This document shows, piece after piece, positions 1-48,182 of a DNA stretch of 48,182 nucleotides (positions are counted from its first letter, which is position 1; each line of letters begins with the position of its first letter). The notes below the pieces were generated by a model. That model had not been told where the DNA came from and ran no database searches. It saw nothing but the letters and a program-made list of their open reading frames with translations. This stretch comes from Candidatus Uhrbacteria bacterium RIFCSPLOWO2_01_FULL_47_25 (GTDB lineage Bacteria > Patescibacteriota > Patescibacteriia > GWA2-46-9): the NCBI GenBank assembly GCA_001791325.1, contig MGEK01000006.1:1-48182 (forward strand), read 5' to 3'. The position numbers were made by a program, and so were the translations under genes.

Positions 1-1782
1 ATCACCACCACCTCAGCCACTCTTGGCGCGAATGTTACTTCAACTGGCGGGTCTACTATTAACGCCTATGGCACGTGCTGGGCACTTACGGCAAATCCAA
101 CATTGTCAACCGGCGACTGTGTAGCAGCTTGCTCCAGCGGTTGTTTAACTGGTATCTTTACCCATAGTCGCTCTGGATTCACGGCCAACACCCTTTATTA
201 CTACCGCGGCTACGCCACGAACAGCGTTGGTACTGGATATTCGGCTGATGATACGGTTTTGACCCTCCCTGGTACACCTGGCACGCCGACGTTCGCGAGC
301 GTGGCCGCTACGACCCTGACCGTCAACTGGACTGCTCCTGCTGGTGGAGCTGGCGGAACCCTCACCTACAAGATTGAGCGTTGTCAGGATCCTGATGGTG
401 GACCAGCTTGTAGCCCCACTTCGCAGATAGGCACTAGCGACACAACCTCTTACAACGACAGCGGTCTGACCGCCGGAAAGACGTACCGTTATCGCGTTCG
501 CGCCGCGAACACCACGGGTGACGGGGGTTACTCTGGCGTGGGGTCGGTGACGACGCTTGGCAACCCCACCGTTACTTCACCAACTGCCACTTCAATCACC
601 ACCACGTCAGCCACTCTTGGCGCAGAAATAACCTCGGATGGCGGCTCGGCAATCCTGGTTCGCGGCATCTGCTATGGAATATCTTCCGCACCAACTACCC
701 CATGTTCTACAGGTGGCACAGCAACAGGCATTTTTACTCATTCCATTACTGTTCTCAATCCAAATACCGCATATTACTACCGCGGCTATGCCACGAACAT
801 CGTTGGTATTGGATATTCGGCTGCTGACGGAACTTTTATAACACTGCCCAATGCTCCAGGTATGCCAACAGTGAGCAATCTTTCTCGCACAGATCCTGCC
901 GCTTCTACAACCCTTCAGGTTAGTTGGTCTGAGCCCACTGGCGGCGCGGCAAGTTATAAAGTTTATCGTTGTCAAGGTACGGGCTGCAATCCCAGTGCTC
1001 CGCCTATTATTACTGGCTTGGCTAGTACCAATTATAACGACAGTGGCCTTAGCCCAAACACTCTTTATCGTTATAGAATCATAGCCACTAATGCGGCAGG
1101 AGCAGATGGTAACCAATCGTTTGCAGCAGGAAGGTACACACGGCCCAATGCTCCAGGCACTCCATTTTTCACTGACGTGACGGAAAACAGTTTGATCGTC
1201 AACTGGACAGCGCCCGATGGTGGTAGCTATACTTATCAAGTTTGGCGATGTCAAAATTCGGGCTGTTCGCCAAACGTACTTGTTGATAATGATGAAGCGA
1301 ATCTTTCTTTTTATAACAGTGGCCTTGTTGCAAGTACGCTTTATCGTTATAATGTTCGCACTAAAAGTAGTTTATCAGGATTATTTAGTGCTGATTCTAA
1401 TATAGGCGAACAAACGACAGCCGCCCTTGCCAATACTCCTCCCCTTGCTAACATCACTGGCTGGCCGTCCGCTCTTGTTGTCGGGCGAATATATACTTTA
1501 ACTGCCGGGGGGAGCTCTGATGCTGAAGATTGTCCTTCTCCTTGTACTGGTTTGGGGAGTAGCTTTAATTTCAGCGCCTATGCATGGAGCATTGTAACAA
1601 AACCGTCGGGGAGCACTGTTGTCTTCAGTACTCCGAATCAATACAGCCAGTCGTTTACTCCTGACGTTGGTGGCACCTATGCCATTAGTCTGAGCGTGCG
1701 CGACTCGGATGGCGAGTGGAGCTCGGTTTACAATACGTCAAGCTCACGCACACTCCCCCGATGGAGAGAAGTTAAACCTTGA
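1..1782 (+). CDS. Fibronectin type III repeat surface protein, 5'-truncated by window edge
   Basis: The reading frame is open from base 1, so the gene begins upstream. The visible ~593 residues are a chain of fibronectin-III-like domains, recognisable by repeated 'LTVNWTAP' or 'LQVSWSEP' strands followed by 'YKVYRC/YKIERCQ' and 'YRYRVRA' strands. These alternate with a second repeat type carrying 'TSATLGA..' and 'YYYRGYATN'. Paired Cys residues within the domains suggest disulfides and therefore an extracytoplasmic location. The last ~110 residues look PKD-like ('NTPPLANITG..', 'YAISLSVRDSDGEW'). The chain ends with RTLPRWREVKP, which resembles the end of the giant protein at 2836-11976. Likely a secreted adhesin; the ligand cannot be read from sequence. 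Confidence 0.85.
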   Translation: MTTTSATLGANVTSTGGSTINAYGTCWALTANPTLSTGDCVAACSSGCLTGIFTHSRSGFTANTLYYYRGYATNSVGTGYSADDTVLTLPGTPGTPTFASVAATTLTVNWTAPAGGAGGTLTYKIERCQDPDGGPACSPTSQIGTSDTTSYNDSGLTAGKTYRYRVRAANTTGDGGYSGVGSVTTLGNPTVTSPTATSITTTSATLGAEITSDGGSAILVRGICYGISSAPTTPCSTGGTATGIFTHSITVLNPNTAYYYRGYATNIVGIGYSAADGTFITLPNAPGMPTVSNLSRTDPAASTTLQVSWSEPTGGAASYKVYRCQGTGCNPSAPPIITGLASTNYNDSGLSPNTLYRYRIIATNAAGADGNQSFAAGRYTRPNAPGTPFFTDVTENSLIVNWTAPDGGSYTYQVWRCQNSGCSPNVLVDNDEANLSFYNSGLVASTLYRYNVRTKSSLSGLFSADSNIGEQTTAALANTPPLANITGWPSALVVGRIYTLTAGGSSDAEDCPSPCTGLGSSFNFSAYAWSIVTKPSGSTVVFSTPNQYSQSFTPDVGGTYAISLSVRDSDGEWSSVYNTSSSRTLPRWREVKP

Positions 1783-1821
1783 ATTGTCTCATTGAGCAAG
1801 ATAGATATTTTTGTTTGTTTG

Positions 1822-1857
1822 CACCACCTTCATTCACCATGGTGAATGAAGGTGGTG
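1822..1857. terminator. Perfect 36-bp palindrome, likely transcription terminator
   Basis: A perfect palindrome with 18-bp half-sites (left half starts CACCACCTTCATTCACC) lies 40 bp after the stop codon at 1782. In RNA it would form a long GC-containing hairpin. There is no good U-tract after it, so a classical intrinsic terminator is only moderately supported; it could also be a protein-binding site or an mRNA 3'-end stabiliser. Confidence 0.55.
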
Positions 1858-1926
1858 GATAATTATGGTCATACAGTTGCTTCGTCATATGCAGCCTTAC
1901 TCAACTGGATTTTTTGCACGGACGCA

Positions 1927-1964
1927 TATATACAAATTGTGACGATCGTCACAATTTGTATATA
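1927..1964. repeat. Perfect 38-bp palindrome
   Basis: A second perfect palindrome follows about 70 bp after the first, with half-site TATATACAAATTGTGACGA and a central GATC. The two palindromes share no sequence. It lies between the fibronectin-III gene and the promoter at 2040-2068, so it may end transcription or be an operator. The rest of the 1783-2089 gap holds only these two palindromes and that promoter. Confidence 0.6.
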
Positions 1965-2039
1965 GCGCGATGGCCCATATAGCTATTTCCAGAGAGGTGT
2001 GTCATCAGTGTCGCCATGGAAGCCTCGGATGCCAAAAAT

Positions 2040-2068
2040 TTGATTTTTTGGTTTCTTTGTGCTATACT
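2040..2068 (+). promoter_or_regulatory. Sigma-70-type promoter
   Basis: TTGATT (2040-2045), a 17-bp spacer and TATACT (2063-2068) match the housekeeping consensus. The predicted start near 2075 gives a ~15-nt A-rich leader before the ATG at 2090, with no Shine-Dalgarno sequence. Confidence 0.7.
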
Positions 2069-2089
2069 ATAACAGATATTTAAAAAAAT

Positions 2090-2818
2090 ATGCCCAATTT
2101 TTTGGTTGAAACAAAAATAGAACATAAAATATCTGGAGTGATTCTAGGGGTTGTTGTTCTATTGGCGGGGATAGTGATATATTCGGGCTGGCGCTTGTCA
2201 GTATCACGGCTTGATAATTTAGTATCAAAAGAACAGCCCTCGGACAAAGGTGATGAAGCTAAGCAGATGATGGTCGCGGAGATTATCAAAAGCGGCGACA
2301 TCGGGCAGTGCGTCAAGGTTCAGGGGCTTTTCATTAACGGCATAGATTACGAAGCAGTTTGTCGTAGTAATATCGCGCGCAATCAGGCGGTCAAGAACCT
2401 TGACCCCGCTTCTTGCGACCAAATTGATAACGCGCTTTTTTCAAAAGATGAATGCAAATTCGGCGTCACTCTTTCCAAGGCTCTGCAAACAAGTGACGTC
2501 TCTTTGTGCGCCACGCTGTCCGAAGCAGAGCGGCCAAAATGCCAGCTGGGATACTGGAGCGAGCAGGCCGTGGCAAAAAATGATATAAAATTATGCGCCA
2601 ATGTGGCAGAAGCGTCTGACCAGACGAAGTGCCAAGATCAGTATTATGTAAAACGCCTGATGGTTGAGCCCTTTGCCGTTGATTGCGGCAAATTATCAGA
2701 GACGATGAGGTTTTACTGCCAAAATTATCAAACAGTAATGCGCTCGGGAAAAAACTGTGACGATGTCTCGGAAATACGCCTGCAAGCCGCCTGTCGCGAT
2801 TATCGGGCGAAAAAGTAA
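2090..2818 (+). CDS. Membrane-anchored Cys-rich protein of unknown function
   Basis: A 242-residue protein with one N-terminal transmembrane segment (about residues 14-34, 'ISGVILGVVVLLAGIVIYSGW') and a soluble, probably extracytoplasmic region. That region carries about a dozen Cys in a loose repeat of the type 'D..LC..v.e...k..Cq..Y' (for example 'SLCATLSEAERPKCQ' and 'KLCANVAEASDQTKCQ'). The even spacing suggests tandem disulfide-linked helical hairpins. No catalytic motif is seen. The ATG lies just after a clear promoter, and the gene sits directly before the giant surface-protein gene, so a role in envelope assembly is possible but unproven. Confidence 0.75.
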   Translation: MPNFLVETKIEHKISGVILGVVVLLAGIVIYSGWRLSVSRLDNLVSKEQPSDKGDEAKQMMVAEIIKSGDIGQCVKVQGLFINGIDYEAVCRSNIARNQAVKNLDPASCDQIDNALFSKDECKFGVTLSKALQTSDVSLCATLSEAERPKCQLGYWSEQAVAKNDIKLCANVAEASDQTKCQDQYYVKRLMVEPFAVDCGKLSETMRFYCQNYQTVMRSGKNCDDVSEIRLQAACRDYRAKK

Positions 2819-2835
2819 TAATAAATTGCCGGTGT

Positions 2836-5800
2836 ATGATAAATAAAATTTTTGGCGAGATCAGTACTAGTGTTTTGAAGGCACTCGGTTTTTCCTTGTT
2901 TATTCTCCTTTGTCAAATAATTGCTGGGATGAAGGCGAAAGGAGAAACCCTCCGGATCCACCAGATGACAGAGAAGGATGATACAGGGCGTCGGAGGAAT
3001 GAAAATAGAAAAATACCCCGCATCTTGTTGCGGGGAATACAAATGAGTTTCATTTTTTTCTTTATTGTCTCGCCGGTTAAGGCTTGGGAGCGCGCGGTTC
3101 CTACGAGCGGCAACGCGGCACAGGTGGCTGACAGCGTGATATCTAACGGGTATTTATATGCGGCTTACGACCAAAGTGTGGGCACTCATAGTGATTGGAA
3201 GATTTATAAGTATGGCGTGAATGATGGTTACGATGGGTGGACGGTTGTTACTTACAATGGAACTGGGAATACTGATGATCACGTAAGAAGTGTTACAACG
3301 GATGGCCCCAATTTATACGTGGCGGGATGTAGCATTGATAGCGGTGGCGCTTACAGTATTCGTCTCAATAGATATGATAGTCAAGGTAACCAGACCGGAA
3401 GTTATTCTTCGCTTGCTTCAACCAATGAATGCTTAAATAGTATTACCTATTATCTTGGGTATATTTACGGCGTTAGTAAGGATTCGGCAACTAACAAGGT
3501 TGAAATTTATAAATGGCCTACTGGGACTTTAAGCATCGTAAGCGGCTGGCCGAAGCCATACCAGTATGGAACTGCCCAGACCGAAGCTTATGATATCGCC
3601 GCAAATGTCGGCGGGGTATATATAACTGGTTTTGCCAACGTGACAGGACAGGGAGAAAATTTGTTAGTCGCGAAATTTTCTTTGACTGTAGGGGCGGTCA
3701 CATGGGTATATAACTGGAATTCAAGCGGTGCAAGCAATGAGAGAGGTAGCGGCCTTGCTCTTGATACATTAGGTAATATATATGTAGCAGGTTATACGAA
3801 TAGTGGCGGTACTGACGATTACTTAATAGTGAAGGTTACCAATGCTGGGACTCTTGTCATTGGTTCTTGGCCAGTCATTTATAATCACGGCTATGGCACG
3901 TCGGATGATCGCGCCGCTAGCATAAAATTTGATTTAACAACCAACAGAGTTTATGTTTCCGGTTGGGTTACTACCAGCAATGGAAGCGATTATTACACGA
4001 TGGTGCGCAGGACAGATGGCGGTTCAGTAACCGGTTTTGGCCCATCAGGCAAGGCAACAGGAACATCGGACGAAGCCAAATCAGTGGAGATTAACGGTTC
4101 AATAGTATATGTTACGGGAACCAGCGACTCCAAGATGTGGACAATTACTTATACCGCTACAGCCCCCCGTATTACTAGTCTAACTAACTATAATCCTCAA
4201 ACCACCTCTGGCGGTAAGCAAATTTTGATTAACGACAGTAATTTTGCGCCGTCAACTTACAAACAAAGGCCTATTGATATAACAAATAGTAGCGGCACAG
4301 CCCTGGCCAACTACACCGTTTTGGTGGATTTAAGTAGTGTGGCGTTTTCCGGCGAGGTTTCATTTTTTGATTCAGATTTGGTTACATATTTGAAGTATTA
4401 TGCAGAAGGTTCAAAAAAATATTCGGTGACGATTCCTAGCATTGGTGCTAGCGGCACGCGAATTTATGTAAGATACAATGGCGGGGCATTGTGGGTTCCG
4501 CCGAGCGACGCCGCTGGTACCTTTGCTTTATATGATGATTTTGAGCAGAATTATGCCAGTGGTTCTATGCCGGATGGGTGGCAAACTTATGGTTCGGGAG
4601 AGGTTCAGGTTGGCACTGATGGATCCAATAAGGTTTTGAAAAAAGTTACTAATTCTGACCCCAACGGCGGAGGTCGTGATTTATCCATTCCCATACAGTC
4701 CGGAGTCGGATGGGAAGCGTCAATGAAGATAAAATCTTTATCATCTGGCAAGGTTAAATTCAGTCTTGGTAATAGTAGCGCCGATGGCTATGGCGCTTCA
4801 GTATCTTTTGGCACGGGGCGCGGCCGTTTGTTTTATGGCTTACAAGACGACTTTAGAGACAGAACTCGGGCATGGAATGGCGGAACGTCATTTAATAACG
4901 AAGTGATTACTAATAGTGAGCAGCCCGTACCCAATGATGGTCAGATTGGCTGGGAAAAATTGGTTAATTCACCAAAAAACGAAGGGGAATATTTGGCTGG
5001 GCGCATAAGAATAAACGGTACGGGCGGCAAGGAATTGTACGCAAAGAGCTGCACTGACGACAATTGCATTATAGGTTTTACGGTGCCTGTTGCTTCTGAT
5101 GAAATGCCCATTTTTGATTTGGCCTATGAAGCTAGTTCTGGTGAAGGCTTAGCAGTATGGCGGGACAGTGTTACTAACACTAAATTTGATTACAGAATAT
5201 GGAACGGAACTTCGTGGGGAACCGTCTCATCTTATAATACAAGCGGTAATGCAATTCAATGGGTTAAACTTATACCTAATCCTGCTAATGATACTATGGC
5301 GCTCATATGGTCACAAACGGGCGGCAATGTGGGTGGTGTGATTTGGAATGGTTCTTCTTTTATCAATGCGTCGCCAACGTATTGCACGAATCTCAATAAT
5401 ACTGATATGTGGTCATTTGACGCGGTTTGGGATTTTAATGGAAGTAAACTTTTAGTAGCTTGTTCTTCTAATACTTCTGATGCCGCAACGCCGTATCTTA
5501 AAACCTATACCTATGCTGGGGGAACATGGAGTATGGCTACAACATCGTCCAGTATTACAGCAAAAACAACTGCTCAAGTGCAACTCTTCGCTAATCCCTC
5601 TGATGCAAACAAAATCGGGTTAATTAAAGCAGGCCCCTCTGGCACTGGCGCAATTCAGCTTGGTATGTGGAATGGTAGTACCAATACAATGACTATTTCT
5701 AAAGAAGTATCGTCATCATCAGAACAGGGATCACGACAAAACAACACTGCGGGAGCTTGGCTTAATCAGAATCAGGCCATTGCTGTCTATACGGTTTCAA

Positions 5801-8800
5801 CGGCTGGCGATAATAAATTGTATTATTCTTTATGGAATACCAGCTCATGGAGTAACGGTACAGTTATGAATATCTCATCTCCCATGACAGTGGACGCCCA
5901 AAAATGGATTCAGGTTGAACGCTTAACTGATGACAATGTGATGGTGACAGTGTCGGATGGCTCTAAAAATATATATTCTTTTACTTATACCTATAATGTG
6001 GGCTGGGCATTAGTATCGCCATATCCCTTAAACAGTGCCACGTTATCCCAAGATAATATGCGGCCGTTCTATTACGCGCCGGACCAGCGCTATTATAAGC
6101 AGACTCAGGATATTGAAAAACGAACCGCGGGAGTTAAAAGTTCTTTAAATAACGTAGCGCTCGTTATGGCATATAATACTTGGTATAAAATTGAAATGAA
6201 AAAAGCCGGGAGCAATCTTGAACTGGTTCTTAAGGATAACAACGGAGCTGAACTTGGCAGTGTTAGTGACACCAATTCAGTCTATAATAATTTCAGCAAA
6301 CTATTTATTCACGGCGATAAGAATTTTTATGTGGATGATATTCGGGTGCGGCCTTATGCGGGGAGTGTAGGCTCGGAAGGCGTGGAAGCTGTTGTAGGAG
6401 CTTCAGGCAGCGCCCCACCAGTTGTGGTTAAGATTGGCGGAGAGAATGGCGATGCGGCAACCGTAACGGGTGCTATTAACTCCCAAATAACCGCAACTGC
6501 TCCTCCAAAACCAGTCGGATTTTATGATGTTTATGTTCAGAATCCTGACGGGTCGTCAGAAATTTGCGTTGGCTGTATGGAGTATGTCGCCCCGCCGAGC
6601 GGGCTTTATATTGACGGTCAGTCGCCGGATTATAAAAAAATGGAATATGCGCCGGCCGATGTTGTTCAAGGTAGCGCCAATCAGCGTACTATAAAAGGCA
6701 CTGGTTATAACACCAACCCAAGCCTTTGTACCATTAGAGAGTTAGTGGGTGGAGTTGGTGGGCCTGACTGTTTGCCACAGCAATCAGGATTTCCACTAAG
6801 TAGCAACAACTTCAAACCGCCAAGCCGAAGCACTGGCTCAACCCTAACTCTTCGTGTTTATGGTAAAAGCGGTAGCGATCAGAATGGCATTTATACTGAT
6901 TTCCCCAACGCCATAACTTACGTAACTCCGCCGAGTATAACAAGCATAGATGGCGCAAGCCCAGATGCTAGAAAAATGGAATATGTGCCGGTAAATCCAG
7001 TGCCAGAGGTAGTATTTGATTTTGATGAGGGATCAGGTTCAACTACAAGTGATTCATCAGGGACCATGACGGGCACTTTGGCCAATAGCCCTATTTGGGT
7101 AGATGGACAGGAAGGATATGGCAAAGCGCTTCGGTTTGATGGCTATGCCCAGCCCAGCGATTATAAATATGTTTCCTTAGGCCCGGATGACGTACTTGAT
7201 GATTTGTCTCAAGGTACTATTATGGCCTGGGTAAAACCGGCGGTTAACAATAATACATTTAAGGGATGGTTCCAAGCTGGCAAAAATGGGCAGTGTTTGA
7301 ATTCTATTGAACTTGCGGTAATAGATAATCAGTTCGCTGTTTGGGGTGGTACACCACCACCACCACCGGGAGACGGTTGCATCGATCCCGGACCGACACT
7401 TTACGCTCAAGCCGAAATTACCGACACGCCTCTCAAGCCGTTTATTGGCTGGCACCATTTGGCTTATGTTGTAAACAATACTAGCCCCGATATTGGCTTT
7501 AAATTATATATTGACGGCACGGCCGTCACGCCGACTTTCCCCCTCACCCCGCCTCCCTCAGCCTCACCCTCGTCGCGTGGCAGTTCCTCGTCTACACTAT
7601 TCTTTGCGCAAATGGCTGGAAGTCCCCAAAAATATAGAGTCGGCGCGACCGAGTGGCCGCAGGAAACATTTAATGGATTGATTGATGATTTTCGCATCTA
7701 TGACGAACCCTTGTCCGCGGTAGAAATACTGGCCGCTATGAGCGGATCTCCAGCTAGCGTCCAAATGGTTGAAAGGGTCATAAGCGGTACCAATTTGGCA
7801 GATTTTTCGGGGCCTCCCACGTCCGGTTCGGTTGTTCAAACAAACGACGGAACCACAAAGACCGGATTTAATTTAACTGGTAAAAGTTTTTCGCAAACAG
7901 AAGTAATCAGAACTGTGCCAGGAGATCCTGAAAGTGCGAGCGTTGCCTTAACCCCAATACCGCAAACTTCCACACTCACACAAACAGATAATTCTAACAA
8001 TACCGCTTCGCCAAACCCTGCGCCTCCTCCTGCCACGATAAAAGGCGGATGGAATAATATTGGGTCAGTTTTTAATAATACCAGACAAAAAGGCAGGGGA
8101 GATGGAGCAAAAGTACAATTGAAGAAATCTATGAATTCTGATCCGGGAAGCGAGCCGCCTAGTTACAACGGCATTATCAATACAGTTGCGGGTATAATAT
8201 CTATGGCCACGGATGACAGCAATAATGTTTACATTGCTACGCAATTGGGTTCTGAAGCAAAGGACATAAAAAAATATAGTCCTGATGGAGCGCTTATCAC
8301 AGAATTTGATTCAAGTTCCCTTACTCCAGTTGCTGGATCGCCTACTGGTATAGCCGTAACACCAGATGGAAACTATATATATGTTTTATATACTTTTAGC
8401 GCAACTGATTGTCAGTGTGTAAAACAATTTGAGTTGAATGGAACAGCATATCAATTTACAAATAAAGTATTTAATGACGCTGGTAATGGCGGGAGTTATT
8501 ATAATATCGGACTTGCCGTGGATGATAGGAATGAGTATTTATATGTCGTAGACAATGCTAGAGTTAAAATACATAAATTTCGAGTCAGCGATGCAACAGA
8601 GGATACTACATGGGGAAGCGGTTTATCAAATCCGCACGCACTGGTATTTGATAGTACTTATACTTTCCTGTATTTGATGGATACTGGTAATAATAGAGTA
8701 GTGAAATTTACTACAAACGGTGTTAATGCTGGTACGTGGCCCTTTCCAATTGGTACTGGCGCCGGTCAAATTGTGTCTAATTCTGTATATGGTATAGCCC

Positions 8801-11800
8801 TTGATGAACAAGGCAATATGTATTTAGCGGACAGGGCTAATCGTAGAATACAGAAATTTAATTCTTCCGGAGCTCCCATAAGCCAATTTGGAAATAGCGA
8901 ATGTAATGCCGTCACTGCTAGTAATCAATGCTATACTATTGCCATTGATCCTGATTCAAATATTTATGTGGGAGATTATGATGGAAATGATCATAGAATA
9001 TATAAGTATAAATATAATTATTACTCCACCGGCACATATACTTCCTATGTTGACGGAGGGGGAGGCGCAAACCACGCGTGGAAGACGTTTTGGTGGGATC
9101 AAACACTAAATTTGGGCTCCACTATAGCCGCCAAGGTGAAAAGTTCTGATAGCGCCTCCGCGCCGAGTTTTGCGGGTTGTGATGATGTTACTAACGGAGC
9201 CTCATTGGTAAGTAATTCTTGCGTCAGTTCGGCAGATAGATATCTTTGGTATCAATTCACGCTTAATGCCGGTTCCGGTATCGTTATTCCTAATCCGATT
9301 GATACAGCGGGTGATGTTGGTAGAAATGCGTCGCTAGCAATCGGTCTTGATGGATATATAAGGATTGCTTATTGGGATATGACTAATGGCTATCTCAAAT
9401 TCATCCAATGCACCAATACTGAATGCTCCACAAATAACAAGACCACGCTTGATTCAGTGAGCAAAAACGGTTTTGATGTCAGTATGGTCATTGGCTCGGA
9501 TGGATATGCCCGCATTGCTTATTGGGATTACACTGTTTCCTCCGTCAAATTCATCCAATGCACCAATGCCGATTGCTCAACGAAAAATATAAATACTGTT
9601 GATTCTTCACCTGACCTTGGCAATATTTGGAGTGTCTCTCTAGCTCTTAACTCAAATAACTATGGGAGGATTTCCTATCATGAATATTCCAATGGCAACC
9701 TCAAATTTGCCCAATGCACCAACGCCAGTTGCTCAACGAAAAACATCACTATAGTTGATTCGGCGGGCGATGTTGGTTTTCATAATTCTATAGCCGTTGA
9801 TTCTAATGGGTATGCTAGGATTGCTTATTGGGATAGGACCAACGGCGACCTCAAATTTGCCCAATGCACCAGTGCCGATTGCTCAACGAAAAACATCACT
9901 ATAGTTGATTCGACAGATAATCCTGGTAGTGAGAATTCTATAGCCATTGGCTCGTATGGAAACGCTAGAATTGCATATTATGAGTTCGTCAGTAAAACTC
10001 TCAAATTTGCCCAATGCACCAGTGCCGATTGCTCAACGAAAAACATAACCACCGTTGATTCAGTTCAAGGCGCTGGTTGGTATACTTCTATAGCCATTGG
10101 CGCTGATGGGTATCCTAGAATTGCTTACCATGATCATATTAATGACGACCTCAAATTTGCCCAATGCACCAGTGCCGATTGCTCAACGAAAAACATAACC
10201 ACCGTTGATTCAGTGAACAATGTTGGTCAACATACTTCTCTAGCCATTGGCGCTGATGGAAATGTTAGAATTGCTTACTTTGACTTCAGTAATAAGGATC
10301 TTAAGTTAGCTTTTATTTTATCAGGTAATGCAACGACCCCGACTCTTGATGAGGTACGGGTAGATGTAGATACAGATACTTATCCAACCGATCCAACCAA
10401 GGGCATTTTCACTTCTGGCCCGATAGATATTGATTTTGGGGCTGAATCTTGGGGAGATTTTTCGTGGAATCCAACCACCCAACCAGGCAACAGTTCCATA
10501 ACCATGCAAGCCCGCTCCTGCGTCGATAGCAGTTGTTATATAGCTGATAGCTGGGGTCCATCATGCTCAATAAATAATGGGGGTTCTCTTTCTGGCAATA
10601 GTTGTGTACATGTTGGTCACAAATATATTCAATATCAGGCGACTCTCACTACGACAGACATTTCAGTAACCCCGTCACTTGATGACGTTACTATCAATTA
10701 CAGCGTTTACGGCGCGTCAGTCGGCGTCTCCTCGGTTAAGGTGGGGTCAAAATATGCGGCTGCCGTTAAAACGGGTCCATCGTCCACCCAACTTACGATA
10801 ACAATGCCATCACTCTCGGAAGGTACTTATAGCTTGTTGGTGTTTGGCGAAAACGGCAGTGAGCAGAACGGTGTTTCTGACATTTTGTTATCTGCCTTTA
10901 CTTATGAATATCGGCCGGGGGAGAACGGATCTAATCCTCCTCCAGATGGCCTGACGCTTACACAGCCATATATAGCAACTACGGGTGGAGATCCACGCCA
11001 ACGTATAATAACAAGTCAAGTCAGCAATTTGGGTAGTACTAGAAGCGTGGTGTTAGCTGATTCTGCAACAGTGGAAAGGCTGGTTGGCAGTACTGCCACT
11101 TCAATTACTTTTAATGTGCCAAATCATAGTAAGGGAGCCGTTGGGGTGATAGCGTATTCTGAACATGGCACCGCTGACAATGGAGTGTTTAGCACCGTTA
11201 CTTTGACTTTTGCTGATCCTCCCAAAATTAGTTATTTTGATCCTGGTCAGTGTTTTATCAACTTAGACGGTGAGCCGATAAAAGTTTTTGGCACTGATTT
11301 TAAGTTCGGAGATCCGCCCAATGATGGAGGAGTAGGCTTACTTAACGACGACACTGGCCTTTGGATGAATATCGCTACCGCTCCAGACCCAAATCCAAAC
11401 CCGGACGGAGTGATATTTACGCTACCCTCGGCCGCCGCCGCCGGATTAATAGACAGCCAGACCGGAGATTTAGAAATTGATCCAGCGACGGGCGAGCAGA
11501 AGGGGACCTTGTTGCGTTTTTATTCAACTTATAGTATGGAAGAATTTATATGGATGCCAATCTCTTATGGCAATAGGGCGCCTGTGCCAAAAATAAAGAT
11601 ACTTCTGAATGGGGTTGCAGAGTGGCCGAAATACTTAAAGCAGGGGCGCAGTTACAATTTAACCGGGCAAGCTAGCTACGATCCCGAACCACGTATTGAT
11701 GATTCTGATCTTTTATGCTCTCAAGGCGGCATAGTAAATTATGTTTGGGATGTCATTAACCCACCTAGTGGCTATAATGGAGATCCTTCGTGGCTTGGTC

Positions 11801-11976
11801 AGACTTTTGCTTTCACTCCAAACGTTCCCGGTTTATATAAAATTAAGCTGACGGTGACAGATAGAATATCTGACCCTGTTCCACTTTCCACCCCTCCTAT
11901 TGCGCCCAAGATTATCGGGATAGAGACTATGTTGACTCAAACTTTCCCTTCGTGGCGGGAGTTGAGGCCAAATTAA
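2836..11976 (+). CDS. Giant multidomain surface protein (candidate type IV pilus tip adhesin)
   Basis: About 3,046 residues. The first 70 residues contain two hydrophobic stretches; 'KIPRILLRG..MSFIFFFIVSPVKA|WE' is the best signal peptide, so the true start could be an internal codon (ATG at 2929, 2965 or 3043). Approximate domain order: SBBP-type beta-propeller repeats (90-435); a DUF2341-like domain (475-570); a long beta-rich region; IPT/TIG-like domains; a LamG-like jelly roll (1390-1635, 'GWHHLAYVV' and 'GLIDDFRIYDEPL'); an NHL propeller (1785-2060); seven 50-residue repeats (2155-2495); further IPT-like domains; and a C-terminal PKD domain ending QTFPSWRELRPN. Four pilin-like genes follow, the first only 13 bp away. 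By analogy with PilY1 plus minor pilins it may cap a pilus; that is inference. Confidence 0.85.
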   Translation: MINKIFGEISTSVLKALGFSLFILLCQIIAGMKAKGETLRIHQMTEKDDTGRRRNENRKIPRILLRGIQMSFIFFFIVSPVKAWERAVPTSGNAAQVADSVISNGYLYAAYDQSVGTHSDWKIYKYGVNDGYDGWTVVTYNGTGNTDDHVRSVTTDGPNLYVAGCSIDSGGAYSIRLNRYDSQGNQTGSYSSLASTNECLNSITYYLGYIYGVSKDSATNKVEIYKWPTGTLSIVSGWPKPYQYGTAQTEAYDIAANVGGVYITGFANVTGQGENLLVAKFSLTVGAVTWVYNWNSSGASNERGSGLALDTLGNIYVAGYTNSGGTDDYLIVKVTNAGTLVIGSWPVIYNHGYGTSDDRAASIKFDLTTNRVYVSGWVTTSNGSDYYTMVRRTDGGSVTGFGPSGKATGTSDEAKSVEINGSIVYVTGTSDSKMWTITYTATAPRITSLTNYNPQTTSGGKQILINDSNFAPSTYKQRPIDITNSSGTALANYTVLVDLSSVAFSGEVSFFDSDLVTYLKYYAEGSKKYSVTIPSIGASGTRIYVRYNGGALWVPPSDAAGTFALYDDFEQNYASGSMPDGWQTYGSGEVQVGTDGSNKVLKKVTNSDPNGGGRDLSIPIQSGVGWEASMKIKSLSSGKVKFSLGNSSADGYGASVSFGTGRGRLFYGLQDDFRDRTRAWNGGTSFNNEVITNSEQPVPNDGQIGWEKLVNSPKNEGEYLAGRIRINGTGGKELYAKSCTDDNCIIGFTVPVASDEMPIFDLAYEASSGEGLAVWRDSVTNTKFDYRIWNGTSWGTVSSYNTSGNAIQWVKLIPNPANDTMALIWSQTGGNVGGVIWNGSSFINASPTYCTNLNNTDMWSFDAVWDFNGSKLLVACSSNTSDAATPYLKTYTYAGGTWSMATTSSSITAKTTAQVQLFANPSDANKIGLIKAGPSGTGAIQLGMWNGSTNTMTISKEVSSSSEQGSRQNNTAGAWLNQNQAIAVYTVSTAGDNKLYYSLWNTSSWSNGTVMNISSPMTVDAQKWIQVERLTDDNVMVTVSDGSKNIYSFTYTYNVGWALVSPYPLNSATLSQDNMRPFYYAPDQRYYKQTQDIEKRTAGVKSSLNNVALVMAYNTWYKIEMKKAGSNLELVLKDNNGAELGSVSDTNSVYNNFSKLFIHGDKNFYVDDIRVRPYAGSVGSEGVEAVVGASGSAPPVVVKIGGENGDAATVTGAINSQITATAPPKPVGFYDVYVQNPDGSSEICVGCMEYVAPPSGLYIDGQSPDYKKMEYAPADVVQGSANQRTIKGTGYNTNPSLCTIRELVGGVGGPDCLPQQSGFPLSSNNFKPPSRSTGSTLTLRVYGKSGSDQNGIYTDFPNAITYVTPPSITSIDGASPDARKMEYVPVNPVPEVVFDFDEGSGSTTSDSSGTMTGTLANSPIWVDGQEGYGKALRFDGYAQPSDYKYVSLGPDDVLDDLSQGTIMAWVKPAVNNNTFKGWFQAGKNGQCLNSIELAVIDNQFAVWGGTPPPPPGDGCIDPGPTLYAQAEITDTPLKPFIGWHHLAYVVNNTSPDIGFKLYIDGTAVTPTFPLTPPPSASPSSRGSSSSTLFFAQMAGSPQKYRVGATEWPQETFNGLIDDFRIYDEPLSAVEILAAMSGSPASVQMVERVISGTNLADFSGPPTSGSVVQTNDGTTKTGFNLTGKSFSQTEVIRTVPGDPESASVALTPIPQTSTLTQTDNSNNTASPNPAPPPATIKGGWNNIGSVFNNTRQKGRGDGAKVQLKKSMNSDPGSEPPSYNGIINTVAGIISMATDDSNNVYIATQLGSEAKDIKKYSPDGALITEFDSSSLTPVAGSPTGIAVTPDGNYIYVLYTFSATDCQCVKQFELNGTAYQFTNKVFNDAGNGGSYYNIGLAVDDRNEYLYVVDNARVKIHKFRVSDATEDTTWGSGLSNPHALVFDSTYTFLYLMDTGNNRVVKFTTNGVNAGTWPFPIGTGAGQIVSNSVYGIALDEQGNMYLADRANRRIQKFNSSGAPISQFGNSECNAVTASNQCYTIAIDPDSNIYVGDYDGNDHRIYKYKYNYYSTGTYTSYVDGGGGANHAWKTFWWDQTLNLGSTIAAKVKSSDSASAPSFAGCDDVTNGASLVSNSCVSSADRYLWYQFTLNAGSGIVIPNPIDTAGDVGRNASLAIGLDGYIRIAYWDMTNGYLKFIQCTNTECSTNNKTTLDSVSKNGFDVSMVIGSDGYARIAYWDYTVSSVKFIQCTNADCSTKNINTVDSSPDLGNIWSVSLALNSNNYGRISYHEYSNGNLKFAQCTNASCSTKNITIVDSAGDVGFHNSIAVDSNGYARIAYWDRTNGDLKFAQCTSADCSTKNITIVDSTDNPGSENSIAIGSYGNARIAYYEFVSKTLKFAQCTSADCSTKNITTVDSVQGAGWYTSIAIGADGYPRIAYHDHINDDLKFAQCTSADCSTKNITTVDSVNNVGQHTSLAIGADGNVRIAYFDFSNKDLKLAFILSGNATTPTLDEVRVDVDTDTYPTDPTKGIFTSGPIDIDFGAESWGDFSWNPTTQPGNSSITMQARSCVDSSCYIADSWGPSCSINNGGSLSGNSCVHVGHKYIQYQATLTTTDISVTPSLDDVTINYSVYGASVGVSSVKVGSKYAAAVKTGPSSTQLTITMPSLSEGTYSLLVFGENGSEQNGVSDILLSAFTYEYRPGENGSNPPPDGLTLTQPYIATTGGDPRQRIITSQVSNLGSTRSVVLADSATVERLVGSTATSITFNVPNHSKGAVGVIAYSEHGTADNGVFSTVTLTFADPPKISYFDPGQCFINLDGEPIKVFGTDFKFGDPPNDGGVGLLNDDTGLWMNIATAPDPNPNPDGVIFTLPSAAAAGLIDSQTGDLEIDPATGEQKGTLLRFYSTYSMEEFIWMPISYGNRAPVPKIKILLNGVAEWPKYLKQGRSYNLTGQASYDPEPRIDDSDLLCSQGGIVNYVWDVINPPSGYNGDPSWLGQTFAFTPNVPGLYKIKLTVTDRISDPVPLSTPPIAPKIIGIETMLTQTFPSWRELRPN
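9300..10320 (+). repeat. Seven tandem ~150-bp (50-residue) repeats within the giant gene
   Basis: Units recur at about 9395, 9545, 9701, 9851, 10001, 10151 and 10301, a period of 150 bp (one unit 156 bp). Each encodes 'DGyaRIAYwD..n..LKFAQCTsADCSTKNITtVDS'. The middle units are nearly identical at DNA level over the LKFAQCT..ADCSTKN part, which points to recent amplification or gene conversion. Seven beta-rich units with one Cys pair each would suit a seven-bladed propeller stapled by disulfides. Confidence 0.85.
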
Positions 11977-11989
11977 CGAGATGTAGCGC

Positions 11990-12583
11990 ATGGATATAAG
12001 AGAATGCCCGCGCGGGTATAGCATTGTCGAGGCGCTGGTAACCTTGTTTATTGTAGCCACAGTTGTAACTTTGTCGCTGGCAAATTATCGCACGGCGCAA
12101 AACGCCGCTCTACTTCGTCAAACTGTGGTCAATGTGGAAGGGGCCTTGCGCGACGCCCAACAGCACGCTTTGGCCGGCACTGTGGCTGACACCGGCGCGA
12201 CTTATGGATACGGCGTGCATTTTGATACTACAGCTTTGCCATATACAGTTTATGCGGATAAGGACGACGATAATGACCTTTTTTTTGACGGTGAGCCGAC
12301 GGATTTTAAATTTGCAAATCAGCCAGAGTCTCGGCCAGCAAAAATTAGCTTAACGATTGGAGTTACTGGAGTATGCGGTTCTTCAAATGCTGTTGATGTG
12401 GCTTTTCAGCCCCCCTTGCCATCAGTGTCTATAAAAAAGGAGGCCGACTTTGTAAGTGATTGCGACATTGCGTGCCTTGACTTGAGCCTTGGCGGCAAAA
12501 CTTCTCGCGTTAAAGTAACGCGCGAATCTGGGCTTATTGAAACAATCAATAATCAGGATCCGGCGGCGGGGTGTTCCACATAA
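11990..12583 (+). CDS. Type IV pilin-like minor pilin (GspH/FimT-like)
   Basis: 197 residues. The N-terminus reads MDIRECPRG|YSIVEALVTLFIVATVV: a short leader, a Gly at the prepilin peptidase site, Glu at mature position 5 and a hydrophobic helix, the hallmark of class III signal peptides. The mature domain has a 'VNVEGALRDAQQHALAG' helix as in GspH/FimT minor pilins, then a beta-rich part with Cys pairs ('VCGSS', 'DCDIACLDL'). The start lies 13 bp after the giant gene, so the two are probably cotranscribed. Processing by a prepilin peptidase (not in the window) and a place at the pilus tip are inferred from the family. Confidence 0.85.
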   Translation: MDIRECPRGYSIVEALVTLFIVATVVTLSLANYRTAQNAALLRQTVVNVEGALRDAQQHALAGTVADTGATYGYGVHFDTTALPYTVYADKDDDNDLFFDGEPTDFKFANQPESRPAKISLTIGVTGVCGSSNAVDVAFQPPLPSVSIKKEADFVSDCDIACLDLSLGGKTSRVKVTRESGLIETINNQDPAAGCST

Positions 12584-12644
12584 ATATCCCACTAATAAAC
12601 ACTAATAATGAACTAATAGACACCAAGCTCAAATGTCAAATATA

Positions 12645-12742
12645 CTTACGAAAGTACGAAACTATACGAAAGGTACGAAAAAGCCGCATATTCACCCCAT
12701 CAACCAATTTCGTACATACGTACTATTTCGTACTTTCGTATG
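12645..12742. repeat. Long hairpin repeat built of TACGAAA units, copy A
   Basis: Two ~36-bp arms, imperfect inverted repeats of each other, are built from spaced TACGAAA (left) and TTTCGTA (right) units and enclose a ~25-bp loop. Related copies occur at 17230-17328 and 18906-18994. It fills most of the 185-bp gap between two pilin genes, and no promoter is obvious. Confidence 0.75.
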
Positions 12743-12768
12743 AATGTAGAGATTAGATATTAAATACT

Positions 12769-13350
12769 ATGTCATCTGCTGATAAATACAGAAACCAAAC
12801 TTTTAATCATGCCAACAAGAATAGGGGAGTAAGAGGGTTTACCATTATTGAGCTTATAGTCGTTATCGGCATATTGAGCGGCGGTATCGTGGCCGTGCAA
12901 ACAGCCATTCAATACGGCTTAAGAAACGCCGTTGTTGTTTCTGATGGCATTGTGGCCGCGCACTTGGCTGAAGAAGGCCTAGAACTTATTCGCAATGTGC
13001 GCGACGGCAATTGGGCAATCAGACAATTTCAACAACCGACTCCCACAGCAGATACTTGGGATGAGCTCAGTACTGGATATTATCGTTTGGATTATCTTCT
13101 TAGTAATGGAGTTTCTAGACTTTATTCTGGCGCTCCGGCTACTTGCCAGGACGGACAAGTATTGAATTTTGACTCAACCAGCGGCTTATATTCTTATGCT
13201 GGGGGTACTTTTTCAAAATTTAGAAGGGTTGTAAATATAACTAATAATACCACTTATATTGAAGTCAGCAGTCAGGTCTGCTGGACCGACAGCATTGGCC
13301 CTCATGAAATTATCATAACCGAGCGTTTGTATGATTGGCGGCCAGAATAG
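12769..13350 (+). CDS. Type IV pilin-like minor pilin (PilV-like)
   Basis: 193 residues with the prepilin motif VRG|FTIIELIVVIGILSGGIVA: Gly before the cleavage site, Phe at +1 and Glu at +5. The sequence 'AAHLAEEGLELIRNVRDGNW' after the helix is typical of PilV/GspI-like minor pilins. The leader is ~24 residues and polar. The 3' end overlaps the next pilin gene by 20 bp, which supports translational coupling. It is expected in the inner membrane before processing and in a pilus or pseudopilus afterwards. Confidence 0.85.
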   Translation: MSSADKYRNQTFNHANKNRGVRGFTIIELIVVIGILSGGIVAVQTAIQYGLRNAVVVSDGIVAAHLAEEGLELIRNVRDGNWAIRQFQQPTPTADTWDELSTGYYRLDYLLSNGVSRLYSGAPATCQDGQVLNFDSTSGLYSYAGGTFSKFRRVVNITNNTTYIEVSSQVCWTDSIGPHEIIITERLYDWRPE

Positions 13351-13885
13351 ATGCATCAAATACACGCAAAGCAAGCCCCAAGGCCAAACACTGCTTGAGC
13401 TTATTGTGGTTCTGGGAATTTTCTTAACGATGGTTAGCGCCATTGTGGGCAGTTTTATTTCGGCCATTGCCGCGGAACGGCGGGCCATCACCTCCCAAGA
13501 AGTTTTAAGCAATGCCCGCGCTACTATTGAAACAATGATGCGGGCAATAAGACAGGCCGATCCGGATACGATCACGACAGCTCCTGCAGTTTGTGCTTCT
13601 TCGCCGTGTCTTGAATTTAACCATCCAATTAAGGGCGTGATGCAATATTATTTGTCGGGAACACAAATTTATGAAAATAGCGGCGGCAGTGATTTTTTCA
13701 TAACGCCAGATAACGTCAACGTACAAAGTTTGGGGTTCATTCTCATAGGTAATGATCCGATTACTGGCACCAGCGATCAAATTCAACCAAGAGTAACAAT
13801 GACCGTCGCTGTTAGAGCGAACCCTGCCGGCGGCCCAACTTTGAGTTTACAGACAACAGTGTCATTAAGAAGCCCACAGGAATAG
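13331..13885 (+). CDS. Type IV pilin-like minor pilin (PilW/GspJ-like)
   Basis: 184 residues. After a ~17-residue leader the motif PQG|QTLLELIVVLGIFLTMVSA has Gly at -1 and Glu at +5, then a hydrophobic helix. 'SNARATIETMMRAIRQADP' resembles the helix after the membrane segment in PilW/GspJ-type minor pilins. The C-terminal part is beta-rich. Overlap with the upstream gene and the shared strand place it in the same operon. Assignment to PilW rather than another class rests on order and helix pattern only. Confidence 0.8.
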   Translation: MIGGQNRCIKYTQSKPQGQTLLELIVVLGIFLTMVSAIVGSFISAIAAERRAITSQEVLSNARATIETMMRAIRQADPDTITTAPAVCASSPCLEFNHPIKGVMQYYLSGTQIYENSGGSDFFITPDNVNVQSLGFILIGNDPITGTSDQIQPRVTMTVAVRANPAGGPTLSLQTTVSLRSPQE

Positions 13886-13899
13886 ATTATTATTTGATC

Positions 13900-14032
13900 G
13901 GGAATATTGAATATAGAATTTAGAATATACAAAATGGCGATAATTCTGAATAATTAATATTAATAATGAGTGTTAAGCCCCTATGATCAAATACCAATAT
14001 TCCATATTCCATATTCCATATTCTAGGGCTTC
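13900..14032. repeat. AT-rich imperfect inverted repeat of GAATAT units
   Basis: The left side (around 13900-13930) repeats GAATATTGAATATAGAAT-like units; the right side (14000-14032) repeats ATTCCAT units in the opposite sense. The right arm overlaps the first codons of the next pilin gene, so its leader peptide (YQYSIFHIPYS) is encoded by repeat DNA. Confidence 0.55.
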
Positions 14033-14416
14033 GCGGAAACCAACCGGTTATGCTTTGCTCTTAACCATTATGGTGATGTCCACCATGCTGGTAATAGGGC
14101 TCACAATTACCGGTATTGTGCTGACCCAGGCTCGTTTAAGCACGAGAGTTTTTAACGCTATGAAAGCTTTGGCTATGGCTGATAGCGGGATAGAAAGAGG
14201 GTTGTATGAGGATTTTATGGCACCTCCAGTGGGTTTGGGGATTTGGGGCCCTACTGTTCCTAATGCAACTATAGGTCCAGAGATTGTTGGCAACGGATCA
14301 TATACAGTGGAAAAATGTCCGGCTGGCGTCAGCCCATGTGGACCTCCCGATGCTACTACCTTACGTTCCATTGGCACATACGGCGGCGCGCAGAGGTCGG
14401 TGGAAGTATCATATTG

Positions 14417-14417
<1 letters not shown>
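13983..14417 (+). CDS. Pilus assembly minor protein (PilX-like)
   Basis: 144 residues. A ~22-residue leader is followed by TGYALLLTIMVMSTMLVIGLTITGIVLTQ, a long hydrophobic helix without Glu at +5, as in PilX/GspK-type minor pilins. 'AMKALAMADSGIERGLYE' matches the family signature of the form 'A..aAesGie.al'. The mature domain is short (~115 residues) with one Cys pair ('KCPAGVSPCG'). It is last in the run giant protein, FimT-like, PilV-like, PilW-like, PilX-like, which mirrors minor-pilin operons. The true start may be later, because the first codons lie in an AT-rich repeat. Confidence 0.8.
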
Positions 14418-16699
<2,282 letters not shown>

Positions 16700-16753
16700 T
16701 TGGTATAATAATTGTGTCATATATAGAGCAAGAATTACCCATCTCACTCTTAA

Positions 16754-16860
16754 CCACTATCTTTCGCAATCGAGCAAGATAGTGGCAACTCTGAATTGTT
16801 GAAAAAAGTGAAGCTCCATGGCTTTGTCCGCTCAGGTAGCCGCGTCCGCCAGTTGGCGGA
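16754..16860. repeat. Two short hairpins in the ligA-gatC gap
   Basis: CCACTATCTT (16754-16763) pairs with AAGATAGTGG (16776-16785) and could end ligA transcription, although no U-tract follows. TCCGCC-AGTT-GGCGGA (16845-16860) is a compact GC hairpin of a type seen again near 38137 and 23770. Nothing else is visible in 16700-16920. Confidence 0.45.
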
Positions 16861-16920
16861 TCAAGCTGGTAGAACCTCTGGACGCAACATTATTTTTTCT
16901 TTATTATAGCTATATCATTT

Positions 16921-17214
16921 ATGTCACTCACCAGAGAAGAAGTTAAACATATTGCCGCATTGGCTCGCCTAGAGCTGACGGAGGACGAGATTACGCGCTA
17001 TCAAAAGGAATTAGCGCGTATTCTTGATTATGTGGGGCAGCTTCAAGAAGTGGATACGGCGGGTATTGAGCCGACAGCGCAGGTAACAGGGCTTGTCAAT
17101 CGTTTGCGGGAAGACAAATCTATCTTGGTAGATGAGGAGGCCCGGAAGTGTTTACTGTCAGCCGCGCCAGACCGCGAGGGTGACTATTTCAAAGTGAAAG
17201 CGGTGTTTGAATAA
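16921..17214 (+). CDS. gatC: Asp-tRNA(Asn)/Glu-tRNA(Gln) amidotransferase subunit C
   Basis: 97 residues, the usual GatC length. The N-terminus 'LTREEVKHIAALARLELTEDEITRYQKELARILDYVGQL' and the 'VDTAGIEPTAQVT..VNRLREDK' segment are family signatures. GatC wraps around GatA and stabilises the GatCAB complex, which converts misacylated Glu-tRNA(Gln) or Asp-tRNA(Asn) to the correct aminoacyl-tRNA. gatA follows after a 149-bp gap filled by a hairpin repeat. gatB is not in the window. Confidence 0.95.
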   Translation: MSLTREEVKHIAALARLELTEDEITRYQKELARILDYVGQLQEVDTAGIEPTAQVTGLVNRLREDKSILVDEEARKCLLSAAPDREGDYFKVKAVFE

Positions 17215-17229
17215 TGACGAAATATTCTT

Positions 17230-17328
17230 TTTACGAAATTACGAAATAATACTAAAGGTACGAAAAATGACTTATTCTTTGAGCAAACGATATTTCGTAC
17301 ATTCGTATTGTTTTCGTACTTTCGTATG
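17230..17328. repeat. Long hairpin repeat built of TACGAAA units, copy B
   Basis: Same design as copy A: the left arm has TTACGAAATTACGAAAT and GGTACGAAAAAT, the right arm ATTTCGTACATTCGTATT and TTTCGTACTTTCGTATG. The right arms of the three copies are the best conserved part. It sits between gatC and gatA, so an mRNA spanning both would carry this hairpin. Confidence 0.75.
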
Positions 17329-17363
17329 GGTCTAGAGATTAGTGCTTAGAAATTATACTTGTT

Positions 17364-18851
17364 ATGCATTTATACGAGCTAGATGTTGTTGCCACTGCCG
17401 AGGGGTTGAGGCAGAAGGAGTTTTCTTCAGTTGAGGCGACGCAGGCATATCTTGAGCGCATTGATAATTTGAATCCAAAACTGAACGCTTATCTTACGGT
17501 GGCGGCTGCTGAAGCTTTGGCCGCGGCGAAAACTGCTGATGAGCGTCGTCGCCGCGGGGAAGATGGGAATCTTTTGGGTGTGCCATTAGCCATTAAGGAC
17601 AATATAACGACCGTGGGCATTCGCACCACAGCCGCCTCAAAAATTTTGGAAAATTATCAATCAGCATACGACGCGACAGTGATTAAAAAATTGAAAGACG
17701 CGGGCGCTGTAATTTTAGGCAAAACCAATCTTGATGAATTCGCGCACGGCGCTTCCACGGAGAATTCTGCTTTTGGGCCGACAAAAAATCCTTGGGACAC
17801 AACGCGCGTGCCCGGCGGTTCTTCCGGCGGTTCGGCCGCGGCCGTGGCTAGCGACCTTTGCGCCGGCGCGTTGGGCTCGGACACGGGCGGGTCAATTCGC
17901 TATCCGGCCACATTTTGCGGAGTGGTCGGCTTAAAAACCAGTTATGGACGAGTATCGCGCTCCGGCCTTTTGTCTATGACTTCGTCAACTGATGTCATTG
18001 GGCCGATAACCAAAAGTATTCACGACGCGGCTGTACTGCTTCAGACCATCGCTGGACCAGATTCTTTAGATCAGACAACATATCCAAAATCGCCTCGCGA
18101 CAATGAATACGCGGAAGCTATTAGCACTCGGGCCGATTTAAAGGGCTTAAGATTCGGTGTACCTAAAGAATGGCTTAGTGTTGGCGGTTTAACAGCGGGA
18201 GTTGCCAAAATGATCAAAGAAGCTATTGGCACTGTTCAGAAACTTGGAGGTGAGGTTGTAGATGTGTCTTTACCGTACGCTAAATATGGTATCCCTGTTT
18301 ATTATGTTATAACTCCGTCAGAAATCAGCGCCAATTTAGCGCGCTACGATGGGATTCGTTACGGTTATCATGCGACCGAGGCTACCAATCTGTTTGATGT
18401 CTATGCCAAATCGCGTGGCAAGGGTTTTGGGCCGGAAGCCAAGCGGCGTATTATGATTGGCACGTACGCTTTGTCGCACGGCTATTATGATGCCTATTAT
18501 CTGCAGGCGCAGAAAGTGAGAACGATAATATGTCAAGACTTTGACAAAGTTTTTAAATCAGTAGATGCCATTATTGGCCCGGCCGCGCCTCATGTCGCAT
18601 TCAAACTTGGCGCGAAAGTTAGTGACCCCTTAAAAATGTATTTGGAAGATATTTTTATGAGTCCGGCGAGTTTAGCGGGACTCCCAAGTTTGGTTTTGCC
18701 GGCTGGTTTTGCTAAACCCGAAGAGGGGGGCGAGGAGATGCCAGTGGGTTTGCAAATAATCGGCCGTCGGTTTGATGAAGCGGCACTGTTCGCCATAGGC
18801 CACTGTTTTGAGCAGGCGACGGAGCACCATATAAGGAGACCCAAACTCTAA
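17364..18851 (+). CDS. gatA: Asp-tRNA(Asn)/Glu-tRNA(Gln) amidotransferase subunit A
   Basis: 495 residues, the amidase subunit of GatCAB, which releases ammonia from glutamine for transamidation. The amidase-signature Ser-cisSer-Lys triad is visible: Lys78 in GVPLAIKDN, Ser153 in GGSSGGSAAA and Ser177 in GSDTGGSIRYP. The full amidase fold and the C-terminal 'PVGLQIIGRRFDEAALFAIGHCFEQ' region are present. The ATG at 17364 gives the expected N-terminus. It follows gatC on the same strand. Confidence 0.97.
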   Translation: MHLYELDVVATAEGLRQKEFSSVEATQAYLERIDNLNPKLNAYLTVAAAEALAAAKTADERRRRGEDGNLLGVPLAIKDNITTVGIRTTAASKILENYQSAYDATVIKKLKDAGAVILGKTNLDEFAHGASTENSAFGPTKNPWDTTRVPGGSSGGSAAAVASDLCAGALGSDTGGSIRYPATFCGVVGLKTSYGRVSRSGLLSMTSSTDVIGPITKSIHDAAVLLQTIAGPDSLDQTTYPKSPRDNEYAEAISTRADLKGLRFGVPKEWLSVGGLTAGVAKMIKEAIGTVQKLGGEVVDVSLPYAKYGIPVYYVITPSEISANLARYDGIRYGYHATEATNLFDVYAKSRGKGFGPEAKRRIMIGTYALSHGYYDAYYLQAQKVRTIICQDFDKVFKSVDAIIGPAAPHVAFKLGAKVSDPLKMYLEDIFMSPASLAGLPSLVLPAGFAKPEEGGEEMPVGLQIIGRRFDEAALFAIGHCFEQATEHHIRRPKL

Positions 18852-18905
18852 GCACGAATTTCATGCCCAGAATATGGAATATAGAATATTGAATACAGGA
18901 ATATG

Positions 18906-18994
18906 CTTACAAAATTACGAAAAGATACGAAAAATCGTTTGTCGCAGGTTAAATGGCATTTCGTATATTCGTATTGATTTCGTACTTTCGTATG
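18906..18994. repeat. Long hairpin repeat built of TACGAAA units, copy C
   Basis: Left arm TTACAAAATTACGAAAAG-like, right arm ATTTCGTATATTCGTATT then TTTCGTACTTTCGTATG; slightly shorter than copies A and B. It ends 13 bp before the ATG at 19008, so the translation start lies at the foot of the hairpin. Confidence 0.7.
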
Positions 18995-19007
18995 GGTACA
19001 GAAATTT

Positions 19008-19436
19008 ATGCGATTGACTATTTTATTGCTAACGGCTGTACTGGGGGTCGTTGTCGGCCTTATTTATTTGTTGAAATATCTAAAGAGGCGCTCTTATGCG
19101 CGTGATTTTAGAATTAACGACCGTTTAGCTTGGCAAAAGAGGTGGCAAGAGTTGGAGGCCATGCTCGCGGGGGGTTCGTCGCAGTGGGCTGTCGCGGTGA
19201 TTGAAGCCGACAAATTATTTGATCGGGTGACGCGCTCAATGGCCCTGCCGGGCAAGGATTTTGGCGAACGCCTGCGTTTTCTTTCTTTAAGCAGGCCAGA
19301 AATTAGGGCTGTCTGGCCCGCTCATTTAATACGGAATCGTTTAGTTCATGAAGCACATTATGAACTTGACCGGCGCACGGCTATCAGCGTCTTAAAAACG
19401 TTTGAGCGAGCATTGAAGGATTTGGGAATATTGTAA
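19008..19436 (+). CDS. Small single-pass membrane protein, unknown function
   Basis: 142 residues: an N-terminal transmembrane helix (about 3-24, 'LTILLLTAVLGVVVGLIYLL'), a basic patch KYLKRRSYAR, then a helical cytoplasmic domain ('WQKRWQELEAML...AVAVIEADKLFDRVTRSMALPGKDFGERLRF'). The closing 'ALKTFERAL'-like helix suggests a compact bundle. No catalytic motif is apparent. It follows gatA with copy C of the hairpin between them. Function unknown. Confidence 0.7.
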   Translation: MRLTILLLTAVLGVVVGLIYLLKYLKRRSYARDFRINDRLAWQKRWQELEAMLAGGSSQWAVAVIEADKLFDRVTRSMALPGKDFGERLRFLSLSRPEIRAVWPAHLIRNRLVHEAHYELDRRTAISVLKTFERALKDLGIL

Positions 19437-19521
19437 TTGTAATTGATTATGCCATTTATAAATAGATTAATCTTATATGTTTTTGTCAAACATGGAATCA
19501 TTAACGATTTACAAATGTCGT

Positions 19522-19550
19522 TTGACATATTTGAATTTTTTTGATACAAT
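19522..19550 (+). promoter_or_regulatory. Sigma-70 promoter with long leader
   Basis: TTGACA (19522-19527), a 17-bp spacer and TACAAT (19545-19550) form a near-consensus promoter. It would give a ~205-nt leader up to the ATG at 19764. The leader is AT-rich with no strong hairpin; a Shine-Dalgarno GAGGGGAG (19751-19758) lies 5 nt before the start. Nothing else is visible in the 19437-19763 gap. Confidence 0.75.
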
Positions 19551-19763
19551 AACAACATAAAATAATTAAGTCTGGTACTTACGCACTTCATATCATAGAT
19601 TTCTAGTGATTTTGATGAATTTTGACTAACAACACTAATAACTTTTTAAGAATCAAGATAAGAAATGGGCAACTTTTGTAATATGGAATACGTAATTTAG
19701 GCGTCGTATAACGTTAAAATGCGTAGGCCCTATTAAGTATAAATAAAATAGAGGGGAGCCCAT

Positions 19764-22283
19764 ATGTTTTTTAATTCACATATTAAACTTGTCAAACTCA
19801 AGCGGAATAAAGTCTGTCGCGCTTGGTACAACCGTCCAGAGCATATATTCTGGCACTGGTTTATTATTGGTAGTTGGCTTACTCTCGCCTTGCTCGTGAT
19901 TTTAGGAATCGGATTCAATCAAATGGTCTCGGTTGATGATTATGCGTTAATTAACTGGCCGTCAGCACAAGCACAAAGTGGACCAGTTGAATTCATTTCT
20001 ACCATCAAACAATCAGTGGGAGATTATAGCTCTTTAAGCTCGTGGTGGAACGCTATGAGCTCTGGAGGAATTGATCTTACAGTTACTTCAACAAAGGTTT
20101 TTTCTCACACTGGCATTACTGGAACCATTGCTGATGGCGCTCTGGTCACCGGGGACATGTCTGGAGCAACCGCTACCGCTGTGCATACAACCCCCACCCA
20201 GATTCTTCTCAAAAACATTGTCGGCACATTCCAATCGGATGAACCAGTCCGCGTTGATGCTTCAAATTACGTCACTCTTACTGATGTGGGCAATAGTGTA
20301 GCCCTCATAGCCAAAATAGACGGTACTTGGACAGTAGCTGATACAGCCTATGTCAACATCCAAAATGCGATTACCTCGGCCTCCAATTATATCAAAATCT
20401 ATACAACACCTGTGGCTAGACATACAGGAAAATGGGATGACACCAAATATCGTCTGGTGATGACGAGTTGGCGGAATCCTATTGTTGTCTTTGTTAGCAA
20501 CGTAATAATCGATGGCTTACAAATACAGGCAAATAATCAACAAGATGGCAGAGGGATTGCTCACGGGGTGAGCGGTATTAGTAATGTTTTGGTTTCTAAT
20601 AATATTATTCGCTTTACCATTTCTCCTCCCGGCACCAATAATCGTGGAATCTCCTTTGCAGGAGTTCCTGCTGGCGGATCCGTAAAAATCTGGGATAATA
20701 TTGTCTATGGTTTTTATTACGGAATCTTCGGCAATCTTCAAAGTAACCAAGGATCAGTTTATATTTACAATAATACGGTTTCCGGAAACCAATACGGTAT
20801 TGTCCGTGGTGGCTATGGCAGCACTGTTTCTGCAAAAAATAATATTGCTGTGGATAGCGCTGTTCAAGATTACTACGCACAATACACGGCATTTAATAAT
20901 CCTGTTAACAATATTTCCTCCGATGCCACCTCTCCCAACACCTCGCTCCGCAACCAGACTGTCTCTTTTGTTGATACATCAAATAACGATTACCATCTTG
21001 CTTCTTCTGATACTGCCGCCAAAGATATGGGGGTTGACCTTTCCTCTGATGCCAATCTCGCCTTTGCTAGTGACATTGATGGTCAATCCAGACCGCAAGG
21101 ATCATCGTGGGATATTGGAGCAGATGAAGTTGAAGAAACGGTTAGCGCTCCTCCTTCATCCGGCGGCGGTTATATACGTAGTCCCACTTTTTCAGATAGC
21201 GGTTACGGTACAACAGATTTAATCATGGGCGGGACAGTTGTTTTTGGTCTTGGCGACGGTAGTTATGGCATCATTCGTATTCCGCCAGACTCTAGCGGTG
21301 GCAAAGTGGTACATCTCAGCATCGGTCAGGTAGCGTCATCTCAATTACCTAATTTGTCGCCCTTGCCCGGTGGCGCTGTCGTAGTTGGGCCTCTCTATCG
21401 TTTTACGGCAGCTTTAGATAATGGCACCCAAGCCGATCTTACCAAAGAAGCCACCATTGTTATGGAAGTCGTTGATCGCAGTATGGGGTTGTCTCTTTTT
21501 GATCAAGCGTCTTTGGCTATTTACCGTTACGATCCAACGCTTTCAGAATGGAAAAAATTTGACACCATTATGACCGTTTATTCCACCAATCTTATTTCCG
21601 TCGGAACGCAAACTAGCCAATTCGGCATATTCGCTTTGATGAGTGTTATACCCTCACCACCATCTTCTTCTGTAAATACTGCGCCTACGCCTTCTTCGGA
21701 CCAAAAACCGCCAGAACAGACTTCTCTCCCCTTACCTACCACGGCCTCGCTTTCTGGAATAATCACCGTTGATAGCTTTGGCGGCTCTACCTTACCCGAA
21801 GCAGTAGTCACGCTTCAACCAATAAATCTTACTGTTCGTACGGACGCGGTTGGGCATTACCAATTTGATGGGTTAAAAGAGGACGATTATTCTTTGGCTA
21901 TCAGCCAGTTCGGTTACCGTTCGTATACCAGCCGTATTATTACGGTTAAGGCAGGAGATACTCTCAAGAGAAATTTTTACTTATCTATTCTGTCATCGGG
22001 CACTCTGCAAGTCACCACGTCGGGGCGGCGGGATATTAGTTTAGAAAAACAGGCGCTCGGTATTTTTGGTCGTTTGTATAGCCGTCTTCCTCTGCAAGAG
22101 TCTGATTGGGTGCTGGTGCGTTATTTAGCTTATGGAGGTGCAATAGCTAAACGAGACCTTAGTGAGGAACGTCGGGCTATCAATCGTTTTTATACTATTT
22201 TCCGCTATCTGCCCTCCAGTACGCAGGACTGGCGCGTTGTTCATGTGTTGGGGTACGGTACCTTGATGAGTGTTATGAGATAG
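19764..22283 (+). CDS. Secreted parallel beta-helix surface protein
   Basis: 839 residues. A basic N-terminus and a transmembrane/signal segment ('FIIGSWLTLALLVILGIGF', about 33-52) direct export. Residues ~150-430 contain beta-helix-like rungs ('VIIDGLQIQANN', 'VLVSNNIIRF', 'VYIYNNTVSGNQYGIV') and end in 'WDIGADE', typical of right-handed parallel beta-helix proteins. A beta-rich domain, a Pro/Ser linker (~620-650) and a carboxypeptidase-regulatory-like domain ('AVVTLQPINLTVRTDAVGHYQFDGLKEDDYSLAI') follow. The C-terminus has two repeats of the pattern 'F..lYsRLP...DW..v.yl.YG', perhaps an anchoring domain. A strong ribosome-binding site supports the start. The substrate is unknown. Confidence 0.85.
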   Translation: MFFNSHIKLVKLKRNKVCRAWYNRPEHIFWHWFIIGSWLTLALLVILGIGFNQMVSVDDYALINWPSAQAQSGPVEFISTIKQSVGDYSSLSSWWNAMSSGGIDLTVTSTKVFSHTGITGTIADGALVTGDMSGATATAVHTTPTQILLKNIVGTFQSDEPVRVDASNYVTLTDVGNSVALIAKIDGTWTVADTAYVNIQNAITSASNYIKIYTTPVARHTGKWDDTKYRLVMTSWRNPIVVFVSNVIIDGLQIQANNQQDGRGIAHGVSGISNVLVSNNIIRFTISPPGTNNRGISFAGVPAGGSVKIWDNIVYGFYYGIFGNLQSNQGSVYIYNNTVSGNQYGIVRGGYGSTVSAKNNIAVDSAVQDYYAQYTAFNNPVNNISSDATSPNTSLRNQTVSFVDTSNNDYHLASSDTAAKDMGVDLSSDANLAFASDIDGQSRPQGSSWDIGADEVEETVSAPPSSGGGYIRSPTFSDSGYGTTDLIMGGTVVFGLGDGSYGIIRIPPDSSGGKVVHLSIGQVASSQLPNLSPLPGGAVVVGPLYRFTAALDNGTQADLTKEATIVMEVVDRSMGLSLFDQASLAIYRYDPTLSEWKKFDTIMTVYSTNLISVGTQTSQFGIFALMSVIPSPPSSSVNTAPTPSSDQKPPEQTSLPLPTTASLSGIITVDSFGGSTLPEAVVTLQPINLTVRTDAVGHYQFDGLKEDDYSLAISQFGYRSYTSRIITVKAGDTLKRNFYLSILSSGTLQVTTSGRRDISLEKQALGIFGRLYSRLPLQESDWVLVRYLAYGGAIAKRDLSEERRAINRFYTIFRYLPSSTQDWRVVHVLGYGTLMSVMR

Positions 22284-22407
22284 ATGGAGAGATTTGTGTT
22301 GTGCGCTTGCTAGACATTCCTGATTTGAATAACAGAGCACGGTGCTTAGAGCGTTGAAAATACAAACGTCAGCATTTTTATTTAATGTCAATATTATTGA
22401 TAATATT

Positions 22408-23391
22408 ATGCTTTACGACGTTATAATCATCGGTGGTGGGCCGGCGGCCGTGGGCGTGGCGGTTTACGCGGCGCGCAAAAAATTAACCAGTTTGCTTATA
22501 ACAGAGACTTTCGGCGGTCAGTCAATTGTTTCCGATGATATCCAAAACTGGATTGGCGAGCCGCATATTGCTGGCTGGGAGCTGGCTCAAAAACTTGAGA
22601 AACATGCACGTGACTATCCTGATGTTTTGACCATTAAAGATGGTGAACGGATTGTGGCGGTTCAGGAAATCGCCTGCAGTCAGGATAGGATTTGCGATTT
22701 TGAAGTGGCCACGGAAAAAGGGGAAAAATATCAAAGCAAAACAGTTATTGTGGCTTCGGGCGCGCGTCGTCGTAAGTTGGGCATTCCGGGCGAAAATGAA
22801 CTAAACGGCAAGGGCGTGGCTTATTGCTCCACTTGCGATGCTCCGCTTTTTAAAGACAAAACAGTGGCCGTTGTCGGCGGCGGCAACGCCGGTCTGGAAG
22901 CGGTTATTGATCTTATTCCTTATGCTTCTAAAATCTATTTGGTTGAATATGGAGAAACATTAAAGGGCGATGCCGTTACTCAAGCAGAAATTAAGAAAAA
23001 TCCTAAAGTTGAAATTTTATTAAATACTCAAACCGTGGCTGTGTTGGGTGATAAATTCGTGCAAGGGTTGAAATGTCTGGATCGCAAAACCAATAAGGAG
23101 AAAACGCTTGATGTTGGCGGCTTGTTCGTGGAAATCGGGTCTGTTCCTAATTCGGAGATTGTTAAAGGATTAGTAGAGATTGATAAATTTGGGCAGATTG
23201 TTACTGACGCCAAATACGCGACCACTTCGCACGCTGGCATATTCGCGGCTGGTGATGTTACGGATGATCCGTTTAAGCAAAACAACATTTCGGTTGGTGA
23301 TGGCGTGCGAGCGGCCTTGTCCGCTTATGATTATTTATTGAAGCGTCAGAAGATGAGCCCGGCGGCGGAAACAGCGAGACACGGCGATTAA
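22408..23391 (+). CDS. trxB: Thioredoxin reductase (NAD(P)H-dependent flavoprotein)
   Basis: 327 residues from the ATG at 22408; an upstream in-frame ATG at 22342 would add 22 residues before the FAD-binding MLYDVIIIGGGPA, so the later start is preferred. Redox-active Cys140 and Cys143 lie in AYCSTCDAP. The second nucleotide-binding motif is VAVVGGGNAGLEA, and 'GIFAAGDVTDDPFKQNNISVGDG' closes the FAD site. The enzyme reduces thioredoxin or a glutaredoxin-like partner in the cytoplasm. No thioredoxin gene is in the window. The first helix 'FGGQSIVSDDIQNWIG' is slightly divergent from the canonical TrxB form. Confidence 0.93.
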   Translation: MLYDVIIIGGGPAAVGVAVYAARKKLTSLLITETFGGQSIVSDDIQNWIGEPHIAGWELAQKLEKHARDYPDVLTIKDGERIVAVQEIACSQDRICDFEVATEKGEKYQSKTVIVASGARRRKLGIPGENELNGKGVAYCSTCDAPLFKDKTVAVVGGGNAGLEAVIDLIPYASKIYLVEYGETLKGDAVTQAEIKKNPKVEILLNTQTVAVLGDKFVQGLKCLDRKTNKEKTLDVGGLFVEIGSVPNSEIVKGLVEIDKFGQIVTDAKYATTSHAGIFAAGDVTDDPFKQNNISVGDGVRAALSAYDYLLKRQKMSPAAETARHGD

Positions 23392-23432
23392 AATAAAAGA
23401 CGACGCCGCTCTCATTCTGAGTGCGGCGTCGT
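23391..23432 (-). terminator. Intrinsic terminator of the minus-strand small gene
   Basis: ACGACGCCGC (23400-23409) pairs perfectly with GCGGCGTCGT (23423-23432). Read on the minus strand the hairpin is followed by TCTTTTATTTTAA, a good U-tract. The stop codon of the minus gene lies in the loop. It may also stop trxB transcription from the other side, with a poorer tail. Confidence 0.75.
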
Positions 23433-23621
23433 GGTGGTTTCGTGGTCGCTGTCCACATACCGGAAGAAGTGGGCAAAAAACAAGAGCGCTGCCAGAAAAA
23501 TGAGAAGAGGTAATACTAGAAGCGCTATTGGCCCCCACACCTCATTCTCAATCCGAGCGGCCAAAAAGAAGCCGATCTGTCCCGCGATGACCATTAAAGC
23601 CCAAAACACTATACCCGGCAT
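23412..23621 (-). CDS. Small two-helix membrane protein
   Basis: 69 residues with two transmembrane helices ('VFWALMVIAGQIGFFLAA' and 'GPIALLVLPLLIFLAALLFFAHFF') and a polar tail. A strong Shine-Dalgarno AGGAGGG lies 6 nt before the ATG, a promoter lies further upstream and a terminator overlaps the 3' end, so this short reading frame is a real, independent transcription unit. No family is recognised. Confidence 0.75.
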   Translation of the reverse strand: MPGIVFWALMVIAGQIGFFLAARIENEVWGPIALLVLPLLIFLAALLFFAHFFRYVDSDHETTTTPHSE

Positions 23622-23663
23622 TTGACCCTCCTTTTGGTTTCAGCGTGACGTACGTTGAGGGGA

Positions 23664-23691
23664 AGTATATAGATTTTTTTAGATTTGTCAA
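23664..23691 (-). promoter_or_regulatory. Promoter of the small membrane protein gene
   Basis: On the minus strand: TTGACA (23691-23686), a 16-bp spacer and TATACT (23669-23664). The predicted start gives a ~35-nt leader with the AGGAGGG ribosome-binding site. Confidence 0.75.
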
Positions 23692-23809
23692 CGCCTGTAA
23701 AATTTTATATAGTGATCACGAATCGTCGTGCCCAAAGCAGATCCCTGCCCGCCGGTAGGCGCGGCGCCTCTGGCGGAGAATCCAGAAGTTTGTACTTTAT
23801 ACATTGAGC

Positions 23810-23894
23810 GGAAGGGTCGCATAGAGGCCTAGTGCGCCTGCTTGGAGAGCAGGTATACCGAAAGGTATCGCGAGTTCGAATCTCGCCCCTTCCG
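23810..23894 (+). tRNA. tRNA-Ser(GGA)
   Basis: 85 nt with a full cloverleaf: acceptor GGAAGGG/CCCTTCC, anticodon stem CCTGC/GCAGG with loop TTGGAGA (anticodon GGA), a long variable arm (TATACCGAAAGGTATC) typical of class II tRNAs, T stem GCGAG/CTCGC with TTCGAAT, and discriminator G. CCA is not encoded. Confidence 0.95.
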
Positions 23895-23904
23895 CTCAGT
23901 GTGA

Positions 23905-24010
23905 AATATTTACCCCGCACCGTCCCGCCATGTGCGAGAGAGAGCAGGTACCCCGCATGGAGGAGTCACGACCGAGGAGACGGTAGCCAGATGAGAGTTG
24001 TGACCGAATC
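23905..24010. other. Structured intergenic segment, possible RNA
   Basis: Two stems can be drawn: CCATG (23928-23932) with CATGG (23956-23960), and GTCACGAC (23965-23972) with GTTGTGAC (23997-24004, one G-U pair), enclosing purine-rich loops. The GC content is higher than in the flanking AT-rich gap. No known RNA family could be assigned; it does not show the 4.5S SRP RNA core clearly. The rest of the gap to 24100 shows nothing. Confidence 0.3.
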
Positions 24011-24100
24011 TTGCCTTTGGTAGCAACATTTAGTATCGTTAGATCGAGATGGTTTGAGATTAAGTTGTCTGTTGTAGTTTAAAAATTTAGTCCCCATATT

Positions 24101-25009
24101 ATGTCTAGGGAAGGAAAATATTGGTTCAATGACGAGGACAATGTTGTTGAAAATAAAGCGACCCGCACTCCTGACTCAATATCAGAGGTGCCGCAGGGGG
24201 AAATAAATAGAGAAAGAGACCAGCAGAGTCGTCTATTGGTCGTTAAGGAGGCTCCTCCTCTTGTGCACGGGAGCGAACGGCGAGATGAAGCAACACAACA
24301 GGAGACGAAGGAGGTATGCCGTAAGCCCAGCACAGTCACCGATTCTGAGCGAGAAGTCGGTAAAGAACGAGAGGTCAGCCTCGAGCCAGAAGGAAATGAT
24401 CAAGAAAAACTAAGTGAGAGATCGTTCATTGTGAGCCTTTTGGGTCTTACAGCTTCCGGAAAAAGCACAGTCACCGGGTTGTTGACAAAAACTTTTGAAG
24501 AAGAGGGAGTTTCGTGCACCGTTATAAAGAAAGATGATGCAATTCGCAGGCTAGCTCGGGAAAGATTTGGAGAACGACAGGAGTGGCGAGGCTACGCACC
24601 CGTACGTGGTTTTGGTGAACAGGACGTGAATGCCGAAATAAATCGAGAGATTCTTCAAGTATTAGGAAAGGCCAAGGTGATATTTCTGGAGGGCGGAACC
24701 AGAACCAGACGTTCGCTTGCTACTACTCTTCATGGTGTTGAGGGTCAGGCAGATTATCGTATTATCAAATTCGACGTGTCGCCGCTCGAAATCATGAGAC
24801 GATTGGCTGGGAGAAGAAGGCGCACAAAGCGGATTGACGATGCTCTTCCTTTGGCTTTTTTTAAGTTGGTAGGGCAATATATTCGTCCTCTGCTCACCGA
24901 TGCCCCAAGCAGGCGCGATCACGACGTCGAGGTGGTTGATGCTAACCAACCACCCGAGCGAGTGGCGGAAGCAGTGAAGGGGATTATCAACAGAGGACTG
25001 AAGAGATAA
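24101..25009 (+). CDS. P-loop kinase-like protein with disordered N-terminal tail
   Basis: 302 residues. Residues 1-107 are polar, highly charged and low in hydrophobics, so probably disordered. Residues 108-302 form a P-loop kinase-like domain: Walker A GLTASGKST (115-123), 'VIKKDDAIRRLARERFG' as a nucleotide-kinase-like switch, 'KVIFLEGGTRTRR' as a candidate Walker B or substrate strand, and an Arg-rich lid 'RRLAGRRRRTKRIDD'. The shape resembles small-molecule or nucleotide kinases (dephospho-CoA, shikimate or adenylylsulfate kinase type), but the substrate cannot be called. It is followed by an alpha/beta hydrolase with its own promoter. Confidence 0.7.
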   Translation: MSREGKYWFNDEDNVVENKATRTPDSISEVPQGEINRERDQQSRLLVVKEAPPLVHGSERRDEATQQETKEVCRKPSTVTDSEREVGKEREVSLEPEGNDQEKLSERSFIVSLLGLTASGKSTVTGLLTKTFEEEGVSCTVIKKDDAIRRLARERFGERQEWRGYAPVRGFGEQDVNAEINREILQVLGKAKVIFLEGGTRTRRSLATTLHGVEGQADYRIIKFDVSPLEIMRRLAGRRRRTKRIDDALPLAFFKLVGQYIRPLLTDAPSRRDHDVEVVDANQPPERVAEAVKGIINRGLKR

Positions 25010-25026
25010 GGATCGTAATCTTGAGA

Positions 25027-25054
25027 TTGTAAAGAGTAAAATTTTAGCTATAAT
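25027..25054 (+). promoter_or_regulatory. Promoter giving a near-leaderless transcript
   Basis: TTGTAA (25027-25032), a 16-bp spacer and TATAAT (25049-25054). The ATG at 25064 is only 9 bp after the -10 box, so the mRNA would start within a few bases of the start codon, and no Shine-Dalgarno is present. Confidence 0.65.
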
Positions 25055-25063
25055 TTTATTTGT

Positions 25064-26395
25064 ATGCCACCAGGAGAACGCGGAGGATACAACCCCGAAC
25101 AGCTTATTCCTTCGGAGCCGACACAGCCAAAGGACATTCTTGCGGAACTTGACGCACAATCAGTAGAGATCAAAAAGCGTCGTTCCTTGAAGATCACTCG
25201 TCCTTCTAATGTTCGTGGTCCTGAACGAAAAGTTGACGCTAAACGTCCCGAGCAGGAACGCAACCTCATTGTACGTTTTGAGCGTGAAGAAATATTACGT
25301 ATCTATAAATTATTACGAGAAAAAGGGGCGCACGCGGGCAAATCCTCTGAAGGGAAGCCCTCAGAATTATTAAAACGATTCCGTGAACGCGCGAAGCAGC
25401 TAGAGCGCAACCTTGACCTTTTGAGTGAACAATTATACAAGAACGTTCGTCCCGTGCAGATTGAAGACGCAGATATTGGCCAACACGTTGTTCCGGTGGC
25501 TGAGCTTTGTTTACCGGATGATCAACGCGAACGAACCGATAAGGACACTCCTTATGTTACGCTCGCTGGTATTGCGACAAATCATCACCAACAGGCCGCT
25601 CTGGCTATGGCCATGGCTTTGCAAGGGAAGCGAGTGTTCGCGATGACGCATCCAGGAAATGCTCTCGCCAAGACGCCAAAAGATTGGGCAAAACATGTTC
25701 GCCAGGATGGAACCTATCGGCTTCAGGCGAAAGTTCTTCAAGAAGCTGTGAAGAAACTTGGGCTCAAAGAGTTTCACATGGTTGGGTACTCAATGGGTGC
25801 TAGCGTTGCCCTTAAAGCAGCGCGCGATCCGGAGTTTAGCCGCGCCGCTAAAGAGATCGACCTTATTGAACCATTGGGCTTTGAAAATCTCGGGCTGGCT
25901 CGTTTGGGGTACCGCTTTTTAGGCAAAGAAACAGTTGGCGTCATGCGCGATCCCGAATCAAAGCTAAAAGCATTTTTATCGGGGAACAAGACGACCGGGC
26001 TCCCCGGCGGGCCGTTTATAGCCGATGCTTTTGCTTTGAGTAAAGAACAGTTTACAGTTAGAGAGCTCGCCGAACTCCGGCCGGAAGGGAAGTTGCGCAT
26101 CTGGACGATGAGTCAGAGTACTCTCGTGGATGTTGCCGCAGTACGAGGGAAGATTGCCGCCGCGAACGAGCTGCGCGAAGGCGCTACCGCCAATCACCCG
26201 ATAGAATTTTATACCGTCGAGGGTGATACCCATTCGACGCCACTTATCCATGCCAACGGGTTTGCAAGTATGTTGGAACATGGTCCTGGGGTTCCTTCGG
26301 GCGATGAAGTAAGTATAGCCCAGCTAGATAATTCTGCGGCGCGAGCATTATTTAGGGGGGTCGTCGACGCTGAGTCTAGGAAGGAGAGAATTTGA
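25064..26395 (+). CDS. Alpha/beta hydrolase-fold protein
   Basis: 443 residues. The N-terminal ~90 residues are polar and basic; a helical segment follows ('FEREEILRIYKLLREKG...LLKRFRERAKQLERNLDLLSEQLY'). From ~150 on an alpha/beta hydrolase is visible: 'VTLAGIATNHHQQAALAMAMALQGKRVFAMTHPGNA', a nucleophile elbow GYSMGAS with Ser243, and a C-terminal 'GDTHSTPLIHANGF' that offers the His. An acidic partner is not obvious. The substrate is unknown (an ester or peptide hydrolase is possible). Its long charged N-terminus resembles that of the neighbouring kinase, so both may be tethered or processed alike. Confidence 0.75.
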   Translation: MPPGERGGYNPEQLIPSEPTQPKDILAELDAQSVEIKKRRSLKITRPSNVRGPERKVDAKRPEQERNLIVRFEREEILRIYKLLREKGAHAGKSSEGKPSELLKRFRERAKQLERNLDLLSEQLYKNVRPVQIEDADIGQHVVPVAELCLPDDQRERTDKDTPYVTLAGIATNHHQQAALAMAMALQGKRVFAMTHPGNALAKTPKDWAKHVRQDGTYRLQAKVLQEAVKKLGLKEFHMVGYSMGASVALKAARDPEFSRAAKEIDLIEPLGFENLGLARLGYRFLGKETVGVMRDPESKLKAFLSGNKTTGLPGGPFIADAFALSKEQFTVRELAELRPEGKLRIWTMSQSTLVDVAAVRGKIAAANELREGATANHPIEFYTVEGDTHSTPLIHANGFASMLEHGPGVPSGDEVSIAQLDNSAARALFRGVVDAESRKERI

Positions 26396-26413
26396 GTCGC
26401 TCGTCCCCTCCGT

Positions 26414-27637
26414 TCAGGGCAGAAGTTTAGTTAATTTGTCTAAAACTTGATTTCTCTCTTTCATACTGCGCGCGTGCATGACCACGATAATGTCGTCGCC
26501 TTTCTTTATTGCAACGCATCGTTGCGCTTCAATTAAAAATCCCACCTTAACCGCGTCAGGCTGGTAAGCCTGCAGGCTGGCGTTATGGTCATTAACTTTA
26601 ATACTTCGCGGAGCGATGTTACGCGTGGTGATAATATAATTATCTTGCCGCGTGGCGGCAACTATTTCTTGCTGACTAAATGCGGCCTTGGCGATAATAG
26701 TCATCTCATACGGCGTGGTAACATTGTGCGCGTCAAGGCCGGTTGGTTCAAAGAATAGCGTGTGCTTTAGCCCGAGTTCTGCCACTTTTTTATTCATCGC
26801 CGCCGCAAACATTGGACGCGACAATCCCGAGGCGTCCACGAGCGCCATGGTTGCTTGGTTAGATGAGGCAACGAGCATTGCTACCCACAAATCGTAGGCA
26901 CTGACCACGTCGCCGTCTTGCAATTTAACTTCACTAGTTGTATCGTCGCCGACGAGTGAAGCGGGGTAGTCAAGTTGCGCTTGGGTAATTGTTATTGTTC
27001 GGTCCCAGTTTAGCGGAGTTTGATCAAGCAGTGCGAGCGCTGTTACCAGTTTGCTCATTGAGGCCGGCGGCAGAATTTGATTTTCGTTTTTACCAGTTAT
27101 GATTTTGCCGTCGCGCAGGAAGGCGTAGGCAACGTCATCAAAAGTAGTATCATGCACTATCTGTGATGGGTTGATGGGAATGGTTCGCAAATCAGCGTTG
27201 CTGACCCCAAGCGCAAATTTTTTCATGAGGGCATAAGCCGTCTCGCCGTCTCTCATATAGTAACGCAATCCGTCAAGCGGGTTCACGTACCAAGCTTCTC
27301 CGCGATCTTCTACTTGCAGTAAAATTCGGCCAGACAAACGCGTTGCCAGTTGGCTGTTTCGCGGCCCCATCGTGTTGGTTGGAATTTTCGCGAGATCAGC
27401 GTTGGTTATGCCCAAGCCCATCGTGCGCATTATTTCGTATGCCGTTGGCCCATCTTTTAGGTAGTAGCGAGTGTCGTCGGTTGGATTAACGTACCAGGCT
27501 CGGCCATAGCTTTCCACCTGCAAGAGGATTCTGCCCTTAAGGTGTTCCGTCAAATCGTTATCCGACGCAAAAGTAGGCAAAGGCGCAAAAAACGTTATAC
27601 TCATTGCGCCAATGAACAATAAAACAATCTTTTTCAT
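26414..27637 (-). CDS. D-alanyl-D-alanine carboxypeptidase-like protein (peptidase S11)
   Basis: 407 residues with a cleavable signal peptide (MKKIVLLFIGAMSITFFAPLPTFA). Two ~55-residue repeats follow (about 33-86 and 101-154) of the form 'GRILLQVE..G.AWYVNP.D..RYY..DG..AY..M', a wall or surface module. The C-terminal S11 domain has SxxK at Ser193-Lys196 (PASMSKL), SxN at Ser258-Asn260 and, instead of KTG, Lys364-Val-Gly366 (AVKVGFL). It should trim peptidoglycan stem peptides outside the membrane. The Thr-to-Val change in the third motif may alter activity. It diverges from the isomerase gene across an AT-rich gap with TATAAT-like boxes on both strands. Confidence 0.88.
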   Translation of the reverse strand: MKKIVLLFIGAMSITFFAPLPTFASDNDLTEHLKGRILLQVESYGRAWYVNPTDDTRYYLKDGPTAYEIMRTMGLGITNADLAKIPTNTMGPRNSQLATRLSGRILLQVEDRGEAWYVNPLDGLRYYMRDGETAYALMKKFALGVSNADLRTIPINPSQIVHDTTFDDVAYAFLRDGKIITGKNENQILPPASMSKLVTALALLDQTPLNWDRTITITQAQLDYPASLVGDDTTSEVKLQDGDVVSAYDLWVAMLVASSNQATMALVDASGLSRPMFAAAMNKKVAELGLKHTLFFEPTGLDAHNVTTPYEMTIIAKAAFSQQEIVAATRQDNYIITTRNIAPRSIKVNDHNASLQAYQPDAVKVGFLIEAQRCVAIKKGDDIIVVMHARSMKERNQVLDKLTKLLP

Positions 27638-27764
27638 AAGCTATATTATAGTAAATATTGGGTATAATGAAAATCTGCCCTGTTCAGATTGTTGAAATAA
27701 TATTACAATGTATGCACAGACTTAATGCTTAATCATACATAGTGACTTATAAACTTTTTTGTTT

Positions 27765-28727
27765 ATGTTATCTCAAGCCATAAAAAATTTTCCCAAACAA
27801 TTTTCTTTTGAGCCGATCATTGAGAACAAGGAGGGGCTTAAATCAGCCTCCAAATTTGTGGTTGCCGGCATGGGTGGCTCCAATCATGCCACGGATGTTT
27901 TGAAGGCCTGGAAGCCAGAATTAGATATCATTGTCCATCGTGATTATGGGCTGCCGATCGCTAATGATCTAAAAAATCGTTTCGTTATCGCTTGTTCATA
28001 TTCGGGCAATACAGAAGAGACAATTGACTCATTTAACACCGCCGTAAAAAATAATTTATCAGTTGCTGTTATTGCCAAAGGTGGAAAGTTGATTGATTTA
28101 GCTAAAAAGCACATAGCGCCCTATATTGTACTTCCGGACACTGGCATTCAGCCGCGTTCAGCCATAGGCTTTATGTTTATGGCTCTTTTGAAAATCATGG
28201 GAGATGAGGCTGATTTGAAAGAGGCATCAAGAATGGTTGAAATTTTGCAGCCGGTGTCAACCAAGATTCCGGGTCGCGAACTGGCCAATAAATTAAAAGG
28301 TTACGCGCCAGTGATTTATGCCTCAAGTCGCAACTATGCTGTGGCTAACAACTGGAAAGTTAAGTTCACGGAAAACACGAAGATCCCCGCCTTTATGAAC
28401 GTTTTTCCAGAACTCAATCACCACGAGATGAATGGGTTTGATGCGGCAAAAAGTACTCGGGAATTGACTGCGCCATTCCACTTTATTTTTTTGCGAGACG
28501 ACGAAGACAATCCTCGCGTCATTAAACGAATGGCAATTTTACAAAAGATGTATACAGACAGGGAATTGCCAGTGGAAGTTATTAACTTAACAGGTCAGTC
28601 ACGCCTGGAGAAGATATTTTCTTCGTTACTGTTGGCCGATTGGACCTCCCTGGCTCTGGCCGAAATTTATGGCATTGATCCCGAACCTACGCCAATGGTG
28701 GAAGAGTTTAAGAAATTGATAGCTTAG
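27765..28727 (+). CDS. Bifunctional phosphoglucose/phosphomannose isomerase (SIS domains)
   Basis: ~320 residues from the ATG at 27765 (a TTG two codons earlier is less likely). Two SIS domains are seen: 'VVAGMGGSNHATDVLKAW' and 'VIACSYSGNTEETIDSF' in the first, and 'SRNYAVANNWKVKFTENTKIPAFMNVFPELNHHEMNGFD' in the second, with the Glu/His residues typical of the archaeal-type bifunctional PGI/PMI family. It interconverts glucose-6-P or mannose-6-P with fructose-6-P. A likely -10 box TATAAT lies at about 27662. The 3' end overlaps the convergent C39-like peptidase gene by 4 bp. Confidence 0.88.
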   Translation: MLSQAIKNFPKQFSFEPIIENKEGLKSASKFVVAGMGGSNHATDVLKAWKPELDIIVHRDYGLPIANDLKNRFVIACSYSGNTEETIDSFNTAVKNNLSVAVIAKGGKLIDLAKKHIAPYIVLPDTGIQPRSAIGFMFMALLKIMGDEADLKEASRMVEILQPVSTKIPGRELANKLKGYAPVIYASSRNYAVANNWKVKFTENTKIPAFMNVFPELNHHEMNGFDAAKSTRELTAPFHFIFLRDDEDNPRVIKRMAILQKMYTDRELPVEVINLTGQSRLEKIFSSLLLADWTSLALAEIYGIDPEPTPMVEEFKKLIA

Positions 28728-29521
28728 GAGCTCGGCTGAATAATAATCATGGCTGTTTGCGGATTGGGGTTTGGTTCACGGTGACCGGTGGGGTAGTCAA
28801 CGATAGCCTGCGCGACCACGTTGCTTTTGTATCGGTAATTTTGGCCGCGGCGCGTGCCCGGGTCATTCGTCACGAATTCATCCGTCTTTTCGTCATAGTC
28901 AAAAATAACAAGCATATGCTCAGGCGGGCCAGGTTGGCGGTAGTAGGGATTGCCTAATTTTCTGCCGTCGGTCGGCACCAGCACGAGATTGCCATCTATT
29001 AATGATGCTTTAATATCTTCGGCGGAGATATCGTGTTGCACAGTTATGTTGTTGTAGTTATAGTATTCGCGAAAAATTTTTGCCGTATCTTCGGCCGAGG
29101 TGCTGCGCCATTCGCCAATCGTTTTTTCTTCAAACGCGGAAATGGCAAGAATTTCATCAAGCGCTTGTGATTTGGTAAAAGTGGTGCCCTCTATCCAGTG
29201 CCAAGCCATTACTAGACTGGCTTCTTCGCAACCATCTTGCTGACGCGGATCCTGCCAATCGCCAAACGGCGCCTGCGCCGTGAAAGGAACAGGGCGTGGT
29301 TTTAGGGGGACAATTTTAGCCGGCGCCGAAATCGTTGATTTAATTTCATTTGTAAGCTGGGAAATTACGGTATTATTTTGAATAAATTGAGGATTCGTGT
29401 TAGCGACATTAACGGGGTTGAGCTTCTTTTCTTGTGTATATGGCAACGGCAGCTTCGCTAAGCCCCACAAGAGTAGGCCTAGGGTTATAATGGCGATTAA
29501 AGTCCGTTGTTTAGTCGTCAT
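28724..29521 (-). CDS. C39-like cysteine peptidase, membrane-anchored
   Basis: 265 residues. One N-terminal transmembrane anchor ('LIAIITLGLLLWGLAKLPL') and a ~60-residue linker precede a papain-like C39 domain. It has 'VPFTAQAPFGDW', the nucleophile Cys in QQDGCEEASLVMA, the His in PEHMLVIFDYD and the Asn/Asp in TNDPGTRRG. The family usually cleaves peptides or bacteriocin leaders at the membrane; here the anchor puts the domain outside the cell. The target is unknown. No ABC transporter is fused or nearby. Confidence 0.85.
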   Translation of the reverse strand: MTTKQRTLIAIITLGLLLWGLAKLPLPYTQEKKLNPVNVANTNPQFIQNNTVISQLTNEIKSTISAPAKIVPLKPRPVPFTAQAPFGDWQDPRQQDGCEEASLVMAWHWIEGTTFTKSQALDEILAISAFEEKTIGEWRSTSAEDTAKIFREYYNYNNITVQHDISAEDIKASLIDGNLVLVPTDGRKLGNPYYRQPGPPEHMLVIFDYDEKTDEFVTNDPGTRRGQNYRYKSNVVAQAIVDYPTGHREPNPNPQTAMIIIQPSS

Positions 29522-29692
29522 GGCCTTATATTATCTTAATAGATATCTGATGGCAAAGTTTTGGCTATTAGCGATTTATGTTATACTGAACTTAGTTATT
29601 AAAATTAAGTTATACTCCGCAATATTGTTGCGCAGTAGAGTTTTTGTTTTAATGCAGTAACTCGTCTCTCTATGGAGATTAGGGGTAAGACA

Positions 29693-29713
29693 CATTCGCA
29701 CGAATGAGCGAAT
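29693..29713 (+). promoter_or_regulatory. Operator-like palindrome upstream of the ArsR-type gene
   Basis: CATTCG-CA-CGAATG is a perfect inner palindrome at 29693-29706, followed by AGCGAAT. The same core recurs as a longer palindrome at 30030-30057, on the other side of the ArsR-type gene. Likely binding site of that regulator. Confidence 0.65.
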
Positions 29714-29750
29714 ATGATTCATATTGATGAATAATAAGTAAATAATAAAT

Positions 29751-30011
29751 ATGAGACAGCTTAGCAAACTTTTTAGAGTTCTGGGGAACGAACGACGATT
29801 GCGGATTTTAACATTACTGGAGCGCGGGCCGCGCACGGTTGACAGTATTGCCGAGAATCTTAAGCTGTCGGTGAAGAGCACCTCAAAACACCTTCTGCGA
29901 TTGGAAGAGGCCGGTTTAGTTGGCCGTGAGGCCAAGGGCCGTTATGTTTATTATAAGCCAAAGCATTTGACTATGAAGAAATTATTGACCATAGAGCGTT
30001 TGTGTCGATAG
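29751..30011 (+). CDS. ArsR-type winged-helix transcriptional regulator
   Basis: 86 residues, a minimal winged-helix protein: 'LSKLFRVLGNERRLRILTLLERGPRTVDSIAENLKLSVKSTSKHLLRLEEAGLVGREAKGRYVYYKP' covers HTH and wing. No Cys metal-binding motif is seen, so the signal is not the usual ArsR metal. Matching palindromes lie upstream (29693) and directly downstream (30030), which suggests autoregulation and control of the flavin/dnaG/rpoD genes that follow. Confidence 0.85.
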   Translation: MRQLSKLFRVLGNERRLRILTLLERGPRTVDSIAENLKLSVKSTSKHLLRLEEAGLVGREAKGRYVYYKPKHLTMKKLLTIERLCR

Positions 30012-30029
30012 TATCAACATCAGTTAGAT

Positions 30030-30057
30030 ATTCGCTCATTCGCACGAATGAGCGAAT
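30030..30057 (+). promoter_or_regulatory. Perfect 28-bp operator palindrome before the flavin genes
   Basis: Arms ATTCGCTCATTCG and its complement enclose a central CA. It starts 19 bp after the ArsR-type gene and precedes the riboflavin kinase gene. The inner core is shared with the site at 29693. Confidence 0.75.
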
Positions 30058-30094
30058 GTGGGAGATGAAGAATGTTGGTAGGAGGCGTGATGGT

Positions 30095-30523
30095 GTGACG
30101 AGGCGACGGAAGATGGATAGAAATAAAAGACGGTCGTTTGAGCTTCGCGGTCGGGTAATTAGAGGCGATGGCTTGGGTTGCGCGCTTGGCTATCCGACGG
30201 CTAACTTGACTCGTCATTATTTTCACTATCATCACGTGCCCGATGGGGTGTATTTTGGCTTCGTCAATTTTGGCGCCAGTCGCCCGCCCACCCGTTCACT
30301 GACTGGTCTGCCTGCTTTAGCGATTGTGGGAGTAAATAAAAAGGTTGAAGTCTACATTCTTAATTGGCATAAGATTTTATATGGACGTTATTTGCGCATG
30401 GAGCTTATAAAAAAAATCAGGCCCTTGCGTTCATTCACCAGCCCGGGGGCGCTTAAATCACAAATTAAAAAAGATATCATTGTCGCTCGGCGTATTCTTA
30501 GTTATCAAAAAAATAACTTTTAA
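30095..30523 (+). CDS. Stand-alone riboflavin kinase
   Basis: About 142 residues. The domain starts 'FELRGRVIRGDGLGCALGYPTANL', the flavokinase signature of the form 'G.V..G.g.GR.LG.PTAN', followed by 'PDGVYFGFVNFG' and 'VEVYILNWHKILYGRYLRMELIKKIRP'. It phosphorylates riboflavin to FMN. The FAD-synthetase half of bacterial RibF is absent. The start is uncertain: GTG at 30095 has AGGAGG 9 nt upstream, while ATG at 30113, 30065 or 30056 is also in frame. The earliest would lie inside the operator. Confidence 0.85.
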   Translation: MTRRRKMDRNKRRSFELRGRVIRGDGLGCALGYPTANLTRHYFHYHHVPDGVYFGFVNFGASRPPTRSLTGLPALAIVGVNKKVEVYILNWHKILYGRYLRMELIKKIRPLRSFTSPGALKSQIKKDIIVARRILSYQKNNF

Positions 30524-30554
30524 CTTTTAAATTTTGCATTTTGACTTTACATTT

Positions 30555-31133
30555 GTGTTCACTGGCATAATCATTTCTCGGGGAACAGTCCGTCGTCGCC
30601 AAACGTTACGAGAGAACGCGGCTGTTGCTTTAGCTATTCCCCGCGCCCATTTGCGTCGTGGCGATTCAGTAGCTGTCAATGGCGTTTGTCTAACTGTGAC
30701 CTCGACGGCCAGGGGATTGTACAATGTTGTTATCATGCCGGAAACACTGCGCCGTACGACCTTGCGGCGTATTCAGAAAGGCGATAAGGTGAATGTAGAA
30801 TTACCCTTGAGATATGGCGAGCCATATGGCGGACATTTTGTGTTGGGCCACATTGATACCGTCGGTAAAGTTAATGATGTCAAAAGAGGAAAAGGCGGGA
30901 TAGTGGCAAGAATTTCATTTCCCGCTCGTTTTCGTCATCTGGTAGTAGCCAAGGGTTCCATTGCCATTGATGGCGTCAGCTTGACGATTGTGGGCGTTCA
31001 TCATAATTGGGTTACCGTAGCCCTGATCCCCCATACGCTTCAGCGCACGACACTTGGGGCTCTTAGTAAAGGAAGTCAAGTAAATATAGAATTTGATATT
31101 TTTGCGCGTTACGTTCATGCAACGAGCCGTTAA
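30555..31133 (+). CDS. ribE: Riboflavin synthase alpha chain
   Basis: 192 residues. It starts at GTG 30555, which gives the family N-terminus MFTGII; an in-frame TTG at 30534 would add seven odd residues. Two lumazine-binding repeats are visible: 'GDSVAVNGVCLTV..MPETLRRTTL' and 'GSIAIDGVSLTI..IPHTLQRTTL', joined by 'GGHFVLGHIDTVGKV'. The enzyme dismutates two 6,7-dimethyl-8-ribityllumazines to riboflavin. The 3' end overlaps the lumazine synthase start by 17 bp, so the two are coupled. Confidence 0.93.
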   Translation: MFTGIIISRGTVRRRQTLRENAAVALAIPRAHLRRGDSVAVNGVCLTVTSTARGLYNVVIMPETLRRTTLRRIQKGDKVNVELPLRYGEPYGGHFVLGHIDTVGKVNDVKRGKGGIVARISFPARFRHLVVAKGSIAIDGVSLTIVGVHHNWVTVALIPHTLQRTTLGALSKGSQVNIEFDIFARYVHATSR

Positions 31134-31584
31134 AAAAATTACCGTGAGTTCAAAAAGCCGCAGTCTCAAGCTGGCGGTAGTTGTTGCTGATTTTAATGAA
31201 GAAATAACAAAAGGACTTTTAAAAGGAGCGTTAAAAGCCATTCACGATAGCGGACTTGAGAGGAAGCAAGTCAGAGTTTATCACGTGGCCGGATCATTTG
31301 AAGTGGCCGAGCTCGCCATGCGTTTAGCCAAAACCAAGCGCCTTGAAGCTATTGTTTGTTTGGGGGCGATTATTAAGGGCGAAACAACGCACGATCAGCA
31401 TCTCGCGAGCGCTGTTACTCATGGCCTAATGCAAATCGGCTTAGATACGGGCGTGGCAATCGGTCTTGGGGTTATCACAGCGAATAATATGGTCCAAGCT
31501 CGCGCCCGCTGTGGCGCGGACAAATATAATCGCGGTTATGCCGCCGTCGTGGCCGCTATTTTATTGGCCACACAAAAAATTTAA
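31117..31584 (+). CDS. ribH: 6,7-dimethyl-8-ribityllumazine synthase
   Basis: 155 residues from the ATG at 31117. Family motifs: 'LAVVVADFNEEITKGLLKGAL', 'HVAGSFEVAELA', 'CLGAIIKGETTHDQHLASAV' with the catalytic His, and 'GVITANNMVQARARCG'. It condenses 5-amino-6-ribitylaminouracil with 3,4-dihydroxy-2-butanone-4-phosphate. The earlier pathway genes (ribBA, ribD) are not here, so they are elsewhere or the substrate is salvaged. dnaG starts 11 bp after the stop. Confidence 0.93.
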   Translation: MQRAVKKITVSSKSRSLKLAVVVADFNEEITKGLLKGALKAIHDSGLERKQVRVYHVAGSFEVAELAMRLAKTKRLEAIVCLGAIIKGETTHDQHLASAVTHGLMQIGLDTGVAIGLGVITANNMVQARARCGADKYNRGYAAVVAAILLATQKI

Positions 31585-31595
31585 CCGCTACGGCT

Positions 31596-33467
31596 ATGTC
31601 ACCAGCAGAGGAAGTCAAGTCACGGCTGGATATCATTGACGTTGTCAGCGAATACTTTCCTTTAAAGCCAGCCGGTGCCAACTGGCGGGCGCGCTGCCCT
31701 TTTCACGAGGAGCGCACGCCGTCGTTTATGGTAAGTAAGTCTAAACAGATTTGGCATTGTTTTGGTTGTGGCGAGGGAGGCGATATATTTTCATTTGTCA
31801 TGAAGCAGGAGGGGCTGGAGTTTCCAGATGCCCTGCGACTGTTGGCGGATAAAGCCGGAGTGCGCTTGAAGGCCGAAGATCCTACTATTCGCAGTGAACG
31901 GCAGAGACTCATGGCTTTGCTTGAAGCGGCTGTAGTGTTTTGGTCAGAAGTTTTGTGGCGGGAAGTATCTGCTAAATCTGCCATGAGCTATCTGGTAGAG
32001 GAAAGAAAACTAAAACCGGAAACAATTCGCGCCTGGCGGTTGGGCTATGCTTCAGATTCGTGGGAGGCGCTCATAAATCATTTGGTTAAGCTCGGATATA
32101 AAGAAGAAGAAATGATCAAAAGCGGCGTGGCTATACGCAAAATGGAAACGCGCGGGCGGGGGGCATATGATCGTTTTCGCAATCGTATCATTTTTCCTAT
32201 TGCCAATACCTCCGGTCAGATAATTGGAATAAGCGGTCGGACCTTGTCTAGTAGCGAGACCGAGGCCAAATATGTCAACACACCGGAAACACTCCTTTAT
32301 TATAAAGGGCAAGTTCTTTACGGTTTAGATAAAGCCAAAACTTCAGTCAAACAGCAAAATTTAGCCATTATCGTTGAAGGCAATATGGACGCCATTGCTT
32401 CACACGAAACTGGTGTGGCTAATGTCGTGGCGTCTTCGGGCACTGCCCTGACTCAAGATCAGGTGCGTTTACTTAAGCGCTTTACCGATAATTTAGCCTT
32501 TGCTTTTGACGCGGACGCGGCCGGCGAGTCAGCCACTCTGCGCGGTTTAGTGATGGCTCTTTCCGACGGCTGTCAAGTTTCGCTTATCAGCTTGCCGCTT
32601 CGCCCTGACGGCAAACGTTTTAAAGATCCGGATGAGTGCATTCGCGCCGATTCTAAACTCTGGCTTGAAGCCATTGCTAAAGCCGAACCAATGTTGGAGC
32701 ATTATTTCAGCCGAGCCGTCTCGGAGTACGATCTTACGAAATTGCCGGACAAACAGAAGGTAACCAAATTACTTTTGTCATTGATTGGCCGATTGCCAGA
32801 TCCGGTGGCCTTAAATCATTATTTGAAAAAATTATCTAATTTGGTTGATGTGCCGGAGAGATATTTAAGAGAAGTAATGCCACGGCAATTTAACAGTTCT
32901 GACTCGCAGACAGGTTCGCCAGTTAGCGTTAGTTCGGGTATTGTTACGCCGCTTCGTGCGCGCGACAGCCGTTCAGTTCAGAGTGAGCGGCTATTGGCGG
33001 CGCTTCTCGCCGCGCCCAAGCAAACGGGCTATGTGGTCGGCGTCATTGTTCCGGAAATGCTGGCGTCCGAATATGCCCCTCTTTATCGGGAAATGGTGGT
33101 TTTCTATACAGCCAAAACAAAAAATGGTAAGATTGATTGGCAGGGGCAAGACTTTACTGAACACCTGCGAAATTATTCAGAAAGCGAGTCGTTCTTAGCA
33201 CAGCTGGCGGTACTGTTGCTCTTGGCAGACAAAGAATTTGCTGAGTTTGATTCACTGGGGATTGAGCGCGAAATACTTGTCACTATTAATCGTTTAAAAA
33301 CGTCGTATTTGAAGTCAGTTTTGCAAAGACTAGAAAACGATATTCGGACTATTGAGCAGTCTCCATCGCAAGATAAAGTACGATTGGCTGCCTTGTTTGA
33401 GGAATTCAAGACGGTCAGCGTAGAATTGGCCAAAATTCATCATCAGAAAAATAGCAATAGTAAATAA
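31596..33467 (+). CDS. dnaG: DNA primase
   Basis: 623 residues. The N-terminal zinc-binding domain has Cys34, His37, Cys55 and Cys58 (CPFH..CFGC). The RNA-polymerase domain contains '[27 protein letters not shown]', TOPRIM Glu in '[16 protein letters not shown]' and the Asp pair in '[12 protein letters not shown]'. The C-terminal helicase-binding region is divergent. It synthesises primers at the replication fork. rpoD begins 2 bp after the stop, the classic macromolecular-synthesis pairing, here without rpsU. Confidence 0.97.
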
Positions 33468-33469
33468 TT

Positions 33470-34708
33470 ATGAAGCGTAAAAAGAAAAAAATTGGTATTC
33501 GCTCAAAAAATGGACGTCGGAAAAAGTTATTGGCGCGCAAATCTGCCGCAGTTAAAGCCCGCAAAAAATCGGGCTTAACTCGTCGTGCCATAAAATCATT
33601 ATTGCCGCCATCGCCGCACCCTGACGAAGCGGCCGTAGAACGCTTGCTAGCCAAGGCCCGCTCCCGCGCTTTTGTGACCGAAACCGAGATAACTTATGTT
33701 TTTCCTGAAGTAGAAGAATATCTGGAAGAGTATGAAAAATTTTTAGACACCTTGGAAGATATGGGTGTTGGCATTGTGGCCATGGGAGCAAACATTCTTG
33801 ATCTTCATGGTCAAGTAAAAAAGGAAGAAATGAACATAAAGATTGGTGCGCCAGTAGACAAACGCCGTCTTGATCTCTCTGATATTTCCGCCGATTCTAT
33901 TCAAATGTATTTGCGAGAGATCGGCAAAGTGCCGCTTTTAACCGCCGAAGAGGAGGTTGTTTATGCCAAGCGTAGAGAGAAGGGTGATGAAGAAGCCAAG
34001 AAAAAACTTATTGAAGCAAACCTGCGTTTGGTTGTGTCTATCGCGAAGAAATTTACAGGGAAAAGGCTTTCTCTTCTGGACTTAATTCAAGAGGGTAATA
34101 TAGGTCTTTTCAGAGCTGTGGAAAAATTTGAGTACCGTAAGGGTTATAAGTTTTCCACTTACGCCACATGGTGGATTAGGCAGGCGATCACGCGGGCCTT
34201 GGCCGATCAGTCACGCACCATTCGCATCCCCGTGCACATGGTGGAAACCATTAACAAGTTTCAGCAGATTGAACGTCAATTGATACAAGACCTCGGCCGT
34301 GAGCCATTACCCGAAGAGATTGCCGCGGAAATGGGGGAGCCCATTGAAAAAATCCGCCATATCATTAAAATATCTCAAGATACGATTTCACTGGAAACCT
34401 CCGTTGGTGAAGATGATGAGGATTCAACTTTGGAAGATTTCATTGAAGACGTTAAAAACATTACGCCTGACCGCGCGGCCGCTCTGCAATTACTTAAAGA
34501 TTACGTGCGCGATGTTATTAAGGAATTGACTCCTAGAGAGCAGAAGATTTTGGAAATGCGCTTTGGTTTGATAGATGGCGTGGCACATACCCTGGAGGAA
34601 GTGGGCAATGAGTTTGGCGTAACGCGCGAGCGCATTCGCCAAATTGAAGCGAAAGCCCTGGAAAAAATTCAGAAACATGAGGGAATTAAGCGGCTGAAAG
34701 ACTACTAA
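33470..34708 (+). CDS. rpoD: RNA polymerase primary sigma factor
   Basis: 412 residues. A very basic N-terminus ([19 protein letters not shown]) replaces the acidic region 1.1 of model sigma-70. Region 1.2 is '[21 protein letters not shown]', region 2 '[58 protein letters not shown]', region 3 '[13 protein letters not shown]', and region 4 ends '[25 protein letters not shown]'. It directs core polymerase to TTGACA/TATAAT-type promoters, consistent with those seen here. Confidence 0.97.
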
Positions 34709-34744
34709 ATTGAGCTGTAAGCTGTAAGTCATAAATTTTAAGTT

Positions 34745-35770
34745 ATGACCAAACAAGATTTTCTCAAAACACCGGTTGAGCATATTGATTTTAAAAAAAT
34801 TGATCCAACGTATTTAGTGGAAGCGATGTCCAAGATGTCGTTTTCGTCGCGCGATTTGGCGCGGGCGGCCGATATTTACGTAAGGATGCTTAGCGAAAAA
34901 GAGAGCACTGTTATTTTAACGCTGGCCGGCTCCACCAGCGCCGCCGGTTGCATGCAGGTTTATGTTGACCTCGTGAAAAACAAGATGGTAGATGTCATCG
35001 TGGCTACAGGTGCCAGCATCGTGGATATGGATTTTTTTGAGGCTCTAGGATTTAAGCACTATATTGGCACGCCTTGGGTTGACGATAACCAATTGCGTGA
35101 GCTTCATATTGATCGCATCTATGACACGTTTATTGATGAAGATGAATTGAAAGAATGCGATATTATTATTGCTAAAATTGCCGACAGCATTGAACCAAAA
35201 CCGTATTCTTCGCGAGAATTTATTCAATTGATGGGCAAGTATCTGTCCGAGGTGGGCGCCAAAAAAAAAGATTCGCTGGTACAAGTGGCGCATGAAGCAG
35301 GAGTGCCGATTTTCTGTCCGGCTTTTTCTGATTCCAGCGCCGGCTTTGGGTTGGTGTATCATCAGTATCATCATCCGGATAAACACGTCTCCATTGATTC
35401 GGTAAAAGATTTTTTGGAATTGACTAAAATCAAGATGGCTGCGGGAACGACTGGCCTTTTAATGATTGGCGGCGGCGTGCCTAAGAATTTTGCTCAAGAC
35501 ACGGTGGTGGCCGCGGAAGTTTTGGACAAAGAAGTGCCAATGCATAAGTACGCCGTGCAGATTACTGTGGCTGATGTGCGCGACGGCGCTTGCTCCAGCT
35601 CAACCTTAAAAGAGGCGAGCTCATGGGGTAAGGTGGAAACGACTTTTGAGCAGATGGTTTATGCTGAAGCAACACTTGTGTTGCCACTCATCGCCGCTCA
35701 CGCGTACAGGAGTGGGGTTTGGCATAATCGCAAACAGCATCGTTGGGCAGATTATCTCAATAAGCAATAA
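34745..35770 (+). CDS. Deoxyhypusine synthase-like protein
   Basis: 341 residues. NAD-binding and active-site stretches of the DHS family are present: 'LTLAGSTSAAGCM', 'DVIVATGASIVDMDFFEALG', 'PIFCPAFSDSSAGFG', 'GTTGLLMIGGGVPKNF' and 'DGACSSSTLKEASSWGKV' with the catalytic-type Lys296. In eukaryotes and archaea DHS modifies eIF5A/aIF5A. Bacteria lack that target, and bacterial homologues are thought to act on polyamines (for example homospermidine synthase-like), so the substrate is open. It follows rpoD by 36 bp and may share its transcript. Confidence 0.88.
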   Translation: MTKQDFLKTPVEHIDFKKIDPTYLVEAMSKMSFSSRDLARAADIYVRMLSEKESTVILTLAGSTSAAGCMQVYVDLVKNKMVDVIVATGASIVDMDFFEALGFKHYIGTPWVDDNQLRELHIDRIYDTFIDEDELKECDIIIAKIADSIEPKPYSSREFIQLMGKYLSEVGAKKKDSLVQVAHEAGVPIFCPAFSDSSAGFGLVYHQYHHPDKHVSIDSVKDFLELTKIKMAAGTTGLLMIGGGVPKNFAQDTVVAAEVLDKEVPMHKYAVQITVADVRDGACSSSTLKEASSWGKVETTFEQMVYAEATLVLPLIAAHAYRSGVWHNRKQHRWADYLNKQ

Positions 35771-35777
35771 TTAAAAG

Positions 35778-35806
35778 TTGCGCAAAACTTATTCTCGTGC
35801 TACACT
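35778..35806 (+). promoter_or_regulatory. Promoter of the split tRNA-Asn gene
   Basis: TTGCGC (35778-35783), a 17-bp spacer and TACACT (35801-35806), 28 bp before the tRNA 5' end. Confidence 0.6.
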
Positions 35807-35868
35807 GCTGCATATTTTGTTCTTTGATTTATATTCCGGGGTAGCTCAGTGGTAGAGCAGGTGACTGT

Positions 35869-36494
35869 GAACGTATCCGCGGTATACTTTTTATATGCCG
35901 AAACGGAGAACATATGCTGACCGTCGAGAGTACATAAAGGCGGCCGTGGCCAAGCGACGCAAGAAGATTAAAGTCATGGCTGTTGAGTACCTTGGTGGAG
36001 CGTGTCATATTTGTGGTTATAAACGCGCAATAGTAGCTCTTGATTTTCACCACTTGGATAAACATCATAAAGATTTTGCTGTTTCTCAAGATGGATTAAC
36101 AAGAGCTTGGAGTCGTGTGAGTTCAGAGTTAGATAAATGCGTTTTATTGTGCGCGAATTGTCACAGAGAAGTACATGCTGGTGTAATCGCAGCCCCGCGT
36201 AGGAATGCGCGGAGAAAAACTGGGTGAATTCGGGGAAGCCCAGCCCCACTTTTTGATAAGATGCCACCAGTAGATAAATAATTGTGTATTTATTTGCTGA
36301 CGTTAGTACTAGTCATTATCGGTTTTGTCAGAAAGTGGGGCTGGGTAATCCCGAGCCAATACCTGACGGGTAAAAGTGTCAGGAAAGGTGTAGAGACTAG
36401 CGGGTGAGTCCCAACGATAATCCCGCCACGAGCGCCCAGCGCCTAGAACAGGCGATGAGATAGTCCGTCCCTATTGGTAACAGTAGGATAAACG
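35869..36494 (+). ncRNA. Group I self-splicing intron in the tRNA anticodon
   Basis: 626 nt. Exon ACTGT can pair with GCGGT (35879-35883) to form P1 with a U-G pair at the splice site. The core is readable: P-like segment after 36226, long P5 arms (GCCCAGCCCCACTTT near 36238 with AGTGGGGCTGGG near 36333), Q-like GTAATCCCGAGCC, R with GACTA (36395-36399) pairing S TAGTC (36461-36465) as P7, P8 GCCT-AGAACA-GGC, and P9 CTATTG-gtaa-CAGTAG. An extra GCGGG/CCCGC stem follows P7. The last base is G36494. An HNH gene occupies the 5' part. Confidence 0.88.
35895..36227 (+). CDS. Intron-encoded HNH homing endonuclease
   Basis: 110 residues. The basic N-terminus (MPKRRTYADRREYIKAAVAKRRKK) leads to an HNH core: 'CHICGYKRAIVALDFHHLDKHHKDFAVS' with the His pair, and 'CVLLCANCHREVHAG' with the second Cys pair and terminal His. 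Such enzymes cut intronless alleles and drive intron homing. Here the target would be an uninterrupted tRNA-Asn gene. The gene lies between P1 and the catalytic core; its stop overlaps the P segment. It starts 27 nt into the intron. Confidence 0.88.
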   Translation: MPKRRTYADRREYIKAAVAKRRKKIKVMAVEYLGGACHICGYKRAIVALDFHHLDKHHKDFAVSQDGLTRAWSRVSSELDKCVLLCANCHREVHAGVIAAPRRNARRKTG

Positions 36495-36535
36495 TAATCA
36501 CTTGGTCGTGGGTTCGAGTCCCACCCCCGGAGCCA

Positions 36536-36572
36536 TCAAAAAACTTCTGCCATCTCGGCAGAAGTTTTTTGA
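36536..36572 (+). terminator. Intrinsic terminator after tRNA-Asn
   Basis: A perfect 16-bp stem (left arm TCAAAAAACTTCTGCC) with a 5-nt loop ends in TTTTTTGA. It begins right after the CCA end. Confidence 0.9.
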
Positions 36573-36987
36573 TATTTCAGAGGTGCGGGTTGGAACTCGA
36601 ACGGGCAGAAGTGAGCGGCGATGAGTAGCGGAAGCTGCGACGAGCCAAGTGAATGTCGATAAGTCTGAGCGAGCGCAAGACTTAGCGCTGCCCAAGGCAG
36701 AGTGCGGAGTCGGTCTGCTGCCGATAAAGCACGTCGGAAGTCCCACCCCCCGAGCATTGATTGAGATCGAGTCATGAGTTTATCGAAGGGCTCGATTTCT
36801 GTTTTACTTGTCCTGAGTCTTATCGAAGGATTCACTGGGTTTTTTTGCGGTTTCCTGCCCGCCGAAGCCCTCACCTTGTCGCGAAGCCCTCGGCGAAGCG
36901 CAGGTCGGCGCAGGCGGGGAACCGAGAGTGGAGAGAGTCTCTTTTTTCTTCTCCCACGAGCCGGTAGTTGTATTATATAACTCCTTT
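36573..36987. other. Gene-free segment with repeat debris and a tRNA 3'-end look-alike
   Basis: No convincing gene. At 36739-36756 a sequence AGTCCCACCCCCCGAGCA nearly repeats the 3' end of tRNA-Asn. AAGTCT..AGACTT (36660-36682) is a hairpin. TTGTCCTGAGTCTTATCGAA (about 36818) and the GCCCGCCGAAGC-rich stretch (36857-36920) are palindromic repeat types that recur at 44486-44600. Short open frames here are repeat-encoded. Confidence 0.5.
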
Positions 36988-37449
36988 ATGTTAATATATG
37001 AACTGGAGATGACCTTTAAAGTATTTTCGGGTAACAATATTGCTAAATATATGAGTAGAAAATCTGGTTTTAAACTAACAAAAGAACACAAAAGAAGCAT
37101 AAGCGCAGGGATGAAGCGTGCTTGGGAAAAATCTGTTGGAGGGACAGGGGCAGCCTCTCTTGAGAAGTACGGATTTCTTATAAAAGACAGGAAGCAGATA
37201 AGGAAAGAGGTAATAAAAATGCTTGGTGGAAAATGTAAAAGATGCAACTTTTCTGATATTCGCGCCCTTCAAATAGATCACGTAAATGGGAATGGGAGCA
37301 AGGAAGTTAAGTCGTTTTATGGTGGAAACAAAACAATGCAGAGATATATCTTCACGGGACGACTTCCGAAAGAAAATTATCAGATTTTGTGTGCTAATTG
37401 TAACTGGATTAAGAGACACGAGAACAAAGAGTTTACGCAACCCAAGTAA
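36988..37449 (+). CDS. Free-standing HNH endonuclease with NUMOD3-like motif
   Basis: About 153 residues. 'KLTKEHKRSISAGMKRAWEK' resembles a NUMOD3 DNA-binding motif of homing enzymes. The nuclease core is 'CKRCNFSDIRALQIDHVNGNG' and 'YQILCANCNWIKRHENK', a Cys4 HNH with the DH pair. The start could be ATG 36988, 37009 or 37051; the frame continues upstream to 36928, but that part is repeat DNA. Its position just after the intron-bearing tRNA hints at a shared homing origin, although the two HNH proteins are only distantly alike. Confidence 0.78.
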   Translation: MLIYELEMTFKVFSGNNIAKYMSRKSGFKLTKEHKRSISAGMKRAWEKSVGGTGAASLEKYGFLIKDRKQIRKEVIKMLGGKCKRCNFSDIRALQIDHVNGNGSKEVKSFYGGNKTMQRYIFTGRLPKENYQILCANCNWIKRHENKEFTQPK

Positions 37450-37472
37450 GGTTACTTCCAGTATAAATATGG

Positions 37473-37539
37473 ACCCCGTTAGATATTTGCGGGGTAAAAC
37501 AGGTAAAAAACAAAAAATTATGATGATATCTAATGGGGT
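37473..37539 (+). repeat. ACCCCGTTAGATAT inverted-repeat element at the abiEi start
   Basis: ACCCCGTTAGATAT (37473-37486) and ATATCTAATGGGGT (37526-37539) form 14-bp inverted arms with one mismatch around a 39-bp middle. The right arm overlaps codons 3-7 of abiEi (ISNGV). Related arms are at 39245 and 45773. Confidence 0.7.
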
Positions 37540-38173
37540 GGATAAAAAACCTACAAAGGGCGAATACTTGGATATCTTGTTAAGATCTCCCAAAACCGTC
37601 TTTTCAACCAAAGATGTTGCTTTATTGTGGGTTGAAGAAAGAGAAAATACGGTCAGTGCTAGATTAAATAAATATGCTAAGGCCGGAAAGTTGATTAGAG
37701 TTCGTCGCGGCTTGTATGCCAAAGACAAAAATTACGACAAGTTTGAGTTGGCGACAAGAATCTATACTCCCTCATATATCAGCTTTGAGACCGTTTTGAC
37801 CCGGGCTGGGATTAACTTTCAGTATTACAGCAACATCTTTGTTGCGTCTTATGTTTCGAGAGAAGTAGAAATAGACGGCCAAAAATTTACATTTGTGAGA
37901 ATGAAAAGTTATGTTTTGTCGAATACCGACGGCATTGACCACAAAGCCGGCCATGCCATTGCTACAAAAGAGCGGGCCTTTTTAGACAGAATCTATGTAA
38001 GCAAGGATTATCACTTTGATAATTTGGATTCTTTGGATTGGGATGCGATTTTTCGGATTTTACCCATTTATAACAACAAAAGGATGGCAAAGAGAGTTAA
38101 CGCATATTTTAAACATTATTCCGCAGAAGGCGGATCCGCCTCTGGCGGAAAAAATTCCAATTCAAACATATGA
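37520..38173 (+). CDS. AbiEi-like antitoxin (type IV toxin-antitoxin)
   Basis: 217 residues from ATG 37520 (ATG 37469 or 37523 are alternatives). An N-terminal winged helix ('GEYLDILLRSPKTVFSTKDVALLWVEERENTVSARLNKYAKAGKLIRVRRGLYA') is followed by the AbiEi domain ('YISFETVLTRAGINFQY', 'ERAFLDRIYVSKDYHFDNLDSLDW'). AbiEi antitoxins bind DNA and counter the AbiEii nucleotidyltransferase. It overlaps the toxin gene by 4 bp (ATGA). The C-terminus (GGSASGGKNSNSNI) is encoded by a GGCGGA/TCCGCC hairpin repeat (about 38130-38150) and is probably an acquired tail. Confidence 0.87.
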   Translation: MMISNGVDKKPTKGEYLDILLRSPKTVFSTKDVALLWVEERENTVSARLNKYAKAGKLIRVRRGLYAKDKNYDKFELATRIYTPSYISFETVLTRAGINFQYYSNIFVASYVSREVEIDGQKFTFVRMKSYVLSNTDGIDHKAGHAIATKERAFLDRIYVSKDYHFDNLDSLDWDAIFRILPIYNNKRMAKRVNAYFKHYSAEGGSASGGKNSNSNI

Positions 38174-38865
38174 CCTTAGATTATTCGATACATAAAAACA
38201 TACAGCTTCAGATTCTCAAAGAAATATATACCGACACGACGATTGCTCCGCACCTCGGTTTTAAGGGTGGGACAGCAGCCCTTATGTTTTATGACTTGAA
38301 CCGATTTTCGGTTGACCTTGATTTTGATCTTTTGGATGAAAGCAAAGAGAAAAAGGTATTTGAGAAAATTTTAGAGATTGCCAAAGGATACGGGGATATA
38401 CGAGAATCGCGGATTAAGCGCTACAACTTAATAATAATTCTTTCCTACGACATCAAGGCTCAAAATGTAAAAATCGAAATCAATCGCAGAGAGTTTGGTT
38501 CTCGATACGAGCTCAAAACCCTGCTTGGCATTTCCATGCTTGTAATGATCCGCGAAGATATGTTTGCCAACAAGCTTATGGCAATGTATGAGCGGGTCGG
38601 CAAAACGAGCCGGGATGTTTTTGACGTATATTTCTTTGCGAAAAATAACTGGCCGATTAACAAAGAGATCGTAGAAAAAAGAGCCGGCATGCCTTATAGG
38701 AAAACGGTAGGAAAATGCATTGAGCTTTTAGAGAAGATGAACAATCGGAACATCTTAGATGGTCTTGGCGATTTCTTGACCGAAAGCCAAAAAGATTGGG
38801 CCCGGGCAAAACTCCGTACGGAAACAATTTTTCTATTAAACGCTCGCCTTGAAAGCGAAATATGA
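38170..38865 (+). CDS. AbiEii-like nucleotidyltransferase toxin
   Basis: 231 residues. 'LGFKGGTAALMFYDLNRFSVDLDFDLLDE' contains the GG-T and D-x-D nucleotidyltransferase motif of AbiEii/AbiGii toxins. 'SRDVFDVYFFAKNNWPINKEIVEKR' is the conserved C-terminal helix region. The family modifies tRNA or other acceptors with nucleotides and causes abortive infection or growth arrest. It starts in the ATGA overlap with the antitoxin, giving the canonical antitoxin-toxin order. Length is slightly short of typical AbiEii but the core is complete. Confidence 0.87.
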   Translation: MTLDYSIHKNIQLQILKEIYTDTTIAPHLGFKGGTAALMFYDLNRFSVDLDFDLLDESKEKKVFEKILEIAKGYGDIRESRIKRYNLIIILSYDIKAQNVKIEINRREFGSRYELKTLLGISMLVMIREDMFANKLMAMYERVGKTSRDVFDVYFFAKNNWPINKEIVEKRAGMPYRKTVGKCIELLEKMNNRNILDGLGDFLTESQKDWARAKLRTETIFLLNARLESEI

Positions 38866-38935
38866 AAATGGATATTCGCGGAACGCTCGCCCGGATTGAT
38901 TTTTAATTATTACTTGTAGTGAATTTAATTAAACT

Positions 38936-39340
38936 ATGATTATTGAACTCAAAAAATTCGGCGCAATTCTGATATCCCGTCCCGCCGGCCGGGAGGCGTT
39001 CAACGCTATTCGGCCAGAGCTAAAGCGTGGCGAGGCGGTACAGGTGGATTTTCGCGGAGTGCTTGCGGTAACTCCGTCATGGGTGGATGAATTCCTTTTG
39101 CTTTTAATTGATTATGTCGGCGACAATGTGGAACTTTGGCCGACTGACAACACCTCGGCACTCGCTACGTTTCGGGTACTTGCCGAAGCGAAACAAGAAC
39201 CAGTTGCCAGCCTCGCGCGCCGATATTTAGAAAGTGAAAAATTCACCCCATTAGATACGAAGTTATCTAACGGGGTAAATGTGCGATTCGTCAATAACGA
39301 AGCCAATCGGGAAGAAATTAAGAAAGAGAGAAAAACATGA
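38936..39340 (+). CDS. STAS-like DUF4325 protein, copy 1
   Basis: 134 residues. 'GREAFNAIRPELKRGEAVQVDFRGVLAVTPSWVDEFLLLLIDYV' matches the STAS-like DUF4325 pattern (V.VDF.gV...s..DEF). STAS folds commonly act as phospho-regulated partners of ATPase kinases; no kinase is adjacent to this copy. The tail 'FTPLDTKLSNGVNVRF' is encoded by a palindromic element (39245-39276). The stop overlaps the radC start (ATGA), making it the first gene of a four-gene coupled operon. Copy 2 lies at 45482. Confidence 0.82.
   Translation: MIIELKKFGAILISRPAGREAFNAIRPELKRGEAVQVDFRGVLAVTPSWVDEFLLLLIDYVGDNVELWPTDNTSALATFRVLAEAKQEPVASLARRYLESEKFTPLDTKLSNGVNVRFVNNEANREEIKKERKT
39245..39276 (+). repeat. ACCCCATTAGATA palindromic element in DUF4325 copy 1
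   Basis: ACCCCATTAGATA and TATCTAACGGGGT arms with a 6-bp loop, one mismatch. It lies in frame near the 3' end of the gene and encodes TPLDTKLSNG. Confidence 0.75.
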
Positions 39341-40053
39341 AAATTAAGGACCTGCCCAAAATTGATAGACCACAAAACGAACATCCAAGTGCTGGTCATA
39401 GAAAAAGATTACGCGAAAGGTTTTTGCGCGCTGGGCTGGATGGGTTTGGGGATTATGAAATTGTTGAATTACTTTTAACCTTGGGTACCCCGATGAGAGA
39501 TTGCAAACAAATGGCTAAAGAAGCAATTAAGGAGTTTGGTGGATTACGCGGTGTGCTCGACGCTTCATATGAAGAATTGCAAAAAATAAAAGGACTCGGT
39601 CCTCATAATATTTTTGGCCTGAAATTTTTCCAAGCACTCTCAAAGCGTTATTCTAAAGAGAAACTCCCCAGGAAAATTACATTTGATTCTCCGCAAGCCG
39701 TCATATCTTTTCTTCAAGAAAAAATAGGTCAAGAGCCAAAAGAACATTTCCTGATTCTTTCGTTGAATACGCGCAATAATTTAATCAGGCACGACGAAAT
39801 TTCCATTGGGACTCTCAACGCCAGCATTGTTCACCCGCGCGAAGTTTTCAAAACTGCAATCCAAGCTCTCGCCGCTAATATAATAGTGGCCCATAATCAC
39901 CCTTCAGGTGATTCAGAACCTTCTAGGGAAGATATAGAAATTACCGTGGCGTTGAAAGAAGCTGGTAAAATTATAGGCATCGAGGTTCTAGACCATATAA
40001 TTGTAGCAAGGGAAAAAACTTTCAGCTTCAAAAATAATGACCTTATAGTATGA
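39337..40053 (+). CDS. radC: RadC-family JAB/MPN domain protein
   Basis: 238 residues. An N-terminal helix-hairpin-helix region ('RKRLRERFLRAGLDGFGDYEIVELLLTLG', 'LQKIKGLGPHNIFGLK') precedes a JAMM domain with Glu136 and the metal motif HNHPSGDSEPSRED (His186, His188, Asp at the end). RadC proteins are common in mobile islands; the old link to DNA repair is disputed, and a nuclease or peptidase role is not settled. It overlaps the neighbours on both sides by 4 bp (ATGA), so it is made together with DUF4325 and the MazG-like protein. Confidence 0.92.
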   Translation: MKIKDLPKIDRPQNEHPSAGHRKRLRERFLRAGLDGFGDYEIVELLLTLGTPMRDCKQMAKEAIKEFGGLRGVLDASYEELQKIKGLGPHNIFGLKFFQALSKRYSKEKLPRKITFDSPQAVISFLQEKIGQEPKEHFLILSLNTRNNLIRHDEISIGTLNASIVHPREVFKTAIQALAANIIVAHNHPSGDSEPSREDIEITVALKEAGKIIGIEVLDHIIVAREKTFSFKNNDLIV

Positions 40054-40403
40054 AAGATCAAAGAATAAAGAAACTTATCGCAAAGATAATTAAATTCAGA
40101 GATGCGAGAGACTGGAAGCAGTTTCACAACCCTAAAGATGTCGCGTTATCTCTTGTATTGGAATCGGCAGAAGTGCTTGAACATTTCCAATGGAAAACCA
40201 AAGAGGAAATAGAAGAATACGTTAAAACAGCAAAGAACGAGATAGGAGAAGAACTTGCAGATGTATTATACTGGGTTTTGTTGTTAAGCAATGATCTAGA
40301 AATTGATGTTCTTGATGCCCTTGATTCTAAAATGAAGAAAAATGAACAAAAATATCCAGTTGATAGGGCTAAGGGAAGGCACACAAAGTATACAGATTTA
40401 TGA
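40050..40403 (+). CDS. MazG-like nucleotide pyrophosphohydrolase
   Basis: 117 residues. 'ALSLVLESAEVLEHFQW' and 'NEIGEELADVLYWVLLLSNDLEID' supply the E-x-x-E and E-x-x-D helices that bind Mg2+ in the MazG / RS21-C6 (dCTPase-like) family. These hydrolyse (d)NTPs to (d)NMPs and PPi, either cleaning up modified nucleotides or starving phage. ATGA overlaps on both sides couple it to radC and the EVE-like nuclease. Confidence 0.87.
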   Translation: MKDQRIKKLIAKIIKFRDARDWKQFHNPKDVALSLVLESAEVLEHFQWKTKEEIEEYVKTAKNEIGEELADVLYWVLLLSNDLEIDVLDALDSKMKKNEQKYPVDRAKGRHTKYTDL

Positions 40404-41506
40404 TTGACTTCACCCCGTCATTAATCGCAAAAGGATTTTTCAGGTTTACTGGACCGCCCGAGAACTGGTTGACGGCGATTAAGTTCATGACTTGGGGGTT
40501 AGAAGAAAAGTTACATCCTCGATGGGAAAAAATCCAACCAGGCGACATATTTTTTATACATAGCACAGGCCCGCAAACTTCTTTATTCGAAAACGCTAGG
40601 TCAGGGATTATAGGTTTGGGGGTGGTGGGACCAAATTTCTCAATTAAAAATAATTACCTCTGGATTAGAGAGTTTGAAGAAAAGCGGAATATTTGGCCTC
40701 TTCTGGTCCCTTTTTCAGAAATTTATTTATTTAGCGAACTGCCACCGCGCGAAAGTTGGGTAGTGCCTAGCTCTACAAATATCCAACAAATAACTAACTT
40801 AGTTGATAGGTTATTAAAAAACTACATACCCTTAGCGAGTCTTCAAGGTTTTCCGCGGATGGGAAGTTTTTCTCCTGTTTCTAAAACAGTATCAGAACAA
40901 ATCCTCTATGATAAAAGGCCTCTCTACATTTATACAAGTGAAATAGCGTTAAGTACTCTGAAGGCAAAACCAACAAGATTAGAAAAAATAAAAAGCGCTT
41001 CGGAAACACTGCGATACGCAGAAACATTGAGGGTATTTGACACAATCAGAAAACGAATGGTCCGAGAAACGCCTGGTCAATATACTCGCGATAATGAATT
41101 GCTGGCGAGGGCCGAAGCTGCTCATAGCACTATTTTAGAAGAGCTTATTGAGATATTTAGGAACAAAGGATATGAAACACGCTCAAATAAGCATGTAGAC
41201 CTATTTGCATATAATAAAGAAAGGTCATTCTTGTTCGAAGTAAAAAGTACTGAAAATAAAAATTTCATAAGTCAGGCCAGAAAAGGTTTAATTCAACTTT
41301 TCGAATATGATTATTTCGAAATACGGAAATTCACGTCTGAAAATAAATTTGATTTTAAAGATAAGTATAAAATTTTAGTACCCTCACAAATTCCTAAAGA
41401 CACTAATTATGTGGGGTTCATTAACGATTTAAAAACTGGCGTAGCAGTAGTAAAAGATAGGTCTATTAAACCTGTGGGTGCAGATTTTGGTTTTTCAAAA
41501 ATATAA
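40400..41506 (+). CDS. EVE/PUA-like domain fused to a PD-(D/E)XK nuclease
   Basis: 368 residues. Residues 1-115 resemble an EVE/PUA-like fold ('WEKIQPGDIFFIHSTGPQ', 'GIIGLGVVGPNF'), a domain that reads modified bases. Residues 240-310 carry a PD-(D/E)XK nuclease signature: 'AHSTILEELIEIFRNKGYETR', Asp267 in HVDLFAYN, Glu280-Val-Lys282 in FLFEVKS, then 'SQARKGLIQLFEYDYF'. The combination suggests a modification-dependent endonuclease, as in type IV restriction. It is last in the ATGA-coupled operon. The EVE call is moderate; the nuclease call is stronger. Confidence 0.72.
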   Translation: MIDFTPSLIAKGFFRFTGPPENWLTAIKFMTWGLEEKLHPRWEKIQPGDIFFIHSTGPQTSLFENARSGIIGLGVVGPNFSIKNNYLWIREFEEKRNIWPLLVPFSEIYLFSELPPRESWVVPSSTNIQQITNLVDRLLKNYIPLASLQGFPRMGSFSPVSKTVSEQILYDKRPLYIYTSEIALSTLKAKPTRLEKIKSASETLRYAETLRVFDTIRKRMVRETPGQYTRDNELLARAEAAHSTILEELIEIFRNKGYETRSNKHVDLFAYNKERSFLFEVKSTENKNFISQARKGLIQLFEYDYFEIRKFTSENKFDFKDKYKILVPSQIPKDTNYVGFINDLKTGVAVVKDRSIKPVGADFGFSKI

Positions 41507-41582
41507 TAAAATATAATTCTGTTTATAAACTCTACGCCCTCCCTCCAGAGGCGGGCAGGCACCCCGGAGGAGATTAAGATCG

Positions 41583-43373
41583 TTGAACAAGATTATGGCA
41601 CGAAAAACAATTGAAAATTTAACAAAAAGTAGCCTTTCAAAAGTTTTTAGACGCCTTAAAAAAGATACAAAGGGCTTTTCTACATTATTGGTGCGAGATC
41701 CTATTGATTTTGTAGATTTTGAATCAAATTTGGATGAGGCGCTTGATTCTTTGTTATCTGAAATTAACAAAAATCATTATCACCCTCAAAAACCGTGCCT
41801 ACACCCTTCGCCAAAAAGTAAAGGTATCAATCGCCCAACCGTTGTATTTGATGTAAAAGATGCGCTGGTTTATCGTTTCTGCATTGAACAAATTGAAGAT
41901 GTGCTTTTCAAAAAAGCTAGACAGAAAAACATCCGTGGTGGAGTAAAAATTACCCCGAATCGCGCGGTCAGTGGCGGTGATTTCTACGAAAAATGGTTTA
42001 AAGATTGGGCAGATCACCTAGATGGTATTAAAGATAGCCTCACAACGAAAAGATACTTAGTTAATACAGATATCGCCTCTTACTTTGAAAACATAAATAT
42101 TTTAGTGCTTAAGGACTTGGTGCGAAGTGATGTGAAAGAGAAAAAAGGCGTTATGAATTTACTTTTTTATTTTTTGGAGAATACAAGATTTCGAATCGAT
42201 TATGAAGTTAACACTTTTACAGGACTCCTTCAGGAAGATATTGACTGTTCTCGTGTATTGGCATACTACTTTTTGCATCTTCATGATGGTGTAATGCGGG
42301 CTTTTTGCAAAGAGCATGACGCCGAGTTTTATCGCTTTGTAGACGATATGTCTATTGCAGTAAACTCAGAGGTTATTGGCAAAAAGGCATTAAGATGTAT
42401 CACCGAATCCCTGAGGAGGTTAAATTTAGTATCCAGTATAGAAAAAACCACAATCTTCAATCAAAAAATAGCCAAACAGCAACTTTTCTTTGCTGAAAAT
42501 ACAAAACTATCGGAATTTGAAAAAAATGTCTTGCTTAAGTTGGGAAAAGGTCAAAAAGTTACAAGAGAAGTTCAGGCGATACAGAAATATTACCAAAAAC
42601 TTTTAAGAGATGAGAAAGATGAATACAAAAATTGGATAAAAATACTCAAAAGATTTTATTCACTTGCGGCATACACGAAATCTAACTTTCTATTTTCGGA
42701 TATAACAAAACATCTCATTGATTACCCCATCCTTTTTACAGGAAGCAATACGAAATTAAGTAAATATCTTCTTAGGACCCGGGGCGAGAAAAAATTCAAT
42801 AGTGTGATGAGTGGGATTATTAAATATCTCTATTCAAAGGAAAATCTTTACTCGGCTACCGAGACAAGTTTGCTCGAGCTTTTATTAACTATTGATCCGC
42901 AGAACTATTCTCCTAGTGTAAAAATTAAAATTAAAACCCTAGCTGACGATATTCTATTTAAAAAAAATGGTTATAACCCCCTTTCAGATTATGCTCGAGC
43001 ATTGGCTTGTTTATTTTTCTATCGCTATAGACGCAGCGATATTGATCGGATCGCAAATCACTATTTACGATCAAACGAAGAAAACCGTCTAATAAGAAAA
43101 TATTTGATTTCTGTTTCGTTAATAACGCAAAACAACGATTTGCGAACCAAGGTGTTAAATAAAGCGAAGAAAGAACAAGATCTTTCAATTAACCGTCTGA
43201 TTAATCTCGTTGATAACATCAATGAGTATAAAAAGTTGCCAACAATCAAACACTATCTTAAAGAAAAAGAAGTTTACTATACCTATAAAAATCCATCAGT
43301 TCAGATAATAGAAAAATATAGGGCGGTACGCGCAGAAATACTTAACGAAATTATCAGTATTTACTCAACCTAA
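41583..43373 (+). CDS. Reverse transcriptase of an unknown (defence-like) group
   Basis: About 596 residues. RT motifs: Asp163 in LVNTDIASYFENI, 'TGLLQEDIDCSRVLAYYFL' as the template/primer-grip-like motif, and RFVDD with Asp254-Asp255 as the catalytic pair. Fingers-type segments lie before ('RPTVVFDVKDALVYRFCIEQI'). After the palm, ~300 residues are alpha-helical with no integrase, maturase (X) or HNH domain, which argues against a group II intron or retron and for an Abi/UG-type RT. TTG 41583 has GGAGGAG 10 nt upstream; ATG 41595 is the alternative. It sits 76 bp after the EVE-nuclease gene. Confidence 0.83.
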   Translation: MNKIMARKTIENLTKSSLSKVFRRLKKDTKGFSTLLVRDPIDFVDFESNLDEALDSLLSEINKNHYHPQKPCLHPSPKSKGINRPTVVFDVKDALVYRFCIEQIEDVLFKKARQKNIRGGVKITPNRAVSGGDFYEKWFKDWADHLDGIKDSLTTKRYLVNTDIASYFENINILVLKDLVRSDVKEKKGVMNLLFYFLENTRFRIDYEVNTFTGLLQEDIDCSRVLAYYFLHLHDGVMRAFCKEHDAEFYRFVDDMSIAVNSEVIGKKALRCITESLRRLNLVSSIEKTTIFNQKIAKQQLFFAENTKLSEFEKNVLLKLGKGQKVTREVQAIQKYYQKLLRDEKDEYKNWIKILKRFYSLAAYTKSNFLFSDITKHLIDYPILFTGSNTKLSKYLLRTRGEKKFNSVMSGIIKYLYSKENLYSATETSLLELLLTIDPQNYSPSVKIKIKTLADDILFKKNGYNPLSDYARALACLFFYRYRRSDIDRIANHYLRSNEENRLIRKYLISVSLITQNNDLRTKVLNKAKKEQDLSINRLINLVDNINEYKKLPTIKHYLKEKEVYYTYKNPSVQIIEKYRAVRAEILNEIISIYST

Positions 43374-43464
43374 GAAAAAAATACGCAAATAAAAAGATGA
43401 ATCCAGAAAAATATTATTACAACCGATTTCGTGATCAGTTTACGGAGTTTGTTAGAAAATCAAA

Positions 43465-43626
43465 AGCCCTTTCTCGCCTCTCCAAATCCAAAAACAAATT
43501 GTCCAAAAATTGTCGGTAGTTCAGGAATATAAAACGCGACTCATTGAGCAACGAGCGAAATTAAAAGAACTATTTGACAGTATGCTACATCAATCTTTCA
43601 GTAATAAAACATCCTTACAAACTTGA
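43465..43626 (+). pseudogene. Remnant of a type I restriction specificity subunit (HsdS) C-terminus
   Basis: An open frame reads 'SPLQIQKQIVQKLSVVQEYK' followed by 'TRLIEQRAKLKELFDSML', the hallmark C-terminal coiled coil of HsdS. The rest of HsdS is missing, as are hsdM and hsdR. A separate small frame just upstream (ATG 43397, 'MNPEKYYYNRFRDQF') overlaps it in another register. The remnant runs into the operator-like repeat at 43608. Confidence 0.75.
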
Positions 43627-43641
43627 GAATATGAGAATGTT
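43608..43641 (+). promoter_or_regulatory. Operator-like repeat, site 1
   Basis: AACATCCTTACAAACTTGAG followed by AATATGAGAATGTT, an imperfect palindrome. It ends 5 bp before the SWIM gene ATG. The same core recurs at 44379, 45881 and 46217. Confidence 0.65.
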
Positions 43642-43646
43642 TTTGT

Positions 43647-44378
43647 ATGCAGCCGAAATACGATTTGGATAAAATTAAATTTGCGACGGATGGGCCGACT
43701 TTTGAGAAGGCGGTTGATTTGTATGAGAAAGGAAAGGTAACACAATTTAAGGAAGAACTTAATGGATTTTTCGCGATTGTTTTAGGAACGAAACCATACA
43801 AGGTTTATGTAGATAACCGGCATTATGATCAAGGTGACTGCGAGTGTTATCTCGGCCAGAATGATACGCTTTGCAAGCATATGGTGGCGGTTGCGATTCG
43901 GGCCGTAACCGGTGGTAAACCGCTTTCAGACGAAAATAAGCGGCTTGTAACTCAAGTTACTTGTAGCGGTAAATTGGGGGAGTTAAGCAAGAATGAATTA
44001 TCTGTGGTGAAAAAATCCATCACTGGCGCCATGAAATATATAAAACCGTATAATGGCCCCTCTCGCATTTGGTTTTCATATCAAAGTTCACTGTCGGAAG
44101 GGTGTAATCGGCTGGCAAAAATTGTCTCGGAGTTACCGGTGAGCGAACAGACGGCGAAGTTACTAGTTGATATGCTTCTTCGGCTTGATAACAAACTCTG
44201 CCGGAGCGGTATTGATGATTCTGACGGCACCGTTGGCGGTTTTATTGAGGAAACCGTACAAATGCTCAAAGAATACTCAAAACTTGATCCTTTTTGCGCG
44301 AAAGCGTTCAATGAACTGAAAGACAAAGAAACTTGTTTCGGCTGGGAAGAGCCTCTTTTGGATATTGGTCATCATTAG
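43647..44378 (+). CDS. SWIM zinc-finger protein
   Basis: 243 residues. 'YDQGDCECYLGQNDTLCKHMVAVAI' gives the SWIM motif C-x-C-x8-C-x-H (Cys65, Cys67, Cys76, His78). SWIM fingers bind DNA or protein and often accompany SNF2 helicases; none is near. The C-terminal half is helical ('VVKKSITGAMKYIKPYNGPS', 'ETVQMLKEYSKL') with no known domain. The operator-like repeat at 43608 lies right at its start and another follows its stop directly, so it is likely under the same control as the genes that follow. Confidence 0.8.
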   Translation: MQPKYDLDKIKFATDGPTFEKAVDLYEKGKVTQFKEELNGFFAIVLGTKPYKVYVDNRHYDQGDCECYLGQNDTLCKHMVAVAIRAVTGGKPLSDENKRLVTQVTCSGKLGELSKNELSVVKKSITGAMKYIKPYNGPSRIWFSYQSSLSEGCNRLAKIVSELPVSEQTAKLLVDMLLRLDNKLCRSGIDDSDGTVGGFIEETVQMLKEYSKLDPFCAKAFNELKDKETCFGWEEPLLDIGHH

Positions 44379-44455
44379 AACATCCTTATAAACTTGAGAA
44401 TGTTGGTATGATGTAGTACAATGTGAATATGGGCAAAATTAAAACTGCAAAACAA
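44379..44455 (+). repeat. 77-bp direct repeat (operator, promoter and gene start), copy 1
   Basis: Identical at 75 of 77 positions to 45881-45957. It contains the operator core AACATCCTTATAAACTTGAG, a promoter TTGAGA-N17-TACAAT, and the first codons of the winged-helix gene. Together the two copies flank the MerR-HATPase/DUF4325 cassette. Confidence 0.88.
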
Positions 44456-44464
44456 GGAGTTTGA
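44429..44464 (+). pseudogene. Truncated start of an ArsR-type regulator gene
   Basis: ATG 44429 encodes MGKIKTAKQ, the same first nine residues as the intact gene at 45931, then GV and a stop. The remainder is lost; GC-rich repeat DNA follows. Confidence 0.8.
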
Positions 44465-44743
44465 TCCTGATTAATTTGACGAAGATCCTCCTTCGTCCTG
44501 AATTTACTGAAGGACTACGGACGGGCGCAGCGAGCAACCCGCATGTGCCGACCTGCGCTTCGCCGATGGCTTCGGTCTGGCTTCGGCGGCCGGGAAAAAT
44601 ACCTTATTGCAGTTAAAGAAATTCAAACGGCCTTATATGCGGGCTAATCCTTAATTTTCGCCTATTTTTGCATAGTTTGTTAACTTTGTGCATAGATTTT
44701 ACTGCATATTGCATAGATTTTAAAGATGTAATAGGATACGGAA
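44456..44743. other. Repeat-rich gap before the MerR-HATPase gene with TGCATAG iterons
   Basis: 44486-44520 is a CTTCGTCC..GGACTACGG palindromic repeat; 44550-44595 is a GCTTCGCCGATGGC / GGCTTCGGCGG repeat, both kinds seen elsewhere in the window. From 44669 there are TGCATAG copies at 44669, 44689 and 44710 plus TGCATA at 44703, spaced about 20 bp (two helical turns). They lie 30-75 bp before the ATG and may be operator sites for the encoded MerR-type protein. No gene is seen. Confidence 0.55.
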
Positions 44744-45463
44744 ATGGATGAAAGATTGCTTAAAATTAGTGAAGCCGCCGAAATTCTAGGTGTTTCTATA
44801 GATACGCTTCGTCGTTGGGATGAAAGTGGGAAGTTAACTGCGATTAAAAAGGAGGGCGGTACGCATCGTTATTATTGGGAAAAAGATATAGAGATTTTTG
44901 CAAGCGATCTTTTTAAGTTTGCTTCTGATTGGATCAAAGAGGGAGCCGAATTTCCCGGCACTTTTTACTGCCCTACGAGCGCTGTGTTTCAGGCAAGGCT
45001 GGTAAAAATGGAGCGTATGATTATGGAAAAGCCGGGCTTCGAAAAATTATACTCTTTGATTGTTCTGGTAGCCGGGGAAATCGGAGATAATTCATTTGCT
45101 CATAACTTGGGAAAATGGCCGGATACTCCGGGGATCTTCTTTGGATACGACATTCAAAAGGGTACCATTGTTCTTGCCGATCGGGGTTTGGGTATTTTAG
45201 AAACGTTGCGCCGCGTTCGCCCGGATTTATCTACGCATGTGAAAGCAGTTGAGGTGGCATTTACGGAATTTATATCCGGCCGCGCGCCGGAAAAGCGTGG
45301 TAATGGTCTTAAATTAGTTCGAGAAGTGGTTCTTACCCAGCCGATTGATCTATTTTTCGTGAGTGGTGATGCAGAGGTATATTTAAAGGGCGCCAATAAA
45401 TCCTTTCAGGTTACTCGTGGCCCGAATGTAATACGCGGTTGTATGGCAAAAATTAATTTTTAA
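44744..45463 (+). CDS. MerR-type HTH fused to a GHKL/histidine-kinase-like ATPase
   Basis: 239 residues. Residues 4-50 form a MerR/excisionase-type HTH ('LKISEAAEILGVSIDTLRRWDESGKLTAIKKEGGTHRYY'). Residues ~95-235 look like a GHKL ATPase: N box Glu112-x3-Asn116 (GEIGDNSFAHN), G1 box DRGLGI (146-151) and G2 box KRGNGLKLV (184-192). No phospho-acceptor His domain or receiver is present, so it resembles RsbW-type anti-sigma/Ser kinases more than a sensor kinase. A STAS-like protein follows 18 bp later, suggesting partner switching that controls DNA binding. This pairing is an inference. Confidence 0.8.
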   Translation: MDERLLKISEAAEILGVSIDTLRRWDESGKLTAIKKEGGTHRYYWEKDIEIFASDLFKFASDWIKEGAEFPGTFYCPTSAVFQARLVKMERMIMEKPGFEKLYSLIVLVAGEIGDNSFAHNLGKWPDTPGIFFGYDIQKGTIVLADRGLGILETLRRVRPDLSTHVKAVEVAFTEFISGRAPEKRGNGLKLVREVVLTQPIDLFFVSGDAEVYLKGANKSFQVTRGPNVIRGCMAKINF

Positions 45464-45481
45464 CGTAATCTAATAAAATAT

Positions 45482-45808
45482 ATGAAATTAAAATTAGAAA
45501 AATTCGGCACTACTCTCATGTCCCGTGAATTAGGCAGCGAGGCATTCAAAGCGTTCCAGCCCACCTTGCTTGAACTTTACCCGTCCGATGAGCTGGAAAT
45601 TGATTTTTCCGGCGTATTAACATTGTCATCCTCATGGGCGGACGAGTTTTTAAGTCCTCTACTTGAAAAATTGGCTGAACGGCTGGTGTTATTGCCCTCT
45701 GACAATCTCTCGGTGCAAGCAACCTTAAAGATTCTGCAAGAGGCGAATAAACGCCCGTTCAAATTTAGATTCACCCCGTTAGATATAGCAAACGATCTAA
45801 CGGGGTAA
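45482..45808 (+). CDS. STAS-like DUF4325 protein, copy 2
   Basis: 108 residues. 'ELEIDFSGVLTLSSSWADEFLSPLLEKL' is the DUF4325 core and 'LVLLPSDNLSVQATLKILQEAN' the following helix. It is paralogous to the gene at 38936 (similar start 'KLEKFGTTLMSRELGSEAFKA' and tail 'FTPLD'). It follows the MerR-HATPase gene closely, so the two likely form a regulator-partner pair. The 3' end, including the stop codon, is made of the ACCCCGTTAGAT palindrome. Phospho-acceptor Ser candidates lie in the SSSW stretch. Confidence 0.8.
   Translation: MKLKLEKFGTTLMSRELGSEAFKAFQPTLLELYPSDELEIDFSGVLTLSSSWADEFLSPLLEKLAERLVLLPSDNLSVQATLKILQEANKRPFKFRFTPLDIANDLTG
45773..45806 (+). repeat. ACCCCGTTAGAT palindromic element at the end of DUF4325 copy 2
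   Basis: ACCCCGTTAGAT (45773-45784) and ATCTAACGGGGT (45795-45806) are perfect 12-bp arms; the right arm runs into the stop codon. A further half-copy ACCCGTTAGATAT follows at 45811. Confidence 0.8.
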
Positions 45809-45830
45809 ACACCCGTTAGATATTTATAAT

Positions 45831-45878
45831 ATGTATTACATCTATATATTGCAAAGCAAAAAAATAAAACCAACTAAA
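45831..45878 (+). pseudogene. N-terminal fragment of a GIY-YIG nuclease
   Basis: ATG 45831 encodes MYYIYILQSKKNKTN then a stop. 'MYYvYILqSkk' is the typical first strand of small GIY-YIG endonucleases. The rest is missing and the 77-bp repeat follows 2 bp later, so the gene was cut off here. Confidence 0.55.
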
Positions 45879-45880
45879 AT

Positions 45881-45957
45881 AACATCCTTATAAACTTGAG
45901 AATGTTGGTATGATGTAGTATAATGTGAATATGGGCAAAATTAAAACAGCAAAACAA
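45881..45957 (+). promoter_or_regulatory. 77-bp direct repeat, copy 2: operator and leaderless promoter
   Basis: The operator core AACATCCTTATAAACTTGAG overlaps the -35 of TTGAGA-N17-TATAAT (-10 at 45919-45924). The ATG at 45931 is 7 bp after the -10, so the transcript should begin at the start codon. A repressor on the operator would block the promoter. Confidence 0.8.
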
Positions 45958-46218
45958 ATGGAGCGGCACTTCAAGGGGGTAGCAAATCACTACCGTATTG
46001 AGATACTGCTTCTTATAGCTGAGCACGATGGTATAACGCTGGAAGATATTGTTGAGGGGCTTGGAGCAAACGAGAAGACCATTGGTGAACACACCCGACG
46101 ACTGTACCAAGCCGGATTAATCAATAAAAGATACCGCGGCAAATTTGTGGAACACGCCTTGTCGCCATACGGAAAAACATTTGTCCATTTCCTAAAATCA
46201 TTTCAACAAACACAATAA
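45931..46218 (+). CDS. ArsR-type winged-helix regulator of the repeat operators
   Basis: 95 residues: 'MERHFKGVANHYRIEILLLIAEHDGITLEDIVEGLGANEKTIGEHTRRLYQAGLINKRYRGKFVEHALSPYG' covers HTH and wing. An ATG two codons earlier (45925) is in frame, but the promoter position favours 45931. Operator-like repeats lie directly upstream and downstream, as for the ArsR-type gene at 29751, so autoregulation is likely. No metal ligands are evident. It is the intact counterpart of the fragment at 44429. Confidence 0.85.
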   Translation: MGKIKTAKQMERHFKGVANHYRIEILLLIAEHDGITLEDIVEGLGANEKTIGEHTRRLYQAGLINKRYRGKFVEHALSPYGKTFVHFLKSFQQTQ

Positions 46219-46250
46219 CATCCTTACATACTTGAGAATGTAAGGATGTT
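46217..46250 (+). promoter_or_regulatory. Operator-like repeat, site 4 (perfect palindrome)
   Basis: AACATCCTTACAT (46217-46229) and ATGTAAGGATGTT (46238-46250) are perfect 13-bp arms around ACTTGAGA. It is the most symmetrical of the four sites and overlaps the first codons of the tspO-like frame. Confidence 0.8.
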
Positions 46251-46566
46251 GCGGATGTGGAGAGTGGGCATCGCGGCGTTTTTTGTTCAGCTATTCTTAA
46301 ACGCTATCTGGTCAATTATTTTCTTTGGCCTGCATGGTTCGACGTGGCTCACCATAAATAGTCCCGGCTGGGCCATCGTTAATATCGTGGCGCTCTGGCT
46401 CGCGATTGTCTGGACAATGATTGTCTTTTACAAAATTTCTCCTCCTTCGTCCTCGTGGTGGACTACGGAAGGACACGGAAAACTCGCGGCTTATCTGCTA
46501 GTACCGTACATACTTTGGGTAAGCTTCGCTTCGTATCTGAATTATTCGATCTGGGTTCTTAACTGA
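46246..46566 (+). pseudogene. N-terminally truncated TspO/MBR-family membrane protein
   Basis: ~106 residues (ATG 46246 or 46255). 'FFVQLFLNAIWSIIFFGLH' and 'LLVPYILWVSFASYLNYSIWVLN' are the third and fifth helices of TspO/MBR proteins. The first two helices (~55 residues), including the usual W-x-P-P region, are missing; the frame begins at the operator repeat. A 13-residue insert PPSSSWWTTEGHG lies between helix 4 and helix 5 and is encoded by a palindromic repeat. It may be a dead fragment, or a short membrane protein still made from the repeat promoter. Confidence 0.7.
46436..46480 (+). repeat. In-frame palindromic repeat inside the tspO-like gene
   Basis: CTCCTTCGTCCTCGTGG and GGACTACGGAAGGAC form an imperfect palindrome of the type also found at 44486-44520. 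It adds about 13 codons to the loop before the last TspO helix without breaking the frame. Confidence 0.6.
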
Positions 46567-46645
46567 ACTGACAAGCTGCCAATAATTCGCAACTATAGAT
46601 ACCCATCAGTATTTGTCACCTCAATAAGGTTAACGGTATATGTCG

Positions 46646-46825
46646 TTGACATTTTATGAGATTAGATTATACTGCAATGTTCCTAATACAATATCAGGAG
46701 GGTATTGGGAATCTCTGCTGACGCATAGGGCGTTCACGCTAGAGTAAGCACCGAGCATAGTTACATCGTAGGCTCGGAAGCGCACCTTACAACATGGGGC
46801 ATAACGTCCCCACAGGAGGTCAGAG
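46646..46825 (+). promoter_or_regulatory. Strong promoter and structured leader
   Basis: TTGACA (46646-46651), 16-bp spacer, TATACT (46668-46673). The ~146-nt leader contains CCGAGC/GCTCGG (46751-46777) and TGGGG/CCCCA (46795-46812). The second hairpin ends 1 nt before the Shine-Dalgarno AGGAGGT (46814-46820), so it could gate translation. A tiny frame (TTG, 'GISADA', stop) with its own AGGAGGG lies near 46697. The part before 46646 shows nothing. Confidence 0.65.
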
Positions 46826-47935
46826 ATGGTTGACCAGCGAAAGATTTTGGAATGGCACCGCAAAGGGGTGAAGACAATCGTCACGCACATGGATCCGCAC
46901 CCTGACGAGATCGTAGCGATTCTCCTTGCTCGTTCCAAGCCGGGATTGCAGTATTTTCCGGGCGCGGACACGGCGCCGATTGAAACGTGGTCCAAGTCAG
47001 ATGAGCGCCTTCAGCGACCGCCGGACGCATTGGCACAGGAGGGCTGCCTCCTTATTGGCATTGGCGGCAGTCCGTTTGATGAGCACGCTACCGAGCACGG
47101 AGAGGGAAAGCCCGGCTGTGCTTCAACCTTGATGGCAAAGCTTCTCGGCTTTGACAAGGTTGACCAGTTGCGAAAGTTCCTCAAGCACATCGAGCGTAAC
47201 GACAATGGTCAGTGGGGTCAGTTTGATCTTGCGACCGCTGTCATGCAGATGTACGACGAGGGGCGGCCGACCGATTCCGCCCTGACTGCCCGACACCAAC
47301 AGCGGTGCGTGGGAATCGCCTTGCACCTCTTCAGCGCCTTGGTGAACCGTCACCTGCGGTTCTTGAGTGAAGGCGCTGCGGCTTTTGCGGCGGCCCAGAA
47401 GTTCAAGGTGGAGCGCCGCGGTGACCGCCGTGTTATCAACATCGCCGTCGGCGTCAGCGACGCCGAGAGCTTCCCGCGCTATGCCCGCTCCGAGCGAGGG
47501 AACAGTGCAGACATCGTCATCGTCAAGAGTCCGTCGACCGGGTGTATCTCCATCCTGACGGTCGATCAGAAATTCGACCTGACGCCGCTTGCCCGGGCGC
47601 TCCGGATGCGGGAGCTCTATCTCCGCAACCAGCACCGCGGCACGGGGTGGGAAGAGCTCTCGTGTGTTGGTGTTCATCCGGCTGTTCCCGAGTGGTATCT
47701 TCACGACAGGCGCGGTCTTGTTCTCAACAAGAGTCGAGTTCGCCCCGACGCCCCGCCGACGCAGATTCCCTTGGAGGACGTGGTTGACATGACCGAGTGG
47801 GTGGTCGGCGGGTGGCTACCGGAGTTTCGGGATCAGTCCTGCGTCCGAGCCCAATGCTGTTTCTGGGAGAAGTGCTCGGTCTACGCCCTTGGCCTGCCTC
47901 GGTGCAGGGATTATCGCCGCGAGCTTGCTGCTTAG
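46826..47935 (+). CDS. Uncharacterised protein with an HxDxHxDE metal-like motif
   Basis: 369 residues. The N-terminus 'KTIVTHMDPHPDEIVAILLAR' has His21-x-Asp23-x-His25-x-Asp27, and 'LLIGIGGSPFDEHATEHGEGKPGCASTLMAKLLG' follows, recalling the Asp/His-rich metal sites of DHH/MYG1-type phosphohydrolases, although the match is loose. The C-terminus has a Cys cluster ('CVRAQCCFWEKCSVYALGLPRC') that could bind zinc or an Fe-S cluster. GC content is clearly higher than in the island before it. Strong promoter, leader, ribosome-binding site and terminator mark it as a monocistronic unit. Function unknown; a metal-dependent hydrolase is a guess. Confidence 0.8.
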   Translation: MVDQRKILEWHRKGVKTIVTHMDPHPDEIVAILLARSKPGLQYFPGADTAPIETWSKSDERLQRPPDALAQEGCLLIGIGGSPFDEHATEHGEGKPGCASTLMAKLLGFDKVDQLRKFLKHIERNDNGQWGQFDLATAVMQMYDEGRPTDSALTARHQQRCVGIALHLFSALVNRHLRFLSEGAAAFAAAQKFKVERRGDRRVINIAVGVSDAESFPRYARSERGNSADIVIVKSPSTGCISILTVDQKFDLTPLARALRMRELYLRNQHRGTGWEELSCVGVHPAVPEWYLHDRRGLVLNKSRVRPDAPPTQIPLEDVVDMTEWVVGGWLPEFRDQSCVRAQCCFWEKCSVYALGLPRCRDYRRELAA

Positions 47936-47982
47936 GTGGAGGACTCTGCCTGCCTGGGACAGCGTGACAAATGACGCTACAA

Positions 47983-48034
47983 AAGGGCGAGCTGTTGCTG
48001 GTATATCCGCGCACAGCTCGCCCTTGACTTTTTT
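47983..48034 (+). terminator. Intrinsic terminator
   Basis: AAGGGCGAGCTGT (47983-47995) pairs perfectly with ACAGCTCGCCCTT (48013-48025), followed by GACTTTTTT. Confidence 0.9.
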
Positions 48035-48050
48035 ATATATTGTGTTAGTG

Positions 48051-48093
48051 TATAATCATTGACAACGTGCTGTCCTGGCAGGAGCTCGGACAG
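48051..48093 (+). promoter_or_regulatory. -10 element and leader hairpin of the last gene
   Basis: GTGTATAAT (TATAAT at 48051-48056) is a good -10; a TTGACT 21 bp upstream overlaps the terminator and is too far for a standard -35. The leader forms CTGTCC/GGACAG (48070-48093) before the ribosome-binding site GGAGGG. Confidence 0.5.
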
Positions 48094-48115
48094 CCCAGAC
48101 GAGAGGAGGGATCAA

Positions 48116-48182
48116 ATGATCCACAATCGTGGCCGCCCCGTAACAACGGGCCATCAGCCGTTCGCCATTATTGTCGACGTCG
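48116..48182 (+). CDS. Start of an unidentified gene, 3'-truncated by window edge
   Basis: ATG 48116 follows GGAGGG by 5 nt, a strong translation start. The visible residues are 'MIHNRGRPVTTGHQPFAIIVDV'; too short to name. Confidence 0.6.
   Translation, partial: MIHNRGRPVTTGHQPFAIIVDV

Follow-up and report, generated by a model that had tools for sequence, protein, structure and literature searches.

The tRNA-Asn(GUU) gene at positions 35835–36535 of the window is interrupted after U35, inside the anticodon, by 626 nt that very likely represent a mobile group I intron with an HNH endonuclease gene in its P1 loop; our reading of its splicing and homing, of the separate expression of the endonuclease and of its capture draws on sequence comparison throughout. 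The window is the whole stretch of DNA analysed, 48,182 nt from Candidatus Uhrbacteria bacterium RIFCSPLOWO2_01_FULL_47_25 (contig MGEK01000006.1), and the parts of the split gene described below lie on its forward strand. The intron is an element of a known kind and is common in its bacterial group.

A tRNA-Asn gene split within the anticodon

The 5′ exon (35835–35868) ends in ...GACTGT, corresponding to ...C32 U33 G34 U35, and the 3′ exon (36495–36535; TAATCACT...CCA) starts with U36 A37 A38 and includes the discriminator G73 and an encoded CCA end. Between them lies the intron (35869–36494; GAACG...AAACG). When the exons were joined, ARAGORN returned a perfect 75-nt tRNA-Asn(GUU), and the cloverleaf with the GUU anticodon and G73 was obtained once the insert was removed. 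With introns allowed, the program called [35835,36535] with an intron at position 35, i(35,626); with introns disallowed, no tRNA was called at 35835–36535. A sequence-only reading of the window had proposed precisely these boundaries, an insert separating anticodon bases 35 and 36, and a perfect tRNA-Asn upon its removal, all of which were borne out. Comparison with an intronless relative gave the same answer, as the exons are identical at 75 of 75 positions to the uninterrupted tRNA-Asn gene of a genome from the same class (G136). The same insertion is found in G001, an independently assembled Uhrbacteria genome of the same genus and the nearest relative in the genome collection, and it is thus not an assembly artefact. 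Immediately downstream, a 16-bp inverted repeat with a terminal T-run (36536–36572), read directly from the sequence and absent from the consensus scan list, is likely the terminator of the tRNA transcript. The following intergenic segment (36576–36860) contains repeated TTATCGAAGG and TCGAAGG motifs and resembles dispersed repeats of environmental bacteria.

The source genome (G000) comprises 1.2 Mb in 40 contigs and is scored as 100% complete. Apart from the split gene, the remaining 19 amino acids are accounted for by 48 further matches to ordinary tRNA genes; neither the covariance model nor a DNA search found a second tRNA-Asn in the 40 contigs. The sequence-only reading had left open whether this was the only such gene, and the genome-wide count gave one. 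With no tRNA-Asn other than the intron-split gene found in a genome scored as complete, the reading of asparagine codons very probably requires the intron to be spliced out. Two further observations concern the tRNA set of the same genome. A tRNA-Ile(UAU) is present and only two tRNAs have a CAU anticodon (L001, L019, L039), which suggests that AUA is decoded without a tRNA-Ile(CAU), and a tRNA-like gene with a CUA anticodon (L007, 1801–1893), labelled Pyl by ARAGORN and unlisted by the tRNA covariance search, is probably a spurious call.

Ribozyme core and internal guide sequence

The Rfam model RF00028 matched positions 36133–36487 with 69.8 bits (E 8.6e-16; gathering score 50 bits), and the helices of the match covary, in agreement with the initial assignment as a group I intron. 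In an alignment of 34 homologous intron cores, standard pairs occupied 91.6% of the cells across 47 pairs of P2–P9, 304 cells were double-changed compared to 95 after shuffling, and the covariation score was 0.506, compared to at most 0.114 when one strand was slid. All six pairs of the P2 hairpin (36194–36213) showed changes on both sides. In P3, CUGGGUG (36220–36226) pairs with CGCCCAG (36433–36439), with 95% of cells paired and three pairs double-changed, while the 5′ strand of P4 (36229–36234) pairs with 36350–36355, with 98% of cells paired and double changes in five of six pairs. P5 carries a long peripheral extension (36238–36346) and has 15 bp at its base. The same alignment and pair count placed the P6a (36362–36383), P8 (36440–36454) and P9 (36470–36487, GUAA loop) hairpins. 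The previously noted P7 pairing was recovered between GACUA (36395–36399) and UAGUC (36461–36465), invariant in 34 of 34 cores.

The expected U at the 5′ splice site and G at the intron end were likewise confirmed: U35868 pairs with G36189 as a U·G pair, and the last intron base is omega-G 36494. A P1 pairing also exists and could be located far better than by eye; its guide does not lie by the 5′ end of the intron. A candidate there (GCGGU, 35879–35883) was rejected, as the conserved GCAG sits behind the HNH gene and, in relatives lacking an open reading frame, near the splice site. P1 is instead formed by the exon sequence CUGU (35865–35868), which includes U35, and the internal guide sequence GCAG (36189–36192), past the endonuclease domain and invariant in the 34 aligned tRNA-Asn introns. 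The guide mostly lies 5–48 nt past the splice site in ORF-less introns and approximately 300–360 nt past it, directly behind the endonuclease domain, in HNH-bearing ones; the HNH gene thus fills the P1 loop (L1, 35869–36188), which spans 320 nt in the window. GCAG is unable to covary within tRNA-Asn because its target is constant, and the placement of the guide is supported by sister introns in tRNA-Phe, where exon and guide vary together (GGACU/GGUCC and GGCCU/GGGCC). In the window P1 is limited to four base pairs, because A31 faces C36193.

The HNH endonuclease

That the insert carries an HNH gene was also part of the initial reading. The gene (35895–36227) encodes a protein of 110 amino acids matching PHROG 2255 (HNH; E 3.4e-29), with an HNH motif and paired CxxC zinc ligands; the invariant residues C37, C40, H52, H53, C86, N88, C89 and H90 support the assignment. 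Scores against Pfam and NCBIfam were below the cut-offs (PF01844: 17.2 bits, cut-off 21.4, with three of six family members above it). The predicted structure was of fair quality (pLDDT 82.5), and its best PDB matches were HNH nucleases, albeit weak at E ~0.1.

The reading frame extends across the guide, the P2 hairpin and the 5′ strand of P3, so that the final 13 codons also form part of the ribozyme core. Compared to the copy from the same genus, the gene shows a dN of 0.20 and a dS of 2.29 (dN/dS ~0.09), indicating that the protein is under purifying selection. In the first 97 codons synonymous sites are saturated (pS 0.81, pN 0.18), and in the last 13, a small number of codons, pS is only 0.17.

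A second, free-standing HNH open reading frame of 173 amino acids (36928–37449; phrog_2255, E 1.9e-10) is located approximately 390 nt downstream of the tRNA-Asn gene, just before an AbiEi/AbiEii-like toxin-antitoxin pair (37286–38865).

A promoter-like box and a hairpin over the start codon

The sequence preceding the HNH gene contains the hexamer TATACT (35883–35888), a putative intronic promoter element ending 6 nt before the ATG, and a hairpin (35877–35906) in which the start codon is paired (leader fold −8.3 kcal/mol). Among 29 non-redundant leaders, 15 had a TATAAT-like hexamer, often TGNTATAAT, 3–12 nt before the start codon, compared to an expectation of 2.5 in shuffled leaders, and none of 1000 shuffles reached 15. 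The box is missing from about half of the leaders, and some introns from Omnitrophota have ribosome binding sites resembling GGAGGTGA in its place. Leader folding averaged −8.9 kcal/mol, versus −4.8 kcal/mol after shuffling, and the start codon was usually paired. Box and hairpin are retained in two (L064 and L080) of the three copies in which the HNH gene lies outside the tRNA-Asn intron; because the element stays with the gene there, it probably does not belong to the ribozyme. The first strand of the hairpin would be missing from a transcript that begins at the box.

The arrangement resembles that of the I-TevI gene in the phage T4 td intron. There the initiation region is masked in the long transcript and becomes accessible when transcription starts from a promoter within the intron, and ribosomes that translate into the core impair splicing (PMC2988022). 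Features that would be shared are an internal promoter, putative here, a hairpin over the initiation region of long transcripts and an open reading frame whose end enters the core (PMC2988022). In contrast, I-TevI is a GIY-YIG enzyme in a protein-coding host gene, and it is the ribosome binding site that is hidden there, whereas here it is the start codon itself. By this analogy, and from the signs seen in about half of the leaders, we infer a possible I-TevI-like control of HNH expression.

Distribution of the insertion site and of the intron family

Searches with the HNH protein identified 51 relatives in the genome collection, most of them inside a tRNA gene. The insertion had initially been considered unusual, which did not hold: including the window, 87 distinct introns follow U35 of tRNA-Asn(GUU), mostly in Patescibacteria/CPR. 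Group I introns were found in 165 of 381 genomes of the class, and among the 109 high-scoring ones whose hosts were examined, 51 interrupt tRNA-Asn, 25 tRNA-Phe (after U33) and 20 rRNA, with a few in other tRNAs. U35 of tRNA-Asn is thus a standard intron position in the class and no rarity.

The HNH protein is patchily distributed (44 of 381 genomes of the phylum), intronless relatives occur within the same family and class, and the same site is occupied in Omnitrophota and Nitrospirota. The introns of the window and of the same-genus genome group closest to each other in core as well as HNH protein, and some relatives have broken HNH frames. The signs of a mobile intron, namely the same site in distant hosts, patchy presence and an intact endonuclease, are all present.

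Some host assignments had to be revised. ARAGORN placed many HNH-bearing relatives in tRNA-Thr(UGU) and others in tRNA-Met; these calls are slips at the same tRNA-Asn site. The Thr(UGU) calls reflect a two-base slip, in which CT/GTG...G/TGTAA can also be cut as CTGT/G...GTG/TAA (slashes marking the splice boundaries); G73 and agreement with the U and G rules identify these hosts as tRNA-Asn. An apparent host from Burkholderiales (L071) was also rejected. Its HNH protein is nearly identical to one from a lake-sediment bin (L074) and groups with that of a Nomurabacteria genome (L062), and the contig is likely misbinned.

Introns at other sites were also noted. The 16S rRNA gene of the source genome is split by a second group I intron (L048; G000:C19, about 25731–26360), which follows ...CUCUGU and adjoins GCCAGCAGC, at about E. 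coli position 516. The guide of this intron, GCAGAG, also targets CUGU, and the 16S and tRNA-Asn sites therefore share a target core. Three further introns (L192, L236, L241) follow U35 of a tRNA with a long variable arm that reads as tRNA-Tyr(GUA), labelled tRNA-Ser by ARAGORN, and have the same CUGU target.

Free-standing relatives of the endonuclease

Not all HNH relatives reside within introns. In three cases (L064, L080 and L092) the gene lies just outside a tRNA-Asn gene with an ORF-less intron, in two (L095 and L096) it adjoins an intact tRNA-Asn gene, and in five (L099, L100, L101, L102 and L105) it is found near a tRNA-Arg gene. In the last group, from Chloroflexota and Planctomycetota, the neighbour is a tRNA-Arg(YCU) within about 500 nt on the opposite strand.

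The nearest phage relatives share about 52% identity over 98 residues and are located in tRNA arrays. A tRNA gene was found within 300 nt of the HNH gene in 11 of 13 phage records sampled. HNH genes in phage tRNA arrays are generally not rare, and this count, which covers relatives of the intron protein alone, lends support short of proof. In four phages (Vibrio PC-Liy1, Klebsiella KP13-7, Aeromonas 4_4572 and Listeria LPML1) the neighbour is a tRNA-Asn gene. The phage genes (Felixounavirus, KVP40-like and others) thus resemble the intron-borne ones in protein similarity and tRNA adjacency, but are free-standing, and the neighbouring phage tRNA genes contain no intron. The intron exists in ORF-less and HNH-bearing forms, and a minimum of 12 switches between them is required on the tree of intron cores, which has many weak branches.

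Capture of a free-standing endonuclease by an ORF-less intron is a route previously proposed from phage systems (PMC3984707). The copies outside the intron, the tRNA-adjacent phage relatives and the at least 12 state changes suggest that a free-standing endonuclease pre-adapted to tRNA genes was captured by an ORF-less tRNA-Asn intron.

Discussion

In the mechanism we favour, exogenous guanosine would attack after U35, following the known mechanism of the family, and the exon U would then attack after omega-G 36494, joining the exons as tRNA-Asn and releasing the intron. The HNH protein would cut tRNA-Asn genes that lack the intron, with the break at the anticodon, and the intron would be copied in during repair, resulting in homing. 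The box before the start codon may give a separate short HNH mRNA, while in the long tRNA precursor the hairpin may hide the start codon and keep ribosomes off the folding ribozyme, as for T4 I-TevI. The endonuclease itself would originate from a free-standing lineage homing into tRNA genes and would have been taken up by an ORF-less tRNA-Asn intron.

Other explanations were weighed against this mechanism. The position in the anticodon loop is all that would suggest a protein-spliced intron of archaeal type, or some other insertion; such archaeal and eukaryotic tRNA introns are short, have a bulge-helix-bulge motif and lack a ribozyme, whereas the 626-nt insert contains a group I core scoring 69.8 bits with covarying helices, a finding that refutes this reading for all practical purposes. 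It is also highly unlikely that the split gene is a dead pseudogene and that asparagine codons are read by another tRNA-Asn missing from the assembly. A gap between the 40 contigs might conceal such a gene, but the completeness score and the presence of tRNAs for every other amino acid speak against it, as do exons that match an intronless tRNA-Asn at every position, a complete and covarying core and the same arrangement in the same-genus genome.

More weight can be given to the view that the intron splices but is immobile, being inherited vertically with an HNH protein that is a relic or acts only as a maturase. The nearest-neighbour relationship of the window and same-genus introns in both core and HNH protein would fit this view, as would the broken frames of some relatives. 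Against it stand the low dN/dS and the invariant catalytic residues, a scattered occurrence in which members of the same family and class lack the intron, the gains or losses of HNH on the core tree, 12 at the least, and the shared site in Omnitrophota and Nitrospirota, making immobility rather improbable. A comparably low probability applies to the proposal that the start hairpin and the TATAAT-like box belong to the P1–P2 region of the ribozyme and not to a regulatory cassette of the HNH gene. They lie near the 5′ splice site, and the hairpin is stable in the window; however, ORF-less introns lack the element and mostly have their guide within 48 nt of the splice site, and the element precedes the HNH gene also where that gene lies outside the intron (L064, L080).

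With the mobile intron and its HNH cassette as the preferred reading, the element can be compared to known systems. Previously known bacterial group I introns in tRNA genes occupy other tRNAs and positions and usually lack an endonuclease. The endonuclease of the cyanobacterial tRNA-fMet intron is of the PD-(D/E)XK type, whereas the one described here belongs to the HNH type. According to reviews, bacterial tRNA introns of this class come from cyanobacteria and proteobacteria (PMC4033280; PMC8450103) and, as here, are group I introns in anticodon loops. The tRNA-fMet intron with its anticodon-specific endonuclease (Biniszkiewicz 1994; Bonocora and Shub 2001; as cited in PMC3984707 and PMC8450103) is, going by these citing accounts, similar in being self-splicing, in its anticodon-loop position and in an endonuclease aimed at the anticodon region, and differs in tRNA and phylum. 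Within the CPR, rRNA group I introns carry LAGLIDADG endonucleases, in a text that mentions neither tRNA nor HNH (PMC11270868); these share the bacterial radiation, the ribozyme class and the presence of homing endonucleases, and differ in having rRNA hosts and LAGLIDADG proteins. A methods paper on circularised, mostly CPR, genomes states that some of their tRNAs contain group I introns (PMC8172020), and a 2025 preprint by Nakagawa et al. (cited in PMC12641178) announces in its title a novel tRNA insertion site in Patescibacteria; judged by that title alone, it probably covers the U35 site of tRNA-Asn. No published description was found of a P1 loop occupied by an HNH gene that runs into the core, of the proposed promoter and hairpin cassette or of a relationship to phage HNH genes associated with tRNAs, the comparison to Nakagawa et al. 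2025 being by title only.

The split gene would mean that an essential single-copy tRNA relies on a selfish ribozyme within a reduced genome. It also affects annotation, as a default tRNA scan overlooks the gene and makes such genomes seem to lack tRNA-Asn, and ARAGORN with introns allowed mislabels many such genes as tRNA-Thr(UGU) through the sliding boundary.

A more far-reaching scenario is that one HNH lineage specialised on tRNA genes, found in phage arrays and beside chromosomal tRNA-Asn and tRNA-Arg genes, was captured as a cassette with its promoter and start hairpin into the P1 loop, made an ORF-less tRNA-Asn intron mobile and spread with it across CPR, Omnitrophota and Nitrospirota. 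We advance this scenario tentatively, with slightly less than even confidence. If it is true, the HNH gene beside an intronless tRNA-Asn, beside an intron-bearing one and inside the intron would be surviving stages of the process, and would make the endonuclease-capture origin of mobile introns directly testable in cellular tRNA genes. Steps by which homing endonucleases and introns may become associated can be seen side by side in this intron family.

Follow-up and report, generated by a model that had tools for sequence, protein, structure and literature searches.

The cassette described here is carried by a tiny uncultured bacterium, Candidatus Uhrbacteria bacterium RIFCSPLOWO2_01_FULL_47_25, and lies in the window, by which we mean the whole stretch of 48,182 nucleotides analysed (contig MGEK01000006.1, assembly GCA_001791325.1). 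The genes that concern the argument are the following:

37286..38865, + strand, AbiEi/AbiEii-like pair identified by PADLOC; an island neighbour, outside the module
38936..39340, + strand, ORF1, a STAS-like (DUF4325-related) protein; an optional regulatory part
39337..40053, + strand, radC, a JAB/RadC-family protein; a recurrent, optional module part
40050..40403, + strand, mazG, an all-alpha NTP pyrophosphohydrolase assigned to the dCTPP1 type; the constant module member
40400..41506, + strand, ORF4, the effector, with a predicted EVE-like reader and a PD-(D/E)XK nuclease, from profiles of its halves and a motif
41583..43373, + strand, UG13-type reverse transcriptase (PADLOC RT_UG13a); an island neighbour, outside the module
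44744..45463, + strand, protein with a MerR-type HTH and a GHKL-ATPase-like domain; a probable DUF4325 partner, separate from the operon
45482..45808, + strand, second DUF4325-like protein (DUF4325, 21.9 bits), a paralogue of ORF1

As the original prediction had described, the ORF calls place ORF1 through ORF4 on one strand with each consecutive pair of genes sharing exactly 4 bp (ATGA), and these three junctions support the operon-like coupling that it proposed. The AbiE-like genes stop at 38865, leaving a 70-bp gap before ORF1, and the reverse transcriptase ORF begins 76 bp past the end of ORF4 with a TTG start codon. The G+C content of the genes here is 34-40%, against 45-47% in nearby housekeeping genes. 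ORF1, RadC, and MazG match no family in PADLOC-DB 2.0.0, and the sole match of ORF4 there is PDC-M29B (E=0.037).

The mazG product matches PF12643 at 65 bits, and its profile matches human and mouse dCTPP1 (6sqw, 2a3q) at 1.7e-19 with the catalytic residues aligned, the E..E / E..D metal site and the pocket being kept in at least 90% of 30 homologues. Judged by this alignment, the enzyme belongs to the dCTP-pyrophosphatase (dCTPP1) type of the all-alpha fold, and homologues of approximately 40% identity suggest specificity for dCTP. The dCTPP1 enzyme hydrolyzes 5-methyl-dCTP, with dCTP also a good substrate (PMC4491611).

The layout of ORF4 places an EVE-like reader at approximately residues 1-118 and a PD-(D/E)XK nuclease at approximately residues 225-368. 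A Pfam search with ORF4 alone returned no family, its RolB_RolC and Hjc matches being at chance level, and profiles of the two halves were used in place of Pfam on the whole protein. The N-terminal-half profile (A5) matches 2p5d (E=0.0014) and 1wmm (E=0.0025), both UPF0310/EVE structures, and among structures nothing else matched it better than E=1; hhalign of this half to the PF01878 set gave 75%, and the half contains the signature GD..f.HS...IIG. In the other half, D267, E280-x-K282, Q292, Q299, and Y303 (D47, E60-x-K62, Q72, Q79, and Y83 in the numbering of profile A6) are invariant across five divergent homologues, and the profile matches Hjc (up to 9e-4) and PDDEXK_9 (0.08) weakly. The AlphaFold model of ORF4 from four sequences has a pLDDT of 47, the nuclease domain modeled alone has a pLDDT of 52, and Foldseek searches with these models gave 2p5d as the top match at low confidence, with non-significant matches that lend weak support. 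As a check of fold, then, the profiles back the EVE half and, weakly, a relationship to Hjc and PDDEXK_9, and the confidence of the predicted structures is too low to decide for or against a nuclease domain, so that the nuclease call is made on the invariant motif. ORF4 thus appears to combine an EVE reader of modified bases with a PD-(D/E)XK nuclease, probably one that cuts modified, phage-like DNA.

The RadC protein matches PF04002 at 156 bits and the NCBIfam RadC model at 237 bits, with the motif HNHPSGDSEPSREDIE intact; its gene is single-copy in the window genome (G000), G126, and G010, and adjoins mazG or its effector in four other loci (L008, G126, G010, and G179). Of the calls in the original prediction, the JAB/RadC and MazG-like ones score strongly, and an EVE-like domain, whose profile finds only EVE structures, joined to a PD-(D/E)XK nuclease carrying the invariant D, E-x-K, Q...Y motif is supported. 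ORF1 scores 20.3 bits against DUF4325, under the cut-off of 23. It shares 43% identity with the DUF4325-like product encoded at 45482, the only other such protein in the window genome, and 46% with an above-cut-off relative in genome G163 that sits directly upstream of mazG. A REP-like palindrome is inserted within the last ~40 codons of ORF1. The MerR-ATPase gene precedes the gene at 45482 with an 18-bp gap, the pair being 3.2 kb downstream of the operon, and the MerR-ATPase protein (MerR, 43.6 bits; motifs GEIGDNSFAHN, DRGLGI, and RGNGLK; no HATPase match in Pfam) shares 62% identity with a protein of G163 whose gene lies two positions upstream of mazG. In G163, the regulator matching ORF1 stands with a MerR-ATPase upstream of mazG, and the MerR-ATPase is a probable partner of DUF4325 proteins. 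Membership in the MADS system was considered and rejected: the MerR-ATPase protein matched mad1 in its HTH portion only, and nine further proteins examined from 37286-45805 gave no match to a mad1-mad8 model. We regard both RadC and the DUF4325/MerR-ATPase proteins as optional, with an accessory or regulatory role.

A survey of 362 patescibacterial genomes found a nuclease adjoining 18 of the 23 closest MazGs (16/21 when the profile's own seeds are removed), compared with 2 of the next 11 by score, and in a draw of 344 genomes mazG lies directly upstream of 13/17 Schlafen-group-3 helicase genes. This order is well beyond chance, because distant relatives keep mazG and a nuclease with the same 4-bp overlap. 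Four unrelated effector builds occupy the nuclease position: EVE-PD-(D/E)XK, EVE-HNH (the mazG partner in genome G155), GIY-YIG-Schlafen-helicase, and PD-(D/E)XK-Schlafen-helicase. The MazGs of G089 and G144 are 89% identical and are joined to an EVE nuclease and a GIY-YIG-Schlafen nuclease, respectively, which indicates that effectors have been exchanged; effector changes on the MazG tree number 13, against 13.4 with shuffled labels, and with only two branches well supported the tree shows no clustering by effector and gives no count of swaps. Beyond the phylum, mazG stands with an MrcB_N-HNH gene and MutT at a Priestia plasmid locus, with an HNH enzyme at a 4-bp overlap in Nocardiopsis, and with an HNH enzyme again in Streptomyces, so that these partners, too, are readers or nucleases of the modification type. 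In Halorussus, an EVE domain of this type forms a fusion with a McrB-like AAA ATPase. The joining of one MazG type to unrelated nucleases in related genomes points to a mix-and-match antiviral system.

The particular build of ORF4 is rare, with seven matches (the window included) in 380 genomes of the phylum and just one full-length relative; no homologue was found in IMG/VR and phage records, nor any beyond the window itself among 381 genomes from the same class. Five EVE-PD-(D/E)XK relatives were found, in Patescibacteria and one haloarchaeon, and all have mazG overlapping by 4 bp: the overlap is exactly 4 bp between mazG and effector in four loci of different Patescibacteria, and in the haloarchaeon Halosegnis the two genes are convergent and also overlap by 4 bp. 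Two copies, those of G340 and Roizmanbacteria, are cut short or broken by a contig end or an in-frame stop and were taken as they stand. The conserved neighborhood that the original prediction proposed to look for thus exists, as mazG and a nuclease kept in distant relatives, though not as one fixed composite, since ORF1 and RadC are optional and effectors vary. As judged from gene order, the conserved core is mazG and a nuclease, often with radC, and the six-gene composite is not the unit.

With moderate confidence, we read the locus as a MazG-coupled nuclease module, in which modification-dependent restriction would be combined with a MazG acting on the nucleotide pool, either to spare the host or to starve the phage; most likely it works on the precursor side, by removing modified dNTPs. 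The dCTPP1-type MazG, as the constant part, would convert dCTP-like nucleoside triphosphates to monophosphates, and the nuclease translated from the next gene would be the exchangeable part. In the case of ORF4, the EVE domain would read a modified base in incoming DNA and the PD-(D/E)XK domain would cut that DNA, making the protein a Type IV (modification-dependent) restriction enzyme. MazG would destroy modified dNTPs, whether phage-made or recycled from cut phage DNA, and these would thereby enter neither phage nor host DNA, an action that would hold back modified phage genomes and protect the host chromosome against the cell's own nuclease. A more specific proposal, which we offer only tentatively, is that MazG is the self-protection half of restriction, acting on nucleotide precursors and not on DNA: by destroying modified dNTPs it would keep the host chromosome free of trigger bases, filling the place of the methyltransferase in classical restriction-modification and serving interchangeable nucleases. 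No methyltransferase is found among the module genes, and no C5-cytosine methyltransferase (PF00145) in the window genome, G089, G155, or the Roizmanbacteria genome. A Paceibacterota genome with the same module encodes three, which is at odds with a simple 5mC-triggered nuclease. No reader of modified bases is evident in the Schlafen-helicase effectors, so guarding of the pool does not directly account for them. The lack of an adjoining mazG at several Schlafen-helicase genes outside Patescibacteria (Methanosphaera, Hymenobacter, Streptomyces) also counts against this reading, as do the poor fold models of ORF4.

The "nucleotide depletion by MazG" of the original prediction is one of three readings that present evidence does not separate, and removal of modified precursors is favored over general starvation. 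Under starvation, infection would lead MazG to hydrolyze dCTP and other dNTPs broadly and so stop phage replication, with the nuclease cutting phage DNA. We regard this as a real but lesser possibility: dCTPP1 hydrolyzes dCTP well (PMC4491611), MazG domains are listed among predicted, untested defense domains (PMC13092281), and the idea suits all four effector builds equally, including those without a modification reader, but a constitutive dCTPase would damage the host, no switch for activating MazG is visible, and gene order does not favor canonical over modified nucleotides.

A nucleotide-gated or toxin-antitoxin-like nuclease, which MazG would bind and restrain as long as nucleotides are normal and release once a phage altered the pool, seems rather unlikely. 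The small gene that comes first and overlaps the nuclease gene by 4 bp resembles toxin-antitoxin order, a single MazG type accompanies many unrelated nucleases, and there is precedent in Ppl, a defense nuclease inhibited by NTPs and released on pool depletion (PMC12904381). However, MazG would need to bind at least four unrelated proteins, its fully kept catalytic residues would be needless in a mere inhibitor, and some homologous Schlafen effectors do without it, several Schlafen-helicase genes outside Patescibacteria (Methanosphaera, Hymenobacter, Streptomyces) having no adjoining mazG. It is very improbable that a housekeeping MazG merely came to stand beside nucleases, by chance or because mobile islands carried them together, without their functions being connected. 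Lower-scoring MazGs do have unrelated neighbors, ribonucleotide reductase in G148 and G302 among them, and the AT-rich composition of the genes is expected of acquired DNA, but immediate adjacency in 18/23 and 13/17 cases, exact 4-bp overlaps across unrelated lineages, and the sharp contrast between close and distant MazGs all stand against it.

The flanking genes were rejected as parts of the system. The reverse transcriptase matches RT_UG13a at 218 bits and AbiEi and AbiEii score 198 and 256 bits in PADLOC; the linkage of this DRT-like gene to the module is seen at this locus only. A six- or seven-gene composite including the UG13 reverse transcriptase and AbiE, which the original prediction had joined into one system, has a shared strand and tight spacing (76-bp and 70-bp gaps) in its favor but is scarcely credible, as homologues of these genes are missing from all other MazG-nuclease loci compared. 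The defense setting itself holds up, with AbiE and a UG13 reverse transcriptase here and Shedu adjoining the Paceibacterota copy.

The MazG-coupled nuclease module, as we prefer to read the locus, adds a candidate to the little-explored phage defenses of Patescibacteria. MazG-type enzymes had been listed as possible defense parts without a tested partner (PMC13092281), and one MazG subfamily is now tied, gene against gene, to four nuclease builds within Patescibacteria, with further builds joined to it in Bacillota, Actinomycetota, and haloarchaea. A defined two-gene unit is available for cloning, and the question of how a modified-DNA nuclease avoids its own host becomes testable at the level of the nucleotide pool. 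In the literature searched, no pairing of MazG with any of Schlafen helicases, EVE, or RadC was found; Burroughs et al. 2015 on nucleotide-centric conflict systems, outside that set, may contain related predictions.

Among known systems, PADLOC PDC-S41, AbiO, and Nhi (Schlafen-group-3 or related helicases) have a helicase domain in common with the alternative effectors of the module, but their models give those effectors low scores of 24-75 bits, whereas a true PDC-S41 gene at G245, of a separate subfamily, reaches 819 bits. Human and mouse dCTPP1 (RS21-C6) is a homologous all-alpha enzyme sharing all catalytic residues, with a range that includes 5-methyl-dCTP, but it is a eukaryotic house-cleaning enzyme without nuclease coupling, and the substrate of the bacterial protein is only predicted. 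According to a figure legend in PMC7641849, MutT genes adjoin SauUSI type IV enzymes, so that there, too, a nuclease for modified cytosine has a nucleotide-triphosphate pyrophosphohydrolase as its neighbor, although MutT belongs to the Nudix enzymes, which are unrelated to MazG, and the SauUSI nuclease is differently built. MazG coupling of EVE enzymes is not described in that paper, where MazG and RadC are unmentioned. There is likeness also to modification-dependent EVE-HNH endonucleases of the VcaM4I type and other Type IV enzymes, which pair a PUA/EVE-family reader with a nuclease and, like the module, come without a methyltransferase, the G155 locus being itself EVE-HNH; the locus described here differs in that the nuclease domain is of the PD-(D/E)XK type and translation of its gene is coupled to that of a dCTPP1-type MazG.

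The source genome of the window is a 1.2-Mb patescibacterial assembly of 40 contigs with a completeness rating of 100%, and it carries, in agreement with the original prediction, a four-gene run held together by three consecutive overlaps of exactly 4 bp each:

38936-39340, + strand: ORF1, a STAS-like/DUF4325 relative, sharing 4 bp with radC
39337-40053, + strand: radC, sharing 4 bp with mazG
40050-40403, + strand: mazG, sharing 4 bp with ORF4
40400-41506, + strand: ORF4, a predicted EVE-like plus PD-(D/E)XK nuclease

An AbiE pair lies 70 bp upstream of the ORF1 start, and 76 bp separate ORF4 from a reverse transcriptase ORF on its 3' side. The G+C content is 34-40% in radC, mazG, ORF4 and the reverse transcriptase gene compared with 45-47% in the neighbouring dnaG, rpoD and nadA, as expected if these genes were acquired. 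A gene at 46826-47935 has 60.6% G+C against a window average of ~45%, which is either a recent foreign acquisition or a binning or assembly question.

The family assignments of RadC and MazG from sequence are unambiguous. The solved structures nearest to the window MazG are A. fulgidus 4qgp, which we take to be AF1178, and human and mouse dCTPP1 (E = 1.7e-19), and its metal-binding and pocket residues align with those of dCTPP1 (W22, H26, E38, E41, W48, the second E..D pair, K94, N98, Y102 and K113-Y114) and are kept across 30 homologues. ORF4 alone matched no Pfam family, and for its EVE assignment a profile was built from the N-terminal 118 residues of ORF4 and six relatives. In a PDB search with this profile only two EVE proteins, 2p5d (E = 0.0014) and 1wmm (0.0025), stood above noise, it scored 75% against a profile of bona fide EVE proteins, and the ORF4 signature GDIFFIHS...IIG corresponds to the EVE signature GD..fYHS...I.G, which upholds the EVE-like domain originally proposed. 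The nuclease half of that proposal is consistent with the C-terminal residues D267, E280-x-K282, Q292, Q299 and Y303, invariant in five divergent members, and Hjc and PDDEXK_9 match this part weakly, but the AlphaFold models (pLDDT 47 and 52) are too poor to serve as proof of the fold, the alpha-beta-beta-beta nuclease core being their best-predicted region.

Full-length relatives of ORF4 are rare (57% identical in genome G089, 55% on a Roizmanbacteria contig, where the gene is interrupted by a stop, 47% on a Paceibacterota contig and 26% in a haloarchaeal plasmid protein), and the conserved neighbourhood sought among them was found, with mazG adjoining the ORF4-type gene in the window and in every one. 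In all four patescibacterial ORF4-type loci, the window included, mazG is upstream with the identical 4-bp overlap, and in the haloarchaeal (Halosegnis) locus it is convergent, again with a 4-bp overlap. The Roizmanbacteria contig starts within radC directly 5' of its mazG, so the radC-mazG-ORF4 order is present in a second lineage. The next gene in the Paceibacterota locus encodes Shedu SduA (PADLOC, 254 bits). Downstream in G089, a gene overlapping the EVE nuclease gene by 4 bp (L010:8365-9228) encodes a probably membrane-bound protein of 288 residues that matched nothing in PADLOC and is possibly an extra part of the module.

A MazG profile search covered 362 genomes drawn evenly across the phylum, and neighbourhoods were read for the best 34 matches. 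A nuclease gene lies 3' of mazG for 18 of the 23 MazGs above 123 bits (16 of 21 without the two profile seeds): EVE-PD(D/E)XK in two, EVE-HNH in one (G155, HNH 41 bits), GIY-YIG with a Schlafen-group-3 helicase in five, and a PD(D/E)XK-like N-terminus with the same helicase in ten (in G351 with an OLD-family gene in between). The helicase domains score 233-348 bits, and we read the N-termini as GIY-YIG or PD(D/E)XK-like. A nuclease gene follows mazG for two of the 11 next-ranked MazGs, and two more of these sit beside ribonucleotide reductase genes, as is usual for a house-cleaning enzyme. In the reverse direction, PF09848 Schlafen-group-3 helicase genes occur in 16 of 344 genomes, with a module-type mazG immediately upstream of 13 of the 17 genes, where a rough model with ~1,000 genes per genome expects essentially none. 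The MazGs of G089 and G144 are 89% identical and precede an EVE nuclease and a GIY-YIG-helicase, respectively, and effector type does not cluster on the MazG tree, which is poorly resolved. MazG is the constant partner of exchangeable nucleases. The GIY-YIG-Schlafen effector of G163 (L052:4901-6937) carries a fused C-terminal LexA-like Peptidase_S24 domain (68 bits), suggesting activity under DNA-damage control. In four loci (L070, L049, L010 and L046) a RhuM or a BRO-N/DinD-like protein is encoded just upstream of mazG, and RhuM matches PADLOC candidate PDC-S05 at 475 bits.

Beyond Patescibacteria, a Priestia plasmid encodes consecutively MutT, MrcB_N-HNH, MazG (its gene in a 4-bp overlap) and a PD(D/E)XK-Schlafen helicase (L087:3349-7255), so that two nucleotide-pool enzymes accompany a probable type IV nuclease. 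A PD(D/E)XK-Schlafen gene lies directly 3' of mazG on Halalkalicoccus and Marivirga plasmids, mazG and an HNH endonuclease gene overlap by 4 bp in Nocardiopsis, and homologous proteins are paired likewise on Streptomyces and Bacillus-type viral contigs, the Bacillus partner being a putative HNH enzyme by homology. Halorussus has the ORF4-type EVE joined in one protein to an McrB-like AAA part. The mazG-Schlafen link is not universal outside Patescibacteria: in the incomplete PLSDB gene table, Methanosphaera, Hymenobacter and one Streptomyces plasmid carry Schlafen genes with no mazG beside them.

RadC and the MerR-ATPase/DUF4325 regulators are optional parts. RadC is a neighbour of mazG or of the effector gene in five loci, those of the window, Roizmanbacteria, G126 (58% identical), G010 (64%) and G179 (32%), and is the sole RadC gene of the genome in the window's source, G126 and G010. 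ORF1 falls below the DUF4325 cut-off yet is a clear relative of two DUF4325-type proteins; in G163 genes for a MerR-ATPase and DUF4325 immediately precede mazG, and in G298 the gene immediately after mazG encodes a fused HTH-ATPase-DUF4325 protein. Since positions 44744-45808 of the window encode a second DUF4325 protein and a MerR-ATPase that shares 62% identity with its G163 counterpart, ORF1 may be run by a partner encoded there, 3.2 kb downstream. The reverse transcriptase (UG13a; PADLOC, 218 bits) and AbiE had been counted into a composite anti-phage system, but homologues of these, and of the SWIM protein, are absent from every other MazG-nuclease locus, and we set them aside.

A REP/REPIN-like palindrome, ACCCCGTTAGA...TCTAACGGGGT, occurs at 37473, 39245-39279 and 45773-45821 and genome-wide (232 sites with at most one mismatch compared with 22 for a control pattern), many sites forming inverted pairs ~90-95 bp apart; a genome search for a Y1 transposase (PF01797) found none. 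In both DUF4325 paralogues the palindrome falls inside the coding sequence at its 3' end (39245-39279 and 45773-45806; peptides FTPLD...), and it is absent from the G163 homologue, reflecting either two insertions or one that preceded duplication. The repeat CTTATAAACTTGAGAATG has copies at 43614, 44385 and 45887, the two better ones running on into promoter-like TTGAGA-17-TATAAT/TACAAT, and the 44385 copy is succeeded by a broken second copy of the first part of the 45925 gene. A tRNA gene at 35845-36535 appears to be interrupted in its anticodon loop by a group I intron (Rfam RF00028, 69.8 bits, 36133-36487) that comes with an HNH homing-endonuclease ORF (35895-36227); the two halves resemble tRNA-His(GTG), and ARAGORN found no tRNA there.

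EVE domains in restriction enzymes are modified-base readers (PMC7641849, PMC7897488), dCTPP1 hydrolyses dCTP and 5-methyl-dCTP and reduces cellular 5-methyl-dCTP (PMC4491611), and polymerases incorporate 5-methyl- and 5-hydroxymethyl-dCTP as well as dCTP (PMC10742078). We propose that ORF4 would cut DNA bearing a modified base and that MazG would remove the triphosphates of that base, which would both limit modified phage DNA and keep the host chromosome free of trigger bases. With a 5mC-type trigger this model needs the absence of C5-cytosine methyltransferases, and none was found in the window's genome, G089, G155 or the Roizmanbacteria genome; the Paceibacterota genome has three, which counts against a plain 5mC trigger there. 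For the Schlafen-type effectors, with no evident modified-base reader, such pool guarding would serve less well than starvation, in which MazG would hydrolyse dNTPs broadly, or gating, in which MazG would restrain the nuclease until the phage alters the pool.

Each part of the module belongs to a known family, and the EVE survey places MutT genes adjacent to SauUSI (PMC7641849). None of ORF1-ORF4 matched a described PADLOC system, word-occurrence counts give no mention of MazG or RadC in that survey, and MazG is listed among predicted, unvalidated defence domains (PMC13092281). For these reasons, and judging from PADLOC and the open-access literature, we call the predicted module a Type IV-like restriction system with a nucleotide-pool partner, new as a combination.
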